A DNA stretch of 64,000 nt from Agromyces humatus (GTDB lineage Bacteria > Actinomycetota > Actinomycetes > Actinomycetales > Microbacteriaceae): positions 248,001 through 312,000 of the forward strand of contig NZ_JAJQPD010000002.1 of assembly GCF_021228295.1 (NCBI RefSeq), in the 5' to 3' direction. Positions 1 to 64,000 of the stretch are shown piece by piece. The stretch's first letter is position 1, and each line of letters begins with the position of its first letter. The notes beneath the pieces are model-generated. The model was given only the letters and a program-made list of their open reading frames with translations, had not been told where the DNA came from and made no database searches. Made by a program: the position numbers and the translations under genes.

Positions 1-887
1 TCGGCGTGCACGGTGACGCCGGATGCCTCGAGCCGGTCGATCACCGACGGCAGCAGTCGCTCGGCGGCGTCGCGGTGCACGAGGAGGGTCTCGAGGGCGT
101 TGCAGACGCTCGGCCGCTGCACCTTGGCGTTGTGCACCAGGTCGACCGCCCACTGTTCAGGCGCCGACTCGTCGAGGAACATGTGCACCACACCGGCGCC
201 GGTCTCGATGACGGGGACGCGTGCCTCGTCGACGACCGCGCGGATGAGCCCGGCGCTGCCGCGCGGGATGAGCACGTCGACGTAGTCGCGGGCCTGCATG
301 AGGTGCCGTGCACCGGCGCGACCGAAGTCGTCGACGGTCTGCACTGCCTCGGCCGGGAGCCCCACGGCGTCGAGTGCGTCGCGCAACACGTCGATGAGCA
401 CGCGATTGGTGTGCTCGGCCGCGCTGCCGCCGCGGAGTACGACGGCGTTGCCGCTCTTCAGTGCGAGCACGGCGATGTCGATGGTCACGTTCGGACGTGC
501 CTCATAGATGGCGCCGACGACCCCGAGCGGCACGCGCACCTGGTCGATGCGCACTCCGCTCGGCAGGGTGCGACCACTGAGCGTCTCGCCGATCGGGTCG
601 GTGAGGCCGATGACCTCGAGCACGGCATCGGCGATCGACGTGATGCGGCGCACGTCGAGCGTGAGCCGGTCGAGCAGCCCCTCAGCCAGGCCCGACGCGC
701 GACCGGCTTCGAGATCGAGCTCATTCGCTGAGACGATGTCGACGGCGCGTGCCCGCAACAACGACGAGACCTGCTCGAGCGCCGCGTCCTTCTCGGCCGT
801 CGTCGCGCGGGCGAGTCGGTACGACGCCTGCTTGGCCGCGGCGAGGCGATCGTCGAGCACTGTGGTGTCGAGGTCGGTCTGCTCCAT
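1..887 (-). CDS. proA: Glutamate-5-semialdehyde dehydrogenase (gamma-glutamyl phosphate reductase), 3' end cut by window
   Basis: Cytosolic NADPH-dependent reduction of gamma-glutamyl phosphate to glutamate-5-semialdehyde, the second step of proline synthesis. The first 295 codons are visible of about 415 usual for the family. The N-terminal part reads as the ALDH-like cofactor domain, with RVPLGVVGAIYEARPNVT and the glycine-rich LKSGNAVVLRGG segment; the catalytic cysteine is in RPSVCNALE at about residue 262. The ATG at 887 follows a TAGGCT hexamer by six bases, so the transcript may be leaderless. It lies 53 nt downstream of proB on the same strand, so it may also be read from the proB transcript. 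The C-terminal third lies outside the window; no disruption is seen in the visible part. Confidence 0.95.
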   Translation of the reverse strand, partial: MEQTDLDTTVLDDRLAAAKQASYRLARATTAEKDAALEQVSSLLRARAVDIVSANELDLEAGRASGLAEGLLDRLTLDVRRITSIADAVLEVIGLTDPIGETLSGRTLPSGVRIDQVRVPLGVVGAIYEARPNVTIDIAVLALKSGNAVVLRGGSAAEHTNRVLIDVLRDALDAVGLPAEAVQTVDDFGRAGARHLMQARDYVDVLIPRGSAGLIRAVVDEARVPVIETGAGVVHMFLDESAPEQWAVDLVHNAKVQRPSVCNALETLLVHRDAAERLLPSVIDRLEASGVTVHA

Positions 888-893
888 GGATCC

Positions 894-899
894 AGCCTA
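894..899 (-). promoter_or_regulatory. Predicted -10 box of proA, leaderless geometry
   Basis: On the minus strand TAGGCT is followed by six bases and then the proA ATG. No convincing -35 element is visible. The spacing puts the transcription start at or next to the A of the start codon. Confidence 0.5.
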
Positions 900-940
900 C
901 GGCGCGCCGCGACATGCGACCGCCGTGTGACGAGGCGGCG

Positions 941-1723
941 TCAGCGCGCGGGCTCGAACCAGGTGCCGACCTCGCGGCCGGCCAGGGCATCGTCGACGAG
1001 CGTCGTCGCGGTGATGAGCACCGCGGTGCCCGCCTCTGCCGCGATGCGCGCCGCCGAGACCTTGGTCTCTGCTCCCCCGGTGCCGACGCCGGCCCGGCCG
1101 ACCGAGCCGATCTCGACACCCGCCAACTCGTCGCCGAATGGCACGTCGGCGATGCGTTCGGCGCCCTCGAGGTGGGGCGGGCGCGTGTACAGCGCGTCGA
1201 CGTCCGAGAGCAGCACGAGCAGGTCGGCACCGATGAGTTCGGCGACCAGGGCGGCGAGGCGATCGTTGTCGCCGAATCGGATCTCGTGGGTGGCGACCGT
1301 GTCGTTCTCGTTCACGATCGGCAGGATCCGCAGGGCGAGCAGCCGGTCCATGGCACGTTGCGCGTTCAGACGCGGGGTCTCGTGCTCGAGGTCGCCCGCG
1401 GTCAGCAACACCTGGCCCGCGACGATGTCGTATCGGTCGAGGGAGTCCTGGTAGCGGAAGACGAGCAGGTTCTGGCCGACGGATGCCGCTGCCTGCTGTG
1501 TCGCGAGATCGGTGGGCCGCGCATCGAGGCGAAGATACGGCATTCCCGTGGCGATCGCACCCGACGACACGAGCACGACTTCTGCGCCGCGCCCATGAGC
1601 GCCGGCGAGGGCGTCGACGAGCGGTGCGATCTGCCCGGCATTCTCACCAGAGATCGACGACGAGCCGACCTTCACGACGATGCGGCGCGCCGCGTGGATC
1701 TCGGCACGAGAGCGCGGGGTCAC
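941..1723 (-). CDS. proB: Glutamate 5-kinase, short form without PUA domain
   Basis: Phosphorylates L-glutamate with ATP to gamma-glutamyl phosphate, the committed and normally proline-inhibited step of proline synthesis. The 260-residue protein is an amino-acid-kinase fold: [10 protein letters not shown] near residue 16, [10 protein letters not shown] for substrate binding, and [19 protein letters not shown] in the middle. It ends after VGTWFEPAR, so the roughly 100-residue C-terminal PUA domain found in the E. coli enzyme is absent. The GTG start overlaps the obgE stop as GTGA, so translation is probably coupled to obgE. proA follows, giving the usual proB-proA order. Family assignment is secure; loss of the PUA domain is read directly from the length. 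Confidence 0.95.
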
Positions 1724-3309
1724 CGGTCGCCCTCGCCCGTCGCGTCCTCCGAACCGGTCTCGACCGTCACGCCGGCGTCGTCGGCCGCGTCGGCCGTGTG
1801 GGGCAGTTCGGACTCAACAGCCCACATCCCCGCCTCGCGCTCGCGCAGCAGCTCGGCTCTCGCCTCGGCCTTCGCGTCCATGCGCTCGTGGTACTCGCTC
1901 TTGCGCTCGGCGCGCGTTGCGCGACGGTTCTCGTCGAGCCTCACGTCGGTGCCGCGCGGCGCGGTGATGAGCTCGGCGGTCGAGGTCAGCGTCGGCTCCC
2001 AGTCGAAGACGACGCCAGAGCCCTTGCCGATGACGACGGTCGATCCTGCGACGGCACCCGCGCGCACGAGTTCATCCTCGACGCCGAGCTTCGCGAGCCG
2101 GTCGGCGAGGAAGCCCACCGCTTCGTCGTTGGTGAAGTCGGTCTGCTGAACCCATCGCTCGGGCTTCTTGCCGAGCACCCGGTAGAGCGTGCCGTAGCTG
2201 CCGCCCTCGGCGCGCACGGTGAATCCGGGGTCGTTGGCGAACCGCGGGCGGATGACGATGCGTTCGGCGACGGGCTCGGCAGCGGCATCCGCTCGTGCCT
2301 CGTCGACGAGTTCACCCAGCGCGAATCCGAGCTGACGCAGGCCCTCGTGGCTGACGGTCGAGATCTCGAACACGCGGTAGCCGCGCGCCTCGAACTCGCC
2401 GCGCACGAAGTCGGCGAGCTCACGCGCCTCGGGCACGTCGATCTTGTTGAGAGCGATGAGCTGCGGGCGTTCGAGCAGCGGAAGCTGCCCCTCGGGCACG
2501 GGATAGGCGGCGAGCTCGGCCAGGATCACGTCGAGGTCGGTGACGGGGTCTCGCCCGGGCTCGAGCGTGGCGCAGTCGACGACGTGGAGCAGCGCCGAGC
2601 AGCGCTCGACATGGCGCAGGAACTCGAGTCCGAGCCCCTTGCCCTCACTGGCGCCCTCGATGAGGCCGGGCACGTCGGCGACGGTGAACCGGTGGTCGCC
2701 GGCCTGCACGACGCCGAGGTTCGGGTGCAGCGTTGTGAACGGGTAATCGGCGATCTTCGGCCGTGCCGCGGAGAGGGCGGCGATCAGGCTCGACTTGCCG
2801 GCCGACGGGTACCCGACGAGTGCGACGTCTGCGATGGTCTTCAGCTCGAGCGTGACCTCGGTCTCGTCGCCGAGCGTGCCGAGCAGGGCGAAGCCGGGTG
2901 CCTTGCGCTTCGTGGACGCGAGCGCCGCGTTGCCGAGACCGCCGAGACCGCCTGCGGCGGCGACGAATCGCATGCCGGGCTCGGTGAGGTCGGCGAGTTC
3001 GTTGCCCTCGTCGTCCTTCACGACCGTGCCGATCGGCACCGGAAGCTCGAGGGTCTCGGCCATCGCGCCCGCGCGGTTGTCGCCCATGCCCGGCTGACCG
3101 TTGTCGCTCGAGCGATGCGGGCGGCCGTGATACCCGAGCAGCGTCGTCACGTTCGGGTCGGCGACGAGCACGATGTCACCGCCGCTGCCGCCGTTGCCTC
3201 CATCGGGGCCGCCGAGCGGCTTGAACTTCTCACGACGCACCGAGACGCACCCGTTGCCGCCGTGACCGGCGCGCAGGAACAGCGTCACCTCGTCGACGAA
3301 GCTGACCAT
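1720..3309 (-). CDS. obgE: GTPase ObgE/CgtA, 50S ribosome assembly
   Basis: Large-subunit assembly GTPase that also links growth to the stringent response. The 529-residue protein has three parts. The glycine-rich Obg domain covers residues 1 to about 158 ([24 protein letters not shown]). The G domain starts with the P-loop GYPSAGKSS at about 166-174, then the switch [22 protein letters not shown] for G3 and NKID for G4. A C-terminal OCT domain (about 340-430) is followed by a charged tail of about 100 residues ending in an acidic stretch. The ATG at 3309 has a GAGGGG ribosome-binding site. It follows rplU and rpmA as in most actinobacteria, but a hairpin separates it from rpmA. Confidence 0.97.
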
Positions 3310-3330
3310 TCCGCACCCCTCTTTCTGATG

Positions 3331-3366
3331 AAAACACGTGAGGGCGAGCCGAAGCCCGCCCTCACG
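3331..3366 (-). terminator. Intrinsic terminator between rpmA and obgE
   Basis: A 10-bp perfect inverted repeat, CGTGAGGGCG at 3337-3346 and CGCCCTCACG at 3357-3366, with a 10-nt loop. In the minus direction it is followed by a short T-rich tract (GTTTT). It would limit how much rplU-rpmA transcript runs into obgE. Confidence 0.7.
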
Positions 3367-3381
3367 AAGACCGTCGGTCGG

Positions 3382-3639
3382 CTATTCGCCGGCCGCCACG
3401 ATGTTGACGACCTTGCGGCCGCCCTTGTTGCCGAACTGCACTGCACCGGCTTCGAGCGCGAACAGCGTGTCATCGCCGCCACGGCCGACACCCGCACCGG
3501 GGTGGAAGTGGGTGCCGCGCTGGCGGACGAGGATCTCGCCTGCGCCGACGACCTGGCCGCCGAAGCGCTTCACGCCGAGGCGCTGGGCGTTCGAGTCACG
3601 ACCGTTGCGAGTGGAGCTCGCTCCCTTTTTGTGTGCCAT
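3382..3639 (-). CDS. rpmA: 50S ribosomal protein L27
   Basis: An 85-residue basic protein of the large subunit whose N-terminus reaches towards the peptidyl transferase centre. The sequence begins [19 protein letters not shown] and contains the family-typical [23 protein letters not shown], then [19 protein letters not shown]. The N-terminus begins directly as MAHKKG, so there is no sign of the cleavable extension seen in Firmicutes. Start: ATG with AAGGAG eight bases upstream. It lies 26 nt after rplU, as a two-gene ribosomal unit. Length and sequence are normal for the family. Confidence 0.98.
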
Positions 3640-3665
3640 GTCTGATTCTCCTTGCGAGCCGCGGG

Positions 3666-3974
3666 CTACTTGATGCCGGTGATCTTGACGCGCGTGAGCT
3701 CCTGACGGTGGCCCTGGCGCTTCTTGTAGCCGGTCTTGTTCTTGAACTTCTGGATCACGATCTTGGGGCCGCGAAGGTCGTTGAGGACCTCAGCCGTGAC
3801 CGTGACCTTCGCGAGCGACTTGGCGTCGGAGGTGATCGTCTCGCCATCGACGAGGAGCACCGGGGTGAGCTGGACGTTGCCGTCCTTGTCAGCCTTGATG
3901 CGGTCCATCGTCACGATGGTGCCGACTTCGACCTTCTCCTGCCGACCGCCGGCGCGCACTACTGCGTAAACCAC
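3666..3974 (-). CDS. rplU: 50S ribosomal protein L21
   Basis: A 102-residue component of the large subunit that binds 23S rRNA near L20. The sequence reads [19 protein letters not shown] at the start, as is typical for L21, and ends [13 protein letters not shown] with the basic [10 protein letters not shown] segment near the C-terminus. The start is GTG. The gene is the first of the rplU-rpmA unit, and a canonical promoter lies about 160 nt upstream, leaving a long untranslated leader. Length matches the family. Confidence 0.98.
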
Positions 3975-4080
3975 TACTCGTACCTATCTCTGGGGAACCT
4001 GACGGCTCCGACTGTCTGATGGGGTGTCACTGCGCGGGACCCCAGCGGGAAGGAGGGTCGTCACTGCCAGAAAACTGTGT

Positions 4081-4096
4081 TGCAGAATCGTCTGCA
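4081..4096 (-). other. Small hairpin in the rplU leader
   Basis: TGCAGA-ATCG-TCTGCA, a perfect 6-bp stem with a 4-nt loop, lies about 30 nt downstream of the predicted rplU transcription start. It is not the known Firmicute L21 leader as far as I can judge; a regulatory role is only a possibility. Confidence 0.35.
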
Positions 4097-4134
4097 GGCG
4101 GGCACACCGGGATAAGCGGTGGCACCAACGGTCG

Positions 4135-4163
4135 AGTTTACCGGATGACCCGGGGCCGGTCAA
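4135..4163 (-). promoter_or_regulatory. Canonical sigma-A-type promoter of rplU-rpmA
   Basis: On the minus strand the -35 is TTGACC (4163-4158) and the -10 is TAAACT (4140-4135), separated by exactly 17 bases. This is one of the two best housekeeping promoters in the window and predicts a start near 4128, that is a leader of about 150 nt before rplU. Confidence 0.75.
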
Positions 4164-4200
4164 ACGCGCGTCACCGCGGCGAGTCGGGAGCTCGCCCGCG

Positions 4201-4206
4201 TAGTAT
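4201..4206 (+). promoter_or_regulatory. Predicted -10 box of the DUF4031 gene, leaderless geometry
   Basis: TAGTAT, then six bases, then the ATG at 4213. No Shine-Dalgarno sequence is present or possible if transcription starts at the A of the ATG. Confidence 0.5.
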
Positions 4207-4212
4207 CGCGGC

Positions 4213-4506
4213 ATGACGGTGCTCATCGACACGCCGCTCTGGCCCAAGCACGGCACCGTGTGGTCGCACCTCGTGAGCGATGCCTCGGTCGACGAGCTGC
4301 ACGCGTTCGCTCGACGCATGGAAGTGCCGCCTCGGGCGTTCGACCTCGACCACTACGACGTGCCGATCGAACGGTACGACGAGCTCGTCGCCGCGGGCGC
4401 CGAAGCGGTTTCGCCGCGCGAACTCATCGTGCGCCTGCGCCGCAGCGGCCTTCGGGTCACCCCGCGAGAGCGACGCGCGCGCAATGGGCGCGACGCGTCG
4501 CTCTGA
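4213..4506 (+). CDS. DUF4031 domain-containing protein
   Basis: A 97-residue protein that is nearly all a single DUF4031 domain, a small actinobacterial family of unknown function. Typical family features visible are the start MTVLIDTPLWPKHGTVWSHL, the central segment RAFDLDHYDVPIERYDEL and the basic C-terminus RLRRSGLRVTPRERRARNG. There is no signal peptide or membrane segment. It is divergent from rplU and convergent with rne, whose stop codon is only 7 nt away, so the two transcripts must overlap. It starts at an ATG six bases after a -10-like box. Function is not assigned; the conserved Asp, His and Trp residues could bind a ligand or metal, which is a guess. Confidence 0.85.
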   Translation: MTVLIDTPLWPKHGTVWSHLVSDASVDELHAFARRMEVPPRAFDLDHYDVPIERYDELVAAGAEAVSPRELIVRLRRSGLRVTPRERRARNGRDASL

Positions 4507-4513
4507 GTGATCA

Positions 4514-7174
4514 TCATTCCGAGCGGTCGGGTGCCTCGTCTGCGTCGTCGCCGTCGACTCGGGTGATGACGGGGATGGCACTGCCGCCGCTGAGCGCTCC
4601 GGTCGACACCCGACGGCTGCGAGCGCGACCCTCGCCGGCCTTCTTCGGTGCGGGAAGGGCGTCGAGCACGGAGTCGAGGAGCACCTCGGCCTCGGGCACG
4701 CGTGCCGGCCGCTTGCGGTCGACCGCGGGAGCGGGCAGGTCGATGATCGGCACCTCGGCGACGACCGGCTCGGGAGGCGCGGACTCGGCGTCGACGGGCT
4801 CTGCGGTGGAAGTGACGTCGGATGCGGCCTGGGCAGCCGCCTGCGGCTCAGCGGGCATTGCGGCCGCGGTCGCCTCGCCGGGTCCCTGCTCCTGCGTGAC
4901 ACGACGGTGACGACCGCGACGACGGCCACCGGTCGACTCGACCGGCTTCTGATCGGGTGCCGTCGAAGCCGGGGCCTCGCTCGACGCCGCAGCGGGGGCA
5001 CCGGTCGTCTCGGGCTTGGACTCGCCGTGCGGAATCGTCGACGCGGCGATCTGGGCCAGCGCGTGCTTGACGTCTTCGGTGATCGCGTGCGTGCCCGTGT
5101 GCGGTGCGGTCGACGCGGCGGGCTGCGACTGCTGCTGGTTGCCGCCGCGGCCGCGACGGCGCTCGGGCTGCTGCGGAGCGCGGTGCTTCAGGATGGGCTC
5201 GTGATGCACGATGATGCCCCGGCCGGCGCAGACCTCGCAGGGCTCGCTGAACGTCTCGAGCAGGCCGAGGCCGAGCTTCTTGCGGGTCATCTGCACGAGG
5301 CCGAGTGACGTGACCTCGGCGACCTGGTGCTTCGTGCGGTCGCGCGAGAGGCACTCGACGAGGCGCCGCAGCACCAGGTCGCGGTTCGACTCGAGCACCA
5401 TGTCGATGAAGTCGACGACGATGATGCCGCCGATGTCGCGCAGGCGCAGCTGGCGCACGATCTCTTCGGCCGCCTCGAGGTTGTTCTTCGTGACGGTTTC
5501 TTCGAGGTTGCCGCCCGAGCCGACGAACTTGCCGGTGTTGACGTCGACGACGGTCATCGCCTCGGTGCGGTCGATGACCAGCGAGCCACCAGACGGCAGC
5601 CACACCTTGCGGTCGAGCGCCTTCTCGATCTGCTCGCTGATGCGGAACTCGTCGAAGGAGTCGCGCTCGCCCTCGTAGCCCTCGACCCGCTCGAGCAGGT
5701 CGGGCGCCACTGCGCGCAGGTATCGCTCGATCGTCTGACGGGCACCGTCGCCGTCGATGACCATCTTCTGGAAGTCCTCGTTGAAGACGTCGCGCACGAT
5801 CTTGATGAGCAGGTCGGGCTCGGAATGCAGCAGCGCGGGCGCCTGGACCTTCTCGAGCGTCGCCTGCACGTCGGCCCACTGCGCGATGAGGCGGTTGACG
5901 TCGAGCGTCAACTGTTCTTCGGTCGCGCCCTCGGCGGCCGTGCGAACGATGACGCCCTGGTTCTCGGGGAGCACCTCTTTGAGGATCTTCTTGAGGCGCG
6001 CCCGCTCGGTGTCGGGCAGCTTGCGGCTGATGCCGTTCATCGAACCGTTCGGCACGTACACGAGGTAGCGGCCGGGCAGCGAGACCTGGCTCGTGAGGCG
6101 TGCACCCTTGTGGCCGACCGGGTCCTTCGTGACCTGCACGAGCACGCGGTCGCCGGGCTTGAGCGCCAACTCGATGCGACGGGGCTGGTTCTTCTCGCCG
6201 TTCTCGGCGGCGGCGTCCCAGTCGACTTCGCCCGAGTAGAGCACCGCGTTGCGCCCGCGGCCGATGTCGACGAACGCGGCTTCCATCGACGGGAGGACGT
6301 TCTGCACGCGACCGAGGTACACATTCCCGATGAGGGATGCATCTTGATTGCGGGCGACGTAGTGCTCGACGAGCACGCCGTCCTCGAGCACGCCGATCTG
6401 GATGCGGCCGCCCTTCTCGCGCACGACCATCGAGCGGTCGACCGATTCGCGACGCGCCAGGAACTCGGCCTCGGTGATCACCGCGCGGCGGCGACCGGCG
6501 TCACGGCCGTCACGGCGGCGTTGCTTCTTGGCCTCGAGGCGCGTCGAACCCTTGACCTTCTGCGGCTCGGTGATGAGCTCGGGCTCGCGGGGCTTGCGCA
6601 CCTTGACGACGTTGTTGGCGGGCTCGTCGCCGGTGGCGCGGCCCTCTTCGCCGCTGCGGCGCCGGGTGCGGCGGCGCACGCTCGACGACTCGTCATCGGC
6701 GGTCTCGCCGCGATCGGGCCGCTCGGGCCGGTCGGGCCGCTCAGGCCGCTCGGGCCGGTCGGGCCGCTCGACCGGCACGAGCACGGGCGGCGCATGGAAG
6801 ATCAGCGACGTGGTCGTCAGGGTGGCCGGAATCGGCGACACCGCCGGCGGCTCGACGTCAGCCGCGTCGGCCGCGGCCAGGTCGGAGCCGCCCGTCGGTC
6901 CCGACGAGTCGGCGGACGCCTCGACCGAGGCCTTCGCGTCGACAGGGGCCGTCTGGCCGGTCGCGACCACGGGCTCGACAGCTGGGGCGCGCGTCGCGAC
7001 CGAGTCGCGAGCCGGGACATCCGACTCGTTCAGCGGCTGCGACTGGGACTCGACCGTCGGCGCCTCGATTGACTTGCCGCGCCCACGACGTGACCCGAAG
7101 AGGCCACCGCGTCGCTTGGGGGCGTTGCCGCGCGAGTCGGGTTCGTTGGTGTTCTTCTCGTTGCCTTCCACCAT
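4514..7174 (-). CDS. rne: Ribonuclease E/G family endoribonuclease
   Basis: Single-strand-specific endonuclease for mRNA decay and rRNA processing, probably the core of the degradosome. The 886-residue protein has a disordered, charged N-terminal extension of about 230 residues containing an RPERPDRPERPDR repeat, a feature of actinobacterial RNase E. An S1 RNA-binding region (GRIQIGVLEDGVLVEHYV, GNVYLGRVQNVLPSMEAAFVD) follows, then the RNase-H-like catalytic domain with the metal-binding aspartates in VVDVNTGKF and IVVDFIDM, and the Zn-link CEVCAGRG. A second low-complexity tail of about 200 residues rich in Ala, Pro and Glu ends the protein. ATG start with TAGGAG upstream. It is convergent with the DUF4031 gene. 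Confidence 0.95.
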   Translation of the reverse strand: MVEGNEKNTNEPDSRGNAPKRRGGLFGSRRGRGKSIEAPTVESQSQPLNESDVPARDSVATRAPAVEPVVATGQTAPVDAKASVEASADSSGPTGGSDLAAADAADVEPPAVSPIPATLTTTSLIFHAPPVLVPVERPDRPERPERPDRPERPDRGETADDESSSVRRRTRRRSGEEGRATGDEPANNVVKVRKPREPELITEPQKVKGSTRLEAKKQRRRDGRDAGRRRAVITEAEFLARRESVDRSMVVREKGGRIQIGVLEDGVLVEHYVARNQDASLIGNVYLGRVQNVLPSMEAAFVDIGRGRNAVLYSGEVDWDAAAENGEKNQPRRIELALKPGDRVLVQVTKDPVGHKGARLTSQVSLPGRYLVYVPNGSMNGISRKLPDTERARLKKILKEVLPENQGVIVRTAAEGATEEQLTLDVNRLIAQWADVQATLEKVQAPALLHSEPDLLIKIVRDVFNEDFQKMVIDGDGARQTIERYLRAVAPDLLERVEGYEGERDSFDEFRISEQIEKALDRKVWLPSGGSLVIDRTEAMTVVDVNTGKFVGSGGNLEETVTKNNLEAAEEIVRQLRLRDIGGIIVVDFIDMVLESNRDLVLRRLVECLSRDRTKHQVAEVTSLGLVQMTRKKLGLGLLETFSEPCEVCAGRGIIVHHEPILKHRAPQQPERRRGRGGNQQQSQPAASTAPHTGTHAITEDVKHALAQIAASTIPHGESKPETTGAPAAASSEAPASTAPDQKPVESTGGRRRGRHRRVTQEQGPGEATAAAMPAEPQAAAQAASDVTSTAEPVDAESAPPEPVVAEVPIIDLPAPAVDRKRPARVPEAEVLLDSVLDALPAPKKAGEGRARSRRVSTGALSGGSAIPVITRVDGDDADEAPDRSE
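6712..6775 (-). repeat. In-frame tandem repeat in rne coding Arg-Pro-Glu/Asp units
   Basis: About seven copies of a 9-bp unit (forms of GGCCGCTCG and GGCCGGTCG on the plus strand) encode RPE/RPD triplets in the disordered N-terminal arm of RNase E. The copy number is likely to vary between strains by slippage (inference). Confidence 0.8.
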
Positions 7175-7450
7175 CTCTGGTGCACTCCTACGCCGGTTGC
7201 GACGGCCGCGCCGTCGTTCCGTACTCTTCTCGAGGGGTGCCGCGCCATGCGCAGCCCCGCCAATCCTTCATCACTGCGACCGGCAGGTTGCCTGTGTCGC
7301 CACGTCTTGCGGGTTCGTTCCCGCCCACTGCGGATGCGGTGCATCCTCGAAGCCTTCGTCGGCGTCGTGCCGGGCGCGGCCCGGACGACTCCCTCGATTA
7401 TCGCATGCTCTCACGGGAGACGGTGGAATCGGCATGCCAGAATACGGATC

Positions 7451-8071
7451 ATGCCCGACCCGTCCAGCCGTTCCCGGCCCGTCGCGTTCGCTGTATTCCT
7501 GATCGTCGCAGGGGCGCTCGGGCTCCTCGCGGCGTTCGAACTGGCACTCGAGAAGGTGCTCGTACTGAGCGAACCCGGGCATGTGCCGTCATGCGACGTC
7601 GGCGTGCTCGTCGGATGCGGCGTGAACCTCGAGTCGGCACAGGGCTCGGTGTTCGGGTTTCCGAATCCGTTCATCGGGCTGATGGCCTGGCCGGTCGTGA
7701 TCACGATCGGCGTCGCGCTGCTCGGCGGCGTGCGCTTTCCGCGCTGGTTCTGGGCGGGGTTCAACCTCGGCGTCGCCGGCGCACTCGTGTTCGTCGGCTG
7801 GCTCATCGCCCAGAGCATCTACGTGCTCGACGTGCTCTGTCCCTGGTGCATGCTCACGTGGGCGGTCACCATCCCGACCTTCTGGTCGGTCACGCTGTTC
7901 AACCTGCGCGAGGGCAATATTCCCGCCACGGCACGTGTCCGGCGGCTCGCCGGTGCCTGGTTCGCGTGGGTGCCGCTGATCTCGGTCGTCAGCTATGCGG
8001 TCGTCGTGCTGCTCGCACAGGCTCAGATGAACGCGATCCCGCGGGTGCTCATCGACCTGCAGAACCTGTGA
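7451..8071 (+). CDS. Vitamin K epoxide reductase (VKOR) family integral membrane protein
   Basis: Probable quinone-linked thiol oxidoreductase that re-oxidises a DsbA/thioredoxin-like partner for disulfide formation outside the cytoplasm. The 206-residue protein has about five hydrophobic segments. It carries the two cysteine pairs of the family: Cys48 and Cys56 in SCDVGVLVGCGVN, and the redox centre CPWC at 130-133, in a helix after DVLC. The start at 7451 (ATG) puts the first membrane segment at residue 11; in-frame codons upstream add only a basic, non-family stretch. It is divergent from rne across 276 nt and convergent with ndk. No DsbA-like partner is adjacent, unlike some actinobacteria where it is fused or linked. 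Confidence 0.9.
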   Translation: MPDPSSRSRPVAFAVFLIVAGALGLLAAFELALEKVLVLSEPGHVPSCDVGVLVGCGVNLESAQGSVFGFPNPFIGLMAWPVVITIGVALLGGVRFPRWFWAGFNLGVAGALVFVGWLIAQSIYVLDVLCPWCMLTWAVTIPTFWSVTLFNLREGNIPATARVRRLAGAWFAWVPLISVVSYAVVVLLAQAQMNAIPRVLIDLQNL

Positions 8072-8074
8072 CCG

Positions 8075-8212
8075 AGCCTGAGCGGGTTGAGGAGCGACGA
8101 AGGCGATGGGTCGAGGAGGCGCGCAGCGCCGTCTCGAGACCAGCGTCTTGAAACCCTGAGAACACGACTCGCGGTTTCGAGAAGGTAACGGGCGCTCCCT
8201 CCTCAACCCACG
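8075..8212. repeat. Palindromic intergenic repeat (REP/MITE-like) between VKOR and ndk
   Basis: Outer arms are perfect 11-mers, GGGTTGAGGAG (8084-8094) and CTCCTCAACCC (8199-8209), about 126 nt end to end. Inside are a CTCGAG-centred palindrome near 8130-8142 and a near-match pair CTTGAAACC / GGTTTCGAG. The layout resembles dispersed palindromic repeats I know from Microbacteriaceae intergenic regions (from memory, not searched). It could also act as the transcription terminator between these convergent genes. Confidence 0.6.
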
Positions 8213-8217
8213 GCATC

Positions 8218-8640
8218 TCAGCCGAACCAGAGCCCGAGCTCGCGCTCGGCCGACTCGGCCGAGTCCGAGCCGTGCACGAGGTTCTGCTGCACCTTGAGGC
8301 CCCAGTCACGGCCGAAGTCGCCGCGGATCGTCCCGGGGGCAGCCGTCGTCGGGTCGGTCGTGCCGGCCAGAATGCGGAATCCCTCGATGACGCGGTTGCC
8401 CGCGACTCGGATGGCGACCGTCGGACCCGACTGCATGAACTCGATGAGCGGCTCGTAGAAGGGCTTGCCCTCGTGCTCGGCGTAGTGCTTCGCGAGCAGC
8501 TCCCGGTCGGCTTGCACGAGTCGGATGTCGACGAGCGAGTAGCCCTTGGCCTCGATGCGGCGCAGGATCTCGCCGCTGAGGTTGCGGGCGACTCCGTCGG
8601 GCTTCACGAGCACGAGGGTCTCTTCGATCGCACTGGTCAT
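8218..8640 (-). CDS. ndk: Nucleoside diphosphate kinase
   Basis: Transfers the terminal phosphate of ATP to other NDPs through a phosphohistidine, balancing NTP and dNTP pools. The 140-residue length is the family norm. The ATP-binding start ETLVLVKPDGVARN and the catalytic His123 in NLVHGSDS are both present, as are RPAG-region equivalents around AGTTDPTTAAPGTIRGDFG. The ATG overlaps the stop of the DUF4233 gene as ATGA, so it is translationally coupled. It is the last gene of the ileS-folC-DUF4233-ndk operon. Confidence 0.98.
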   Translation of the reverse strand: MTSAIEETLVLVKPDGVARNLSGEILRRIEAKGYSLVDIRLVQADRELLAKHYAEHEGKPFYEPLIEFMQSGPTVAIRVAGNRVIEGFRILAGTTDPTTAAPGTIRGDFGRDWGLKVQQNLVHGSDSAESAERELGLWFG

Positions 8641-9083
8641 TGCTGTTCCTTCCCTGCCGCGGCGGCTGCCGCGTGCTGTCGGTCGATGCGGGCCCCGACG
8701 ACCATGGCGTACCACCACATGCCGCCGAAGATCACCCCGACGACGAACATCGCCGGGTTGAGGAACCCCGAAGCGAGGATCAGCAGCTGCAGCACCCAGC
8801 CGAGCGCATAGGCCCAGTTGTGGCGCAGCAGCCCGATCGTCGCGATCAGGGCCACGATGATGACGCCGCCGGCCGCGAGGGCGACCCACGACGGAAGCTG
8901 ACCCGAGGGCGCGCCCTGGGCGAGTCCCCAGATCACGAGCGCGGCGAGGAACACGATGAGCGCCTCGGACGCGAGGATGACCGCGGCGAGGCTCCGTCGC
9001 AGTGATCGCGCCGGGCGCACCGGGTGCGTGGTCGCGTCATCAGGCGCGTCGGGTGTCGGCTCGGGCTGTGCGGATTCGGCCAT
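8637..9083 (-). CDS. DUF4233 domain-containing membrane protein
   Basis: A 148-residue protein of unknown function with a short acidic, proline-rich N-terminus and four predicted membrane helices (around SLAAVILASEALIVFLAALV, WVALAAGGVIIVALIATIGL, WAYALGWVLQLLILASGFL, FVVGVIFGGMWWYAMVV). It ends in a charged, Ala-rich tail. DUF4233 genes sit between folC and ndk in many actinobacteria, which suggests a link to this operon but gives no reaction. I chose the ATG at 9083 because it overlaps the folC stop as TGATG; an ATG at 9095 would add MGSL. Confidence 0.85.
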   Translation of the reverse strand: MAESAQPEPTPDAPDDATTHPVRPARSLRRSLAAVILASEALIVFLAALVIWGLAQGAPSGQLPSWVALAAGGVIIVALIATIGLLRHNWAYALGWVLQLLILASGFLNPAMFVVGVIFGGMWWYAMVVGARIDRQHAAAAAAGKEQQ

Positions 9084-10447
9084 CAGCGACCCCATTCCCG
9101 GTCGGCGGCGATGAGCATGGCCTCGCCGACGAGGGCGATCGAGCCAGCCACCACGACTGCGCGCCTGGGGGCTTCGGCCGCCCAGGTGCGCGCCTCGTCG
9201 AGCGCATCGTCGAGACGAGGTTCGACACTCACCCGATCATCGCCGATGCGGTCGGCGACGTACACGCCGAGCTGCTCGGCGGGGACCGCGCGGTCGCTCT
9301 CGGGGGCGGTCACCACGAAGGGGCCCGGACGACGCGCGAGCGCGTTGACGATGCCGGCCACGTCTTTGTCGGCGAGCACGCCGAAGACGAACGCCACCTC
9401 GTCGAAGTCGAAGTACTCCTCGAGCCCGGCGACGAGCGCAGCGGCGCCATGCGGGTTGTGGGCCGCGTCGACGATGATCGTCGGGTCCGCGCCGACGACC
9501 TGGAGTCGTCCGGGCGACGACGCCCCACCGAGGCCCTGCGCGACGACGGAGTCGGCGAGACGCACCGAGCCGCCGCCGATGAACGCCTCGACCGCGGCCA
9601 CCGCGACGGCGGCGTTCTCGGCCTGGTGACGTCCGAAGAGCGGCAACTGGAGGTCGGCGTATTCGCCTGCGAGGCCCCGGATCGTGACGAGTTGGCCGCC
9701 GACGGCGACCTTGGAGTCGAGGACGGCGAATGCGTCGCCTTCGACGGCGAGGGTCGACTCGGTCATGTCGGCCGCCTCTTCGAGCACCGCGAGCGCCTCG
9801 TCGGGTTGGATCGCCGTCACGACCGAGGCAGCCGGCTTGATGATGCCCGACTTCGTACGCGCGATCGCCTCGATGGTCGAGCCGAGTCGCCCCTCGTGGT
9901 CGAGCGCGATCGGGGTGAACACGGCGACCTGGCCATCGGCGACGTTCGTCGAGTCCCACTCGCCGCCCATGCCGACCTCGAGCACGACGACGTCGACGGG
10001 CGCGTCGGCGAAGCATGCGAACGCGAACGCGGTGAGCACCTCGAAGAAGGTCAGCGGTGCTTCGCCGGCCTGTTCGAGCTCGACGTCGACGATGGTGATG
10101 AAGGGGAGGATCTCGTCCCAGTTTCGCGCGACGGCCTCATCGTCGATCGGCTCGCCGTCGATGCGGATGCGCTCGGTGAAGCGTTCGAGGTGCGGACTCG
10201 TGAGCAGTCCCGTGCGCAGACCCGATGCGCGCAGCAGGCTCTCGATCATGCGGCTCGTCGAGGTCTTGCCGTTCGTGCCGGTGATGTGGATCACGGGCGC
10301 CGCACGGTGCGGGTCGCCGAGTAATTCGACGGCCCGGCGAGTGGGTGCCAGCCGCGGGCGGGGCGACCCCTCGCCCACGCGAGCGAGCAGTGCCGCGAAG
10401 ACCGCGTCGGCGGCGTCGCGGGCGTCGTGGTCGATCTCGTCGTTCAC
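9083..10447 (-). CDS. folC: Bifunctional folylpolyglutamate synthase / dihydrofolate synthase
   Basis: Adds glutamate to dihydropteroate and polyglutamylates folates using ATP, making and retaining the cofactor inside the cell. The 454-residue protein has the Mur-ligase-like P-loop [10 protein letters not shown] at about 54-63, the omega-loop region [17 protein letters not shown], and [14 protein letters not shown], which binds Mg2+ and substrate. The C-terminal domain contains the [13 protein letters not shown] signature. The start is GTG overlapping the ileS stop as GTGA. It is the second gene of the T-box-led operon. Length and motifs are normal. Confidence 0.96.
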
Positions 10448-13400
10448 GCCTTCTCCAATCCGATGTGCAGCTTCGTTCCGCCGGCGAGGGGCTCGGCGAC
10501 CGACGCCGCGATCGCGTCGATCTCCCCGAGTTCGAGTTCCGTCGCGAGCGTCTCGCCGGCGATGAGCTCGCGGTGCGCTTCGGCTGATGCACGGCTCTCG
10601 TCGTCGAGCGACAGCGTGAGCCGGATACGGTCGCCGACCTCGAGTCCGGCGGCCTTGCGGGCGTCCTGCACCGCACGCACGATGTCGCGGGCCCTGCCCT
10701 CGGCCTCGAGCTCGGCCGTCGTCGCCGTGTCGAGGATCACGAAGCCGCCGTCGGCCAGCAGCGCGAGCGCGCTCTGCCCATCGCCGGAACCCCCGGCCTC
10801 GAGCACGAGGTCGTACTCCCCCGGCTCGAGCGCGATGCCGCCCGCGACGACCGAATCACCGTCGAGCGACCAGTCGCCGGCACGTGCCGCCTGGATCGCC
10901 TGCTGCACCGACTTGCCGAGCCTCGGCCCGGCGGCCCGGGCGTTGACGCTCAACCGCTTGGTGACGCCGTACACCTCGGCGCTCGACCCGTCGAGCGACA
11001 CGAGGTCGACCGACTTCACGTTCAGCTCGTCGCGCAGGATGGCTTCGAACGGAGCGAGGCCCGAGGCATCCGTCGTGACGATCGTGAGGTTCGCCAGCGG
11101 CAGCCGCACCCGGCGGCCCGCCTGCTTGCGCAGCGCGAGGGACGCTCCGCTGATCTCGCGCACCGCGTCCATCACGGCGACGAGCTCGTTGTCGGCCGGG
11201 AATTCGGCGGCGTCGGGCCAATCGGCCAAGTGAACGCTGCGGCCCCCCGTGAGTCCGCGCCACACCTGCTCGGACGTGAGCGGCAGCAGCGGCGCCGCGA
11301 GGCGCGTGAGGGTCTCGAGCACCGTGAACAGCGTGTCGAACGCCTCGCGGCCGCCGCCGTCGGCGTCGACGCCCGTCCAGAACCGGTCGCGCGAGCGACG
11401 CACGTACCAGTTGGTGAGCACGTCGCCGAAGTCCCGCAGCTTCTGCGCGGCGAGGGTCGTATCGAAGTCCTCGAGATCGTCGGTGACCCGGGTCACGAGA
11501 TCACGGAGCTTCGCCAGCAGATAGCGATCGAGCACGTCGGTCGAGTCGGTGCGCCGTTGCGCCTCGTAGCCTGCCGTCGCACCGTCGGTCGACGAGCGCG
11601 CCGTGTTCGCATACAGCGAGAAGAAGTACCAGGTGCTCCAGAGCGGCAGCATGAACTGGCGCACGCCCTCGCGGATGCCCTCCTCGGTGACGACGAGGTT
11701 GCCGCCGCGCAGCACCGGACTCGACATCAGGAACCAGCGCATCGCGTCGGACCCGTCGCGGTCGAAGACCTCGTTCACGTCGGGGTAGTTGCGCAGCGAC
11801 TTCGACATCTTCTGCCCGTCGCTGCCGAGCACGATGCCGTGACTCACGACGTTCTTGAACGCCACCCGGTCGAAGAGCGCCGTCGACAGCACGTGCATGA
11901 CGTAGAACCATCCGCGCGTCTGCCCGATGTACTCGACGATGAAGTCGGCGGGCTGGCGGGTGTCGAACCACTCCTGGTTCTCGAACGGGTAGTGCACCTG
12001 CGCGAACGGCATCGAACCCGAGTCGAACCACACGTCGAACACGTCGGGGATGCGCCGCATCGTCGAGCGACCGGTCGGATCGTCGGGGTTGGGCCTCGTG
12101 AGCTCGTCGATGTACGGGCGGTGCAGGTCGGGCTCGCCGTCGGGGTTGCGCGGCAGTGTGCCGAAGTCGCGCTCGAGGTCGGCGAGCGAGCCGTAGACGT
12201 CGACGCGCGGGTGCGCCGGGTCATCGCTCTTCCACACGGGGATCGGCGAACCGAAGTAGCGGTTGCGGCTGATCGACCAGTCGCGCGCGCCGGCGACCCA
12301 CTTGCCGAACTGGCCGTCCTTGACGTTCTCGGGCACCCACGTGACCTCTTGGTTGAGTTCGCCCATGCGGTCGCGGAACTCGGAGACGCGGATGAACCAG
12401 CTCGAGACGGCCTTGTAGATGAGCGGGTTGCGGCAGCGCCAGCAGTGCGGGTACGAGTGCACGTAGCTCGCTTCGCGGAGCAGCCGCCCCTCGGCCTTCA
12501 GCAGCCGGATGAGCGGCCTGTTGGCGTCGCTCCAGAGCATTCCGGCGACATCGGTCACGGCCGGCAGGAACCTGCCGCCCTCATCGAGCGAGATGATGAC
12601 CGGGATGCCGGCCGCCTCGCTGACCTTCTGGTCTTCTTCGCCGTAGGCGGGCGCCTGGTGCACGATGCCGGTGCCGTCTTCGGTCGTGACGTAGTCGGCG
12701 ACGAGGATCTGCCACGCGTGCTGCAACCCGTAGGCCTCGACGTCGGCGTAGTAATCGAAGAGCCGGTCGTAGGTCACGCCCTCGAGGTCGGCACCGCGCA
12801 CCGTCCGCGAGACCGCGGCGCGAGCGTTGTCGGCGGCATCGTAGCCGAGCTCCTTCGCGTAGTTGCCGACGAGGTCGGCGGCGAGCAGGTACTCACCGCC
12901 GAGCACCTCGGTATCGGATGCCCCGTCGCCGACCTTCTCGCGAAGCACGGTGGCGTCGGGCGTGCCGTTGGGGCCCGCGGGGACGACGGCGTACTCGATG
13001 TCGGGACCGACCGCGAGGGCGAAGTTCGTGGGCAGCGTCCACGGAGTCGTGGTCCACGCCAGCGCACGCACGGCGGTGAGGCCGAGCGACTCGGCCCTGG
13101 CGCCGGTGAGCGGGAAGGTGACCGTCACGGTCTGGTCTTGCACGTCCTTGTAGACGTCGTCGTCCATGCGCAGTTCGTGGTTCGACAACGGCGTCTGGTC
13201 GCGCCAGCAGTACGGCAGCACGCGATAGCCCTCGTAGGCGAGTCCCTTGTCGTGCAGGGTCTTGAACGCCCAGATGACCGATTCCATGAACGTGACGTCG
13301 AGGGTCTTGTAGTCGTTCTCGAAGTCGACCCAGCGTGCCTGGCGGGTGACGTAGTCCTGCCACTCCTTCGTGTAGCGGAGCACCGCTGTGCGCGCGGCCT

Positions 13401-13782
13401 CGTTGAAGGCCGCGATGCCCATCTCCTCGATCTCGCTCTTGTCGGTGATGCCGAGCTGGCGCTCGGCCTCGAGTTCGGCGGGGAGTCCGTGCGTGTCCCA
13501 CCCGAAGCGGCGGTGCACCTGACGGCCGCGCATGGTCTGGAAGCGCGGGAAGACGTCTTTCGCGTACCCCGTCAGCAGGTGGCCGTAGTGCGGCAGCCCA
13601 TTGGCGAAGGGCGGGCCGTCGTTGAAGACCCACTCGGGCGCGCCCTGACGGTGGTCGATCGATGCCTGGAAGGTGCCGTCGGCGTTCCAGAAGGCGAGCA
13701 CGCCGCGCTCGATGGCGGGGAAGCTCGGCGACGGCGCGACGCCTGCGGCGGCGGACTCTGGATCCTGACCCTTGGGGTACAA
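10444..13782 (-). CDS. ileS: Isoleucyl-tRNA synthetase, long IleRS2-like type
   Basis: Charges tRNA-Ile and edits misactivated valine. The class I signatures are HYGH at 65-68 ([14 protein letters not shown]) and KMSKS near residue 657 ([13 protein letters not shown]). The 1112-residue length and the sequence around both motifs ([24 protein letters not shown]) resemble the eukaryote-like IleRS2 group rather than the shorter IleRS1; that group is often insensitive to mupirocin (family knowledge). The start is TTG at 13782, chosen because AGGAGAG lies four bases upstream and the N-terminus aligns with relatives from [17 protein letters not shown]-box element directly precedes it. It is the first gene of the operon with folC, DUF4233 and ndk. 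Confidence 0.96.
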
Positions 13783-13789
13783 CGTGCTC

Positions 13790-14000
13790 TCCTGGATGGA
13801 CTGACCTGATCCACGAGGACGGCCGACTCGACGAGTTCAGCCGCGGTACCACCCCGCTTGCGCATCGACCCGTCGACCTGCCCGGGGATCGTTGCACCGC
13901 TTGTTCTTAGGCTGTGACGGGCCAGACCCGTTCGGTTCTACTGAGCGTTCGCCGTTCTTCCGAAGACTCCCCGGTGATGGCCGGTTCGATGTCGTTCCCT
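13790..14000 (-). promoter_or_regulatory. Translational T-box riboswitch of ileS, ultrashort stem I type
   Basis: On the minus strand the conserved T-box GGTGGTACCGCGG lies at 13853-13841, about 60 nt before the TTG start. Upstream is a small stem I, CCGG-CCATCA-CCGG (13984-13971), whose loop holds the isoleucine codon ATC (13978-13976) as specifier, followed by the segments GGAGTCTTCGGAAGAACGG and AGTAGAACCGAACGGGT typical of actinobacterial ileS leaders. There is no T-tract terminator before the gene, and the ribosome-binding site AGGAGAG lies just downstream, so control by RBS sequestration is expected. Uncharged tRNA-Ile should stabilise the antisequestrator and raise translation. Confidence 0.9.
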
Positions 14001-14002
14001 CG

Positions 14003-14008
14003 AGTGTA
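14003..14008 (-). promoter_or_regulatory. Predicted -10 box of the ileS operon
   Basis: TACACT on the minus strand, immediately upstream of the first T-box stem; the implied transcription start near 13996 is where the folded leader begins. No good -35 is visible 17 bases upstream. Confidence 0.45.
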
Positions 14009-14031
14009 TCGGGTCGGCCCACGACGTGCGA

Positions 14032-14427
14032 TCAGCGGGTCGGCACGGGCCGCTGCACCCCGGCGGCCTGGGGCGTCCACCGATATGCCTCGTGAATGAG
14101 CGCGAGGAGCGCGCCCTCGGAGACGTCGTGCGACTTCGCCTCGTCGACGAGGTCGTGGATCGCCCCGGCGAGCGCGGCATGACCGCCGATGCGAACGGCC
14201 ACGACCGCACCTCGCCCGCGGTGCAGTTCGATGAGTCGCTCGTCGCGCAGTACGTGATAGGCGCGCAGCACGGTGTGCACGTTGAGGTCGAGCGAGGCCG
14301 CGAGCTCACGGGCGGCCGGCAACCGTTCGCCGCCCGAAAGCCGCCCGTCGATGATCGACGCGCGAATGCCCGAGACGAGCTGCTCGTACAGCGGGGTCGC
14401 GAGCGTCGGATCGATGCGAATGAGCAT
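14032..14427 (-). CDS. GntR family (YtrA-type) transcriptional regulator
   Basis: A 131-residue repressor-like protein. The N-terminal winged helix-turn-helix is clear: TPLYEQLVSGIRASIIDGRLSGGERLPAARELAASLDLNVHTVLRAYHVLRDERLI. Only about 50 residues follow, too short for an FadR or HutC effector domain and typical of the YtrA subfamily, which usually controls neighbouring ABC transporter genes. The ATG at 14427 fits the family start MLIRIDP and lies six bases after a TATGAT box. It is divergent from a peptide/nickel-type ABC operon across 92 nt containing an operator-like inverted repeat, so it probably represses itself and that operon. The effector is unknown. Confidence 0.9.
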   Translation of the reverse strand: MLIRIDPTLATPLYEQLVSGIRASIIDGRLSGGERLPAARELAASLDLNVHTVLRAYHVLRDERLIELHRGRGAVVAVRIGGHAALAGAIHDLVDEAKSHDVSEGALLALIHEAYRWTPQAAGVQRPVPTR

Positions 14428-14433
14428 CTTCAA

Positions 14434-14462
14434 ATCATATTCTTCTAGCTGTAATAGAACAA
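14434..14462 (-). promoter_or_regulatory. gntR promoter with embedded operator-like inverted repeat
   Basis: Minus strand: -35 TTGTTC (14462-14457), 17-base spacer, -10 TATGAT (14439-14434), then six bases to the ATG. TTCTA-N7-TAGAA at 14443-14459 lies inside the spacer, where a bound repressor would block polymerase. This AT-rich patch stands out from the surrounding GC-rich DNA. On the plus strand, TGTAAT at 14450-14455 could serve the divergent transporter operon. Confidence 0.6.
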
Positions 14463-14519
14463 CTTGCTTGTCGGCGTTGCCGCGCGGTGTCAGGATGATT
14501 CCGGGCTCCGAATAAGCGG

Positions 14520-16223
14520 ATGACCCGTCCACTCCCCCTCGTCGCAAGGAACTCGATGCGTGCTGCACCCGTGACTGCCACCACGACGAAGCGCAGGGCC
14601 GGCATCATCGCCGGCGCCGTCGCGCTCGTCACCACGATCACGCTCGCCGGGTGCCAGGCCGCCGAGCCCGAGGCATCCGGCGATCCCGTCGAAGGCGGCA
14701 CCCTCGTCTACGCGAGCGGCGACGCCGAGCCGACCTGCCTCGACCCGCACGTCGGCGGCAACTACCCGCAGGCGCTCATCGCGGGGCAGTTCCTCGAGTC
14801 GCTCGTCTCGCGCGACGAGTCGGGCGAGATCATCCCGTGGCTCGCGGAGTCGTGGGAGCCCGCCGACGACCAGCTCGCCTGGGAGTTCACGCTGCGCGAG
14901 GGCATCGAGTTCACCGACGGCACCCCCCTCGACGCCGAGGCCGTCAAGGTCAACGTCGAGCACCTGAAGGACCCGGCCACCCAGTCGTCGACGGGATATC
15001 TGGCGATGGGCAAGGTCGAGTCGGTCGAGGTCGTCAGCGACCGCGTCGCCCGGTTCGTGCTGAGCGCTCCCGACAGCGCACTGCTCGAGTCGCTCGCCCA
15101 GCCGTGGACGGCGATCCAGTCGCCGGCCGGCATCGCCCGCGGCATGGACGCGAACTGCCAGGCGCCCGTCGGCACGGGCCCGTTCATCGTCGACGAGTGG
15201 GTCAAGCAGGATCACGTGTCGCTCGTGCGCAACGACGACTACGCGTCGGCTCCTGCCGACGCGGCGCACACCGGCCCGGCATACCTCGAGGGCATCGAGT
15301 GGCGGTTCGTGCCCGACTCGTCGACGCGATACGCCGCACTGCAGGGCGGGCAGGTCGACGTGATCGACAACCCCCAGCCCGACACGATCGCCGCGACAGA
15401 GGGCGACGACGCGTTCACCTGGATCGACGCACCGCGGCCCGGCGCCTCGAACCGCATCGAGCTGAACTCGGGGCAGGCGCCGTTCGACGACGAGCGCGTC
15501 CGTGAGGCGTTCATCCGCGCCGTCGCGGTGAACGACGGCATCGACTCGCTCTTCTTCGGCACCGCCGAGCGTTCGTACTCCCCGCTCTCGTCGGTCGAGC
15601 CGCTCGCCCACTCCGACGAGACGCTCTTCGAGACCGACGTCGACGCGGCGAACACGTTGCTCGACGAGGCCGGCTGGACCGAGCGCGACAGCGACGGCAC
15701 GCGCATGAAGGACGGCGCGCGACTCACACTCCGGTTCCCGGTGAGCACCAACCAGTCGATCCCGGCCGAGCAGTCGCTGTTCGAACAGGTGCAGGCCACG
15801 GCGAAGGAGGCCGGATTCGAGGTGGTGATCTCGCTGCTCGACCTGTCGAGCTGGTACGGCGCACTCTTCGCACACGAGTACGAGATCGTGAGCGCGCCGT
15901 ACACGAAGGTCGGACCCGACGTGCTGCGCATCCTCTACCACTCCGACAGCATCACGCCCGCGCCCAGCGGGTACTTCGCGAACCTCGCGCAGCTCGACGA
16001 CCCCGAGGTCGACGCCCTCCTCACCGGCGCGGCGTCGACGAGCGATCCGGCCGAGCGGGCGGCGCTCTACGAGCAGGCGCAGCAGCTGATCCTCGGCGGG
16101 CACTACCTGCTGCCGTTGTACGACCAGCAGAACAGCTTCCTGCTCAGCGCGAACCTGCAGGGCGCACGGGCCATGCCGACGGTCTCGACACCCAGCTTCT
16201 CCGACGCGTGGCTCATCGACTGA
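14520..16223 (+). CDS. ABC transporter substrate-binding lipoprotein, peptide/nickel family
   Basis: A family 5 (DppA/OppA/NikA-like) extracellular solute-binding protein anchored to the outer face of the membrane. The basic N-terminus, hydrophobic helix (AGIIAGAVALVTTITL) and lipobox LAGC with Cys45 mark a lipoprotein signal. The mature part is about 520 residues, with LAESWEPADDQLAWEFTLREGIEFTDGTPLDAE, the recognisable family 5 core, early on. The ATG at 14520 is used here; an ATG at 14556 is equally possible and leaves a shorter signal peptide. It is the first gene of a four-gene operon with two permeases and a double ATPase. The ligand cannot be told from sequence; oligopeptide, nickel chelate or another small solute are all possible. 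Confidence 0.9.
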   Translation: MTRPLPLVARNSMRAAPVTATTTKRRAGIIAGAVALVTTITLAGCQAAEPEASGDPVEGGTLVYASGDAEPTCLDPHVGGNYPQALIAGQFLESLVSRDESGEIIPWLAESWEPADDQLAWEFTLREGIEFTDGTPLDAEAVKVNVEHLKDPATQSSTGYLAMGKVESVEVVSDRVARFVLSAPDSALLESLAQPWTAIQSPAGIARGMDANCQAPVGTGPFIVDEWVKQDHVSLVRNDDYASAPADAAHTGPAYLEGIEWRFVPDSSTRYAALQGGQVDVIDNPQPDTIAATEGDDAFTWIDAPRPGASNRIELNSGQAPFDDERVREAFIRAVAVNDGIDSLFFGTAERSYSPLSSVEPLAHSDETLFETDVDAANTLLDEAGWTERDSDGTRMKDGARLTLRFPVSTNQSIPAEQSLFEQVQATAKEAGFEVVISLLDLSSWYGALFAHEYEIVSAPYTKVGPDVLRILYHSDSITPAPSGYFANLAQLDDPEVDALLTGAASTSDPAERAALYEQAQQLILGGHYLLPLYDQQNSFLLSANLQGARAMPTVSTPSFSDAWLID

Positions 16224-17182
16224 GCGCCTCGCGTCGCGGCGGCCGCCCGCTGCGACATCTGGGGCTGCTCCTCGGCGGCGCCGTCTTCGTCATGTGGGCG
16301 GTGGCGACGCTCACGTTCTTCGCGATTCGCCTGATCCCCGGCGACCCCGCGCAGGCGATCCTCGGCGGCCCGGGCTCGCAGGCATCACAGGAGGCGCTCG
16401 ACCAGGTCCGCCGCGACTATGGGCTCGACCAGCCGTTGCTCGTGCAGTACTTCGCGATGCTCGGTCGCCTGCTCACGGGCGACCTCGGCGATTCCTATGC
16501 GCTGAAGGTCCCCGTCGCCGAACTGCTCGGTGCGCAGATCGGGGGCACACTGCTGCTGGCGGTGCTCTCGCTCGCGCTCGCCTGGGTGCTCGCGCTCGCA
16601 CTGTCGCTCGTGTCGACCGGTCGCGGCCGCATCGCGACTGCGGTCGGCGAGGGCGTCGAGCTGACGGCCGCCGCGCTTCCCCAGTTCTGGCTCGCCGCGG
16701 TGCTCATCGCGATCTTCAGCACCGGGCTCGGGTGGCTCCCGCCGGTCGCGACCGGAACGCCGTCGGGACTCGTGCTCCCGGTGGTGACCCTCGCGATCCC
16801 GCTCGCCGGGTTCCTCGCGCAGGTGATGCGCGAGAGCCTGCTCGACGCGATGGCGCAGCCGTTCGTGATCTCGGCACGGGCGCGCGGCGAGAGCGCGGTC
16901 GGTGTGCGCCTGCGGCACACGATCCGCCATGCGGCGCTGCCCGGCATCAGCCTCTCGGGCTGGGCGCTCGGATGGCTGCTCTCGGGGGCCGTCGTCGTCG
17001 AGACGATCTTCGCCATCCCGGGTCTCGGAAGGACGCTGCTGCAGGCCGTCACCCTGCGCGACATCCCCGTCGTCACCGGCGTGGTGCTGCTCATCGCGCT
17101 CGTCTACGTCGTGATGACCGTGCTGACCGATGTCGCCTCGCGCATCGCCGATCCGCGGCTGCGGCAGGAGGCCGGCCGATGA
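16208..17182 (+). CDS. ABC transporter permease, DppB/OppB-like
   Basis: A 324-residue inner-membrane subunit forming half of the translocation channel. It has six predicted helices and the EAA-type loop contacting the ATPase at RARGESAVGVRLRHTIRHAALPG. N-terminal hallmarks of the DppB group are LIPGDPAQAILGGPGSQ and DYGLDQPLLVQYF. The GTG start overlaps the end of the binding-protein gene by 16 nt in another frame, so the two are probably translationally coupled. The next permease overlaps its stop as ATGA. Specificity is set by the binding protein and is unknown. Confidence 0.92.
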   Translation: MAHRLSASRRGGRPLRHLGLLLGGAVFVMWAVATLTFFAIRLIPGDPAQAILGGPGSQASQEALDQVRRDYGLDQPLLVQYFAMLGRLLTGDLGDSYALKVPVAELLGAQIGGTLLLAVLSLALAWVLALALSLVSTGRGRIATAVGEGVELTAAALPQFWLAAVLIAIFSTGLGWLPPVATGTPSGLVLPVVTLAIPLAGFLAQVMRESLLDAMAQPFVISARARGESAVGVRLRHTIRHAALPGISLSGWALGWLLSGAVVVETIFAIPGLGRTLLQAVTLRDIPVVTGVVLLIALVYVVMTVLTDVASRIADPRLRQEAGR

Positions 17183-18060
17183 GCGAACTCGAACTCCGCC
17201 AGACGACGATCGATGCCGAGGTCGCACACGCGCCTCGACGACGTGCACGCGCCGCCCGGCTGCCGCGCGCGGGCACGATCGTCGCGGGCGCCTTCGTGCT
17301 GTTCCTGCTTGCGGCGACCATCGTCCCCGGCCTCCTCGAGACGCAGGACCCGAACCAGATCTCGCCGGGCGAGGCATTCGAGTCGCCGTCGCTCGCGCAT
17401 TGGTTCGGCACCGACGAATCGGGGCGCGACGTCTACAGCCGCGTCGTCGCCGGCACGGGCACGTCGCTGCTCATCGGCGTGACGGCGACGTTCATCGGCC
17501 TCGCCCTCGGGCTCGTGCTCGGCGTGCTCGCCGGGTTCGGCGGACGCGTCGTCGACTACGGCGTGAACCGGCTCGTCGAGGTGCTCTTCGCGTTCCCCGG
17601 CCTGCTGCTCGCGCTGCTCGTGATCGTCGTCTACGGTCCCGGGCCCGTCACGGCCACGATCGCAGTCGGGCTCTCGACGGCGCCGGGATACGCACGCATC
17701 ATCCGCGGGCAGTTCGTGGCGATCCGATCGTCGCAGTACGTCGAGGCGGCTCGCGTGCTGGGGCACTCGCGCGGACGCGTCATCGCCCGCCATGTGCTGC
17801 CCAACGCGCTCATCCCGATCTTCGTGCTGGCGACGCTCGGCGTCGGCCAGGCGATCGTGTGGGCCGCGGCGCTCAGTTACCTCGGCCTCGGCGCGCAGCC
17901 GCCCGCCGCCGAGTGGGGCGCGATGCTCGCCGCCGGTCGCACCTACCTCTCGGTCGCGTGGTGGATGACAGTCTTCCCAGGCCTCATGATCGTCGGCACG
18001 ACGATCTCGACAACCGTGCTGGGCCGCGCGCTCGCACGTCGCGGAAGGGGTGACGCGTGA
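17179..18060 (+). CDS. ABC transporter permease, DppC/OppC-like
   Basis: The second channel subunit, 293 residues. A basic cytoplasmic N-terminus with a first helix near residue 35 precedes the typical HWFGTDESGRDVYSRVVAGTGTSL segment of the DppC group, and the ATPase-contact loop is EAARVLGHSRGRVIARHVLPNAL. Start chosen at the ATG overlapping the previous stop (ATGA). Its own stop overlaps the GTG of the ATPase gene. The coupling and order (binding protein, B, C, D/F) are those of complete importers. Confidence 0.92.
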   Translation: MSELELRQTTIDAEVAHAPRRRARAARLPRAGTIVAGAFVLFLLAATIVPGLLETQDPNQISPGEAFESPSLAHWFGTDESGRDVYSRVVAGTGTSLLIGVTATFIGLALGLVLGVLAGFGGRVVDYGVNRLVEVLFAFPGLLLALLVIVVYGPGPVTATIAVGLSTAPGYARIIRGQFVAIRSSQYVEAARVLGHSRGRVIARHVLPNALIPIFVLATLGVGQAIVWAAALSYLGLGAQPPAAEWGAMLAAGRTYLSVAWWMTVFPGLMIVGTTISTTVLGRALARRGRGDA

Positions 18061-19706
18061 CCGAACCGCTCCTCGAACTCGCCGACCTGCGCGTCGCGTT
18101 CGGCGACACCGAGGTCGTGCGCGGCGTCTCGTTCTCGATCGCTCCGGGCGAGTGCGTCGCGATCGTCGGCGAGTCGGGGTCGGGGAAGTCGGTGACGGCG
18201 CGTGCGCTGCTCGGCATGGCCGGTCGCGGCTCGCGCGCCGAGTCGGGCGTGCTGCGCATCGGCGGTCGCGAACTCGGCCGCGCCGGCGAACGCGAGTGGC
18301 GTCGGGTGCGTGGCCGCGACGTCGGACTCATCCTGCAGGATGCGCTCGTCTCACTCGATCCGCTCCGTCCGGTGGGCCGTGAGATCGACGACCCGCTGCG
18401 CATCCACGAACGGATGTCCCAGCCCGAGCGCCGCGCACGGGTGCACGAGCTGCTCGCCTCGGTCGGCATGCCCGACCCCGAGTTCGCCGCACGCCGGCGT
18501 TCGGGCGAGCTCTCGGGCGGGTTGCGACAGCGCGCGCTCATCGCGGCGGCGATCGCGCTCGACCCCCCGCTGCTCATCGCCGACGAACCCACCACCGCGC
18601 TGGATGCGACCGTGCAGGCACGCATCCTCGCGCTCATCGGCGAGATCCGGTCGCGCGGCACCGGGATCCTGCTCATCAGCCACGACCTCGCCGTCGTCGG
18701 CCACCTCGCCGACCGGATCCTCGTGATGCGCGGCGGCGAGATCATCGAATCGGGCACCGCAGCCGAGGTCCTCGGCGCCCCCCGGGAGCCCTACACGCGA
18801 CAGCTCATCGCCGCTGTGCCGAGCGAGGTCCCGCGGGGGGTTCCCCTCGTGCGCAACGGATCTCCGGTGCCGACCGCAGCGGACCGCCTCGAGTCGGCGT
18901 CCACGGCGGTCGTAGCGAGTGCCGCCCGCGAACCGTCGCTGCTCGCGATCGAGCACGTGAGCAAGACCTTCGCCGTGCCCGGAGGCCGGTTCACCGCAGT
19001 CGACGACGTCTCACTCGAGGTGCGCCGTGGCGAGACCGTGGGGCTCGTCGGCGAGTCGGGTTCGGGCAAGACGACGCTCGCGCGCCTCGCGCTCGGGCTC
19101 ACGACACCCGACACCGGTGAGGTCACGCTCGACGGCGCACCCTGGTCCCGGCTCGACGAGCGCACACGGCGACCCGGCCGTCGTCGTATCGGGGCCATCT
19201 ACCAGGATGCGCTCAGCTCCTTCGATCCCCGCTGGAGCGTCGGGCGCATCATCGCCGACGCCCTTGGCGTCGCCGCAGACGGCCATCGTCCGCCGCGCAC
19301 CGACCACGGCATCGCGGGCCTGCTCGAACAGGTGGGGCTCGAGGCATCCGTCGCCCGCCGGCGACCGCTCACGCTCTCGGGCGGCCAGCGACAGCGCGTC
19401 GCGATCGCCCGCGCGATCGCGGCTTCACCCGAGATCCTGATCTGCGACGAGCCCGTCTCGGCACTCGACGTCACCATCCAGGCGCAGATCCTCGACCTGC
19501 TCGACGACCTGCAGCGCGAACGCGGACTGGCCCTGCTGTTCATCTCGCACGACCTCGGGGTCGTGGCGCACATGGCCGATCGAGTCGCGGTGATGCAGGC
19601 CGGCCGCATCGTCGAGACGGGTGCGGCCGATCGAGTGCTCACCGATCCCGAGCACCCGTACACCGTGCGCCTCATCGCCGACGCGCCGCGACTCGTGCGT
19701 GCCTGA
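18057..19706 (+). CDS. ABC transporter ATP-binding protein with two fused ATPase domains (DppD-DppF type)
   Basis: Both nucleotide-binding domains of the importer are in one 549-residue chain. Domain 1 has Walker A GESGSGKSVTA at about 38-48, the signature LSGGLRQRALIAAAI and Walker B LLIADEPTTALD. Domain 2 has Walker A GESGSGKTTLA near 332, LSGGQRQRVAIARAI and ILICDEPVSALD. Each is followed by the peptide-transporter C-terminal extension (REPYTRQLIAA, EHPYTVRLIAD). In domain 1 the signature reads SGGLR instead of SGGQ/M-R, a mild deviation. The GTG start overlaps the permease stop as GTGA. It is the last gene of the operon. Confidence 0.94.
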   Translation: MTEPLLELADLRVAFGDTEVVRGVSFSIAPGECVAIVGESGSGKSVTARALLGMAGRGSRAESGVLRIGGRELGRAGEREWRRVRGRDVGLILQDALVSLDPLRPVGREIDDPLRIHERMSQPERRARVHELLASVGMPDPEFAARRRSGELSGGLRQRALIAAAIALDPPLLIADEPTTALDATVQARILALIGEIRSRGTGILLISHDLAVVGHLADRILVMRGGEIIESGTAAEVLGAPREPYTRQLIAAVPSEVPRGVPLVRNGSPVPTAADRLESASTAVVASAAREPSLLAIEHVSKTFAVPGGRFTAVDDVSLEVRRGETVGLVGESGSGKTTLARLALGLTTPDTGEVTLDGAPWSRLDERTRRPGRRRIGAIYQDALSSFDPRWSVGRIIADALGVAADGHRPPRTDHGIAGLLEQVGLEASVARRRPLTLSGGQRQRVAIARAIAASPEILICDEPVSALDVTIQAQILDLLDDLQRERGLALLFISHDLGVVAHMADRVAVMQAGRIVETGAADRVLTDPEHPYTVRLIADAPRLVRA

Positions 19707-19773
19707 ACCATCGCGGTTCCGGCGCCGTCCGTCGCGCGATACTGCGCGCTACGGCGACGAGGGCGCGCTCCGG

Positions 19774-19779
19774 TAGGCT
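19774..19779 (+). promoter_or_regulatory. Predicted -10 box of valS
   Basis: TAGGCT about 65 nt before the valS ATG; the implied leader contains a GGCACC/GGTGCC hairpin (19797-19821). No T-box sequence is present here, in contrast to ileS. The -35 is weak. Confidence 0.4.
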
Positions 19780-19843
19780 GGATCGTCGCACATTCAGGCA
19801 CCTCCCAATTGACTCGGTGCCGCCGATATCGAACCGGAGCATC

Positions 19844-22426
19844 ATGACCGACACCGCTCGCATTCCCGACAAGCCCGCACTCGAAGGCCTCGAATCGGTC
19901 TGGGGAGGCACGTGGGAGCGCGAGGGCACCTATCGGTTCGACCGCACCGCGGCCCCGCGCGAGCAGATCTACTCGATCGACACGCCCCCGCCCACGGCGT
20001 CGGGCTCGCTGCACATCGGCCACGTCTTCTCGTACACGCACACCGACCTGGCCGCGCGCTTCCAGCGCATGCGCGGCAAGCACGTCTTCTACCCGATGGG
20101 CTGGGACGACAACGGGCTGCCCACCGAGCGCCGCGTGCAGAACTACTACGGCGTGCGGTGCGACCCGACGCTTCCGTACGACCCCGACTTCACGCCGCCA
20201 TTCGAGGGGGCCGACGGCAAGAGCGTGAAGGCGGCCGACCAGATCCCGATCAGCCGGCGCAACTTCATCGAGCTGTGCGAGCGGCTCACGGTCGAAGACG
20301 AGCAGCACTTCGAGGCGCTGTTCCGCATGCTCGGCCTGTCGGTCGACTGGACCCAGAGCTACCGCACCATCGCCGACGAGGCGTTGTTCACCTCGCAGCT
20401 CGCGTTCATCCGCAACGTCGAGCGCGGTGAGGCCTACCAGGCGCTCGCGCCGACGCTGTGGGATGTCACGTTCCGCACGGCCGTCGCGCAGGCCGAACTC
20501 GAAGACCGCGAGCAGTCGGGGCACTATCACCGTGTGTCGTTCCACCGCCCCGACGGCGGCGTCATCGAGATCGAGACGAGCCGTCCCGAGCTGATCCCGG
20601 CGTGCGTGGCTCTCGTCGCGCATCCCGACGACGAGCGCTACCAGCCGTTGTTCGGCACGACCGTCACGACGCCTGTGTTCGGCGTCGAGGTGCCCGTCCT
20701 CGCGCACCACCTCGCCCAGAAAGACAGGGGCACGGGCATTGCGATGATCTGCACGTTCGGCGACGTGACCGACGTCGTGTGGTGGCGTGAGCTCGACCTG
20801 CCGAATCGCGCGATCATCGGCTTCGACGGTCGCATCATCGCCGAGGTCCCCGAGGCGATCAGCTCTGCGGCGGGGCGTGCGGCCTACGCCGAGATCGCGG
20901 GCAAGACCACCTTCTCGGCCAAGCAGGCCGTCGTGCAGCAATTGCGCGATTCGGGCGACCTGCTCGCCGACCCCAAAGCCATCACGCACCCCGTGAAGTT
21001 CTACGAGAAGGGCGACCGGCCGCTCGAGATCGTGTCGACGCGGCAGTGGTACATCCGAAACGGTGCACGCGACGAGCAACTGCGCGAACGGCTGATCGCG
21101 CACGGGCGCGACATCGACTGGCACCCCGACTTCATGCGGGTGCGCTACGAGAACTGGGTCGATGGACTCTCGGGCGACTGGCTCATCTCGCGACAGCGCT
21201 TCTTCGGCGTGCCGATCCCCGTGTGGTACCCGCTCGATGAAGCCGGCGACCCGAAGTTCGACGAGCCCATCGTCGCCACGCGCGACCTGCTGCCGGTCGA
21301 TCCGTCGTCGGCGCCCGCACCCGGTTTCGACGAGGCACAGCGCGGCGAGCCCGGCGGCTTCATCGGCGAGCACGACATCATGGACACGTGGGCGACCTCG
21401 TCGCTCACCCCGCAGCTCGCGGGCGGCTGGGAGCGCGACCCCGAACTCTGGAACCTCGTGTTCCCCTACTCCATGCGCCCCCAGGCGCAAGACATCATCC
21501 GCACCTGGCTGTTCTCGACGGTGCTCCGCGCAGAGCTCGAACTCGGCGAGAAGCCATGGTCGAACGCGGCGATCTCTGGCTTCATCGTCGATCCCGACCG
21601 CAAGAAGATGTCGAAGTCGAAGGGCAACGTCGTCACTCCCGCCGGGCTGCTCGAGCAGCACGGCTCCGACGCGGTGCGCTACTGGGCGGCATCGTCGCGC
21701 CTCGGCACCGACGCGGCGTTCGACCCGCAGAACCCGACCCAGGTGAAGATCGGCCGCCGCCTCGCGATCAAGGTGCTCAATGCGGCGAAGTTCATCCTCG
21801 CCTTCGACGGCAGCGCCGACGCCCCGGTCACCATGCCGGTCGACCGCAGCATGCTCGCCGAGCTCGCGTCGGTGGTCGATCGAGCCACGCGCGCGTTCGA
21901 CGGCTACGACCACGCCCGGGCGCTCGAGGTCGCCGAGACCTTCTTCTGGACCTTCTGCGACGACTACCTCGAGCTCGTGAAGGAGCGCGCCTATGGCGAG
22001 CCGAGTCCAGAGCAGGCTTCGGCCGTTGCCGCGCTGAAGACGGCACTCGACGTGATGCTGCGACTGTTCGCGCCCGTGATCCCGTTCGCCACCGAAGAGG
22101 TGTGGCGCTGGTCGCACGACACCTCGGTGCACCTCGCTTCGTGGCCGACGGGCGGCGATCTGGCCGCACGCGGTGAGGCCGGCAGCGAGCTGCTCGAACT
22201 CGCGAGCCTGGCCCTCACCGGCATCCGCCGTGCCAAGACCGACGCCAAGGCGTCGCAGAAGACGCCCGCGCTTCGTGCCACGATCGCGGCGCCTGTGACG
22301 TCGATCACGCTGCTGCACTCGGTGGCGTCCGATCTGCGGGCAGTGGGTCGCATCATCGAGCTCTCCTTCGTCGAAGGTGAGGCGTTCGAAGTTCGCGATG
22401 TCGCCCTCGAGGCGCCGTCGGAGTAG
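19844..22426 (+). CDS. valS: Valyl-tRNA synthetase
   Basis: Class I synthetase that charges tRNA-Val and edits threonine. The 860-residue protein has HIGH at 57-60 (SGSLHIGHVFSYTHTD) and KMSKS near 588 (DRKKMSKSKGN). The CP1 editing region lies between, and the anticodon-binding helical domain follows. It lacks an obvious long C-terminal coiled coil, as in the shorter actinobacterial form. The ATG at 19844 was preferred to an in-frame codon 27 nt upstream because GGAG lies seven bases before it and MTDTARIPDKPALEGLE fits relatives. A GNAT gene follows 19 nt later and may be co-transcribed. Confidence 0.96.
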   Translation: MTDTARIPDKPALEGLESVWGGTWEREGTYRFDRTAAPREQIYSIDTPPPTASGSLHIGHVFSYTHTDLAARFQRMRGKHVFYPMGWDDNGLPTERRVQNYYGVRCDPTLPYDPDFTPPFEGADGKSVKAADQIPISRRNFIELCERLTVEDEQHFEALFRMLGLSVDWTQSYRTIADEALFTSQLAFIRNVERGEAYQALAPTLWDVTFRTAVAQAELEDREQSGHYHRVSFHRPDGGVIEIETSRPELIPACVALVAHPDDERYQPLFGTTVTTPVFGVEVPVLAHHLAQKDRGTGIAMICTFGDVTDVVWWRELDLPNRAIIGFDGRIIAEVPEAISSAAGRAAYAEIAGKTTFSAKQAVVQQLRDSGDLLADPKAITHPVKFYEKGDRPLEIVSTRQWYIRNGARDEQLRERLIAHGRDIDWHPDFMRVRYENWVDGLSGDWLISRQRFFGVPIPVWYPLDEAGDPKFDEPIVATRDLLPVDPSSAPAPGFDEAQRGEPGGFIGEHDIMDTWATSSLTPQLAGGWERDPELWNLVFPYSMRPQAQDIIRTWLFSTVLRAELELGEKPWSNAAISGFIVDPDRKKMSKSKGNVVTPAGLLEQHGSDAVRYWAASSRLGTDAAFDPQNPTQVKIGRRLAIKVLNAAKFILAFDGSADAPVTMPVDRSMLAELASVVDRATRAFDGYDHARALEVAETFFWTFCDDYLELVKERAYGEPSPEQASAVAALKTALDVMLRLFAPVIPFATEEVWRWSHDTSVHLASWPTGGDLAARGEAGSELLELASLALTGIRRAKTDAKASQKTPALRATIAAPVTSITLLHSVASDLRAVGRIIELSFVEGEAFEVRDVALEAPSE

Positions 22427-22445
22427 GCAGAACAAGGGGGGAACC

Positions 22446-22892
22446 ATGACGTACGAGATCCGACCGGTCGCCGACGACGACTTCTTCGGCTGGATGCCGC
22501 TCTTCGAGGCATATTGCAGGTTCTACGAGTCCGAGCTCGACGACGCCAAGGCGCTCACCGTGTGGACCTGGCTGCGCGACGAGCACGACCCGCTCGAGGC
22601 CGTGCTGGCGATCGACGGCGAGGGCCGGCCGGTCGGCCTCGCCCACTTCCGCGTCGTGCCCGATTCGCTGCTCGCGACACGTGCGGTCTACCTCGACGAC
22701 CTGTTCGTCGACCCCGAGCACCGCGGCGACGGGGCCGGACGGACCCTCATCGAGTACGTGCACGCCCGCGCTGCCGAGCACGGCACGGGCGGGGTTCGCT
22801 GGATCACGGCAGCCGACAACACCGAAGCGCAACAGCTCTACGACGTGATCGCGCGTCGCACGAGCTGGATCACCTACGAGATGGACGCGTGA
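22446..22892 (+). CDS. GNAT family N-acetyltransferase
   Basis: A 148-residue single-domain GNAT protein, expected to move an acetyl group from acetyl-CoA to an amine. Visible are the beta4 segment AVYLDDLFVDPEHRGDGAGRTLIEYV, which contains the acetyl-CoA pyrophosphate loop (R/Q-x-x-G-x-G/A, here HRGDGAGR), and the C-terminal NTEAQQLYD typical of the family. The ATG has a strong run of G residues (AAGGGGGG) upstream. It follows valS by 19 nt and overlaps a small gene at its stop codon. The substrate is not identifiable. Confidence 0.9.
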   Translation: MTYEIRPVADDDFFGWMPLFEAYCRFYESELDDAKALTVWTWLRDEHDPLEAVLAIDGEGRPVGLAHFRVVPDSLLATRAVYLDDLFVDPEHRGDGAGRTLIEYVHARAAEHGTGGVRWITAADNTEAQQLYDVIARRTSWITYEMDA

Positions 22893-23116
22893 TGCGGCTC
22901 GGCACGCGGTGGGCGTTCGGCGATGAGCCGCCGGCCTCGGTGCCCACGGAGCTGCGCCCGCGAATCGCCGCCGCCGAAGCACGCGCAGCCGGCGACGGCA
23001 CCGGTCGCCACTGGACGCTCACATGGCTCGAAGGCCGGCCGATCGCCGAACTCGATGACGGCACCGTCGTGAGCGACGTGATCGCCGACGCGCTCGACGG
23101 CGACGAGGACTGGTAG
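22892..23116 (+). CDS. Small hypothetical protein
   Basis: A 74-residue acidic protein that I do not recognise. The ATG overlaps the GNAT stop as TGATG, which favours real translational coupling. It begins MRLGTRWAFGDEPPASVP, has a short predicted helix rich in Ala and Arg (LRPRIAAAEARAAG), then a tryptophan-containing strand (RHWTLTWLEGRPIAELDDGTVV) and an acidic end (ALDGDEDW). There is no signal peptide, membrane segment or cysteine. The codon composition is like its neighbours. It is convergent with the methyltransferase gene, 12 nt away. Confidence 0.7.
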   Translation: MRLGTRWAFGDEPPASVPTELRPRIAAAEARAAGDGTGRHWTLTWLEGRPIAELDDGTVVSDVIADALDGDEDW

Positions 23117-23128
23117 CCGGCTCGCCGT

Positions 23129-23956
23129 TCAGCCGCGACCGAGGATCTCGCCGTGCGGCATGAGGAACCAGCCGCTGTCGTCGGCCGCCCACTCGCGCCA
23201 CGCCGCCGCGATGCGCCGCAGCTCGTCTGGGCTCGAGTGACCCGACTCGATCGCATGGGCCGCGAACCTGGACTCGGTGGCGCGCTCTGCCCATGAACCA
23301 CCCCACCATTCACGTTCGAGTGCGGATGAGAACACCCAGGTGCTCCCGCTGGCCGCGAGGTCGTGGAACCCCGCCTCGCGAGCCCATTGCTTGAGGTGTC
23401 GACCGGCGTGCGCGTCGCCGCCGTTCCAGCCGTGCACGTCGTGATACAGCTCGAGCCAGCGGCTGAGCCCCACCGATGTGGGGCTCCAGATCACGCCGCC
23501 GTAGTCGACGTCTCGGGCCGCGACGAGCCCGCCGGGCTTCAGAACGCGACGCCACTCGCGCATCGCATCGACCGGCCGAGCGAGGTGCTGCAGCACCTGG
23601 TGCGCGTGGACGACATCGAACGTGTCATCTTCGAAGTCGAGGGCGTACGCGTCACCGACATGGAACTCGACGTTCGAGACGCCCTCGCTGCGGGCGAGTC
23701 CGGTCGCGCGGTCGACCACCTCGCTCGAGGCGTCGACGCCGACGACGCTGCCCGGGCGCACCCGCCGGGCGAGGTCGATGGTGATCGTTCCGGGCCCGCT
23801 GCCGACGTCGAGCACCTTCGCGCCCTCGCGCAGGTGGGGTGCGAGGTAGGCCGCGGAATTGTCGACCGTGCGCCACGAGTGGATGCGCAGCACGCTCTCG
23901 TGGTGTCCGTGCGTGTAGGCGTCACGCGGGGCGACTTCGGGCTGTTCGATGTGCAT
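23129..23956 (-). CDS. Class I SAM-dependent methyltransferase
   Basis: A 275-residue Rossmann-fold methyltransferase of the UbiE/Methyltransf_11 kind. Motif I is KVLDVGSGPGTITIDLA near residue 47, with an acidic residue in VVGVDASSEVV at the next strand, then DAYALDFEDDTFDVVHAHQVLQHL for motifs II-III and LKPGGLVAARDVDYGG. The C-terminal third (WGGSWAERATESRFA) may cover the substrate. The substrate is unknown. The ATG lies six bases after TAGGCT, so the gene is probably leaderless, and it is divergent from the M3 peptidase with only 54 nt between start codons. Confidence 0.92.
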   Translation of the reverse strand: MHIEQPEVAPRDAYTHGHHESVLRIHSWRTVDNSAAYLAPHLREGAKVLDVGSGPGTITIDLARRVRPGSVVGVDASSEVVDRATGLARSEGVSNVEFHVGDAYALDFEDDTFDVVHAHQVLQHLARPVDAMREWRRVLKPGGLVAARDVDYGGVIWSPTSVGLSRWLELYHDVHGWNGGDAHAGRHLKQWAREAGFHDLAASGSTWVFSSALEREWWGGSWAERATESRFAAHAIESGHSSPDELRRIAAAWREWAADDSGWFLMPHGEILGRG

Positions 23957-23962
23957 GATCCG

Positions 23963-23968
23963 AGCCTA
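23963..23968 (-). promoter_or_regulatory. Predicted -10 box of the methyltransferase gene, leaderless geometry
   Basis: Minus-strand TAGGCT, six bases, then ATG. It lies back to back with the equally spaced -10 box of the M3 peptidase, so the two promoters overlap on opposite strands. Confidence 0.5.
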
Positions 23969-23998
23969 GGCTCCTCCGCCCTCGTGCGACACGCGAAG

Positions 23999-24004
23999 TA
24001 GTGT
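23999..24004 (+). promoter_or_regulatory. Predicted -10 box of the M3 peptidase gene, leaderless geometry
   Basis: TAGTGT, six bases, then the ATG at 24011. No Shine-Dalgarno sequence precedes the start. Confidence 0.5.
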
Positions 24005-24010
24005 TGGCGA

Positions 24011-26056
24011 ATGGTCGACGACCGTCGCAACCCCCTGCTCGAGCCCAGCCCCTTGCCGCTCGGGCTTCCGCTGTTCGCACTGATCCGCCCCGAGCACTAC
24101 CGCGACGCGCTCGAGCGGGGCATGGCCGAGCAGCGCCGTGAGGTCGACGCGATCACGGGCGATGACTCCCCCGCGACGTTCGACAACACGATCGTCGCGC
24201 TCGAACGCTCGGGTGCCCTGCTGCGCCGCGTGCTTCCGGTGTTCGAGAACGCGAGCGCGGCCGTCGCCGACGACGAGATCGACGCACTCGAGACCGAGTT
24301 CGCCCCGCGGCTCGCCGCACACCGCGATGCGATCCGCCTCGATCCGCGCCTCTTCGCACGCATCGAATCCCTGTTCGTGGCCCGTGAGCGCCTCGCACTC
24401 GATGCCGAGTCCCGATACCTGCTCGAACGCCGCCACCGTGTCGCGATGCTGGCCGGCGCCGGTCTCGACGACGCCGGCCGTGCCGAGCTCGCCGAGCTGA
24501 ACGAACGGATCGCCACCCTGACGACCGAGTTCCAGCAGCGACTCCTCGCCGACACGAACGCCCGCGCGGTGCACATCACCGACGAAGCCGAGCTCTCGGG
24601 TCTCGACGAGCCGCAGCGGGGTGCGGCCCGGGCGGCCGCCGTGGCGCGCGGGCTCGACGGGTGGCTGATCACCCTCGTCCTGCCGACCGGGCAGCCGCTG
24701 CTCGCGGCGCTCGACGACCCCGGCGTGCGCGACCGGCTGCTGGCCGCATCACGCGCGCGTGGAGCCGGCGGCGCCCACGACACCCGCGAGACACTGCTCG
24801 AGCTCGTGCGGGTTCGAGCCCGACGCGCCCGATTGCTCGGAGTCGAGAGCCACGCTGCCGCCGTCACGGCGGACTCGACGGCCGGCTCCCCCGGCGCCGT
24901 CGCCGACCTGCTCGGCAGGCTCACCCCCGCGGCATGCGCGAACGCACTGCGAGAAGCCGTCGCGCTCGATGCCCGCGCTGCACGCGACGGGCAGCGCCGC
25001 GTCGAGGCATCCGACTGGTCGTACCTCACTGAGCGGGTGCGAGCAGAACTGCACGAGATCGACCTGCAGGCGATGCGCCCGTACTTCGAGTTCGACCGTG
25101 TGCTCGTCGACGGCGTGTTCCGGGCTGCGACCCTGCTCTACGGCATCGAGTTCACCGAGCGCGCCGATCTCATCGGCTACCACCCCGACACGCGCGTCTT
25201 CGAGGTCGCCGAACACGACGGGACCACGGTCGGCCTGTACCTGCTCGACCTGTACGCGCGCGACTCGAAGCGCGGCGGCGCGTGGATGAGCTCACTCGTC
25301 GAGCAATCGACGCTCGAGGGGTCCCTGCCCGTCGTCGTCAACAACCTCAATGTTCCGAAGCCGGCCGCAGGCGACCCGACGCTGCTGACGCTCGACGAGA
25401 CCGCGACCCTGTTCCACGAGTTCGGCCATGCGTTGCACGGCCTGTGCGCCAGGGTGGCGTATCCGACGTTCTCGGGCACGAACGTCTTCCGCGACTTCGT
25501 CGAGCTGCCGAGCCAGGTCAACGAACTGTGGATGCTGCGCCCCGAGATCGTCACCGGCTACGCCGTGCACCACGAGACCGGCGAGCGGATGCCCCGGCAC
25601 CTCATCGACCGCCTGCTCGCGTCGCGCACCTTCAACGAGGGGTACTCGACCACCGAGTATCTCGCCGCGGCCCTGCTCGACCAGGCCTGGCATCGCCTCT
25701 CGCCCGATGACGCGGCCGCCGTGACCGACGTCGCCGCGTTCGAGCACCACGCCCTCGCCGCGGCGGGCCTCGACGACCCGCTCATCCCGCCGCGCTACTC
25801 GAGCGCCTACTTCGCACACATCTTCGCGGGTGGTTACGACGCGGGCTATTACTCGTACATCTGGAGCGAGGTCGCCGGGGCCGACATCGTGGCGTGGTTC
25901 GAGGCGCACGGTGGCGCGACGCGTGAGAACGGCGACCGCTTCCGGGCCGAGATCCTCGCCCCGGGCGGCTCACGCGACCCGCGACAATCGGTGCGAACGC
26001 TGCTCGGCCGTGAACCGACGATCGAGCCGCTCCTCCGCCGCCGTGGCCTCGAGTAG
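24011..26056 (+). CDS. dcp: M3 family zinc metallopeptidase, Dcp/oligopeptidase A-like
   Basis: Cytosolic peptidase that trims short peptides, probably releasing C-terminal dipeptides or cleaving oligopeptides from protein turnover. The 681-residue length and the start NPLLEPSPLPLGLPLFALIRPEHY match the Dcp/OpdA group. The zinc site is HEFGHALHG at about 470-478, with the third ligand glutamate expected about 25 residues on, in the FRDFVELPSQVNE segment. The conserved GYDAGYYSYIWSEV lies near the C-terminus. No signal peptide. A strong hairpin terminator follows. Dcp and oligopeptidase A cannot be told apart by eye. Confidence 0.93.
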   Translation: MVDDRRNPLLEPSPLPLGLPLFALIRPEHYRDALERGMAEQRREVDAITGDDSPATFDNTIVALERSGALLRRVLPVFENASAAVADDEIDALETEFAPRLAAHRDAIRLDPRLFARIESLFVARERLALDAESRYLLERRHRVAMLAGAGLDDAGRAELAELNERIATLTTEFQQRLLADTNARAVHITDEAELSGLDEPQRGAARAAAVARGLDGWLITLVLPTGQPLLAALDDPGVRDRLLAASRARGAGGAHDTRETLLELVRVRARRARLLGVESHAAAVTADSTAGSPGAVADLLGRLTPAACANALREAVALDARAARDGQRRVEASDWSYLTERVRAELHEIDLQAMRPYFEFDRVLVDGVFRAATLLYGIEFTERADLIGYHPDTRVFEVAEHDGTTVGLYLLDLYARDSKRGGAWMSSLVEQSTLEGSLPVVVNNLNVPKPAAGDPTLLTLDETATLFHEFGHALHGLCARVAYPTFSGTNVFRDFVELPSQVNELWMLRPEIVTGYAVHHETGERMPRHLIDRLLASRTFNEGYSTTEYLAAALLDQAWHRLSPDDAAAVTDVAAFEHHALAAAGLDDPLIPPRYSSAYFAHIFAGGYDAGYYSYIWSEVAGADIVAWFEAHGGATRENGDRFRAEILAPGGSRDPRQSVRTLLGREPTIEPLLRRRGLE

Positions 26057-26116
26057 GGCGCGCGACCGGCTGCCCGTGCACGACGACCCGGAGCATCCGG
26101 GGCAGGAAGCGAGAGA

Positions 26117-26147
26117 CCCCCCGGCTTCCGTCGAGGAAGCCGGGGGG
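26117..26147. terminator. Bidirectional hairpin terminator between the M3 peptidase and sufT
   Basis: A perfect 13-bp inverted repeat (CCCCCCGGCTTCC and its complement) with a 5-nt loop, flanked by GA and TTCT. It lies between convergent genes and can serve both. Confidence 0.85.
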
Positions 26148-26162
26148 TTCTACGTCGTGAGA

Positions 26163-26492
26163 CTAGATGGCGAAGCCGAGCGCCCGCATCATGTCGCGGC
26201 CGTCGTCGGTGATGCGCTCGGGCCCCCACGGCGGCATCCACACCCAGTTGATGCGGAATGCCTCGACGACGCCGTCGAGCGCCTCAGCCGTCTGCTCTTC
26301 GAGCACGTCGGTGAGGGGACATCCGGCGCTCGTGAGCGTCATGTGGATGACCAGCGCGTCGTTCTCGTCATCCCAGCCGAGGTCGTAGATGAGGCCGAGA
26401 TCGACGACGTTGACCCCGAGTTCGGGATCCATGACGTCTTTCAGTGCCTCGGTGACCTCGTCGAAGCGCTCGGGCGCAAGTGTGGTGACCAT
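26163..26492 (-). CDS. sufT: Metal-sulfur cluster assembly factor, SufT/PaaD-like (DUF59/MIP18)
   Basis: A 109-residue MIP18-family protein that helps mature or deliver iron-sulfur clusters. Visible are the conserved VMDPELGVNVVDLGLIYDL and the reactive cysteine in TLTSAGCPLTDVLEEQ, then VNWVWMPPWGPERI-like residues (INWVWMPPWGPERITDDGR) near the end. It is the last gene of the suf cluster, 20 nt after sufC. The ATG also has its own TAGACT box six bases upstream, so it may be expressed separately from the rest of the cluster. Confidence 0.92.
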   Translation of the reverse strand: MVTTLAPERFDEVTEALKDVMDPELGVNVVDLGLIYDLGWDDENDALVIHMTLTSAGCPLTDVLEEQTAEALDGVVEAFRINWVWMPPWGPERITDDGRDMMRALGFAI

Positions 26493-26498
26493 GATTCG

Positions 26499-26504
26499 AG
26501 TCTA
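26499..26504 (-). promoter_or_regulatory. Predicted internal -10 box of sufT, leaderless geometry
   Basis: Minus-strand TAGACT, six bases, then the sufT ATG. It lies in the 20-nt gap after the sufC stop codon, where a simple operon gene would need only a ribosome-binding site; none is seen. Confidence 0.5.
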
Positions 26505-26512
26505 CGCGCGCC

Positions 26513-27283
26513 CTACTCGGCCGCGGCCGCCTCGGCAACGTTGTAGCGGTCGTAGCCCTCTTCTTCGAGCCGGTCGGCCAGCTCGGGGCCGCCCTGCTCG
26601 GCGATGCGACCGGCGACGAACACGTGCACGAAGTCAGGCTTGATGTAGCGCAGGATGCGCGTGTAGTGGGTGATCAGCAGCACACCGAGGCCGGTGCTCG
26701 CCATCGCCCGGTTGACGCCCTCGGAGACGACCTTGAGCGCGTCGACGTCGAGTCCCGAGTCGGTCTCGTCGAGCACCGCGAAGTTCGGCTTCAGGAGCTC
26801 GAGCTGCAGGATCTCGTTGCGCTTCTTCTCGCCTCCCGAGAAGCCCTCGTTGACGTTGCGCTCGGCGAACGCCTTGTCCATCTTCAGGTTCGACATCGAC
26901 TCGCGCACGTCTTTCACCCACGTGCGCACCGACGGCGCCTGACCGTCGATCGCGGTCTTCGCGGTGCGGAGGAAGTTCGTGACGGTGACGCCGGGGATCT
27001 CGACCGGGTACTGCATGGCGAGGAACAGGCCCGCTCGGGCACGCTCGTCGACCGTCATCTCGAGCACGTTCTCGCCGTCGAGCAGGATCTCGCCCTGGAC
27101 GACGGTGTACTTCGGGTGTCCGGCGATCGTGTAGGCGAGCGTGGACTTGCCCGAGCCGTTGGGGCCCATGATCGCGTGGATCTCGCCCTTGTTGATGACG
27201 AGGTCGACGCCGCGAAGGATCTCGCGGGTGCCCTGGTCGGTCTCGACGTTGACGTGCAGGTTCTTGATCTCGAGCACAGACAT
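26513..27283 (-). CDS. sufC: Fe-S cluster assembly ATPase SufC
   Basis: The ABC-type ATPase that drives conformational change in the SufBCD scaffold. The 256-residue protein has Walker A GPNGSGKST at about 40-48, the signature FSGGEKKRNEILQ, and Walker B FAVLDETDSGLDVD, in which the SufC-typical DETDSGLD replaces the usual DEPTSALD. The ATG at 27283 gives MSVLEIKNLHVNV as in relatives; upstream codons in frame read as non-coding. It follows the Rieske gene by 47 nt in the suf operon. Confidence 0.97.
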   Translation of the reverse strand: MSVLEIKNLHVNVETDQGTREILRGVDLVINKGEIHAIMGPNGSGKSTLAYTIAGHPKYTVVQGEILLDGENVLEMTVDERARAGLFLAMQYPVEIPGVTVTNFLRTAKTAIDGQAPSVRTWVKDVRESMSNLKMDKAFAERNVNEGFSGGEKKRNEILQLELLKPNFAVLDETDSGLDVDALKVVSEGVNRAMASTGLGVLLITHYTRILRYIKPDFVHVFVAGRIAEQGGPELADRLEEEGYDRYNVAEAAAAE

Positions 27284-27330
27284 GTTCTGGTTGGTCTCTT
27301 TCGTTGATCGGCCGCGCGGGCCGGAATGTT

Positions 27331-27657
27331 TCAGACGGTCAGCGTGACCGCGGGGTCGATGAGGACGTCGCCGCCCTCGATCTGCACCTGGTAGACGGGG
27401 ACCGGCTCGTAGGCCGGGAGGGTGAGCGGCTTGCCGGTCCTCAGCGAGAACATCGAGCCGTGGGCCCAGCACTCGAGGGTGTCGTTCTCGACGAACCCCT
27501 CGGCGAGTGAGATGTCGCCGTGCGTGCACGTGTCGCCGATCGCGAAGACATCGCCCGCCGCGTCTTTGACGACGGCGATGGGCACGCCATCGACGACGAA
27601 GCGCGACGCCTCGTTGACGGCGAGGTCGTCGACCCCGCACACGCGAACTGCGGCCAT
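27331..27657 (-). CDS. Rieske-type non-heme iron ferredoxin in the suf operon
   Basis: A 108-residue Rieske [2Fe-2S] protein. Both ligand pairs are present: Cys and His in DTCTHGDIS and in ECWAHGSMF, with the family end GKPLTLPAYEPVPVYQVQIEGGDV. Small Rieske proteins of this type are found inside many actinobacterial suf operons. Likely roles are electron supply to cluster assembly or service as a cluster acceptor; neither is shown. The ATG lies one base after the sufD stop (TGA-C-ATG), so it is translationally coupled. Confidence 0.92.
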   Translation of the reverse strand: MAAVRVCGVDDLAVNEASRFVVDGVPIAVVKDAAGDVFAIGDTCTHGDISLAEGFVENDTLECWAHGSMFSLRTGKPLTLPAYEPVPVYQVQIEGGDVLIDPAVTLTV

Positions 27658-27658
27658 G

Positions 27659-28828
27659 TCAGTTGCCCTGCAATTCGGCTTCGACGGCGGCATTGAGGCG
27701 TGCTTCGAGCTCGGGCGACCCGATCTTCTGCACGATCTCGGTGAGGAACCCGCGCACGACGAGGCGACGCGCCTCGTCTTCGCGGATGCCGCGTGCCATG
27801 AGGTAGAACAGCTGCTCGTCGTCGAATCGCCCGGTGGCACTCGCGTGACCGGCACCCGCGATGTCGCCCGTCTCGATCTCGAGGTTCGGCACCGAGTCGG
27901 CACGGGTGCCATCGGTGAGCACGAGGTTGCGGTTCTGCTCGTAGCTGTCGGTGCCGGTGGCCTTCTGGCCGATCAGCACGTCACCGATCCACACGGTGCG
28001 CGCACCCGAGCCCTGCAGCGCACCCTTGTAGGTGACGCGGCTCTTGGTGTGCGGTGCATCGTGGTGCACGAACACCTGCTGCTCGAGGTGCTGCCCCGCG
28101 TCGGCGAAATAGAGGCCGAGCGCCTCGATGTCGGCACCCTGCTCGGCGAGGTGGGTCGAGGGGTTGACTCGCACGACCTTGCCGCCGAGCGAGACGACGA
28201 TGTGCTTCAGGAACGAGTCGCGGCTGAGGCGGGCGAACTGGCTCGCGAGGTGCACCGAGTCGTCGCTCCACTCCTGGAGCGAGACGACGGTGAGCGATGC
28301 GCCCTCGCCGACCAGGATCTCGACGTTCTCGCTGAGGCGGGCATCACCGATGCCGCGCAGCACGATGAGCGCGCGGCTGAACGGCGCCGCCTCGATGACG
28401 GTGTGCGCCGCGCGGGGGGCGCTGCCGAGACCCGAACGGGTGATGACGGCGACCTTCTCGTCTTCGCCGGTGACCGACACGAGCAGCGACTCGCCGAAGG
28501 TCGACCAGGCGTTGGCGCTCGCGCGTTCCTCGGGGATGCCGGCCGATCCGATGCGGGCGTCGGTGCGGGCGATCCATGAGATCGCGACGCCCGCGACATC
28601 CGTCGTCTCGATCGTCGGACGGGAGCCGTCGAGTTCGCCGCCGGTGAGGTCGGCGAAGGCGGCGACGGGCGAGAGCTTCCACTCGTGCTCGCGGCCGTTG
28701 ACCGGCGCGAAGTCGTCGACGTTCACCGAGCGGAACCGCTCGGAGCGCGTCTGCACGGGCACGAACGCACCGTCGGTGTGCGCGACGAGGCCGTGCTGCT
28801 CGGCCGTGGGCATGGCTGTGCTGGTCAT
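27659..28828 (-). CDS. sufD: Fe-S cluster assembly protein SufD
   Basis: The non-catalytic partner of SufB in the SufBC2D scaffold. The 389-residue protein has a variable N-terminus and a C-terminal beta-helix core ending in GRFDDEQLFYLMARGIREDEARRLVVRGF, which is paralogous to the end of SufB. The core contains the conserved histidine segment FVHHDAPHTKSRVTYKGAL. The ATG at 28828 was chosen because AGGAG lies 11 bases upstream; the in-frame GTG at 28840 lies directly on that site. It follows sufB by 14 nt. Confidence 0.95.
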   Translation of the reverse strand: MTSTAMPTAEQHGLVAHTDGAFVPVQTRSERFRSVNVDDFAPVNGREHEWKLSPVAAFADLTGGELDGSRPTIETTDVAGVAISWIARTDARIGSAGIPEERASANAWSTFGESLLVSVTGEDEKVAVITRSGLGSAPRAAHTVIEAAPFSRALIVLRGIGDARLSENVEILVGEGASLTVVSLQEWSDDSVHLASQFARLSRDSFLKHIVVSLGGKVVRVNPSTHLAEQGADIEALGLYFADAGQHLEQQVFVHHDAPHTKSRVTYKGALQGSGARTVWIGDVLIGQKATGTDSYEQNRNLVLTDGTRADSVPNLEIETGDIAGAGHASATGRFDDEQLFYLMARGIREDEARRLVVRGFLTEIVQKIGSPELEARLNAAVEAELQGN

Positions 28829-28842
28829 CTGGGCGGTCACTC

Positions 28843-30261
28843 CTAGCCCACCGATCCTTCCATGCCCATCTCGATGAGCTTGTTGAGTTCCATCGCGTAC
28901 TCCATGGGCAGCTCGCGCGCGATCGGCTCGATGAAGCCGCGCACGATCATGGCCATGGCCTCGTCTTCGGGGAGACCACGTGACATGAGGTAGAAGAGCT
29001 GCTCTTCGCTGACCTTCGACACGGTGGCCTCGTGGCCGAGCTGCACGTCGTCGACGCGGATGTCGATCGCCGGGTAGGTGTCGGATCGCGAGATCGTGTC
29101 GACCAGCAGGGCGTCGCAACGCACCGTGTTCGCCGAGTGGTGGGCATTGGCGTCGACACGCACCTCGCCGCGATAGCCGGCGCGGCCGCCGCCGCGGGCG
29201 ATCGACTTCGAGACGATCGACGACTGCGTGTAGGGCGCCATGTGGATCATCTTGGCGCCGGCGTCCTGATGCTGGCCCGGGCCTGCGAAGGCGACCGAGA
29301 GGGTCTCGCCCTTGGCGTGCTCGCCCATGAGGAAGATCGACGGATACTTCATCGTGACCTTCGAGCCGATGTTGCCGTCGACCCACTCCATGGTGGCGCC
29401 CTCGGCGGCCGTGGCGCGCTTGGTGACGAGGTTGTAGACGTTGTTCGACCAGTTCTGGATCGTCGTGTAGCGCACGCGGGCGTTCTTCTTCACGATGATC
29501 TCGACGACCGCCGAGTGCAGCGAGTCGCTCTTGTAGATCGGCGCCGTGCAGCCCTCGATGTAGTGCACGTAGCTGCCTTCGTCGGCGATGATCAGCGTGC
29601 GCTCGAACTGACCCATGTTCTCGGTGTTGATGCGGAAGTAGGCCTGCAGCGGGATCTCGACGTGAACGCCCGGGGGCACGTAGACGAACGAGCCTCCCGA
29701 CCACACCGCCGTGTTCAGCGCGGCGAACTTGTTGTCGCCGGCCGGGATGACGGTGCCGAAGTACTCCTGAAAGAACTCGGGGTGCTCGCGGAGCGCGGTG
29801 TCGGTGTCCATGAAGATGACGCCCTGGCGCTCGAGCTCTTCGTTGATCTGGTGGTAGACCACCTCGGACTCGTACTGCGCGGCGACGCCGGCGACGAGAC
29901 GCTGACGCTCGGCCTCGGGGATGCCGAGCTTCTCGTAGGTGTTCTTGATGTCATCGGGCAGGTCTTCCCAGGTCTGGGCCTGCTTCTCGGTGGAGCGCAC
30001 GAAGTACTTGATGTTGTCGAAGTCGATCTCGGAGAGATCTGCACCCCAGGTGGGCATGGGCTTGCGCTCGAACAGCTTCAGCGCGCGCTGGCGTCGCTGG
30101 AGCATCCATTCGGGTTCTGCCTTCAGGGCCGAGATGTCGGCGACCACCTCCGGCGAGATGCCGCGCCGGGCGGATGCCCCGGCGGCGTCGGAATCGGCCC
30201 AGCCGAACTCGTACGTGCCGAGCCCTTCCAGTTCGGGGCGGTCGATCAGTACGTCCGTCAT
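28843..30261 (-). CDS. sufB: Fe-S cluster assembly protein SufB
   Basis: The main scaffold on which Fe-S clusters form, in complex with SufC and SufD. At 472 residues it has normal length. Family features include the N-terminal [47 protein letters not shown], and the likely cluster-site cysteine in [12 protein letters not shown] near the C-terminus, followed by [21 protein letters not shown] start with AGGGAG upstream. It is the first gene of sufB-sufD-Rieske-sufC-sufT. No SufR-type repressor gene lies upstream, and no sufS or sufU lies nearby. Confidence 0.97.
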
Positions 30262-30512
30262 GCTCTCCCTCTTCTCCTCCCGTGCGACCGGATATCAGTC
30301 CGGCTCATCCCCGTCGCGAGTCGAGGTGCTCGCTGATCAGGAGATGATGTGCGGGTGGCGTCAGTGCGAACCTAAGATGGCTGGGAACCCGCATCGCGCG
30401 TTGTCGCGCGCCTCGCGGAGATTACCCAACCCCTCAAGTCTATAGGGTCGCAGGCTGCGCCGGGCGGACTCCCAGCCCGGTCACAGAGCGACCCGGAGCA
30501 GGATCGACCCGC

Positions 30513-31418
30513 GTGACCCGCACACTCCGCACCTTCGCCTGGGCTTCGTTCGTCGCGCAGGTGGCGATCATCGCGACGGGCGGCGCGGTGCGCCTGACCG
30601 GTTCGGGTCTCGGATGTCCCACCTGGCCCACGTGCACACCCGATTCGCTCGTCCCGACCGACGAGCTGAGCTACCACTCGCTCATCGAGTTCGGCAACCG
30701 CCTGATGACGGGCGTCGTGGGCATCCTCGCCCTCATCGTCTTCCTGCTCGTGTGGCGCATCCGCCGCGAACGTCGCGACCTCTTCGTGCTCTCGTTCATC
30801 GTGGGAGTCGGCATCGTCGCGCAGGCGATCGTCGGCGGCATCACCGTATGGACGGGCCTCAACCCGTTCATCGTCGGGTTCCACTACGTCTCGTCACTTG
30901 CGCTCGTGTGCGTGACGGCGGCGTTCCTCGCGCGCATGGACCAGCCCGCCGGCCCGCGCGAGCGCGCAGTACCCGGGTGGTACGCGGGTCTCACCCACGC
31001 GACGAGCGCCGTCCTGGCGCTCACGATCGTGTTCGGCGTGCTCACCACCGGCTCGGGCCCCCACTCGGGCGACGCCGCGGCCGGGCGCACCGGATTCGAC
31101 TCCGAGCTGCTCGAGCACGTCCATGCCTGGCCGGGGTACGCACTCCTCGTGCTCACGCTCGTCCTCGTCATCGCGGCGTGGCGCCTGAAGCTCCCCACAC
31201 TCGGCTGGACGCTCGTGCTGCTCGCCATCGAGGTCGTGCAGGTCGCGGTGGGGCTCTACCAGGCCCGCAACGGCCTGCCCGTGCTGGCCGTCGGCGTGCA
31301 CATGGTGCTCGCGGCGCTCACCGCGGCGACGATGACGCTCGTCGTGCTGCGGCTCAAGCGGCCGGTCAGGGCACCGCGTGCGTCGACCGAGACTGCTGCC
31401 GCGGCATCCGCTCACTGA
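30513..31418 (+). CDS. ctaA: Heme A synthase (COX15/CtaA)
   Basis: Integral membrane enzyme that oxidises the C8 methyl of heme O to a formyl group, giving heme A for cytochrome aa3. The 301-residue protein has about eight membrane helices and the extracellular cysteine pair Cys35/Cys41 in GLGCPTWPTC, typical of bacterial CtaA. Heme-ligand histidines are expected in LIEFGNRLMTG (as H/N position), VGFHYVSSLA, EHVHAWPG and GVHMVLAAL; in this protein the first shows no histidine but SYHSLIEFGNR lies just before it. GTG start. It is divergent from sufB and convergent with ctaB. Confidence 0.93.
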   Translation: MTRTLRTFAWASFVAQVAIIATGGAVRLTGSGLGCPTWPTCTPDSLVPTDELSYHSLIEFGNRLMTGVVGILALIVFLLVWRIRRERRDLFVLSFIVGVGIVAQAIVGGITVWTGLNPFIVGFHYVSSLALVCVTAAFLARMDQPAGPRERAVPGWYAGLTHATSAVLALTIVFGVLTTGSGPHSGDAAAGRTGFDSELLEHVHAWPGYALLVLTLVLVIAAWRLKLPTLGWTLVLLAIEVVQVAVGLYQARNGLPVLAVGVHMVLAALTAATMTLVVLRLKRPVRAPRASTETAAAASAH

Positions 31419-31524
31419 CCGACGCGGCCGACGAGCCGCGCGAGCTCGACGCGATTCGACGGCAGCCGGAGTACGGGCGCCCACCTGGATCTCGGAACAA
31501 CGGTAGCGACATCCGCCCGATCGA

Positions 31525-32445
31525 CTAGAACGGCAGCAGCGGGTCGACGCCGATCGCGAGGAACAGCAGCGAGAGGTACGCGATCGAGCTGTGGAACACC
31601 CGCATCGGTGAGACCTGCTCGTGCCGGATCGCGAGGTTGTACAGGCGGTGGGTCTCGTAGATGAACCAGACGCCCGTGACCACGGCGACAGTCGAGTAGA
31701 CGAGCCCCATCTGGGCGATCGGGATGAGCAGCAGCGAGCAGGCGACCGTCGCCCACGCGTACAGGATGACCTGCAGGCCCACCTGCGCGCGGCCGCGGAC
31801 GACGGCGAGCATCGGCACGCCCGCCGCGGCGTAGTCGTCCTTGTACTTCATCGACAGCGGCCAGTAGTGCGGCGGGGTCCACAGGAAGATGATGAGGAAC
31901 AGGATGAACGGCGGCCAGTCGAGGCTGCCGGTGACCGCGGCCCAGCCGATGAGCACGGGCATGCAGCCGGCGACGCCGCCCCACACGATGTTCTGAGACG
32001 TGCGGCGCTTGAGGATGAGGCTGTAGAACACGACGTAGAGCAGGATCGCGGCGAGCGAGAGCGCGGCAGCCAGCCAGTTCGTGAACACGCCGAGCCACAC
32101 GATCGACGCGATGCCGAGCCCGTACGCGAAGACGAGCGCCTCACGGTCGGTGAGTTCGCCCGTGACCAGGGGTCGGCCCTGCGTGCGCTTCATGACACGG
32201 TCGATATCACGGTCGATGTAGCAGTTGAATGCGCCGGCCGAGCCCGCGCTCATGGCCCCGCCGATGAGCGTCGCGACGAGCAGCCAGAGATTCGGCAGGC
32301 CCTGCTGCGCCAGGATCATCGTCGGCGCGGTGACCACCAGCAGCAATTCGATGACGCGCGGCTTGGTGAGCGCGAGATACGCGGTGAGCTTGCGCCGCAC
32401 CGTCATCTCAGGTCGCGACTCGCGGGTGTGCACGGCTGCGTTCAT
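31525..32445 (-). CDS. ctaB: Protoheme IX farnesyltransferase (heme O synthase)
   Basis: Membrane prenyltransferase (UbiA superfamily) that adds a farnesyl group to protoheme, the step before CtaA. The 306-residue protein has eight to nine helices. The first aspartate-rich motif is [20 protein letters not shown]; the second lies in the loop [15 protein letters not shown]. The ATG at 32445 has GAGGAACG directly upstream; an in-frame GTG 42 nt earlier has none. It faces ctaA tail to tail over 106 nt in which I see no clear terminator. It is divergent from tkt. Confidence 0.94.
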
Positions 32446-32774
32446 CGTTCCTCTTCTGGGCGCGGGCACGTCAACAGGACTCCCCACGCACCCTTCTCGA
32501 GTCTAGGCCATCGCGGCGACGGGCCCCGGCGACGCGGACGCCCGCGCGCCGAGACCTCACGGCGACCGGTTGCCGTTGTGAGACACAGCCCGTCACACTC
32601 GTGCCGGGATCCATATACTGAGGAATACGCGCCTCGTGTCGCGGGAGCTCCCCAGAGTCATTCAGACGACGATCCGGGTTGCCTCCCACCGCGTGGCGGA
32701 ACCGCGCCAGAACGTCCTCGGCGGGTCGGGGCCGAGGGTTCCCGTCCCGTCACGATCGGAAGGAACAGCACCTC
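32446..32774. other. Intergenic region between ctaB and tkt (329 nt)
   Basis: No convincing gene is present. It contains the tkt promoter at 32592-32619 followed by a leader of about 150 nt. I see no strong hairpin in the leader and no clear ctaB promoter on the minus strand. Confidence 0.6.
32592..32619 (+). promoter_or_regulatory. Promoter of the tkt-tal-pgi-zwf-opcA-pgl operon
   Basis: -35 GTCACA (32592-32597), 16-base spacer and a consensus -10 TATACT (32614-32619). Predicted start near 32626, about 150 nt before the GTG of tkt. Confidence 0.65.
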
Positions 32775-34868
32775 GTGGCAAATCTCCAGTGGGAACCCAT
32801 CGACGATCGGGCGGTCGACACGGCCCGAGTGCTCGCGGCAGACGCCGTCGAGAAGGTCGGCAACGGGCACCCCGGAACCGCGATGAGCCTTGCGCCCGCC
32901 GCGTACCTGTTGTTCCAGAAGGTCATGCGCCGCGATCCGGCCGACCACGCATGGCTCGGTCGCGACCGGTTCATCCTCTCCGCCGGACACAGCTCGCTCA
33001 CGCAGTACGTGCAGCTGTACCTCGCGGGTGACGGCCTCGAGTTGCATGATCTCGAGACGCTGCGCACCTGGGGTTCGAAGACCCCCGGCCACCCAGAGTA
33101 CGGTCACACCGACGGCGTCGAGATCACCACGGGCCCGCTCGGGCAGGGCCTTTCGTCGGCGGTCGGGTTCGCGTACGCCTCGCGCTTCGAGCGCGGCCTG
33201 TTCGATCCCGATGCCCCTGCCGGGACCTCCCCGTTCGATCACTTCGTGTACGTGGTCGCGGGCGACGGCGACCTGCAGGAGGGCGTCACGAGCGAGGCGT
33301 CCTCACTCGCCGGGCACCAGCAGCTGGGCAACCTGGTGATGATCTACGACTCGAACCAGATCTCCATCGAAGACGACACGAACATCGCGTTCACCGAAGA
33401 CGTCGCGAAGCGCTACGAAGCCTACGGCTGGCACGTGCAGACCGTCGACTGGAAGAAGACCGGCGAGTACGTCGAAGACGTCGCCGAGCTGCACGCCGCG
33501 ATCGAAGCTGCGAAGGGCGAGTCCTCGAAGCCGTCGATCATCATCCTGAAGACGATCATCGGCTGGCCGAGCCCTGGCAAGCAGAACACCGGCAAGATCC
33601 ACGGTTCCGCGCTCGGCGCGGCCGAGCTCGCCGCGACGAAGCAGGTACTCGGCTTCGACCCCGAGCAGCACTTCGTCGTCGCCGACGACGTGATCGCCCA
33701 CACCCGTCTCGCCGGCGAACGCGGCGCTGCCGCGCACGCCGAGTGGCAGACCGGGTTCGACGCCTGGGCCGCCGCCAACCCCGAGCGCAAGGCGCTGCTC
33801 GATCGCCTCGAGGCGGGCGAGCTGCCCGACGACATCGAGTCGGCGCTGCCGGTGTTCGAGGGCGGCACCGAACTGTCGACGCGTGCCGCGTCGGGCAAGG
33901 TCATCAACGCGCTCGCGGGTGTGCTGCCCGAGCTCTGGGGCGGGTCCGCCGACCTCGCCGAGTCGAACCTGACCACCATCAACGGCGCGCCCTCGTTCAT
34001 TCCGACCGAGTGGTCCACGCACGAGTTCTCAGGCGACCCCTACGGCCGGGTGCTGCACTTCGGCATCCGCGAGCACGCCATGGGTGCGATCGTGAACGGC
34101 ATCGTCCTGCACGGGCCGACCCGCGCGTTCGGCGGCACGTTCCTGATCTTCAGCGACTACATGCGCCCCGCAGTGCGCCTCGCCGCGCTGATGAAGGTCC
34201 CGTCGATCTTCGTCTGGACGCACGACTCCGTCGCGCTCGGCGAAGACGGCCCCACCCACCAGCCCATCGAGCAGCTCGCGACCCTGCGTGCGATTCCCGG
34301 CTTCACGGTGGTGCGCCCGGCCGATGCCAACGAGGTCGCGTATGCGTGGCTCGAAGTTCTGAAGCGAGCGGATGCCCCGGCGGGCATCGCCCTGACCCGC
34401 CAGAACATCCCGGTGTTCGAACGGGGTGCCGGTGACGCGTCCGGTGACACGCTCGCTGCGGCATCCAACCTGTCGAAGGGCGCCTACGTGCTCGCCGAGG
34501 CCGCCGGCGGAACGCCCGACGTGATCATCATCGCGACGGGTTCCGAGGTGCAGCTCGCCCTCGCGGCGCGCGACACGCTCGCCGCCGAGGGCGTCCACGC
34601 CCGCGTGGTGTCGGCGCCGAGCCTCGAGTGGTTCGAGGAGCAGCCCGCCGAGTACCGCGAGCAGGTACTGCCGGCGGCGGTCACCGCTCGCGTGTCGGTC
34701 GAGGCCGGCGTCGCGCTCACGTGGCAGCGCTACATCGGCGACCGGGGTCGCGCGGTGTCGATCGAGCACTTCGGCGCGTCCGCCGACTACAAGACCCTGT
34801 TCCGCGAGTTCGGCATCACGGCTGACGCCGTCGTCGCCGCCGCCAAGGAATCGCTCGCGTCGGCCTGA
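32775..34868 (+). CDS. tkt: Transketolase
   Basis: Thiamine-diphosphate enzyme of the non-oxidative pentose phosphate pathway that moves two-carbon units between sugar phosphates. The 697-residue protein has the N-terminal ThDP-binding [19 protein letters not shown] at about 162-180 with NQISIEDDT completing the metal site, [10 protein letters not shown] near the start and the pyrimidine-domain [18 protein letters not shown]. The GTG at 32775 is preferred: GGAAGGAA lies upstream and [21 protein letters not shown] is the family start, while upstream codons in frame are Arg-rich and unlike the family. It is the first gene of a six-gene operon. Confidence 0.97.
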
Positions 34869-34894
34869 CGCGCGCCCGAAGAGGAGACATCCAC

Positions 34895-36001
34895 ATGACC
34901 AACTCCCCCACCGCAGCCCTCTCCGAGGCAGGCGTCAGCATCTGGCTCGACGACCTCTCGCGCGAACGCCTCGTCACCGGCGACCTCGAGCGGCTCATCG
35001 CCGAACGCAACGTCGTCGGCGTCACGACCAACCCGACGATCTTCGCCGCCGCGCTGAAGAGCGACACGTATCACGACCACCTCCACGAGCTCGCCGTTGC
35101 CGGCGCCGACGTCGACACCGCGATCTTCGACATCACGACCGACGACGTCCGCGCGGCCGCCGACGTGTTCCGGCCCGTCTACGACCGCACTGGCGGCGTC
35201 GACGGTCGCGTCTCGATCGAGGTCGCCCCGGGCCTGGCTCGCGACACCGCGGGCACCATCGCCGAGGCGAAGGCCCTGTGGGCCAAGGTCGACCGTCCGA
35301 ACGCGCTCATCAAGATCCCGGCGACCGTCGAGGGGCTCGATGCGATCACCGCTGCGACGGCGGCCGGCATCAGTGTCAACATCACGCTGATCTTCAGCCT
35401 CGACCGCTACCGCGACGTGATCCACGCGTACTTCACCGGGCTCGAGCAGGCGAACGCGGCCGGCATCGACCTGTCGACGATCCACTCCGTCGCGTCGTTC
35501 TTCGTCTCGCGCGTCGACACCGAGATCGACAAGCGTCTCACCGCGATCGGCACCCCTGAGGCACTCGCCCTCAAGAGCAAGGCCGGCGTCGCCAACGCCC
35601 GCCTGGCCTACCAGCTCTTCGAGGAGGAGTTCGCCACCGAGCGGGCCACCGCGCTGCTCGATGCCGGCGCCAACCGCCAGCGGCCGCTCTGGGCATCGAC
35701 CGGCGTCAAGGACCCGGCGCTGCCCGACACCCTCTACGTCACCGATCTCGTGGCCGCCGGCGTCGTCAACACCATGCCCGAGAAGACGCTCGAGGCCACG
35801 TTCGACCACGGCGTCGTCGAGGGCGACACCGTGACGGGCGCCTACGCCGATGCCGGCGCGGTGCTCGACGCGCTCGGCGCGCTGGGCGTCGACTACGACG
35901 ACGTGACGCTCACCCTCGAGAACGAGGGCGTCGACAAGTTCATCGTCTCGTGGGGCGAGCTCATCGACAGCGTCCGCACCGCGTTGGAGGCGGCTCGATG
36001 A
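34895..36001 (+). CDS. tal: Transaldolase
   Basis: Moves a dihydroxyacetone unit from sedoheptulose-7-phosphate to glyceraldehyde-3-phosphate through a Schiff-base lysine. The 368-residue protein belongs to the longer actinobacterial type. Motifs include [14 protein letters not shown] near the start, the active-site lysine in [13 protein letters not shown] at about 140, and [23 protein letters not shown] seven bases before the ATG. It follows tkt by 26 nt and its stop overlaps the pgi start as ATGA. Confidence 0.96.
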
Positions 36002-37602
36002 GCTTTCGCATCTCGGTGAGCGGCGCCGCCGCCGACGCAGTTCGTCGAACCGTCCCCGGGCTCGTGAGCGACCTCGTTGCGAGCGGCATCACCGCGCAGG
36101 ACGCGACGCTCTGGGGCTCCCATGCCGAAGCCGAGTCCGAGAAGCGTCTCGGCTGGACCGAGGCGGTCGCCGTGTCACGGCCGCTCGTCGCAGAGATCGA
36201 GTCGCTCCGCGAGCAGCTCGAGGCCGACGGCGTCCGCCACATCGTGCTCGGCGGAATGGGCGGATCCTCGCTCGCCCCCGAGGTCATCACGCGCACGGCG
36301 CGCGTCGACCTCACCGTGCTCGACTCGACCGAGCCCGGGCAGGTGCTCGCCGCGCTCGGCGACCGGCTCGAGGCATCCGCGCTCGTCGTCTCGTCCAAGT
36401 CGGGTTCGACCGTCGAGACCGACAGCCAGCGACGTGTCTACGAGCAGGCGTTCCGCGATGCCGGCATCGACCCGGCGAAGCGGATCATCGTGGTGACCGA
36501 CCCGGGCTCGCCGCTCGACGAATCGGCGCGGGCCGCGGGCTACCGCGTGTTCAACGCCGACCCGAACGTCGGCGGCCGCTACTCGGCGTTGACCGCATTC
36601 GGCCTCGTGCCGTCGGGCCTCGCCGGCGTCGACATCGCCGAGATCCTCGACGAGGCCGAGACGATCGAGCTCTCGCTCGCGATCGACAGCCCCGAGAACC
36701 CCGGCCTCGTGCTCGGCGCGGCGATCGCCGCGACCGCACCGCTTCGCGACAAGCTCGCGATCGTCGCCGATGGCACGCATATCGTCGGCTTCGCCGACTG
36801 GGCTGAGCAGCTGATCGCGGAATCCACGGGCAAAGAGGGCACCGGCATCCTGCCCGTCGTGCTCGATACCGGCGCACCCGAGCTGACGGCGAACCTGCCC
36901 GACGTCCAGGTGGTCCGCCTCGTCGACGACGCGGGCGACCAGATCTTCAGCCGCCACGACACCGGTGAGATCCGGGTGTCCGGAAGCCTCGGCGCGCAAC
37001 TGCTCGTCTGGGAGTATGCGACCGCCGTCGCCGGTCGCATCCTCGGCATCAACCCGTTCGACCAGCCCGACGTCGAGTCGGCGAAGATCGCGGCACGCGG
37101 CCTGCTCGACGCCCGCCCCGCGCCCGAGCCCGCAGCGTTCGTCGCGAACGGCATCGAGGTGCGTGGCACGCCCGACGTCATCGGTGCGTCGAGCGACCTC
37201 GAGTCGGCGATCGACGTGCTCCTCGAGGAGCTGCCCGAGAACGGCTATATCTCGGTGCAGGCCTACGTCGATCGCGTCGCGCACCCCGAGGTCGAGCGAA
37301 TCCGCGATCTTCTCGCGGCGCGGTCGGGTCGCCCCGTCACGTTCGGCTGGGGTCCGCGGTTCCTGCACTCCACCGGGCAGTTCCACAAGGGCGGCCCCGC
37401 CGTCGGCGTGTTCCTGCAGATCACGCAGTCGCCGGCCGACGACCTCACGATCCCCGAGCGTCCCTTCACGTTCGGCCAGCTCATCGCAGCGCAGGCATCC
37501 GGTGACGCGAGCGTGCTCGCAGAACACGGCCGGCCGGTGCTCACCCTGACGCTGACCGATCCTGCCGCGAACATCGCTGCACTGCTCGGCGCCGTCGGCT
37601 GA
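35998..37602 (+). CDS. pgi: Glucose-6-phosphate isomerase
   Basis: Interconverts glucose-6-phosphate and fructose-6-phosphate, joining glycolysis with the pentose phosphate operon. The 534-residue protein has two SIS-like folds: [19 protein letters not shown] with [11 protein letters not shown] for phosphate binding, and late in the chain [17 protein letters not shown], a typical Pgi motif of this actinobacterial subtype. It differs from the classic E. coli Pgi in lacking the long N-terminal region. The ATG overlaps the tal stop. It lies between tal and zwf, as in Streptomyces. Confidence 0.93.
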
Positions 37603-37618
37603 CCTTCGAAGGAGACGC

Positions 37619-39160
37619 ATGCAACCGGTCGCGATCACCGCAGCGCACAACCCACTCCGTTCCCCGAAGGACTACCGGCTCAACCGAATCGCCGGCCCGT
37701 CGAGTCTCATCATCTTCGGCGTCACCGGCGACCTGTCGCGCAAGAAACTGATGCCGGCGGTGTACGACCTCGCGAACCGCGGCCTGCTGCCGCCGGGCTT
37801 CGCGCTCGTCGGATTCGCGCGTCGCGACTGGGCCGACCAGGACTTCGAGCAGGTCGTCCACGACTCGGTGAAGCAGTATGCCCGCACCGAGTTCCGTGAG
37901 GACGTCTGGCGCCAGCTGGCGCAGGGCATCCGGTTCGTGCCCGGCGACTTCGACGATGACGTGGCATTCGATCGACTCCGCGATGTCGTGCAGGAACTCG
38001 ACCGCGAGCGCGGAACGATGGGCAACCACGCGTTCTACCTGTCGATCCCGCCGAAGTCGTTCCCCATCGTCACCGAGCAACTCAAACGTTCGGGCCTCAC
38101 CGAGCAGCGCGACAACCAGTGGCGTCGCGTCGTCATCGAGAAGCCGTTCGGCAGCGACCTGAAGACCGCGCGCGAGTTGAACGACGTGGTCGCCTCGGTG
38201 TTTCCGCCCGACTCGGTCTTCCGCATCGACCACTACCTCGGTAAAGAGACGGTGCAGAACATCCTGGCGCTGCGGTTCGCCAACCAGCTGTACGAGCCGA
38301 TCTGGAACGCCAATTTCGTCGACCACGTGCAGATCACGATGGCCGAGGACATCGGGGTCGGCGGTCGGGCCGGATACTACGACGGCATCGGCGCGGCACG
38401 CGATGTCATCCAGAACCACCTGCTGCAACTGCTCGCCCTGACGGCGATGGAGGAGCCGATCTCCTTCGAGGCCGGCGACCTCCGCGCCGAGAAGGAGAAG
38501 ATCCTCGCAGCGGTCCGCCTGCCCGACGACCTCGCCACGGGCACCGCCCGTGGGCAGTACGCCGGCGGGTGGCAGGGCGGAGAGAAGGTCATCGGCTTCC
38601 TCGACGAAGACGGCATGAACCCCGAATCGACGACCGAGACCTACGCGGCGATGAAGCTCACCATCGGCACGCGCCGATGGGCGGGCGTGCCGTTCTACCT
38701 CCGCGCCGGCAAGCGCCTCGGCCGACGCGTCACCGAGATCGCCGTGGTCTTCAAGCGGGCACCGCAGCAGGTCTTCGCCGACAGCCAGACGTCGCAGCTC
38801 GGCCAGAATGCGCTGGTCATCAGGGTGCAGCCCGACGAGGGCGTGACGATCCGCTTCGGCTCGAAAGTGCCCGGCGCCGGCATGCAGGTGCGCGACGTCA
38901 CGATGGACTTCGGCTACGGCCACGCATTCACCGAGGCGAGCCCCGAAGCCTACGAACGGCTCATCCTCGATGTGCTGCTCGGCGATCCGCCGCTGTTCCC
39001 CCGCCAAGAGGAGGTCGAACTCTCCTGGAAGATCCTCGACCCCATCGAGGAGTTCTGGGCGACGAAGGGTCAACCCGAACAATACCGCCCCGGAACGTGG
39101 GGGCCGAGTTCTGCGGACGAACTCCTCGCCCGCGACGGCCGAACCTGGAGACGCCCATGA
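37619..39160 (+). CDS. zwf: Glucose-6-phosphate 1-dehydrogenase
   Basis: First oxidative pentose phosphate step, making 6-phosphogluconolactone and NADPH. The 513-residue protein has the dinucleotide motif IFGVTGDLSRKKL at about 33-45 and the catalytic segment RIDHYLGKETVQN at about 202-214. The EKPFGSDL segment, whose lysine and proline are conserved, lies at about 178. RBS GAAGGAGA six bases before the ATG. The stop overlaps the opcA start as ATGA, consistent with the known partnership of G6PDH with OpcA. Confidence 0.97.
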   Translation: MQPVAITAAHNPLRSPKDYRLNRIAGPSSLIIFGVTGDLSRKKLMPAVYDLANRGLLPPGFALVGFARRDWADQDFEQVVHDSVKQYARTEFREDVWRQLAQGIRFVPGDFDDDVAFDRLRDVVQELDRERGTMGNHAFYLSIPPKSFPIVTEQLKRSGLTEQRDNQWRRVVIEKPFGSDLKTARELNDVVASVFPPDSVFRIDHYLGKETVQNILALRFANQLYEPIWNANFVDHVQITMAEDIGVGGRAGYYDGIGAARDVIQNHLLQLLALTAMEEPISFEAGDLRAEKEKILAAVRLPDDLATGTARGQYAGGWQGGEKVIGFLDEDGMNPESTTETYAAMKLTIGTRRWAGVPFYLRAGKRLGRRVTEIAVVFKRAPQQVFADSQTSQLGQNALVIRVQPDEGVTIRFGSKVPGAGMQVRDVTMDFGYGHAFTEASPEAYERLILDVLLGDPPLFPRQEEVELSWKILDPIEEFWATKGQPEQYRPGTWGPSSADELLARDGRTWRRP

Positions 39161-40116
39161 TCGTCGACCTCCCCGACACCACCACGAGCCTCGTCTCGAA
39201 GGCGCTCGTCAAGATCCGCGAAGAGGGCGGTGTCGTCGCGCTCGGACGCGTGCTCACCCTGGTGATCGCGACGGCGCCCGGCGACGAGGAAGAGGCCATC
39301 GAAGCCGCCAACGACGCCTCCCGCGAGCACCCGATGCGCGTCATCGTGGTCTCCACCGAGCCGGGCACCGATACGTCCGAAGTCGCCCCGCGCCTCGACG
39401 CCGAGATCCGCGTCGGCGGCGACGCGGGTGCGAGCGAGGTGATCGTCCTGCGTGCGTGGGGCGACGCGGCCCGCGATGAGGAGAGCCTCGTCATGGGGCT
39501 CCTCCTGCCCGATGCCCCAGTCGTCACCTGGTGGCCGGGAGTGGCCCCCGCGGTTCCGGGGACGTCCCCGCTCGGGCGCATCGCCCAGCGGCGAATCACG
39601 GATGCCTCGACCCAGGCCGACCCGCAGGCGGCGCTGCAAGCGCTCTCGACGAGCTATATGCCGGGCGACGCTGATTTCGCCTGGACGAGGCTGACCCTCT
39701 GGCGTGCCCAGCTCGCCGCCGTGCTCGACCAGCCGCCGTACGAACCGGTCACGGGAGTCCACGTCACCGGGGCGATCGACTCGCCGTCGACAACGCTGCT
39801 CGCGGCGTGGCTCCGGCTGCAACTCGGCGCTCCATCGGCGTGCCGGCTCACCGGTGTCGAAGCCGGTTCGCACGGCATCCACGGGGTGCGCCTCGAGCGG
39901 CCGAGCGGCGCCATCGAGCTCGTGCGCGACGTACCCGGTGTGGCGACGCTTCGCCAGCCGAGCCAGCCGACGCATGACGTCGCGCTCCCCCGTCGGACAC
40001 TTCGCGACTGCCTCGCCGACGAGCTGCGACGCCTCGACCCCGATGAGCTGTACGGTGAAGTCATCAGGAGCGGTCTCGCTGAGCTCGCGGACGGTGTCGA
40101 GGAGGTCACTGCGTGA
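39157..40116 (+). CDS. opcA: Glucose-6-phosphate dehydrogenase assembly protein OpcA
   Basis: An actinobacterial and cyanobacterial accessory protein that binds and allosterically activates G6PDH. The 319-residue protein begins MIVDLPDTTTSLVSKALVKIREEGG, the family hallmark, and has PDAPVVTWWPGVAP in the middle. No membrane segment or signal peptide is visible. It overlaps zwf at the start and pgl at the stop, so it is tightly co-translated with both enzymes of the oxidative branch. Confidence 0.95.
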   Translation: MIVDLPDTTTSLVSKALVKIREEGGVVALGRVLTLVIATAPGDEEEAIEAANDASREHPMRVIVVSTEPGTDTSEVAPRLDAEIRVGGDAGASEVIVLRAWGDAARDEESLVMGLLLPDAPVVTWWPGVAPAVPGTSPLGRIAQRRITDASTQADPQAALQALSTSYMPGDADFAWTRLTLWRAQLAAVLDQPPYEPVTGVHVTGAIDSPSTTLLAAWLRLQLGAPSACRLTGVEAGSHGIHGVRLERPSGAIELVRDVPGVATLRQPSQPTHDVALPRRTLRDCLADELRRLDPDELYGEVIRSGLAELADGVEEVTA

Positions 40117-40883
40117 CGAACGAACGGCGTGTGCTCGTCCACCCCGACAAGGTGAGCCTCGCCGGCTCGGTCGCAGCCCGCTTCATCACCAAGATGCTCG
40201 ACCTGCTCGACGCGCAACCCGTGGTTCACGTCGTGCTGACGGGCGGCTCGATGGGCGCCGCGGTGCTCGAGGCGGTCGCTGCCTCCCCCGCGCGCATGTC
40301 GATCGATTGGACGCGTGTGCACTTCTGGTGGGGTGACGAACGCTGGGTGCCCGCGCGTGACACCGAGCGCAACGATGAGCAGTCGCGCGTCGCCCTGCTC
40401 GATGATCTCGATCTGCCTGAGGGCAACCTGCATCCGTTCCCGACATCCGACTCGGGGCTCACGCTCGATGAGGCTGCCGTCGATTATGCGGCCGAACTCG
40501 CCGATCACGGCGTCGACGGCATGCCGCATCCGATCTTCGACATCACGTTCCTCGGAGTGGGGCCCGACGGGCATATCGCGTCGCTCTTCCCGCACCGTTC
40601 GGGAATCCAGGTGACCGACCGCACGGTCATCGTCGTGCGTGACTCACCGAAGCCTCCGCCCGAGCGACTCAGTCTCACGCGTCCCGTGATCAACGCGTCG
40701 CAGCGCGTCTGGTTGGTGCTGGCCGGCGCCGACAAGGCCTCGGCGCTCGGACTCGCCCTCGCTGGCGCGAGCCGCGATGAGGTGCCTGTCGCGGGCATCA
40801 AGGGCCGCCGTCGCACGGTCTTCTTCGTCGACCAGGACGCTGCCGCCGAGGTACCCGAGTCGCTCATCGCGCGCGACTACTGA
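40113..40883 (+). CDS. pgl: 6-phosphogluconolactonase
   Basis: Hydrolyses 6-phosphogluconolactone to 6-phosphogluconate, removing the product of G6PDH. The 256-residue protein belongs to the NagB/DevB fold: VLTGGSMGAAVLEAVA, DWTRVHFWWGDERWVPARDTERND (the conserved phosphate and lactone site), and LGVGPDGHIASLFPH. GTG start overlapping the opcA stop as GTGA, with GAGGAGG upstream. It is the last gene of the operon; a strong palindromic terminator follows about 20 nt later. Confidence 0.96.
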   Translation: MTNERRVLVHPDKVSLAGSVAARFITKMLDLLDAQPVVHVVLTGGSMGAAVLEAVAASPARMSIDWTRVHFWWGDERWVPARDTERNDEQSRVALLDDLDLPEGNLHPFPTSDSGLTLDEAAVDYAAELADHGVDGMPHPIFDITFLGVGPDGHIASLFPHRSGIQVTDRTVIVVRDSPKPPPERLSLTRPVINASQRVWLVLAGADKASALGLALAGASRDEVPVAGIKGRRRTVFFVDQDAAAEVPESLIARDY

Positions 40884-40903
40884 TCGGGTGCGACGCACGT
40901 TCC

Positions 40904-40956
40904 ACCGAACACGACTGAGGGGGCGGCCGCCGGCCGCCCCCTCAGTCGTGTTCGGT
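40904..40956. terminator. Bidirectional terminator between pgl and rbpA
   Basis: A perfect 25-bp inverted repeat (arms 40904-40928 and 40932-40956) with a 3-nt loop, GC-rich at the tip and flanked by convergent genes. It is the longest perfect hairpin I found in the window. Confidence 0.92.
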
Positions 40957-40961
40957 GCGCG

Positions 40962-41327
40962 TCAGTCCTTCGGAGCCTGGCCGCGGCGAGTGCGCAGCTG
41001 CGTGAGCGCGTCGTCGAGCAGCGCGGCCGCTTCGTCTTCGGTGCGGCGCTCCTTCACGTAAGCGAGGTGCGTCTTGTAGGGCTCGAGCTTCGAAACCGAC
41101 GGCGGGTTCTCGCGGTCGCGACCGGCGGGGAGGCCCGTCGAGGGGCTGTCGATGACGTCGGGAATCTCTTCTTCGGGCAGGTTCGCTGCGAAGTGGCGAA
41201 CGGTTTCGTTGCCGCGCGCGTCCCAGTAGCTGACCGCGACACGATCCGCGTGGAAACCGCGATCCTGCTCGCCCATCGGTCCGGCCCCGACTCGCGAGCC
41301 GCGGATGGCGCTGTTGCCTGAAGCCAT
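40962..41327 (-). CDS. rbpA: RNA polymerase-binding protein RbpA, cysteine-free variant
   Basis: An essential actinobacterial activator that binds RNA polymerase and the group 1 sigma factor and helps open-complex formation. The 121-residue protein has the N-terminal RGSRVGAGP, a core with HFAANLPEEEIPDV, and the C-terminal sigma-interaction helices KPYKTHLAYVKERR-like (LEPYKTHLAYVKERRTEDEAAALLDDAL) with the basic linker region before them. The usual WxCRNG zinc or core segment is replaced by DVIDSPSTGLPAGRD, and the protein has no cysteine. RBS GGGGAGG upstream. It lies 13 nt after secG, as in other actinobacteria. Confidence 0.92.
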   Translation of the reverse strand: MASGNSAIRGSRVGAGPMGEQDRGFHADRVAVSYWDARGNETVRHFAANLPEEEIPDVIDSPSTGLPAGRDRENPPSVSKLEPYKTHLAYVKERRTEDEAAALLDDALTQLRTRRGQAPKD

Positions 41328-41340
41328 TGGTGCCTCCCCG

Positions 41341-41592
41341 TCAGATTCCGGCGTCGAACTTGGTGATCAGTCCGAGCACCACGATGCAGGTGATCCAGAC
41401 GAGCCCGAGGATGACCGTGATCCGGTTGAGGTTGCGCTCAGCGACTCCCGACGCTCCGAGGCTCGACGTGACGCCGCCTCCGAACATGTCGGAGAGACCG
41501 CCACCGCGGCCCTTGTGCAGCAGGATGAGCAGCGTCAGCAGGAGGCTCGTGAGACCGAGCAGCACCTGCAGGACGACCTGGAGAATCTCCAC
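41341..41592 (-). CDS. secG: Preprotein translocase subunit SecG
   Basis: Small membrane subunit that stimulates the SecYEG channel. The 83-residue protein has two membrane helices (LLGLTSLLLTLLILL and ITVILGLVWITCIVVLGLI) around the conserved loop HKGRGGGLSDMFGGG. GTG start with GGAAAGG upstream, chosen because it gives the family length. It is downstream of tpiA and has its own promoter-like TATACT box; rbpA follows. Confidence 0.96.
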   Translation of the reverse strand: MEILQVVLQVLLGLTSLLLTLLILLHKGRGGGLSDMFGGGVTSSLGASGVAERNLNRITVILGLVWITCIVVLGLITKFDAGI

Positions 41593-41638
41593 GGTGAACC
41601 TTTCCGGGCACGACGCAGGGGGTCGATGCCGACATTTG

Positions 41639-41644
41639 AGTATA
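41639..41644 (-). promoter_or_regulatory. Predicted -10 box of secG-rbpA
   Basis: Consensus TATACT on the minus strand in the 85-nt gap between tpiA and secG, about 47 nt before the secG GTG. The -35 region is weak. Confidence 0.55.
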
Positions 41645-41677
41645 GCCGCTCATCGCGGCGCACTTCGGGACGACGCG

Positions 41678-42466
41678 TCAGGCGCCGACGTGCTTCTTGA
41701 ATCGGACGATGCTGGAGAACTCGTCGATGTCGAGGCTCGCACCGCCGACGAGCGCGCCGTCGACGTTCGGCTCACGCAGGAACGAGGCGATGTTGGCAGC
41801 CTTGACCGAACCTCCGTACAGCACTCGCGTTCCCTGCGCGACCTCGTCGCCGACGAGCTCGACGAGCAGCGCTCGAAGCGCCACCGCGACCTGCTCGGCC
41901 TGGGCGGGCGTCGCAGCCTGTCCTGAACCGATGGCCCAAACCGGCTCGTAGGCGACCACGAGCCCCTTCGACCCGTCCACGCCGTCGAGTGCCGCGCGCA
42001 GCTGCGCGACGGGCACGGCGCTCGGGCCGTGTGCCTCGAGGTCTTCGGCCGTCTCGCCCACGCACACGACCGGCACGAGCCCATGGCGGTGCGCGGCCTT
42101 GATCTTGGCGTTGACGTCGGCGTCGGTCTCGCCGTGCAGCGTGCGACGCTCGGAGTGTCCGATGATCACGTAGCCGCAGTCGAGTTGGGAGAGGAATGCC
42201 CCCGAGATCTCGCCGGTGTAGGCGCCGGAGTCGTGCGCCGAGAGGTCTTGGGCGCCGTATCCGATCGGCAACGAGTCGGCCGAGACGAGCGTCTGTACCG
42301 ACCGCAGGTCGGTGAACGGCGGGAAGACCGCGACCTCGGCGTCGGCGAAGTCATGCCTCGCGTCGGCAAGCGACCACGCGAGCTTCTGCACGAACGCGAT
42401 CGACTGCAGGTGGTCGAGGTTCATCTTCCAGTTGCCTGCGATGAACGGGGTGCGCTTCACTGCCAT
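41678..42466 (-). CDS. tpiA: Triosephosphate isomerase
   Basis: Interconverts dihydroxyacetone phosphate and glyceraldehyde-3-phosphate. The 262-residue TIM barrel has GNWKMN with Lys14, catalytic His104 in IIGHSERR and catalytic Glu174 in [11 protein letters not shown], then the phosphate-binding YGGSVKAAN. The ATG overlaps the end of pgk by 10 nt in another frame, so it is coupled to it. It is the third gene of gap-pgk-tpiA. Confidence 0.98.
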
Positions 42467-43671
42467 CCGAGGACCTCCAGTCCGGGAAGTTGCTTGCCTT
42501 CGAGGAATTCGAGGCTTGCGCCTCCACCCGTCGAGATGTGGCCGAATCGGTCGTCGTCGAAGCCGAGCTGGCGTACGGCCGCGGCCGAGTCGCCGCCTCC
42601 GACGACGCTGAGCCCGTCGACCTCGGTGAGCGCCTCGGCGACCGCGCGCGTGCCTGCGGCGAAGGGCGCGAGTTCGAAGACGCCCATCGGACCGTTCCAG
42701 AACACGGTCTTCGAGTCGCGGATGTGCGCGGCGAAGGTCGCGGATGTCTCGGGGCCGATGTCGAGCCCGAGGCCCGAGGCCCCGAACGGGGTCTGCTCGA
42801 TGGCGTGGGCGGACGTGACGACGTGCTCGGCCTCGGCCGAGAACGATGCAGCCACCACGACATCCGTGGGCAGCACGATCTCGACGCCGCGCTCGACGGC
42901 CTCGGCGAGATAGCCCTTCACGGTCTCGATCTGGTCGGCTTCGAGCAGGCTCGAGCCCACCTTGTGGCCCTGTGCGGCGAGGAACGTGAACAGCATTCCG
43001 CCGCCGATGAGCAGCCGGTCGACACGGGGAAGCAGATGGGCGATGACGCCGAGCTTGTCGGACACCTTCGACCCGCCGAGTACGACGGTGTACGGGCGCT
43101 CGGGCTTCTCGGTGAGCCGGTCGAGCACATCGAGCTCGGCGTCGATCAGGAGCCCGGCCGCGCTGGGCCGAGCCTGCTCGAGCTCGTAGACGCTCGCCTG
43201 CTTGCGGTGCACGACGCCGAACCCGTCGGAGACGACGGCGTCGGCGAACGCGGCCAGCTCGCCGGCGAACGCGATGCGTTCGGCCTCGTTCTTCGAGGTC
43301 TCACCAGGGTTGAACCGCAGGTTCTCGAGCACGAGCGCCTCGCCGTCGCCGAGCGCGTCGACCTTGGCCGAGGCATCGGCGCCGACCGTATCGGTCGCGA
43401 ACGCGACCGGGGCGTCGAACAGTTCGCCGAGGCGTGCCGCCACCGGCGCGAGGCTGTACTTCGCATCGGGCGCACCCTCGGGCCGCCCGAGATGCGAGAC
43501 CACGATGACGCGTGCGCCCTGGCCCACGAGGGCTTGGAGCGTGGGGACCGACGCCCGCACGCGGCCATCGTCCGTGATGATGCCGTCCCGCAGGGGGACG
43601 TTCAGGTCACAACGGACGACGACGCGCTTGCCGGCGAGCGGACCGAGGGAATCGATCGTTCGCAGGGTCAC
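42457..43671 (-). CDS. pgk: Phosphoglycerate kinase
   Basis: Makes ATP from 1,3-bisphosphoglycerate. The 404-residue protein shows the N-domain KRVVVRCDLNVPLRDG near residue 14, then VSHLGRPEG, and the C-domain GGSKVSDKLGV with GGGDSAAAVRQLG near the end. GTG start, giving VTLRTIDSLGPLAGKRV, 11 nt after the gap stop; the ribosome-binding site is poor, so read-through coupling from gap is likely. Its tail overlaps tpiA. Confidence 0.98.
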   Translation of the reverse strand: MTLRTIDSLGPLAGKRVVVRCDLNVPLRDGIITDDGRVRASVPTLQALVGQGARVIVVSHLGRPEGAPDAKYSLAPVAARLGELFDAPVAFATDTVGADASAKVDALGDGEALVLENLRFNPGETSKNEAERIAFAGELAAFADAVVSDGFGVVHRKQASVYELEQARPSAAGLLIDAELDVLDRLTEKPERPYTVVLGGSKVSDKLGVIAHLLPRVDRLLIGGGMLFTFLAAQGHKVGSSLLEADQIETVKGYLAEAVERGVEIVLPTDVVVAASFSAEAEHVVTSAHAIEQTPFGASGLGLDIGPETSATFAAHIRDSKTVFWNGPMGVFELAPFAAGTRAVAEALTEVDGLSVVGGGDSAAAVRQLGFDDDRFGHISTGGGASLEFLEGKQLPGLEVLGWQ

Positions 43672-43682
43672 GGATGCTCGAT

Positions 43683-44783
<1,101 letters not shown>

Positions 44784-45410
44784 TTACGACAGTAGCAGCA
44801 GCCCTGAGGTCTTCTCAGCGGCGACCTGGAACCGCCGCTGAACGTTGTCCCAGTTCGCGATGTTCCAGAACGCCTTCACGTAGTCGGCTCGAACGTTCTT
44901 GTAGTCGAGGTAGTACGCGTGCTCCCAGACGTCGAGCATGAGCAGGGGCACGATGCCGGCCGGCAGGTTGCCCTGCTGGTCGAAGAACTGCGAGATGATC
45001 AGGCGTTGCCCGAGCGAGTCCCAGGCGAGCACAGCCCAGCCCGAGCCCTGCACGCCGAGCGCCGCGGCGGTGAAGTGCGCCTGGAACTTGTCGAACGAAC
45101 CGAACTGGTCGTCGATCGCCGCGGCGAGTTCGCCGGTGGGCTTGTCGCCGCCGTCGGGCGACAGGTTGGTCCAGAAGATGGAGTGGTTGACGTGCCCGCC
45201 GAGGTTGAACGCGAGGTCCTTCTCGAGTTTGTTCACGTTGGCGAGGTTGCCCGAGTCGCGGGCTTCGGCCAACTGCGCGAGCGCCGTGTTGGCTCCGGTG
45301 ACATAGGCCTGGTGGTGCTTCGAGTGATGCAGCTCCATGATGGTGCCGCTGATCGAAGGTTCGAGCGCCGAGTAGTCGTAGGCGAGGTCGGGCAGGGTGT
45401 AGTCAGCCAT
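44784..45410 (-). CDS. sodA: Superoxide dismutase, Mn/Fe family
   Basis: Removes cytosolic superoxide. The 208-residue protein has the four metal ligands in the usual places: His28 (ELHHSKHH), His76 ([10 protein letters not shown]), Asp160 and His164 ([11 protein letters not shown]). The outer-sphere glutamine in DQQGN (about 145-146) lies where Mn-type enzymes keep Gln and many actinobacterial iron enzymes have His, so manganese is more likely (inference). RBS AAGGAG before the ATG. It is a single gene set between whiA and gap, with its own terminator and a predicted promoter. Confidence 0.95.
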
Positions 45411-45475
45411 AGCTTCTCCTTGTCAGATGCGCCGGGTACCCGGGCGTCTCCCCGGCATCCGCGGCTGCATTCCCG

Positions 45476-45481
45476 AGTCTA
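45476..45481 (-). promoter_or_regulatory. Predicted -10 box of sodA
   Basis: TAGACT on the minus strand, about 66 nt before the sodA ATG. A weak GACACC or CGGACA lies in the -35 region. Confidence 0.45.
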
Positions 45482-45596
45482 TGCCGGTTGCGCGGGCGGG
45501 TGTCCGCGGTTGACATCTCGGGAAACGAGGGTCGGCGGATGTCCTGACCGATCATCATCCCCGGTCGGGTGATGCGGCGGAGCGATCCCGCGGCGC

Positions 45597-46577
45597 TCAG
45601 ACCTCGTCGAGGTCTGCGGGCAGGCTCGCCTCGGTGCCAGGGACGCCGAGGTCGGCGGCGCGCTTGTCGGCCATCGCCAGGAGGCGGCGGATGCGGCCCG
45701 CCACGGCGTCCTTCGTCATGGGCGGGTCGGCGTGGTGGCCGAGCTCGTCGAGGCTCGCCTCGCGATGCGCGAGCCGCAGCTCGCCGGCGTACTTCAGGTG
45801 CTCGGGGATGTCATCGCCGAGCAGCTCCATCGCGCGTTCGACTCGAGCGCAGGCGGCCACGGCGGCCTGCGCAGACCGGCGCAGGTTGGCGTCGTCGAAG
45901 TTCACGAGGCGGTTCGCCGTCGCCCGCACCTCGCGGCGCTGCCGCAGCTCTTCCCAGTTGCGCACCGTCGCGGTGGCGCCCATGACCGAGAGCATCGCGC
46001 TGATGGCCTCGCCGTCGCGGATGACGACCCGGTGCACCCCCCGCACCTCGCGCGCCTTGGCCGAGATGCCGAGGCGCCCGGCTGCGCCGACGAGCGCCAT
46101 CGCCGTCTCGTTGCCGGGGCAGGTCACCTCGAGCGCAGCGGAGCGGCCGGGATCGGTCAGGCTCCCCTGGGCGAGGAACGCGCCGCGCCAGATGGCGGCG
46201 ACCTCGTCGCGCGAGCCCGTCGTGAGCTTGTTGGGGAGGCCGCGAACCGGCCGACGGCGGGCGTCGAGCAGCCCAGTCTGACGCGCGAGCGTCTCCCCGC
46301 CGTCGAGCACCCGGACCAGGTACTGGTTCGAACGCCGCATCCCCGACGGAGCGATGACCGAGACATCGGGACGGACACCGTAGATCTCGCCGAGGTCGCG
46401 CGTCACACGCCGCGCGATCGTGGGCGTGTCGAGTTCGGCCTCGATCGCGATGCGGTTCGAGATGATGTGCAGCCCACCGGCGAAACGCAGCACCGAGGCG
46501 AGTTCGGCGACCCTGACACTCGTCTTCGATACGTCGACTCGCGCGAGCTCTTCTTTCACATCAGCGGTCAGTGCCAC
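45597..46577 (-). CDS. whiA: DNA-binding protein WhiA
   Basis: A regulator of division and, in sporulating relatives, development, found throughout Gram-positives. The 326-residue protein has an N-terminal degenerate LAGLIDADG-like fold (about 1-215) and a C-terminal helix-turn-helix ([29 protein letters not shown]). I chose the GTG at 46577 because it gives [14 protein letters not shown], the conserved family start, and the family length; a TTG 12 nt upstream is possible. It follows rapZ after about 34 nt with no yvcK/cuvA gene between them, unlike the usual order. Confidence 0.94.
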
Positions 46578-46610
46578 CAGGTCGTCCAATCTGTGTTTCA
46601 GTCGTCGGCG

Positions 46611-47489
46611 TCATTCGCGGCCGAGGTCGCGGTGCTTGACGCTCACGGCGACGCCGGGCATCTTCGCGACGCGCTCGCTCAGTTCGCGGACGAGCGCGAC
46701 CGAGCGGTGCTTGCCGCCGGTGCATCCGATCGCGATCGTCGCGTGTCGCTTGTTCTCACGCTGGTAGCCGGCCATCACGGGCTCGAGCGCCTGCGCGTAC
46801 GCGTCGAGGAACTCGCGCGCGCCGGGCTGGCCGAGCACGAACTCGCTGACCGCCTCGTCTTCGCCGGTGAGGTGTCGCAGCTCGGGCGACCAGAACGGGT
46901 TCGGCAGGAACCTCGCGTCGGCGACGAGGTCGGCATCGGTCGGAGCGCCGTACTTGAACCCGAAGCTCAGCATGGTGACCCGCAGCCCCGCGTGGTCTTC
47001 GGGTGCGAACGTCTCGGTGATGAGCGTCGCGAGCTGGTGGATGTTGAGGTCGGAGGTGTCGACGACGATGTCGCTCGCCTCACGGAGCGCGGCAAGGCGC
47101 GCGCGCTCGATGCCGATGCCGTCGAGCAGCGTGCCGTCGCCCTGCAGGGGGTGCGGGCGCCGCACCGACTCGAAGCGGCGCACGAGCACCGCGTCGTTCG
47201 CGTCGAGGAAGACGACCCGCACGTTGACGCCCGCCCGAAGTGCCTGGATGATGTCCTGCAGCTCGTAGAAGAAGTCGCGACCGCGGATGTCGACGACCGC
47301 CGCGATGCGCGGCAGCGAGGTGCCGGCTCGCTCGACGAGTTCGACGAGCGGCCGCAGCATCTGCGGTGGGAGGTTGTCGACGACGTACCATCCGAGGTCT
47401 TCAAGGGCGTTGCCGACCGTCGTTCGCCCAGCCCCGGACATGCCGGTGACGATCAGCATCTCCTGCTGCTCGGAGTCCCCCGCGGTCAT
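46611..47489 (-). CDS. rapZ: RNase adapter protein RapZ (UPF0042 nucleotide-binding protein)
   Basis: An ATP/GTP-binding protein; in E. coli it delivers GlmZ small RNA to RNase E, and in actinobacteria its role is not settled. The 292-residue protein has Walker [10 protein letters not shown] at about 16-24, [10 protein letters not shown] (Walker B-like), and the C-terminal domain [19 protein letters not shown], the conserved phosphate-binding region. ATG start with AGGGGAG upstream, preceded by a TAGGCT box overlapping the uvrC stop. It is part of uvrC-rapZ-whiA. Confidence 0.94.
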
Positions 47490-47518
47490 CCTGCTCCCCT
47501 TCCGCGTGTCGACATCCC

Positions 47519-47524
47519 AGCCTA
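47519..47524 (-). promoter_or_regulatory. Predicted -10 box of rapZ
   Basis: TAGGCT on the minus strand, overlapping the uvrC TAG stop codon and about 30 nt before the rapZ ATG. It would allow rapZ-whiA expression apart from the uvr genes. Confidence 0.45.
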
Positions 47525-49456
47525 GCGGGGCGCGGGCGCGCCGTCGGCGCGCAAGTGGCCGTGCACCGTCGTCGCGAGCGCTGGGCCGATGCCCTTCACC
47601 TCGGCGATCTCGGCCTCGGTGGCAGCGCGGAGTCGCTTGACCGAACCGAAGTGGCGCAGCAGTTCTTTCACACGTGCCGGACCCAGCCCCGGGATCTCGG
47701 AGAGCACCGAACCGATGTCGCGCTTTCGGCGCTGGCGCTGGTGCGTGATCGCGAATCGGTGCGCTTCATCGCGGACGCGCTGGAAGAGGAAGAGCGCATC
47801 GCTGTTGCGGGGCAGGATGACGGGGAAGTCGGCGTCGGGCGTCCAGATCTCTTCGAGCCGCTTGGCGATGCCGCACAGGTAGACCCCCTCGACGCCGGAC
47901 TCCGCGAGGGCGCGGGCCGCCGCCGCGACCTGCGGCTGGCCTCCGTCGACGACGAGCAGGTTCGGTCGATAGGCGAACCTCCTGCGCCGGCCGGATGCCT
48001 CGACCCCGTCGGTGCCGTTCGCGGCCGAGACGCCCTCGCCGTGCTCGTCCTCGTCCGGACGCGCGAGGTACGCCAGCCGACGGGTGAGCACCTGGTGGAT
48101 CGAGTCGGTGTCGTCGCTCGACTGCGGAATCGTGAACCGGCGGTACTCGTCTTTGCGCGCGAGGCCGTCTTCGAACACGACCATCGAGGCGACGATGTTG
48201 GTTCCGCTCAGGTGAGAGACGTCGTAGCACTCGATTCGGAGTGGCGCGTCGGCCATGCCGAGCGCCTCTTGGATGTCTTCGAGGGCTTGCGAGCGAGTGG
48301 TGAAGTCGGCACTGCGACGCGTCTTGTAGAGCATCAACGTCTGCTTCGCGTTCTGCGTCGCCGTCTCGAGCAGTGCCGCCTTGTCCCCGCGCTGTGCGAC
48401 GCGGATGCGCACCTTGCGCTCGGCGAGCGTGCCCAGCCAGCTCTCGAGCGCCTCGGTGTCGTCGGGAAGCTCGGGCACGACGACCTCGCGGGGTGGCCTG
48501 ACGTCGTCGCCGTAGGCGTTCTGCACCACGAAGTCGACGAGCTCACCCAGCGGCACGTCGAGCTCTTTGTCGACAGTCCACGACCGCACCCCTCGCACGC
48601 GACCGCCGCGCACGATGAACTGCTGTACGGCTGCAGCGAGCTCGTCGTGTTCGATGCCGAACACGTCGATGTCGACAGCTTCACCGAGCACCATGGCGCT
48701 GCGCTCGAAGAACGCGTTCGCGGCCTTCAGCTGGTCGCGGAATCGCGCTGCCGACTCGTAGTCCTGCGCGGCCGCAGCGGTGAGCATGCGACCGTTCAGC
48801 TCGCCGACGATGCGTCGGTCCTGATTCTGCATGAACCCGACGAATCGATCGACGTTGTCGCGGTGCTCCTCGATCGTGACACGGCCCGAGCACGGGCCGA
48901 AGCACCGGCCGATCTGGCCGGCGAAGCACGGCTTGCCACTCGCGATCGCCCGCCGGTAGTCGGAGTCCTTGCACGTGCGGATCGGGAAGAGCTTCAGCAG
49001 GATCTCGAGGGTGTCGTTGATCGCCCACATCTTCGGGTACGGGCCGAAGTACCGCGCCCCCGGTATCTTGCGGTTGCGCGTGACCACCGCGCGCGGGGCC
49101 TCGTCGCCGAGGGTCACCGCGAGGTACGGGTAGGACTTGTCGTCTTTGAAGCGCACGTTGAATGGCGGCTTGAAGTCGTTGATCCACGTGATCTCGAGTT
49201 GCAGCGCCTCGACTTCGCTGCCCACCACCGTCCACTCGACCGATGCTGCCGTCGTGACCATGCGCCGGGTGCGCTCGTGCAGCGTTCGCAGTGGTGCGAA
49301 GTAGTTCGAGAGCCGCGACCGGAGGTTCTTGGCCTTGCCGACGTAGAGCACGCGACGCTCGGCATCGCGGAACCTGTACACGCCGGGCGAGGTCGGGATC
49401 TCGCCCGCCTTCGGCCGGTACGGGACGCCTTGGGTGCTCAACGGTGCCGTGCTCAT
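47522..49456 (-). CDS. uvrC: Excinuclease ABC subunit UvrC
   Basis: Makes the two incisions in nucleotide excision repair. The 644-residue protein has the N-terminal GIY-YIG domain ([27 protein letters not shown]; 3' incision), a UVR motif ([23 protein letters not shown]) that binds UvrB, the RNase-H-like 5' incision domain ([31 protein letters not shown]), and tandem helix-hairpin-helix motifs at the end ([30 protein letters not shown]). It lies 3 nt after the uvrA stop, so it is coupled to uvrA. Confidence 0.97.
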
Positions 49457-49459
49457 CGC

Positions 49460-52348
<2,889 letters not shown>

Positions 52349-52354
52349 CCTACG

Positions 52355-52376
52355 AGTCTAAAGAGGCCCACCGACA
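52355..52376 (-). promoter_or_regulatory. PafBC (RecA-NDp)-type DNA-damage promoter of uvrA
   Basis: Minus strand: TGTCGGTG (52376-52369), 8 bases, TAGACT (52360-52355), 6 bases, GTG. It matches the published TTGTCRGTG-N8-TANNNT form at all but the first T. Confidence 0.8.
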
Positions 52377-52404
52377 TCGAAGCCGGTACGGCACCTGCTG
52401 TCAG

Positions 52405-52418
52405 CGAACATACGTTCG
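52405..52418. promoter_or_regulatory. LexA SOS box upstream of uvrA
   Basis: CGAAC-ATAC-GTTCG, a perfect 14-bp palindrome matching the actinobacterial LexA consensus, 57 nt before the uvrA GTG and 4 nt past the uvrB stop codon. TATGTT inside it (minus strand) could be the -10 of a LexA-controlled upstream promoter. Confidence 0.8.
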
Positions 52419-52422
52419 ATTG

Positions 52423-54489
52423 CTACCCGAGATGGCCGGCCTTCTCCATCTGCCGGAGCTCGCGCTTGAGCTCTGAGACCTCGTCACGCAGGCGTGCAGC
52501 GAGCTCGAACTTCAGCTCGCCCGCCGCCTCGAGCATCTGCCCGTTGAGGTCGCGGATGAGTTCTTCGAGGTCGTTGGCTCCTTCGGCGGCGATGCCCTCG
52601 CGTCGCAGGTTGGGCACCGGCGCTCGCTTGCGATCGTCGCGGCCGGCGAGCAGCCGCGCGGTGTCGGCCTCTTCGCGCGCGAGCACCTCGGTGATGTCGG
52701 CGATGCGCTTGCGCAGCGGTTGCGGGTCGATGCCGTTGACGGTGTTGTACTCGACCTGCTTCTCGCGGCGGCGCGTCGTCTCGTCGATCGCGGACTTCAT
52801 CGAGTCGGTGAGCACATCAGCGTACATGTGCACCTCACCAGAGACGTTGCGTGCGGCTCGCCCGATGGTCTGGATGAGCGAGGTCGACGAGCGCAGGAAC
52901 CCCTCTTTGTCGGCATCGAGGATCGCAACGAGCGAGACTTCGGGCAGGTCGAGGCCCTCGCGCAGCAGGTTGATGCCGACGAGCACGTCGTATACCCCGG
53001 CCCGCAGTTCGGTGAGCAACTCGACTCGGCGCAGGGTGTCGACGTCGGAGTGCAGGTAGCGCACTCGCACGCCGGCCTCGGTGAGGAAGTCGGTGAGCTC
53101 TTCGGCCATCTTCTTCGTGAGGGTGGTGACGAGCACACGCTCGTCGCGCTCGGCGCGGATGCGGATCTCTTCGAGCAGATCGTCGATCTGCCCCTTCGAG
53201 GGCTTGACGACGATCTGCGGGTCGACGAGCCCCGTGGGCCGGATGATCTGCTCGACCACGCCGTCGGCGATGCCCATCTCGTAGCGACCCGGCGTTGCCG
53301 AGAGGTACACGGTCTGCCCGATCCGGTTCTTGAACTCGTCCCACTTGAGGGGGCGATTGTCGAGCGCGCTCGGCAATCGGAACCCGTGCTCGACGAGCGT
53401 GCGCTTGCGCGACGAGTCTCCCTCGTACATCGCACCGATCTGCGGCACCGTGACATGCGACTCGTCGATCACGACGAGGAAGTCGTCGGCGAAGTAATCG
53501 AGCAGGCAGTGCGGCGCCTCGCCCGCCTGCCGGCCGTCGATATGGCGCGAGTAGTTCTCGATACCCGAGCAGAACCCGATCTGCTCCATCATCTCGAGGT
53601 CGAACGTGGTTCGCATGCGCAGCCGCTGCGCCTCGAGCAGTTTGCCCTCGCGCTCGAGCTCGGCGAGCCGTTCTTCGAGCTCGATGCGGATCGTGCCGAT
53701 GGCCCGCTGCATCACCTCGGTGCTCGCCACGTAGTGGGAACCCGGAAAGACCGGCACCGAGTCGAGCTTGGCGACCACCTGGCCCGTGAGCGGATGCAGA
53801 CTGTAGAGCGCTTCGATCTCGTCGCCGAACATCTCTATGCGGATCGCGAGTTCTTCGTAGATCGGGATGATCTCGATGGTGTCGCCACGCACCCGGAACG
53901 TGCCCCTCGAGAAGTCGACGTCGTTGCGCTGGTACTGCATCGAGACGAACTTGCGGATGAGCCAGTCGCGGTCGACCCGCTGACCCACCTGGAGCGGCAT
54001 CATCGCGCCGAGATACTCTTCGGGCGTGCCGAGGCCGTAGATGCACGAGACCGACGAGACGACGACGACGTCGCGCCGACTCAGCAGCGAGTTCGTGGTC
54101 GAGTGTCGCAGCCGTTCGACCTCGGTGTTGATCGACGAGTCCTTCTCGATGAAGGTGTCGGTCTGCGGCACATAGGCCTCGGGCTGGTAGTAGTCGTAGT
54201 ACGAGACGAAGTACTCGACGGCATTGTTGGGCAGCAGCTCGCGGAACTCGTTCGCGAGCTGCGCTGCGAGCGTCTTGTTGTGCGCGAGCACGAGCGTCGG
54301 ACGTTGCACCTGCTCGATGAGCCAGGCGGTCGTGGCCGACTTTCCGGTGCCGGTGGCGCCGAGCAGCACGACATCGGTCTCGCCCGCGTTGATGCGCCCG
54401 GCGAGTTCGGCGATCGCCTGCGGCTGATCGCCGCTCGGGCGGTAGTCGCTGATGACCTCGAAAGGACGGACTGAACGAGTGGCCTGCAT
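52423..54489 (-). CDS. uvrB: Excinuclease ABC subunit UvrB
   Basis: The helicase-like subunit that verifies damage and recruits UvrC. The 688-residue protein has Walker [12 protein letters not shown] at about 44-54, the beta-hairpin region [21 protein letters not shown] that is inserted into DNA, helicase motifs including [12 protein letters not shown] and TIGRAARN, and the C-terminal UVR domain [25 protein letters not shown] that contacts UvrC. The ATG lies six bases after a TAGACT box with a PafBC-type element, so it has its own damage promoter and no Shine-Dalgarno need. Confidence 0.98.
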
Positions 54490-54495
54490 CCTTCA

Positions 54496-54517
54496 AGTCT
54501 AGGAGCGGCCACCGACA
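54496..54517 (-). promoter_or_regulatory. PafBC (RecA-NDp)-type DNA-damage promoter of uvrB
   Basis: Minus strand: TGTCGGTG (54517-54510), 8 bases, TAGACT (54501-54496), 6 bases, ATG. It starts directly after the coaE stop codon and has the same arrangement as the uvrA promoter. Confidence 0.8.
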
Positions 54518-55129
54518 CTAGGCCCGGCTGCGCTCCTCGACGATGCGCGCCCAGAGCGCGTCGGCCTGGCTCATGGTGTGAGCGAGTGTGTCGTCGGTGT
54601 CGATGACGACATCGGCGATCGCGAGCCGCGCCGTGTTGTCGACTTGTGCGTCGACCCGAGCCTCCGCCTGCAACGCGTCGAGACCGCGCTCCTCGACGAG
54701 TCGCTTCACCTGCGTGCGGCGAGGTGCATTGGTCACGACGATGAGGTCGAACGGGTGGTCGACGGATGCCTCGACGAGCAGCGGCACATCGTAGACGACG
54801 ACCGCCGACGGGTCTTCGGCCTCGGCCTTGGCGATGAGGCGACCCGAGAGCTCGCGGACGGCGGGGTGGACGATGGCGTTGAGCCTAGCCCGCGCGGCAT
54901 CGTCGCCGAAGATGCGCTTGCCGAGCTTCTCACGATCGAGGGTGCCGTCGGCGCGCAGGAATTCGGCGCCGAACGCCTCGACGATCGCCGCGAGGGCCGG
55001 CGTGCCGGGCTCCACCACGCGTCGGGCGAGACGGTCGGCGTCGAGGTGCACCGCCCCATGCTCGACGAGGCGCCGCGCGACAGTGGACTTTCCAGAGGCG
55101 ATGCCGCCCGTCAGACCGATGAGATACAC
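54518..55129 (-). CDS. coaE: Dephospho-CoA kinase
   Basis: Last step of coenzyme A synthesis, phosphorylating the ribose 3' hydroxyl of dephospho-CoA. The 203-residue protein has the P-loop GLTGGIASGKST at about 5-16, DADRLARRVVEPG for substrate binding and VYDVPLLVEA. No C-terminal UPF0157 domain is present, unlike the mycobacterial protein. The start is GTG, six bases after TAGAGT, suggesting a leaderless message. It lies 28 nt upstream of uvrB on the same strand. Confidence 0.95.
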   Translation of the reverse strand: MYLIGLTGGIASGKSTVARRLVEHGAVHLDADRLARRVVEPGTPALAAIVEAFGAEFLRADGTLDREKLGKRIFGDDAARARLNAIVHPAVRELSGRLIAKAEAEDPSAVVVYDVPLLVEASVDHPFDLIVVTNAPRRTQVKRLVEERGLDALQAEARVDAQVDNTARLAIADVVIDTDDTLAHTMSQADALWARIVEERSRA

Positions 55130-55135
55130 AGCCCC

Positions 55136-55141
55136 ACTCTA
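55136..55141 (-). promoter_or_regulatory. Predicted -10 box of coaE, leaderless geometry
   Basis: TAGAGT on the minus strand, six bases, then the coaE GTG. The upstream sequence lacks the TGTCGGYG element found before uvrA and uvrB. Confidence 0.45.
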
Positions 55142-55202
55142 ATCGTGGGACACTCGACCCGCTGGACGGAGGCGCCGCATACTCACGGCGATCCTCGCTC
55201 CC

Positions 55203-55313
55203 GTGCTCGTGATCCTCGGCATCGTGCTCATCGCGATCGCCGTGATCCTACTGGTGCGCAGGCGGAAGTCGCGAAGAACCGGGAGCACGGAGCATCCGTC
55301 GACCGCCTGCTGA
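55203..55313 (+). CDS. Possible 36-residue single-span membrane peptide
   Basis: An open frame between coaE and rpsA encodes a clean hydrophobic segment (VLVILGIVLIAIAVILLV) followed by RRRKSRR and a short polar tail ending STAC. This is the classic single-helix, positive-inside arrangement, which random GC-rich intergenic DNA rarely produces. The frame stays open upstream to 55143. The first in-frame ATG or GTG is the GTG at 55203, but a good GGAGG (55168-55172) lies six bases before an in-frame ATA at 55179, so the true start may be earlier and unusual. I recognise no family. It is divergent from coaE, and a hairpin follows. Confidence 0.4.
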   Translation: MLVILGIVLIAIAVILLVRRRKSRRTGSTEHPSTAC

Positions 55314-55347
55314 TCGCGCGGCGGCGACTCGAATGCCCCGGGAAAGC

Positions 55348-55383
55348 CCGAAGGCCGGCTCCCTGACGGGAACCGGCCTTCGG
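55348..55383. terminator. Terminator of rpsA
   Basis: An 11-bp perfect outer stem (CCGAAGGCCGG / CCGGCCTTCGG), one mismatch, then a 4-bp inner stem (TCCC/GGGA) and a TGAC loop, about 20 nt past the rpsA stop codon. It could also stop transcripts coming from the plus strand. Confidence 0.85.
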
Positions 55384-55402
55384 TATCGCGGATCGCGACG
55401 AA

Positions 55403-56851
55403 TCAGTTGCTCGAGAGCTTCTCGCGCAGTGCCGCGAGCGACGCGTCGTCGGCGAGGGTGCCCGCGCCGGCGGTGTCGCTCGAGTACGAAGCACCCGCCG
55501 AGGCGAACGAGTCGTCGGCCACAGCAGCAGCGTTCGCCGCGGCGACCTGCTTCTTGTGGGCCTCCCAACGAGCCTGGGCGGCAGCGTAGTCCTGCTCCCA
55601 CTTCTCGCGCTGGGCCTCGAAGCCCTCACGCCACTCGTTGGTCTCGGGGTCGAAGCCCTCGGGGTACTTGTAGTTGCCCTGCTCGTCGTACTCGGTGAGC
55701 ATGCCGTAGAGCGCCGGGTCGAACTCGGTGCCCTCGGGGTCGACGCCCTCGTTCGCCTGCTTGAGCGAGAGCGAGATGCGGCGACGCTCGAGGTCGATGT
55801 CGATGACCTTGACGAAGACCTCTTCGCCGACCGACACGACCTGCTCGGCGAGCTCGACGTGCTTGCCCGACAGCTCGGAGATGTGCACGAGGCCCTCGAT
55901 GCCGTCGGCGACGCGAACGAACGCACCGAACGGAACGAGCTTCGTGACCTTGCCCGGTGCGACCTGGCCGATCGCGTGGGTGCGGGCGAAGACCTGCCAC
56001 GGGTCTTCCTGCGTCGCCTTGAGCGACAGCGAGACGCGCTCGCGGTCGAGCTCGACGGAGAGCACCTCGACGGTGACCTCCTGGCCGACCTCGACGACCT
56101 CGCTGGCGTGCTCGATGTGCTTCCACGAGAGCTCGGAGACGTGGACGAGACCGTCGACGCCACCGAGGTCGACGAACGCACCGAAGTTGACGATCGACGA
56201 GATGACGCCCTTGCGGATCTGGCCCGGGTGGAGGTTCGCGAGGAACGTCGAACGCGACTCGGACTGCGTCTGCTCGAGGAGCGCGCGGCGCGAGAGCACG
56301 ACGTTGTTGCGGTTCTTGTCGAGCTCGAGGATCTTCGCCTCGATCTCCTGGCCGAGGTACGGCGTGAGGTCGCGCACGCGGCGGAGCTCGATGAGCGACG
56401 CCGGGAGGAAGCCGCGGAGGCCGATGTCGACGATCAGGCCGCCCTTGACGACCTCGATGACCGAACCGGTCACGACGCCATCGGCTTCCTTGATCTTCTC
56501 CACGTCGCCCCACGCGCGCTCGTACTGCGCACGCTTCTTCGACAGGATGAGGCGGCCTTCCTTGTCCTCCTTCTGGAGAACCAGGGCTTCGACCGTGTCG
56601 CCGACGCCGACGACCTCGCTGGGGTCGACGTCGTGCTTGATGGAAAGCTCGCGCGAGGGGATGACACCCTCGGTCTTGTAGCCGACGTCGAGGAGGACCT
56701 CGTCGCGGTCGATCTTCACGACGGTACCCTCGATGAGGTCGCCGTCGTTGAAGAACTTCAAAGTCTTCTCGACCGCGGCGAGGAAATCGTCAGCAGATCC
56801 GATGTCGTTGATTGCGACCTGCTTGGGCGCCTTGGTCGTTGCGGTTGTCAT
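55403..56851 (-). CDS. rpsA: 30S ribosomal protein S1
   Basis: RNA-binding ribosomal protein that helps capture mRNA. The 482-residue protein has four S1 domains in tandem starting near residues 35, 120, 205 and 290; examples are GDLIEGTVVKIDRDEVLLDVGYKTEGVIP, then IRKGVISSIVNFGAFVDLGGVDGLVHVSELSW and APGKVTKLVPFGAFVRVADGIEGLVHISELSG. A long acidic, Ala-rich C-terminal tail follows, typical of actinobacteria. The ATG at 56851 was chosen because MTTATTKAPKQVAINDIGS fits relatives and GGAG lies upstream. A long leader with an inverted repeat precedes it. Confidence 0.96.
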   Translation of the reverse strand: MTTATTKAPKQVAINDIGSADDFLAAVEKTLKFFNDGDLIEGTVVKIDRDEVLLDVGYKTEGVIPSRELSIKHDVDPSEVVGVGDTVEALVLQKEDKEGRLILSKKRAQYERAWGDVEKIKEADGVVTGSVIEVVKGGLIVDIGLRGFLPASLIELRRVRDLTPYLGQEIEAKILELDKNRNNVVLSRRALLEQTQSESRSTFLANLHPGQIRKGVISSIVNFGAFVDLGGVDGLVHVSELSWKHIEHASEVVEVGQEVTVEVLSVELDRERVSLSLKATQEDPWQVFARTHAIGQVAPGKVTKLVPFGAFVRVADGIEGLVHISELSGKHVELAEQVVSVGEEVFVKVIDIDLERRRISLSLKQANEGVDPEGTEFDPALYGMLTEYDEQGNYKYPEGFDPETNEWREGFEAQREKWEQDYAAAQARWEAHKKQVAAANAAAVADDSFASAGASYSSDTAGAGTLADDASLAALREKLSSN

Positions 56852-56882
56852 GTAGTGAATGCTCCGTAAAGGACAAAATCGA

Positions 56883-56925
56883 GCCCATCGCGCGGGAGAG
56901 CGTTTGTCGTGATTCCGCGATGGGC
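56883..56925 (-). other. Inverted repeat in the rpsA leader
   Basis: GCCCATCGCG (56883-56892) and CGCGATGGGC (56916-56925) form a perfect 10-bp stem with a 23-nt loop, 31 nt before the rpsA ATG. No T-tract follows, so it is more likely a leader structure than a terminator. Confidence 0.6.
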
Positions 56926-56958
56926 ATGCGGACAGGGATGTCACACGAGTGACGCTCC

Positions 56959-56964
56959 ATCCTA
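56959..56964 (-). promoter_or_regulatory. Predicted -10 box of rpsA
   Basis: TAGGAT on the minus strand with TTGCTC (56988-56983) 18 bases upstream as a plausible -35. The predicted start near 56952 gives a leader of about 100 nt that contains the inverted repeat. Confidence 0.5.
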
Positions 56965-57023
56965 ACGGAATCGTTCGCCCACGAGCAACCGCGCCGGTTG
57001 CCGGTGTTCAGGGGTCGCCCGAC

Positions 57024-58697
57024 TCAGCCGAGGAGCGCCGATCTGAGCGTGTCGAGCCCGACCCCGCCGAGACCCAGCGCCCGGCGGTGGAACTCGCGGA
57101 TGTCGAACGACGCGCCCTCGCGGCGCGCGAACTCGTCGCGCAGCTGCTCCCAGATGCGCTGCCCCACCTTGTACGACGGCGCCTGGCCCGGCCAGCCGAG
57201 GTACCGATTGACCTCGAAGTGCACGAAGCCCGCGTTCATGTTGACGTTCTGGGCGAGGAACTCGAACGCGTAGTCGCCGGTCCAGATGCCATTGCCGTCG
57301 GGTCGCTGCTTGCCGAGGTGCACGCCGATGTCGAGCACCACCCGGGCGGCGCGCATGCGCTGGCCGTCGAGCATGCCGAGGCGATCGGCAGGATCGTCGA
57401 GGTACCCGAGCGACTGCATGAGCCGTTCGGCGTAGAGCGCCCAGCCCTCGGCATGACCCGACGTTCCGGCGAGCTGGCGGCGCCAGGTGTTGAGCTGCCC
57501 CCGGTTGACGACCGCCTGCCCGATCTGCAGGTGGTGGCCCGGGACGCCCTCGTGGTAGACGGTGGTGAGTTCGCGCCACGTGTCGAACTCGGTGACGCCC
57601 TCGGGCACCGACCACCACATGCGCCCGGGGCGCGAGAAGTCGTCGCTCGGCCCGGTGTAGTAGATGCCGCCCTCTTGCGTGGGCGCGATCATGCACTCGA
57701 GCGTGCGGATCTCGGCGGGGATGTCGAACTTGGTTCCGGCGAGTTCGGCGACCGCGCGGTCGCTCGTCTCCTGCATCCACCGCTGCAGGGCGTCGGTTCC
57801 GTGAAGCTTGCGGCTCGGGTCGGCGTCGAGCAGGGCGATCGCCTCGGCGACGGATGCCCCGGGCTTGATCTCGTTCGCGATGGACTCCTGCTCGGCGACC
57901 ATGCGCGCGAGCTCGTCGACGCCCCACTCGTAGGTCTCGTCGAGGTCGATCGCGGCACCGAGGAAGTGCCGCGACTGCAGTGCGTAGATGTCGCGCCCGA
58001 CCGCATCCTGATCGCGGGCAGCGGGCTGGAGCTCGGCTTCGAGGAAGTCGGCGAGCCGGCCGTAGGCCGCCGAGGCCTCGACCGCTCCCGCGCCGAGGTG
58101 CCGCTTGAGCGGCTCGGGGAGTTCGGCGTCGCCCGCCTTCGCCGACCCCGTGAAGCTGCCGAAGAACCCATCGGGTCGCGCATGCTTGCGCACCTGCGTC
58201 GCGACCTCGCGCACCTGGCGTACTGCCGGGACGATTCCCTGACCCACGCCCTCGCGCAGGGTCTCGACGTAGCCGTCGATCGCTCGGGGCACCGCGTGCA
58301 GGCGCGTGGCGATGCGTTCCCACTCGGCAGGGTCGTCGGTGGGCATGAGGTCGAACACCTCGCGGATCTCTTGTGCCGGGCTGGCGATGACGTTGAGGTC
58401 GCGCAGGTGGAGGCCGGCGTCGTGCTGCTCGAGTTCGAGTTCGAGCTCACTGCCGAGATCGGCGATCGTGATGCGGTCGATGTCGTCGACGGGTGTGGCG
58501 CCACGAAGCGCGGCGAGTGCCTCACGCGTCGCCGCGACCATGCGCTCGTGCCCGGCCGGCGAATAGTCGGCGAGGCGCTCGTCTTCGGAGGTGCGGCCGA
58601 TGTACGTGCCGATGCCCGGGTTCAGCACGACGAGCGTGTCGACCCACCCCTCGGCGATTCGATCGACGTCGGACGGGGTGCGTGCACTCGAAGACAT
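57024..58697 (-). CDS. DUF885 family protein, predicted zinc metallopeptidase
   Basis: A 557-residue protein of the DUF885 family, a large, mostly helical group with a gluzincin-like HExxxxH-type site; here it reads TVYHEGVPGHHLQIG in the second half. The N-terminus (SARTPSDVDRIAEGWVDTLVVLNPGIGTYIGR) has no signal peptide, so the protein should be cytosolic. The C-terminus includes NMNAGFVHFEVNRYLGWPGQAPSYKVGQ, conserved in the family, where it probably covers the active site. The biological substrate is unknown. The ATG at 58697 follows a TATGCT box by seven bases. It lies downstream of polA but has its own PafBC-type promoter in the 112-nt gap. Confidence 0.9.
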   Translation of the reverse strand: MSSSARTPSDVDRIAEGWVDTLVVLNPGIGTYIGRTSEDERLADYSPAGHERMVAATREALAALRGATPVDDIDRITIADLGSELELELEQHDAGLHLRDLNVIASPAQEIREVFDLMPTDDPAEWERIATRLHAVPRAIDGYVETLREGVGQGIVPAVRQVREVATQVRKHARPDGFFGSFTGSAKAGDAELPEPLKRHLGAGAVEASAAYGRLADFLEAELQPAARDQDAVGRDIYALQSRHFLGAAIDLDETYEWGVDELARMVAEQESIANEIKPGASVAEAIALLDADPSRKLHGTDALQRWMQETSDRAVAELAGTKFDIPAEIRTLECMIAPTQEGGIYYTGPSDDFSRPGRMWWSVPEGVTEFDTWRELTTVYHEGVPGHHLQIGQAVVNRGQLNTWRRQLAGTSGHAEGWALYAERLMQSLGYLDDPADRLGMLDGQRMRAARVVLDIGVHLGKQRPDGNGIWTGDYAFEFLAQNVNMNAGFVHFEVNRYLGWPGQAPSYKVGQRIWEQLRDEFARREGASFDIREFHRRALGLGGVGLDTLRSALLG

Positions 58698-58704
58698 AGG
58701 TGCG

Positions 58705-58726
58705 AGCATATGGCAGCCCGCCGACA
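58705..58726 (-). promoter_or_regulatory. PafBC (RecA-NDp)-like promoter of the DUF885 gene
   Basis: Minus strand: TGTCGGCG (58726-58719), 8 bases, TATGCT (58710-58705), 7 bases, ATG. It has the same geometry as uvrA, uvrB and polA, with C for T at one position of the upstream element, as in polA. Confidence 0.65.
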
Positions 58727-58809
58727 CTGCGCAGGTCAGCGCCGCGGCGCGTCGATTCGGCAGGCACCGCGACGAGATGACCGCGGCATGGCACGGCCGC
58801 GGCCGGGAC

Positions 58810-61503
58810 TCAGTGCGCGGCGTCCTCCCAGTTCGCACCGCGCCCGATCTCGACATCGAGGGGTACGAGGAGGTCGGCCGCGCTCGCCATGCGGTCGCGC
58901 ACGATCGCCTCGAGCGACTCGGACTCACCGTGGGCGACCTCGAAGATGAGCTCGTCGTGCACGGTGAGCAGCATTCGGCTGCCGAGCCCCTGCGCGGCGA
59001 TTTCGGATTCGACCCCGACCATCGCGATCTTCATGACATCTGCGGCCGAGCCTTGGATGGGCGAGTTCAACGCGGCCCGTTCGGCGTTCTCGCGAAGCAC
59101 GCGATTGGGGCTGTTCAGATCGGGGAACGGACGTCGACGGCCGAAGATGGTCTCGGTGTAGCCGTCGACCTTCGCCTGTTCGACGACGCCGCGCAGGTAG
59201 TCGCGAACGGCACCGAACCGCTCGAAGTACTCGCGCATGAGCTGCTGCGCCTCGGCACGCTCGATGCGCAGCTGCTTCGAGAGCCCGAATGCGCTGAGGC
59301 CGTAGGCGAGGCCATAGGACATCGCCTTGACCTTCGTGCGCATGAGCGGCGTGACGTCGGCCGGGTCGACCGAGAACACCCGCGCTCCGACGAAGCGGTG
59401 CAGGTCTTCACCCGCATTGAACGCCTCGATGAGCCCCGGGTCGCCGGAGAGGTGCGCCATGATGCGCATCTCGATCTGCGAGTAGTCGGCGGTCAGCAAC
59501 TCGACGAACTCGGGACCATGCCGGAACGCCTTGCGGATGCGCCGACCCTCGGCCGTGCGGATCGGGATGTTCTGCAGATTCGGATCGTTGGACGACATGC
59601 GACCGGTCGCGGCGCCGACCTGTCCATAGGTCGTGTGGATGCGTCCGTCGGAACCGATCGCCTTGTCGAGCGACTCGACGATCTGGCGGAGCTTCGTCGC
59701 GTCGCGGTGTTCGAGCAGATAGCCGAGGAAGGGGTGCGGGTTGGAATCCTGCAGGTCGGCCAGCGCACTCGCATCGGTCGTATAGCCCGTCTTCGTGGCA
59801 CGGGTCTTCGGCATGCCGAGCTGGTCGAACAACACTTCCTGCAGCTGCTTCGGCGAACCGAGGTTGACCTCGCGTCCGATCTCGGCGTACGCCAGCTGCG
59901 CCAACCCGGCGGCTCGGTCGCCGAGCTCGGACGAGAGCGCCGAGAGCTCGGGGTGGTCGACCGTGACGCCGCGCAGCTCCATGGCGGCGAGCACCGGGAG
60001 CAACGGCATCTCGACCTCGGCGAGGAGCCGACGCGAGTTCTCGGACAGCGCCCGCAGCACGACGGGCGCAAGGCGCACCGAGTACCAGGCGTATTCGGGT
60101 GCGCCGGCGTCGCTGCCCTCTTCGGGGACGAGCAGCGACGGGTCGCTCTCGGGAACGGTCTCGCCGAGGTGGAATGAGACGAGGTCGGCGAGCGACTTCT
60201 CTTGCAGCGCCGGGCGCACGAGCCATCCGGCCACGAGTGGGTCGAGCACGAGACCGGCGAACGCCAGGCCAGACCTCGTCAGCGCCTTCAGTTGCCCCTT
60301 GGCGTCGGAGACGATCTTCGGGGCGTCGCTGGCGAGCCATGCCTCGAAGGGTGCGTATTCGGGTCGACCCGCCTGCCACGGAACCCGCACCGACTCGTCG
60401 GCCGTCGCGATTCCCGCCCCGATCACCTGACCGTCGAGCACGTCGAGGCTGAGGCCCAGACCGGCGGGCTCGGCCGCGGCGGCGCGTTCGAGCCAGCCCC
60501 CCAGCTCATCGCCGACCAACGCACGCGAAACCGGTGCATCGGGAACGGGCACGACCTCGGTCGCGACGGTTTCGACCGGCGCGGCTGCGGTCACGCCGTT
60601 GCCGTTGGATTCACCCGCGGCGAGCTTGGTCAGACGCTCGAGGAGCGTGCGGAACTCGAGCCGTTCGAAAAGCGGACGGACCGACTCGACGTCGACCGGC
60701 TTCGCGGCGAGGTCGGCGATCACGACATCGATCGGCACGTCTGGCACGAGACGGTTGAGCCGTCGGTTGCGCTCGGCGTTCTCGCGCTGGTCGCGCAGGT
60801 TCTGGCCGGCGACGCCCTTGATCTCGTCCGCGTGGGCGAGGACGCCCTCGAGATCGCCGTAGAGGCCGAGCCACTTGACCGCGGTCTTCTCACCGACCTT
60901 CGTGATGCCGGGAAGGTTGTCGCTGGCCTCGCCGACGAGGGCGGCAACGTCGGGATACTGCTCGGGGCGGATGCCGTAGCGCTCGATGACGGCAGCCGTG
61001 TCGTAGCGCTTGAGCTGCGAGACGCCCTGGGTGTTCGGGTACAACAGGGTCACGTCGTCATTGACGAGCTGGATGGTGTCGCGGTCGCCCGAGACGAGGA
61101 GCACCCGATACCCCTCATCGACGCCCCTCGCGGCGAGGGTCGCGAGGATGTCGTCGGCCTCGAAGTCCTCTTTCTCGATCGTGCGAATGCCCATGGCCTG
61201 CAGCGCATCCTGGAGAAGCGGGACCTGCCCCTTGAACTCGGCCGGAGTCTCGCCTCGATTGCCCTTGTACTCGGCGTACTCGCGCGTGCGGAAGGACTGG
61301 CGCGACATGTCGAATGCGACCGCGAGGTGCGTCGGCTTCTCGTTGGCGAGCAGCAGCAGCAGCATCGAGAGGAACCCGTGGATCGCGTTCGTGTGCTGCC
61401 CGTCGCGCGTCGAGAAGCTGTCGACGGGGAGGGCGTAGAAGGCGCGAAAGGCCAGTGAATGGCCGTCGATCACGAGGAGGGTTGGCTTATCTGCGTCCGA
61501 CAC
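58810..61503 (-). CDS. polA: DNA polymerase I
   Basis: Repair and Okazaki-fragment polymerase. The 897-residue protein has an N-terminal 5'-3' exonuclease (LLVIDGHSLAFRAFYALP; DDILATLAARG; a helix-hairpin-helix region NLPGITKVGEKTAVKWL), a middle domain in which I see no intact DEDD proofreading motif, as is usual in actinobacteria, and a C-terminal polymerase domain with motif A DYSQIEMRIMAHLSGD near 672, the O-helix region RTKVKAMSYGLAYGLSAFG, and motif C HDELIFEV near 848. GTG start six bases after TAGTCT, with a PafBC-type element, so it is probably damage-inducible and leaderless. Confidence 0.98.
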   Translation of the reverse strand: MSDADKPTLLVIDGHSLAFRAFYALPVDSFSTRDGQHTNAIHGFLSMLLLLLANEKPTHLAVAFDMSRQSFRTREYAEYKGNRGETPAEFKGQVPLLQDALQAMGIRTIEKEDFEADDILATLAARGVDEGYRVLLVSGDRDTIQLVNDDVTLLYPNTQGVSQLKRYDTAAVIERYGIRPEQYPDVAALVGEASDNLPGITKVGEKTAVKWLGLYGDLEGVLAHADEIKGVAGQNLRDQRENAERNRRLNRLVPDVPIDVVIADLAAKPVDVESVRPLFERLEFRTLLERLTKLAAGESNGNGVTAAAPVETVATEVVPVPDAPVSRALVGDELGGWLERAAAAEPAGLGLSLDVLDGQVIGAGIATADESVRVPWQAGRPEYAPFEAWLASDAPKIVSDAKGQLKALTRSGLAFAGLVLDPLVAGWLVRPALQEKSLADLVSFHLGETVPESDPSLLVPEEGSDAGAPEYAWYSVRLAPVVLRALSENSRRLLAEVEMPLLPVLAAMELRGVTVDHPELSALSSELGDRAAGLAQLAYAEIGREVNLGSPKQLQEVLFDQLGMPKTRATKTGYTTDASALADLQDSNPHPFLGYLLEHRDATKLRQIVESLDKAIGSDGRIHTTYGQVGAATGRMSSNDPNLQNIPIRTAEGRRIRKAFRHGPEFVELLTADYSQIEMRIMAHLSGDPGLIEAFNAGEDLHRFVGARVFSVDPADVTPLMRTKVKAMSYGLAYGLSAFGLSKQLRIERAEAQQLMREYFERFGAVRDYLRGVVEQAKVDGYTETIFGRRRPFPDLNSPNRVLRENAERAALNSPIQGSAADVMKIAMVGVESEIAAQGLGSRMLLTVHDELIFEVAHGESESLEAIVRDRMASAADLLVPLDVEIGRGANWEDAAH

Positions 61504-61509
61504 CCGACA

Positions 61510-61531
61510 AGACTACAAGCGGCCGCCGACA
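61510..61531 (-). promoter_or_regulatory. PafBC (RecA-NDp)-type DNA-damage promoter of polA
   Basis: Minus strand: TGTCGGCG (61531-61524), 8 bases, TAGTCT (61515-61510), 6 bases, GTG. The leader length is zero if transcription starts at the usual distance. Confidence 0.75.
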
Positions 61532-61590
61532 CTCCTCGACGCCCGGGGACGACCGAGTCGGCGACGCGTACGCCGGGGTGTGCGAACGAC

Positions 61591-61624
61591 GGATGCCGCG
61601 ACGAGAGGTCTCGTCGCGGCATCC
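61591..61624. terminator. Hairpin terminator between pdtaR and polA
   Basis: A perfect 16-bp inverted repeat (GGATGCCGCGACGAGA and complement) around GG, about 45 nt past the pdtaR stop codon on the minus strand. No T-tract. It separates pdtaR from the polA promoter. Confidence 0.8.
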
Positions 61625-61668
61625 GAATTCATCGCCGGTGTGTCGACCCGCGCGAGCGGGCCGATCGG

Positions 61669-62274
61669 TCACTTCTTCTGAGCGAGCTGCTCGATGATCG
61701 CCTGCGAGACGTCTTTCATGGTGAGGCGGCGGTCCATCGAGGCCTTCTGGATCCAGCGGAACGCCTCGGGCTCGGACAGGCCCATCTTCTCGTTGAGCAG
61801 CCCCTTGGCCCGGTCGACGAGCTTGCGCGTCTCGAAGCGCTCGACGAGATCGCCGACCTCGGCCTCGAGGGCGATGATCTGCGCGTAGCGCGCGAGGGCG
61901 ATCTCGATCGCGGGGAGCAGGTCGTTGGGCGTGAACGGCTTCACGACGTACGCCAGCGCGCCGGCCTCGGTCGCCCGCTCGACGAGCTCCTTCTGGCTGA
62001 ACGCCGTGAGCAGTACGACGGGGGCGATGTGGCCCTTCGAGAGTCGCTCGGCCGCGGAGATGCCGTCGAGCTGGGGCATCTTGACGTCCATGATGACGAG
62101 GTCGGGCCGAAGCTCGGTTGCGAGCGCGACCGCGGTCTCGCCGTCACCTGCTTCGCCGACGACCTCGAAGCCGTTGTCGCGCAGGATCTCGACGATGTCG
62201 AGGCGGATGAGCGACTCATCTTCGGCCACGACGACGCGGCGCGGTGCCGGCTGGGTAGATTCGGTGTCTGTCAC
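61669..62274 (-). CDS. pdtaR: ANTAR-domain response regulator, PdtaR-like
   Basis: A two-domain regulator like mycobacterial Rv1626. The receiver domain (about 13-130) has the acidic pair Glu18/Asp19, the phospho-acceptor Asp63 in IMDVKMP and Lys112 in VVKPF. The C-terminal ANTAR domain (LVDRAKGLLNEKMGLSEPEAFRWIQKASMDRRLTMKDVSQAII) binds paired hairpins in RNA and acts as an antiterminator in known members. The GTG at 62274 follows TAGGCT by seven bases. No histidine kinase (PdtaS) gene is nearby. It is divergent from the tRNA-Leu gene. Confidence 0.95.
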   Translation of the reverse strand: MTDTESTQPAPRRVVVAEDESLIRLDIVEILRDNGFEVVGEAGDGETAVALATELRPDLVIMDVKMPQLDGISAAERLSKGHIAPVVLLTAFSQKELVERATEAGALAYVVKPFTPNDLLPAIEIALARYAQIIALEAEVGDLVERFETRKLVDRAKGLLNEKMGLSEPEAFRWIQKASMDRRLTMKDVSQAIIEQLAQKK

Positions 62275-62296
62275 GGGTGAAAGCCTACGGTATTCT
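62268..62296 (+). promoter_or_regulatory. Promoter of the tRNA-Leu gene
   Basis: -35 CTGTCA (62268-62273), 17-base spacer and -10 TATTCT (62291-62296), placing the start about 8 nt before the mature tRNA. The -35 overlaps the pdtaR start codon on the other strand. Confidence 0.65.
62282..62287 (-). promoter_or_regulatory. Predicted -10 box of pdtaR, leaderless geometry
   Basis: TAGGCT on the minus strand, seven bases, then the pdtaR GTG. It lies inside the spacer of the tRNA-Leu promoter on the opposite strand, so the two promoters may compete. Confidence 0.5.
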
Positions 62297-62310
62297 GGGC
62301 GAGGCCTCTG

Positions 62311-62393
62311 GCCGGTGTGGCGGAATGGCAGACGCGGAGCACTCAAAATGCTTTGCCCGAAAGGGCGTGTGGGTTCGACCCCCACCACCGGCA
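62311..62393 (+). tRNA. tRNA-Leu, anticodon CAA
   Basis: An 83-nt class II tRNA. The acceptor stem GCCGGTG pairs with CACCGGC, followed by discriminator A; the anticodon loop CTCAAAA gives CAA (reads TTG), closed by GAGCA/TGCTT; a long variable arm (GCCCGAAAGGGC) follows; the T arm is GTGGG-TTCGACC-CCCAC. The 3' CCA is not encoded. It serves the rare leucine codon TTG. Confidence 0.97.
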
Positions 62394-62403
62394 CCGGTGT
62401 TCG

Positions 62404-63312
62404 CTATGCGCCCCGCGTGGGCGGGTGGTGCACGCCCCGGTGGATCTCGTACAGACGGGCGTGCCCGGGCTCGCTCGGGTCGTCGACGATCGGCTGATCG
62501 GCCATGAACAGCCGGATGATGTGGGCGAGCTCCCCCGAGTGACTGAAGTTGATCGCGTGCGCGGCGCCCTCGATCCTGACGACGAGCACGTGCGTGTCGG
62601 TCTGGCTCGCGACCTCCTGCACGCGTGACGGCCCGGGCATCAGCGGGTCCCGGTCGCCCAGCACGACGAGGGTCGGGATCTGCAGCCCGAGCAGTCGCTC
62701 GAGTGCGGGGTACTGCGTGAGCGCGCGGAACATGCGGACCGTGCTCGAGACACCGAATCGCAGGTAGTCGGGGGTCACCACGCCCATCAGCCGCGGCGGT
62801 TCGCGCGTGCCGTCGCGACTGATCTGCGCCATCGCGCGTCGGAGCGGCTGGTTGTAGATGCCGCCCGCCGGTGAGACGAGGACGGCGCGGTCGATGCGGT
62901 CGGGATGGTGGTACGCGAACTCCGTGATGACGGGACATCCCATCGAGTTGCCGACGAGGGTGGCCCGCTCGACCCCCCGGTCGTCGAGGAACCTCGCGGC
63001 CGCGTGCGCGAGGTCGGGAACGTCGAGCGCATCGGCGACCTTGCCGCTGCGCCCGAAGCCCGGCAAGTCGGGAACCAGCGTGTGGAAGTCGTCGGCCAGC
63101 CGCGCTGCCGTCGGCAGCAGGTACCTGCCCGAGAGCCCGAATCCGTGGACGTGCATCATCGCCGGAGCGTCAGGCGGTTCGGGCGATTCGCGATAGAAGA
63201 CGTCGACGCCGTCGATCTCGGTCCATCGCTCGGCCAGGCTCGAGGCGGGTCGTCGGGGAGTGCGTCGCCCACGGCGTCGTGATGCACCCGACGTGCTCGG
63301 CTTCGTCGACAT
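62404..63312 (-). CDS. Alpha/beta hydrolase
   Basis: A 302-residue alpha/beta-hydrolase fold protein. A very basic N-terminal tail (RRRGRRTPRRPASS) precedes the fold. The oxyanion segment is HVHGFGLSGRYLLP, the nucleophile Ser123 lies in LVGNSMGCPV, and the acid and histidine of the triad are in LGDRDPLMPG and EGAAHAINFSH. The last shows similarity to C-C bond hydrolases and haloperoxidase-like enzymes, but no substrate can be named. I chose the ATG at 63312 because GGAGG lies six bases upstream; an ATG at 63318 touches that site. No signal peptide is evident despite the basic start. Confidence 0.9.
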   Translation of the reverse strand: MSTKPSTSGASRRRGRRTPRRPASSLAERWTEIDGVDVFYRESPEPPDAPAMMHVHGFGLSGRYLLPTAARLADDFHTLVPDLPGFGRSGKVADALDVPDLAHAAARFLDDRGVERATLVGNSMGCPVITEFAYHHPDRIDRAVLVSPAGGIYNQPLRRAMAQISRDGTREPPRLMGVVTPDYLRFGVSSTVRMFRALTQYPALERLLGLQIPTLVVLGDRDPLMPGPSRVQEVASQTDTHVLVVRIEGAAHAINFSHSGELAHIIRLFMADQPIVDDPSEPGHARLYEIHRGVHHPPTRGA

Positions 63313-63443
63313 CGTCATCCTCCGATCCGCGTCCGACGCCGGAGCGTCGACGGCTCGCAGTCACATGCTCCTCCGAATCGCGCCCGTTCGCCATCCCGTC
63401 GACGCGTTCGGGCCGAACGACGGATGCCGCACGCCGGACACGC

Positions 63444-63478
63444 CGAAGGGAGCCGGCCCGCCGGGCCGACTCCCTTCG
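63444..63478 (-). terminator. Hairpin terminator of pyk
   Basis: 16-nt arms (63444-63459 and 63463-63478) with one mismatch and a 3-nt loop, starting 9 nt past the pyk stop codon. Confidence 0.85.
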
Positions 63479-63487
63479 AAGCGTGAG

Positions 63488-64000
63488 CTAGAGCACCTCG
63501 CCCACGACGTGCACGCGCACGTCGTTGGTGGTGCCGGGGATGCCGGGAGGGGAACCCGAGATGATGACGACCTTCTCGCCCTTCACGGCCTTTCCGGTCT
63601 TGGCGAGCACATCGTCGACCTGGCCGACCATCTGGTCGGTGTGCGTCACGCGCTCGACGATGAAGGACTCGACGCCCCAGTTCAGCGCCATGCGGCGGCG
63701 GATGGCCGGGTCGGGCGTGAAGGCGAGGATCGGGATGACCGAGCGGATGCGGGACATCCGTCGAACCGTCTCGCCGGTCTCGGTGAAGACGCACAGGTAC
63801 TTCGCCTCGACGAAGTCGGCCACCTCGACGGCGGCCAGCGTGATCGCGCCCGCCTGCGTGCGCGGCTTCGTGCCGAGCGGCAGGATGCGGTCGAGCCCGT
63901 GCTGCTCGGTCGACTCGACGATGCGCGCCATGGTCTCGACGGTGACGACGGGGTACTCCCCCACGCTCGTCTCACCCGAGAGCATGACCGCGTCAGCGCC
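63488..64000 (-). CDS. pyk: Pyruvate kinase, 5' part cut by window
   Basis: Converts phosphoenolpyruvate to pyruvate with ATP formation. Only the last 170 or so codons are visible. They contain the barrel-end segment AVMLSGETSVGEYPVVTVETMARI, including the conserved SGET, and the C-terminal allosteric domain with KYLCVFTETGETVRRMSRIRSVIPILAFTP and VVIISGSPPGIPGTTNDVRVHVV. The frame is open to the window edge. A hairpin follows the stop codon; the next gene is the alpha/beta hydrolase, 175 nt further on. Confidence 0.97.
   Translation of the reverse strand, partial: GADAVMLSGETSVGEYPVVTVETMARIVESTEQHGLDRILPLGTKPRTQAGAITLAAVEVADFVEAKYLCVFTETGETVRRMSRIRSVIPILAFTPDPAIRRRMALNWGVESFIVERVTHTDQMVGQVDDVLAKTGKAVKGEKVVIISGSPPGIPGTTNDVRVHVVGEVL

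Follow-up and report, generated by a model that had tools for sequence, protein, structure and literature searches.

The DUF885 gene that lies directly behind polA in Agromyces humatus has a PafBC-type element of its own, and the explanation favoured here, with moderate confidence, is that it is a clade-limited gene of the PafBC regulon with a leaderless promoter and a zinc-peptidase-like product. Because the upstream half-site of the element is kept in one branch of Agromyces, to which the window (the whole 64-kb stretch of DNA analysed) belongs, and in one other genus, and is missing in most relatives, the gene looks, as far as sequence can tell, like a local rather than a core member of the damage response. 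The features concerned, by position in the window, are:

58719..58726, minus strand: upstream PafBC/RecA-NDp half-site TGTCGGCG, a consensus match, with GTCGGYG in 6/6 window-clade genomes
58711..58718, minus strand: 8-nt spacer GGCTGCCA, with TG at -5/-4 partly conserved
58705..58710, minus strand: -10 hexamer TATGCT, which is TAGGCT in most relatives
58698..58704, minus strand: 7-nt stretch from the -10 to the ATG, of conserved spacing, predicting a leaderless transcript
57024..58697, minus strand: DUF885 protein, 557 aa, zinc-peptidase-like
57531..57554, minus strand: HEGVPGHH, the candidate zinc site (residues 382-389), in which V385 alone varies among 36 sequences
58810..61503, minus strand: polA, directly upstream of DUF885 on the same strand
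61510..61531, minus strand: polA PafBC-type promoter, TGTCGGCG-N8-TAGTCT
54496..54517, minus strand: uvrB PafBC-type promoter, TGTCGGTG-N8-TAGACT
52355..52376, minus strand: uvrA PafBC-type promoter, TGTCGGTG-N8-TAGACT

The element and its genomic setting

The initial annotation had described a TGTCGGCG-N8-TATGCT element ending seven bases before the DUF885 start codon, in a 112-nt gap after polA, and the sequence bears this out in every particular: the element occupies 58705-58726 on the minus strand, 7 nt 5' of the ATG at 58697, and polA ends at 58810. The coding sequence itself is 57024-58697, the end at 58726 given earlier taking in the promoter element. A search with TGTCGGNG-N{7,9}-TATGNT returns one match in the 64-kb window and none in any of 100 dinucleotide shuffles. 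The element agrees with those of uvrA, uvrB and polA in its octamer, its spacer and how far it lies from the start, and its half-site scores 11.9 on a weight matrix built from 99 half-sites, all of uvrA or uvrB, for which the 5th percentile of the training sites is 8.3. The annotation had also pointed to a C-for-T change shared with polA. C does stand at position 7 of the octamer in the polA copy as well, but all four bases occur there freely across uvrA, uvrB and polA sites (T 51, C 54, A 41, G 9), so the match carries no information and was dropped as evidence.

No sigma-70 housekeeping promoter with a -35 was found in a promoter scan of the polA-DUF885 gap, and no conserved -35 was seen upstream of DUF885 in the comparison of loci. 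A TG dinucleotide 4-5 bases 5' of the -10 is partly conserved beyond the carriers of the half-site (T 0.3 bits, G 0.7 bits), and it is present in the spacer in all six genomes of the window clade.

Published studies quote the RecA-NDp/PafBC consensus as tTGTCRgtg-8 nt-TannnT (PMC5656591), describe the PafBC binding motif as closely resembling RecA-NDp (PMC8223512), have PafBC act through RecA-NDp to activate its targets (PMC6789036), and describe sigma adaptation and activation by ssDNA for PafBC (PMC11804915). Like these promoters, the DUF885 element combines the octamer, an N8 spacer and TANNNT, and it likewise shares its genome with recA, uvrA, uvrB and polA copies and with PafB and PafC; it differs in being phylogenetically patchy and in that the first T is often changed in relatives. 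In the genome pafB lies next to pafC, with tatC adjoining, and both proteins have hits to PafBC structures (6sj9, E 2.8e-36 and 2.4e-43), while an NCBIfam search gave no match for PafB, PafC or the DUF885 protein. With a PafBC-type half-site at exact N8 spacing and PafBC encoded in the genome, the earlier proposal of a damage-type promoter is supported in part. Among the literature matches listed, no paper is common to DUF885 and PafBC, and a search for PafBC combined with Microbacterium found none.

Across the 4.04 Mb genome, TGTCRGYG-N8-TANNNT has 17 matches (DUF885 and 16 others), and the reversed pattern has none. Thirteen of the 17 sit before a gene, and four have no convincing downstream gene. 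The element lies 6-7 nt before the start of uvrA, uvrB, polA, DUF885, orn and a UvrD-type helicase, and also of genes for a T5orf172-type protein, an alpha/beta hydrolase and a luciferase-like oxidoreductase; the distance is 10 nt for an AlkZ-like glycosylase, 28 for a RecB-like nuclease, 85 for a topoisomerase A subunit and 116 for recA. The T5orf172/MUG113-type gene (L012:916-1494 (-); G000:C9 near 379006) has its element 6 nt before the ATG.

Distribution of the half-site across Microbacteriaceae

The downstream part of the promoter is close to constant. TANNNT stands 6-8 nt before the DUF885 start in 131/136 Microbacteriaceae loci (56/57 Agromyces, 75/79 others) and in 5/5 loci from other families; under the rule applied, TANNNT 4-10 nt before an in-frame start, L156, L205, L206, L233 and L240 are without a -10. 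All counts quoted are from the main genome set, with which the locus set L048-L127 overlaps. With N8 spacing and a score of 4.5 or more (a threshold set after the scores were seen so that GGTCGGCG counts), the half-site is found in 19/56 Agromyces, in 0/5 loci of other families and in 11/75 other Microbacteriaceae. The last is not an unbiased rate, since four of its loci (three of the six from Herbiconiux, one Subtercola-like) joined the sample only once positives were known. At threshold 5 the counts are 16/56 and 10/75, and the first sample of other Microbacteriaceae, before the added loci, gave 6/55. The -10 is present and the half-site absent in 37/56 Agromyces and 64/75 other Microbacteriaceae loci. 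At 44 other spacers, half-sites number 0-3 (mean 0.30, maximum 3 in Agromyces and 2 in other Microbacteriaceae), and the base rate, taken from the loci's other TANNNT sites, is 28/2417 at threshold 5; the DUF885 half-site is thus far from universal and far above chance. These spacer controls and the TANNNT base rate were used in place of promoter-like starts of other genes, which were too few (3 and 10).

The half-sites of the core repair genes are steadier, with 52/55 Agromyces and 35/51 other Microbacteriaceae for polA, 49/49 and 18/18 for uvrB, and 29/29 Agromyces for uvrA. Exact TGTCRGYG before DUF885 is confined to 4/56 Agromyces (the window, L272, L143 and L290). Most of the genus lacks the element under the same gene order, the outcome that the initial annotation had itself set down as counting against its proposal; in L128, L130 and L273 (Agromyces, 85-87% protein identity), for example, polA lies directly upstream on the same strand and the -10 stands without a half-site. 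A. italicus (L051) is another relative that lacks the element. Across relatives in general, a tie between DUF885 and DNA damage is not supported. Conservation of the half-site against randomised flanks is seen in the window clade and in Herbiconiux, with the half-site in 6/6 genomes of each. In some loci the stop codon TAG of polA is itself the start of the DUF885 -10 (CAC-TAGGCT; L069:3989-3994, L115:994-999 and L125:3988-3993 in Microbacterium, and L273 in Agromyces), so that the half-site position falls inside polA.

In a tree of DUF885 plus polA (57 rows, 54 of them Agromyces; L136, L141 and L158, with no full polA/DUF885 pair, were left out), the window groups with L272, L275, L132, L134 and L277 in a clade of six (SH-aLRT 99). 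GTCGGYG stands at N8 in every member, and L272, whose DUF885 is 93% identical to that of the window, has TGTCGGTG-N8-TATGCT. The first base of the octamer is T in the window and L272, C in L275, L132 and L277, and G in L134; this T is invariant in 43 uvrB and 18 uvrA sites, so the DUF885 site may be weaker in the four genomes with C or G. Identity within the clade is 0.87 over the DUF885 half-site vs a mean of 0.31 (maximum 0.42) for upstream 8-mers, and in the same genomes it is 0.96 vs 0.41 for polA and 0.93 vs 0.49 for uvrB. The half-site in the window clade is conserved and probably functional. In the sister group of 15 it is partly lost (identity 0.45), and over the whole tree its presence is clustered, with 9 changes vs a mean of 15.5 and a minimum of 12 in 200 label shuffles.

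The other genus is Herbiconiux (genus code g33), in which 6/6 DUF885 loci have TGTCGG, in the form TGTCGGNG in five and TGTCGGCA in the sixth, with half-site identity of 0.87 vs an upstream mean of 0.27 (maximum 0.47), and in which no polA match was found in the ~3.6 kb upstream of DUF885. L212 (apparently the same as L099), named Herbiconiux and of genus code g62, has DUF885 without the half-site, and among Subtercola-like loci it is present in 2/5 and absent in 3/5.

Other element-bearing genes served as yardsticks under a looser rule, which allowed the best TANNNT anywhere between 130 nt upstream of the gene and 20 nt inside it, in the best 30 loci each; the gene is present in 60/60 Agromyces genomes for orn, 45/60 for the LLM oxidoreductase and 58/60 for AlkZ. 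Among these loci the element is found in 30/30 for the LLM oxidoreductase, 29/30 for the AlkZ-like gene and 19/30 for orn. The DUF885 half-site is found in 15/30 of the most similar Agromyces loci, which makes it the least constant of the four genes, not far below orn. By this measure the LLM oxidoreductase (L013:624-1493 (-); G000:C12 near 108340-108369), whose element precedes the start by 6-7 nt, is a more constant and more surprising candidate for the damage regulon than DUF885. The AlkZ-like DNA glycosylase gene (L004:1533-2735 (+); G000:C6:22404-23638) also carries the element. At orn (L011:1529-2146 (+); G000:C8:443006-443651), where the element is again 6-7 nt before the start, 7 of the 11 loci below score are TGTCCGAC variants.

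The DUF885 protein

The assignment to DUF885 holds: the protein matches PF05960 with E 3.4e-163 and 545.5 bits (cut-off 32.4) over profile positions 2-531 of 532, and the candidate zinc site HEGVPGHH is near-invariant, with H382, E383, G384, P386, G387, H388 and H389 the same in 36 aligned sequences. A second, distant DUF885 gene (138.9 bits) lies at G000:C1:146439-147926 (-) in the same genome. The AlphaFold model, of good quality (pLDDT 92.6, pTM 0.91), is closest to the solved structure 3iuk from Arthrobacter aurescens (Z 49.1, 56% identity), a member of the same DUF885 family titled 'protein of unknown function', from which the window protein shows no difference in fold. The next matches are the lipoproteins 3o0y and 3u24, followed by M32 carboxypeptidases, oligoendopeptidase F and ACE (Z 14.7 to ~10).

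In its predicted fold the DUF885 protein resembles the overall helical zinc-peptidase fold of the M32, M3 and M2 families (FisCP Z 14.7, oligoendopeptidase F 13.5, ACE 11.1), but it differs from them in sequence (~9-14% identity) and in having HEGVPGHH in place of HExxH. The M32 comparison (Z 14.7, rmsd 4.9, 335/557 residues aligned) is to be read with the caution that scores of this size can arise by chance between helical folds. M32 carboxypeptidases are defined by an HExxH zinc motif on one helix. In the DUF885 model one helix ends at 383 and the next starts at 388, breaking within HEGVPGHH, and because this zinc signature departs from HExxH the protein is not filed in M32. Pfam is reported to place DUF885 in the Peptidase_MA clan (PMC12572635). 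No functional study of DUF885 appears among the titles of the literature matches listed, and the paper found for PF05960 concerns a fungal pathway. Most plausibly, the gene encodes a cytosolic zinc peptidase that cleaves short peptides.

Competing explanations and significance

A somewhat unlikely reading is that DUF885 has a constitutive leaderless promoter of the -10 type only, the PafBC-like half-site being inactive or vestigial. The -10 in 131/136 Microbacteriaceae loci, most of which have no half-site, fits this, as do the four loci in which the polA stop codon opens the -10 and the half-site position is coding sequence. Against it stand the strong preference for N8 over other spacers and the identity of the half-site in the window clade, which is near that at polA and uvrB and far above its flanks, a contrast that Herbiconiux repeats. 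That some other activator, outside the damage response, uses the half-site is very improbable: C or G replaces the first T in 4/6 window-clade genomes, as such a reading would allow, but octamer, spacer and start distance are identical to those of uvrA, uvrB and polA, and PafBC is encoded in the genome.

Read-through from polA remains a simple rival, though quite improbable as the main route; DUF885 would then be damage-induced mainly from the polA PafBC promoter, its own half-site adding little. That promoter has its half-site in nearly all Agromyces, and DUF885 follows polA on the same strand across a gap of 9-156 nt in 53/55 of them. A scan of the polA-DUF885 gap found no intrinsic terminator, and hairpin folding there is not above chance (z -1.14), nor are hairpins enriched among the element-positive gaps, of which 16 were of sufficient length for folding (mean z 0.02). 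Actinobacterial terminators are often without a T run, which makes the terminator scan weak evidence. Strong hairpins do occur in some gaps without the element (z to -5.8), which speaks against read-through, as do the conservation of the DUF885 -10 and the presence of the half-site in Herbiconiux with no polA match in the ~3.6 kb upstream.

Under the favoured explanation, that of a clade-limited PafBC-regulon gene, DUF885 would be transcribed from its own leaderless promoter, whose conserved -10 would be an old feature. The half-site upstream of it (TGTCGGYG, N8) is preserved in the window clade and again in Herbiconiux, which may reflect either separate gains or retention. Once DNA is damaged, ssDNA-bound PafBC would link the half-site to the sigma-A RNA polymerase, and expression of DUF885 would be expected to rise with that of uvrA, uvrB, polA and recA. 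The clearance of peptides after damage suggested by the initial annotation may then be a role of the modelled peptidase. It is tentatively proposed, at well below even confidence, that the Agromyces clade and Herbiconiux, perhaps with some Subtercola, have separately put a DUF885 zinc peptidase under PafBC.

Orn clears short RNAs. Were the proposal true, peptide recycling would be a recurring, lineage-specific arm of the non-SOS damage response, in parallel to the element-bearing orn. If induction is real, a peptidase family with solved structures and no known role would gain a physiological context in bacteria, and the half-site, patchy where the -10 is fixed, would show clearly how 8 bases can bring a gene into a regulon and take it out again.
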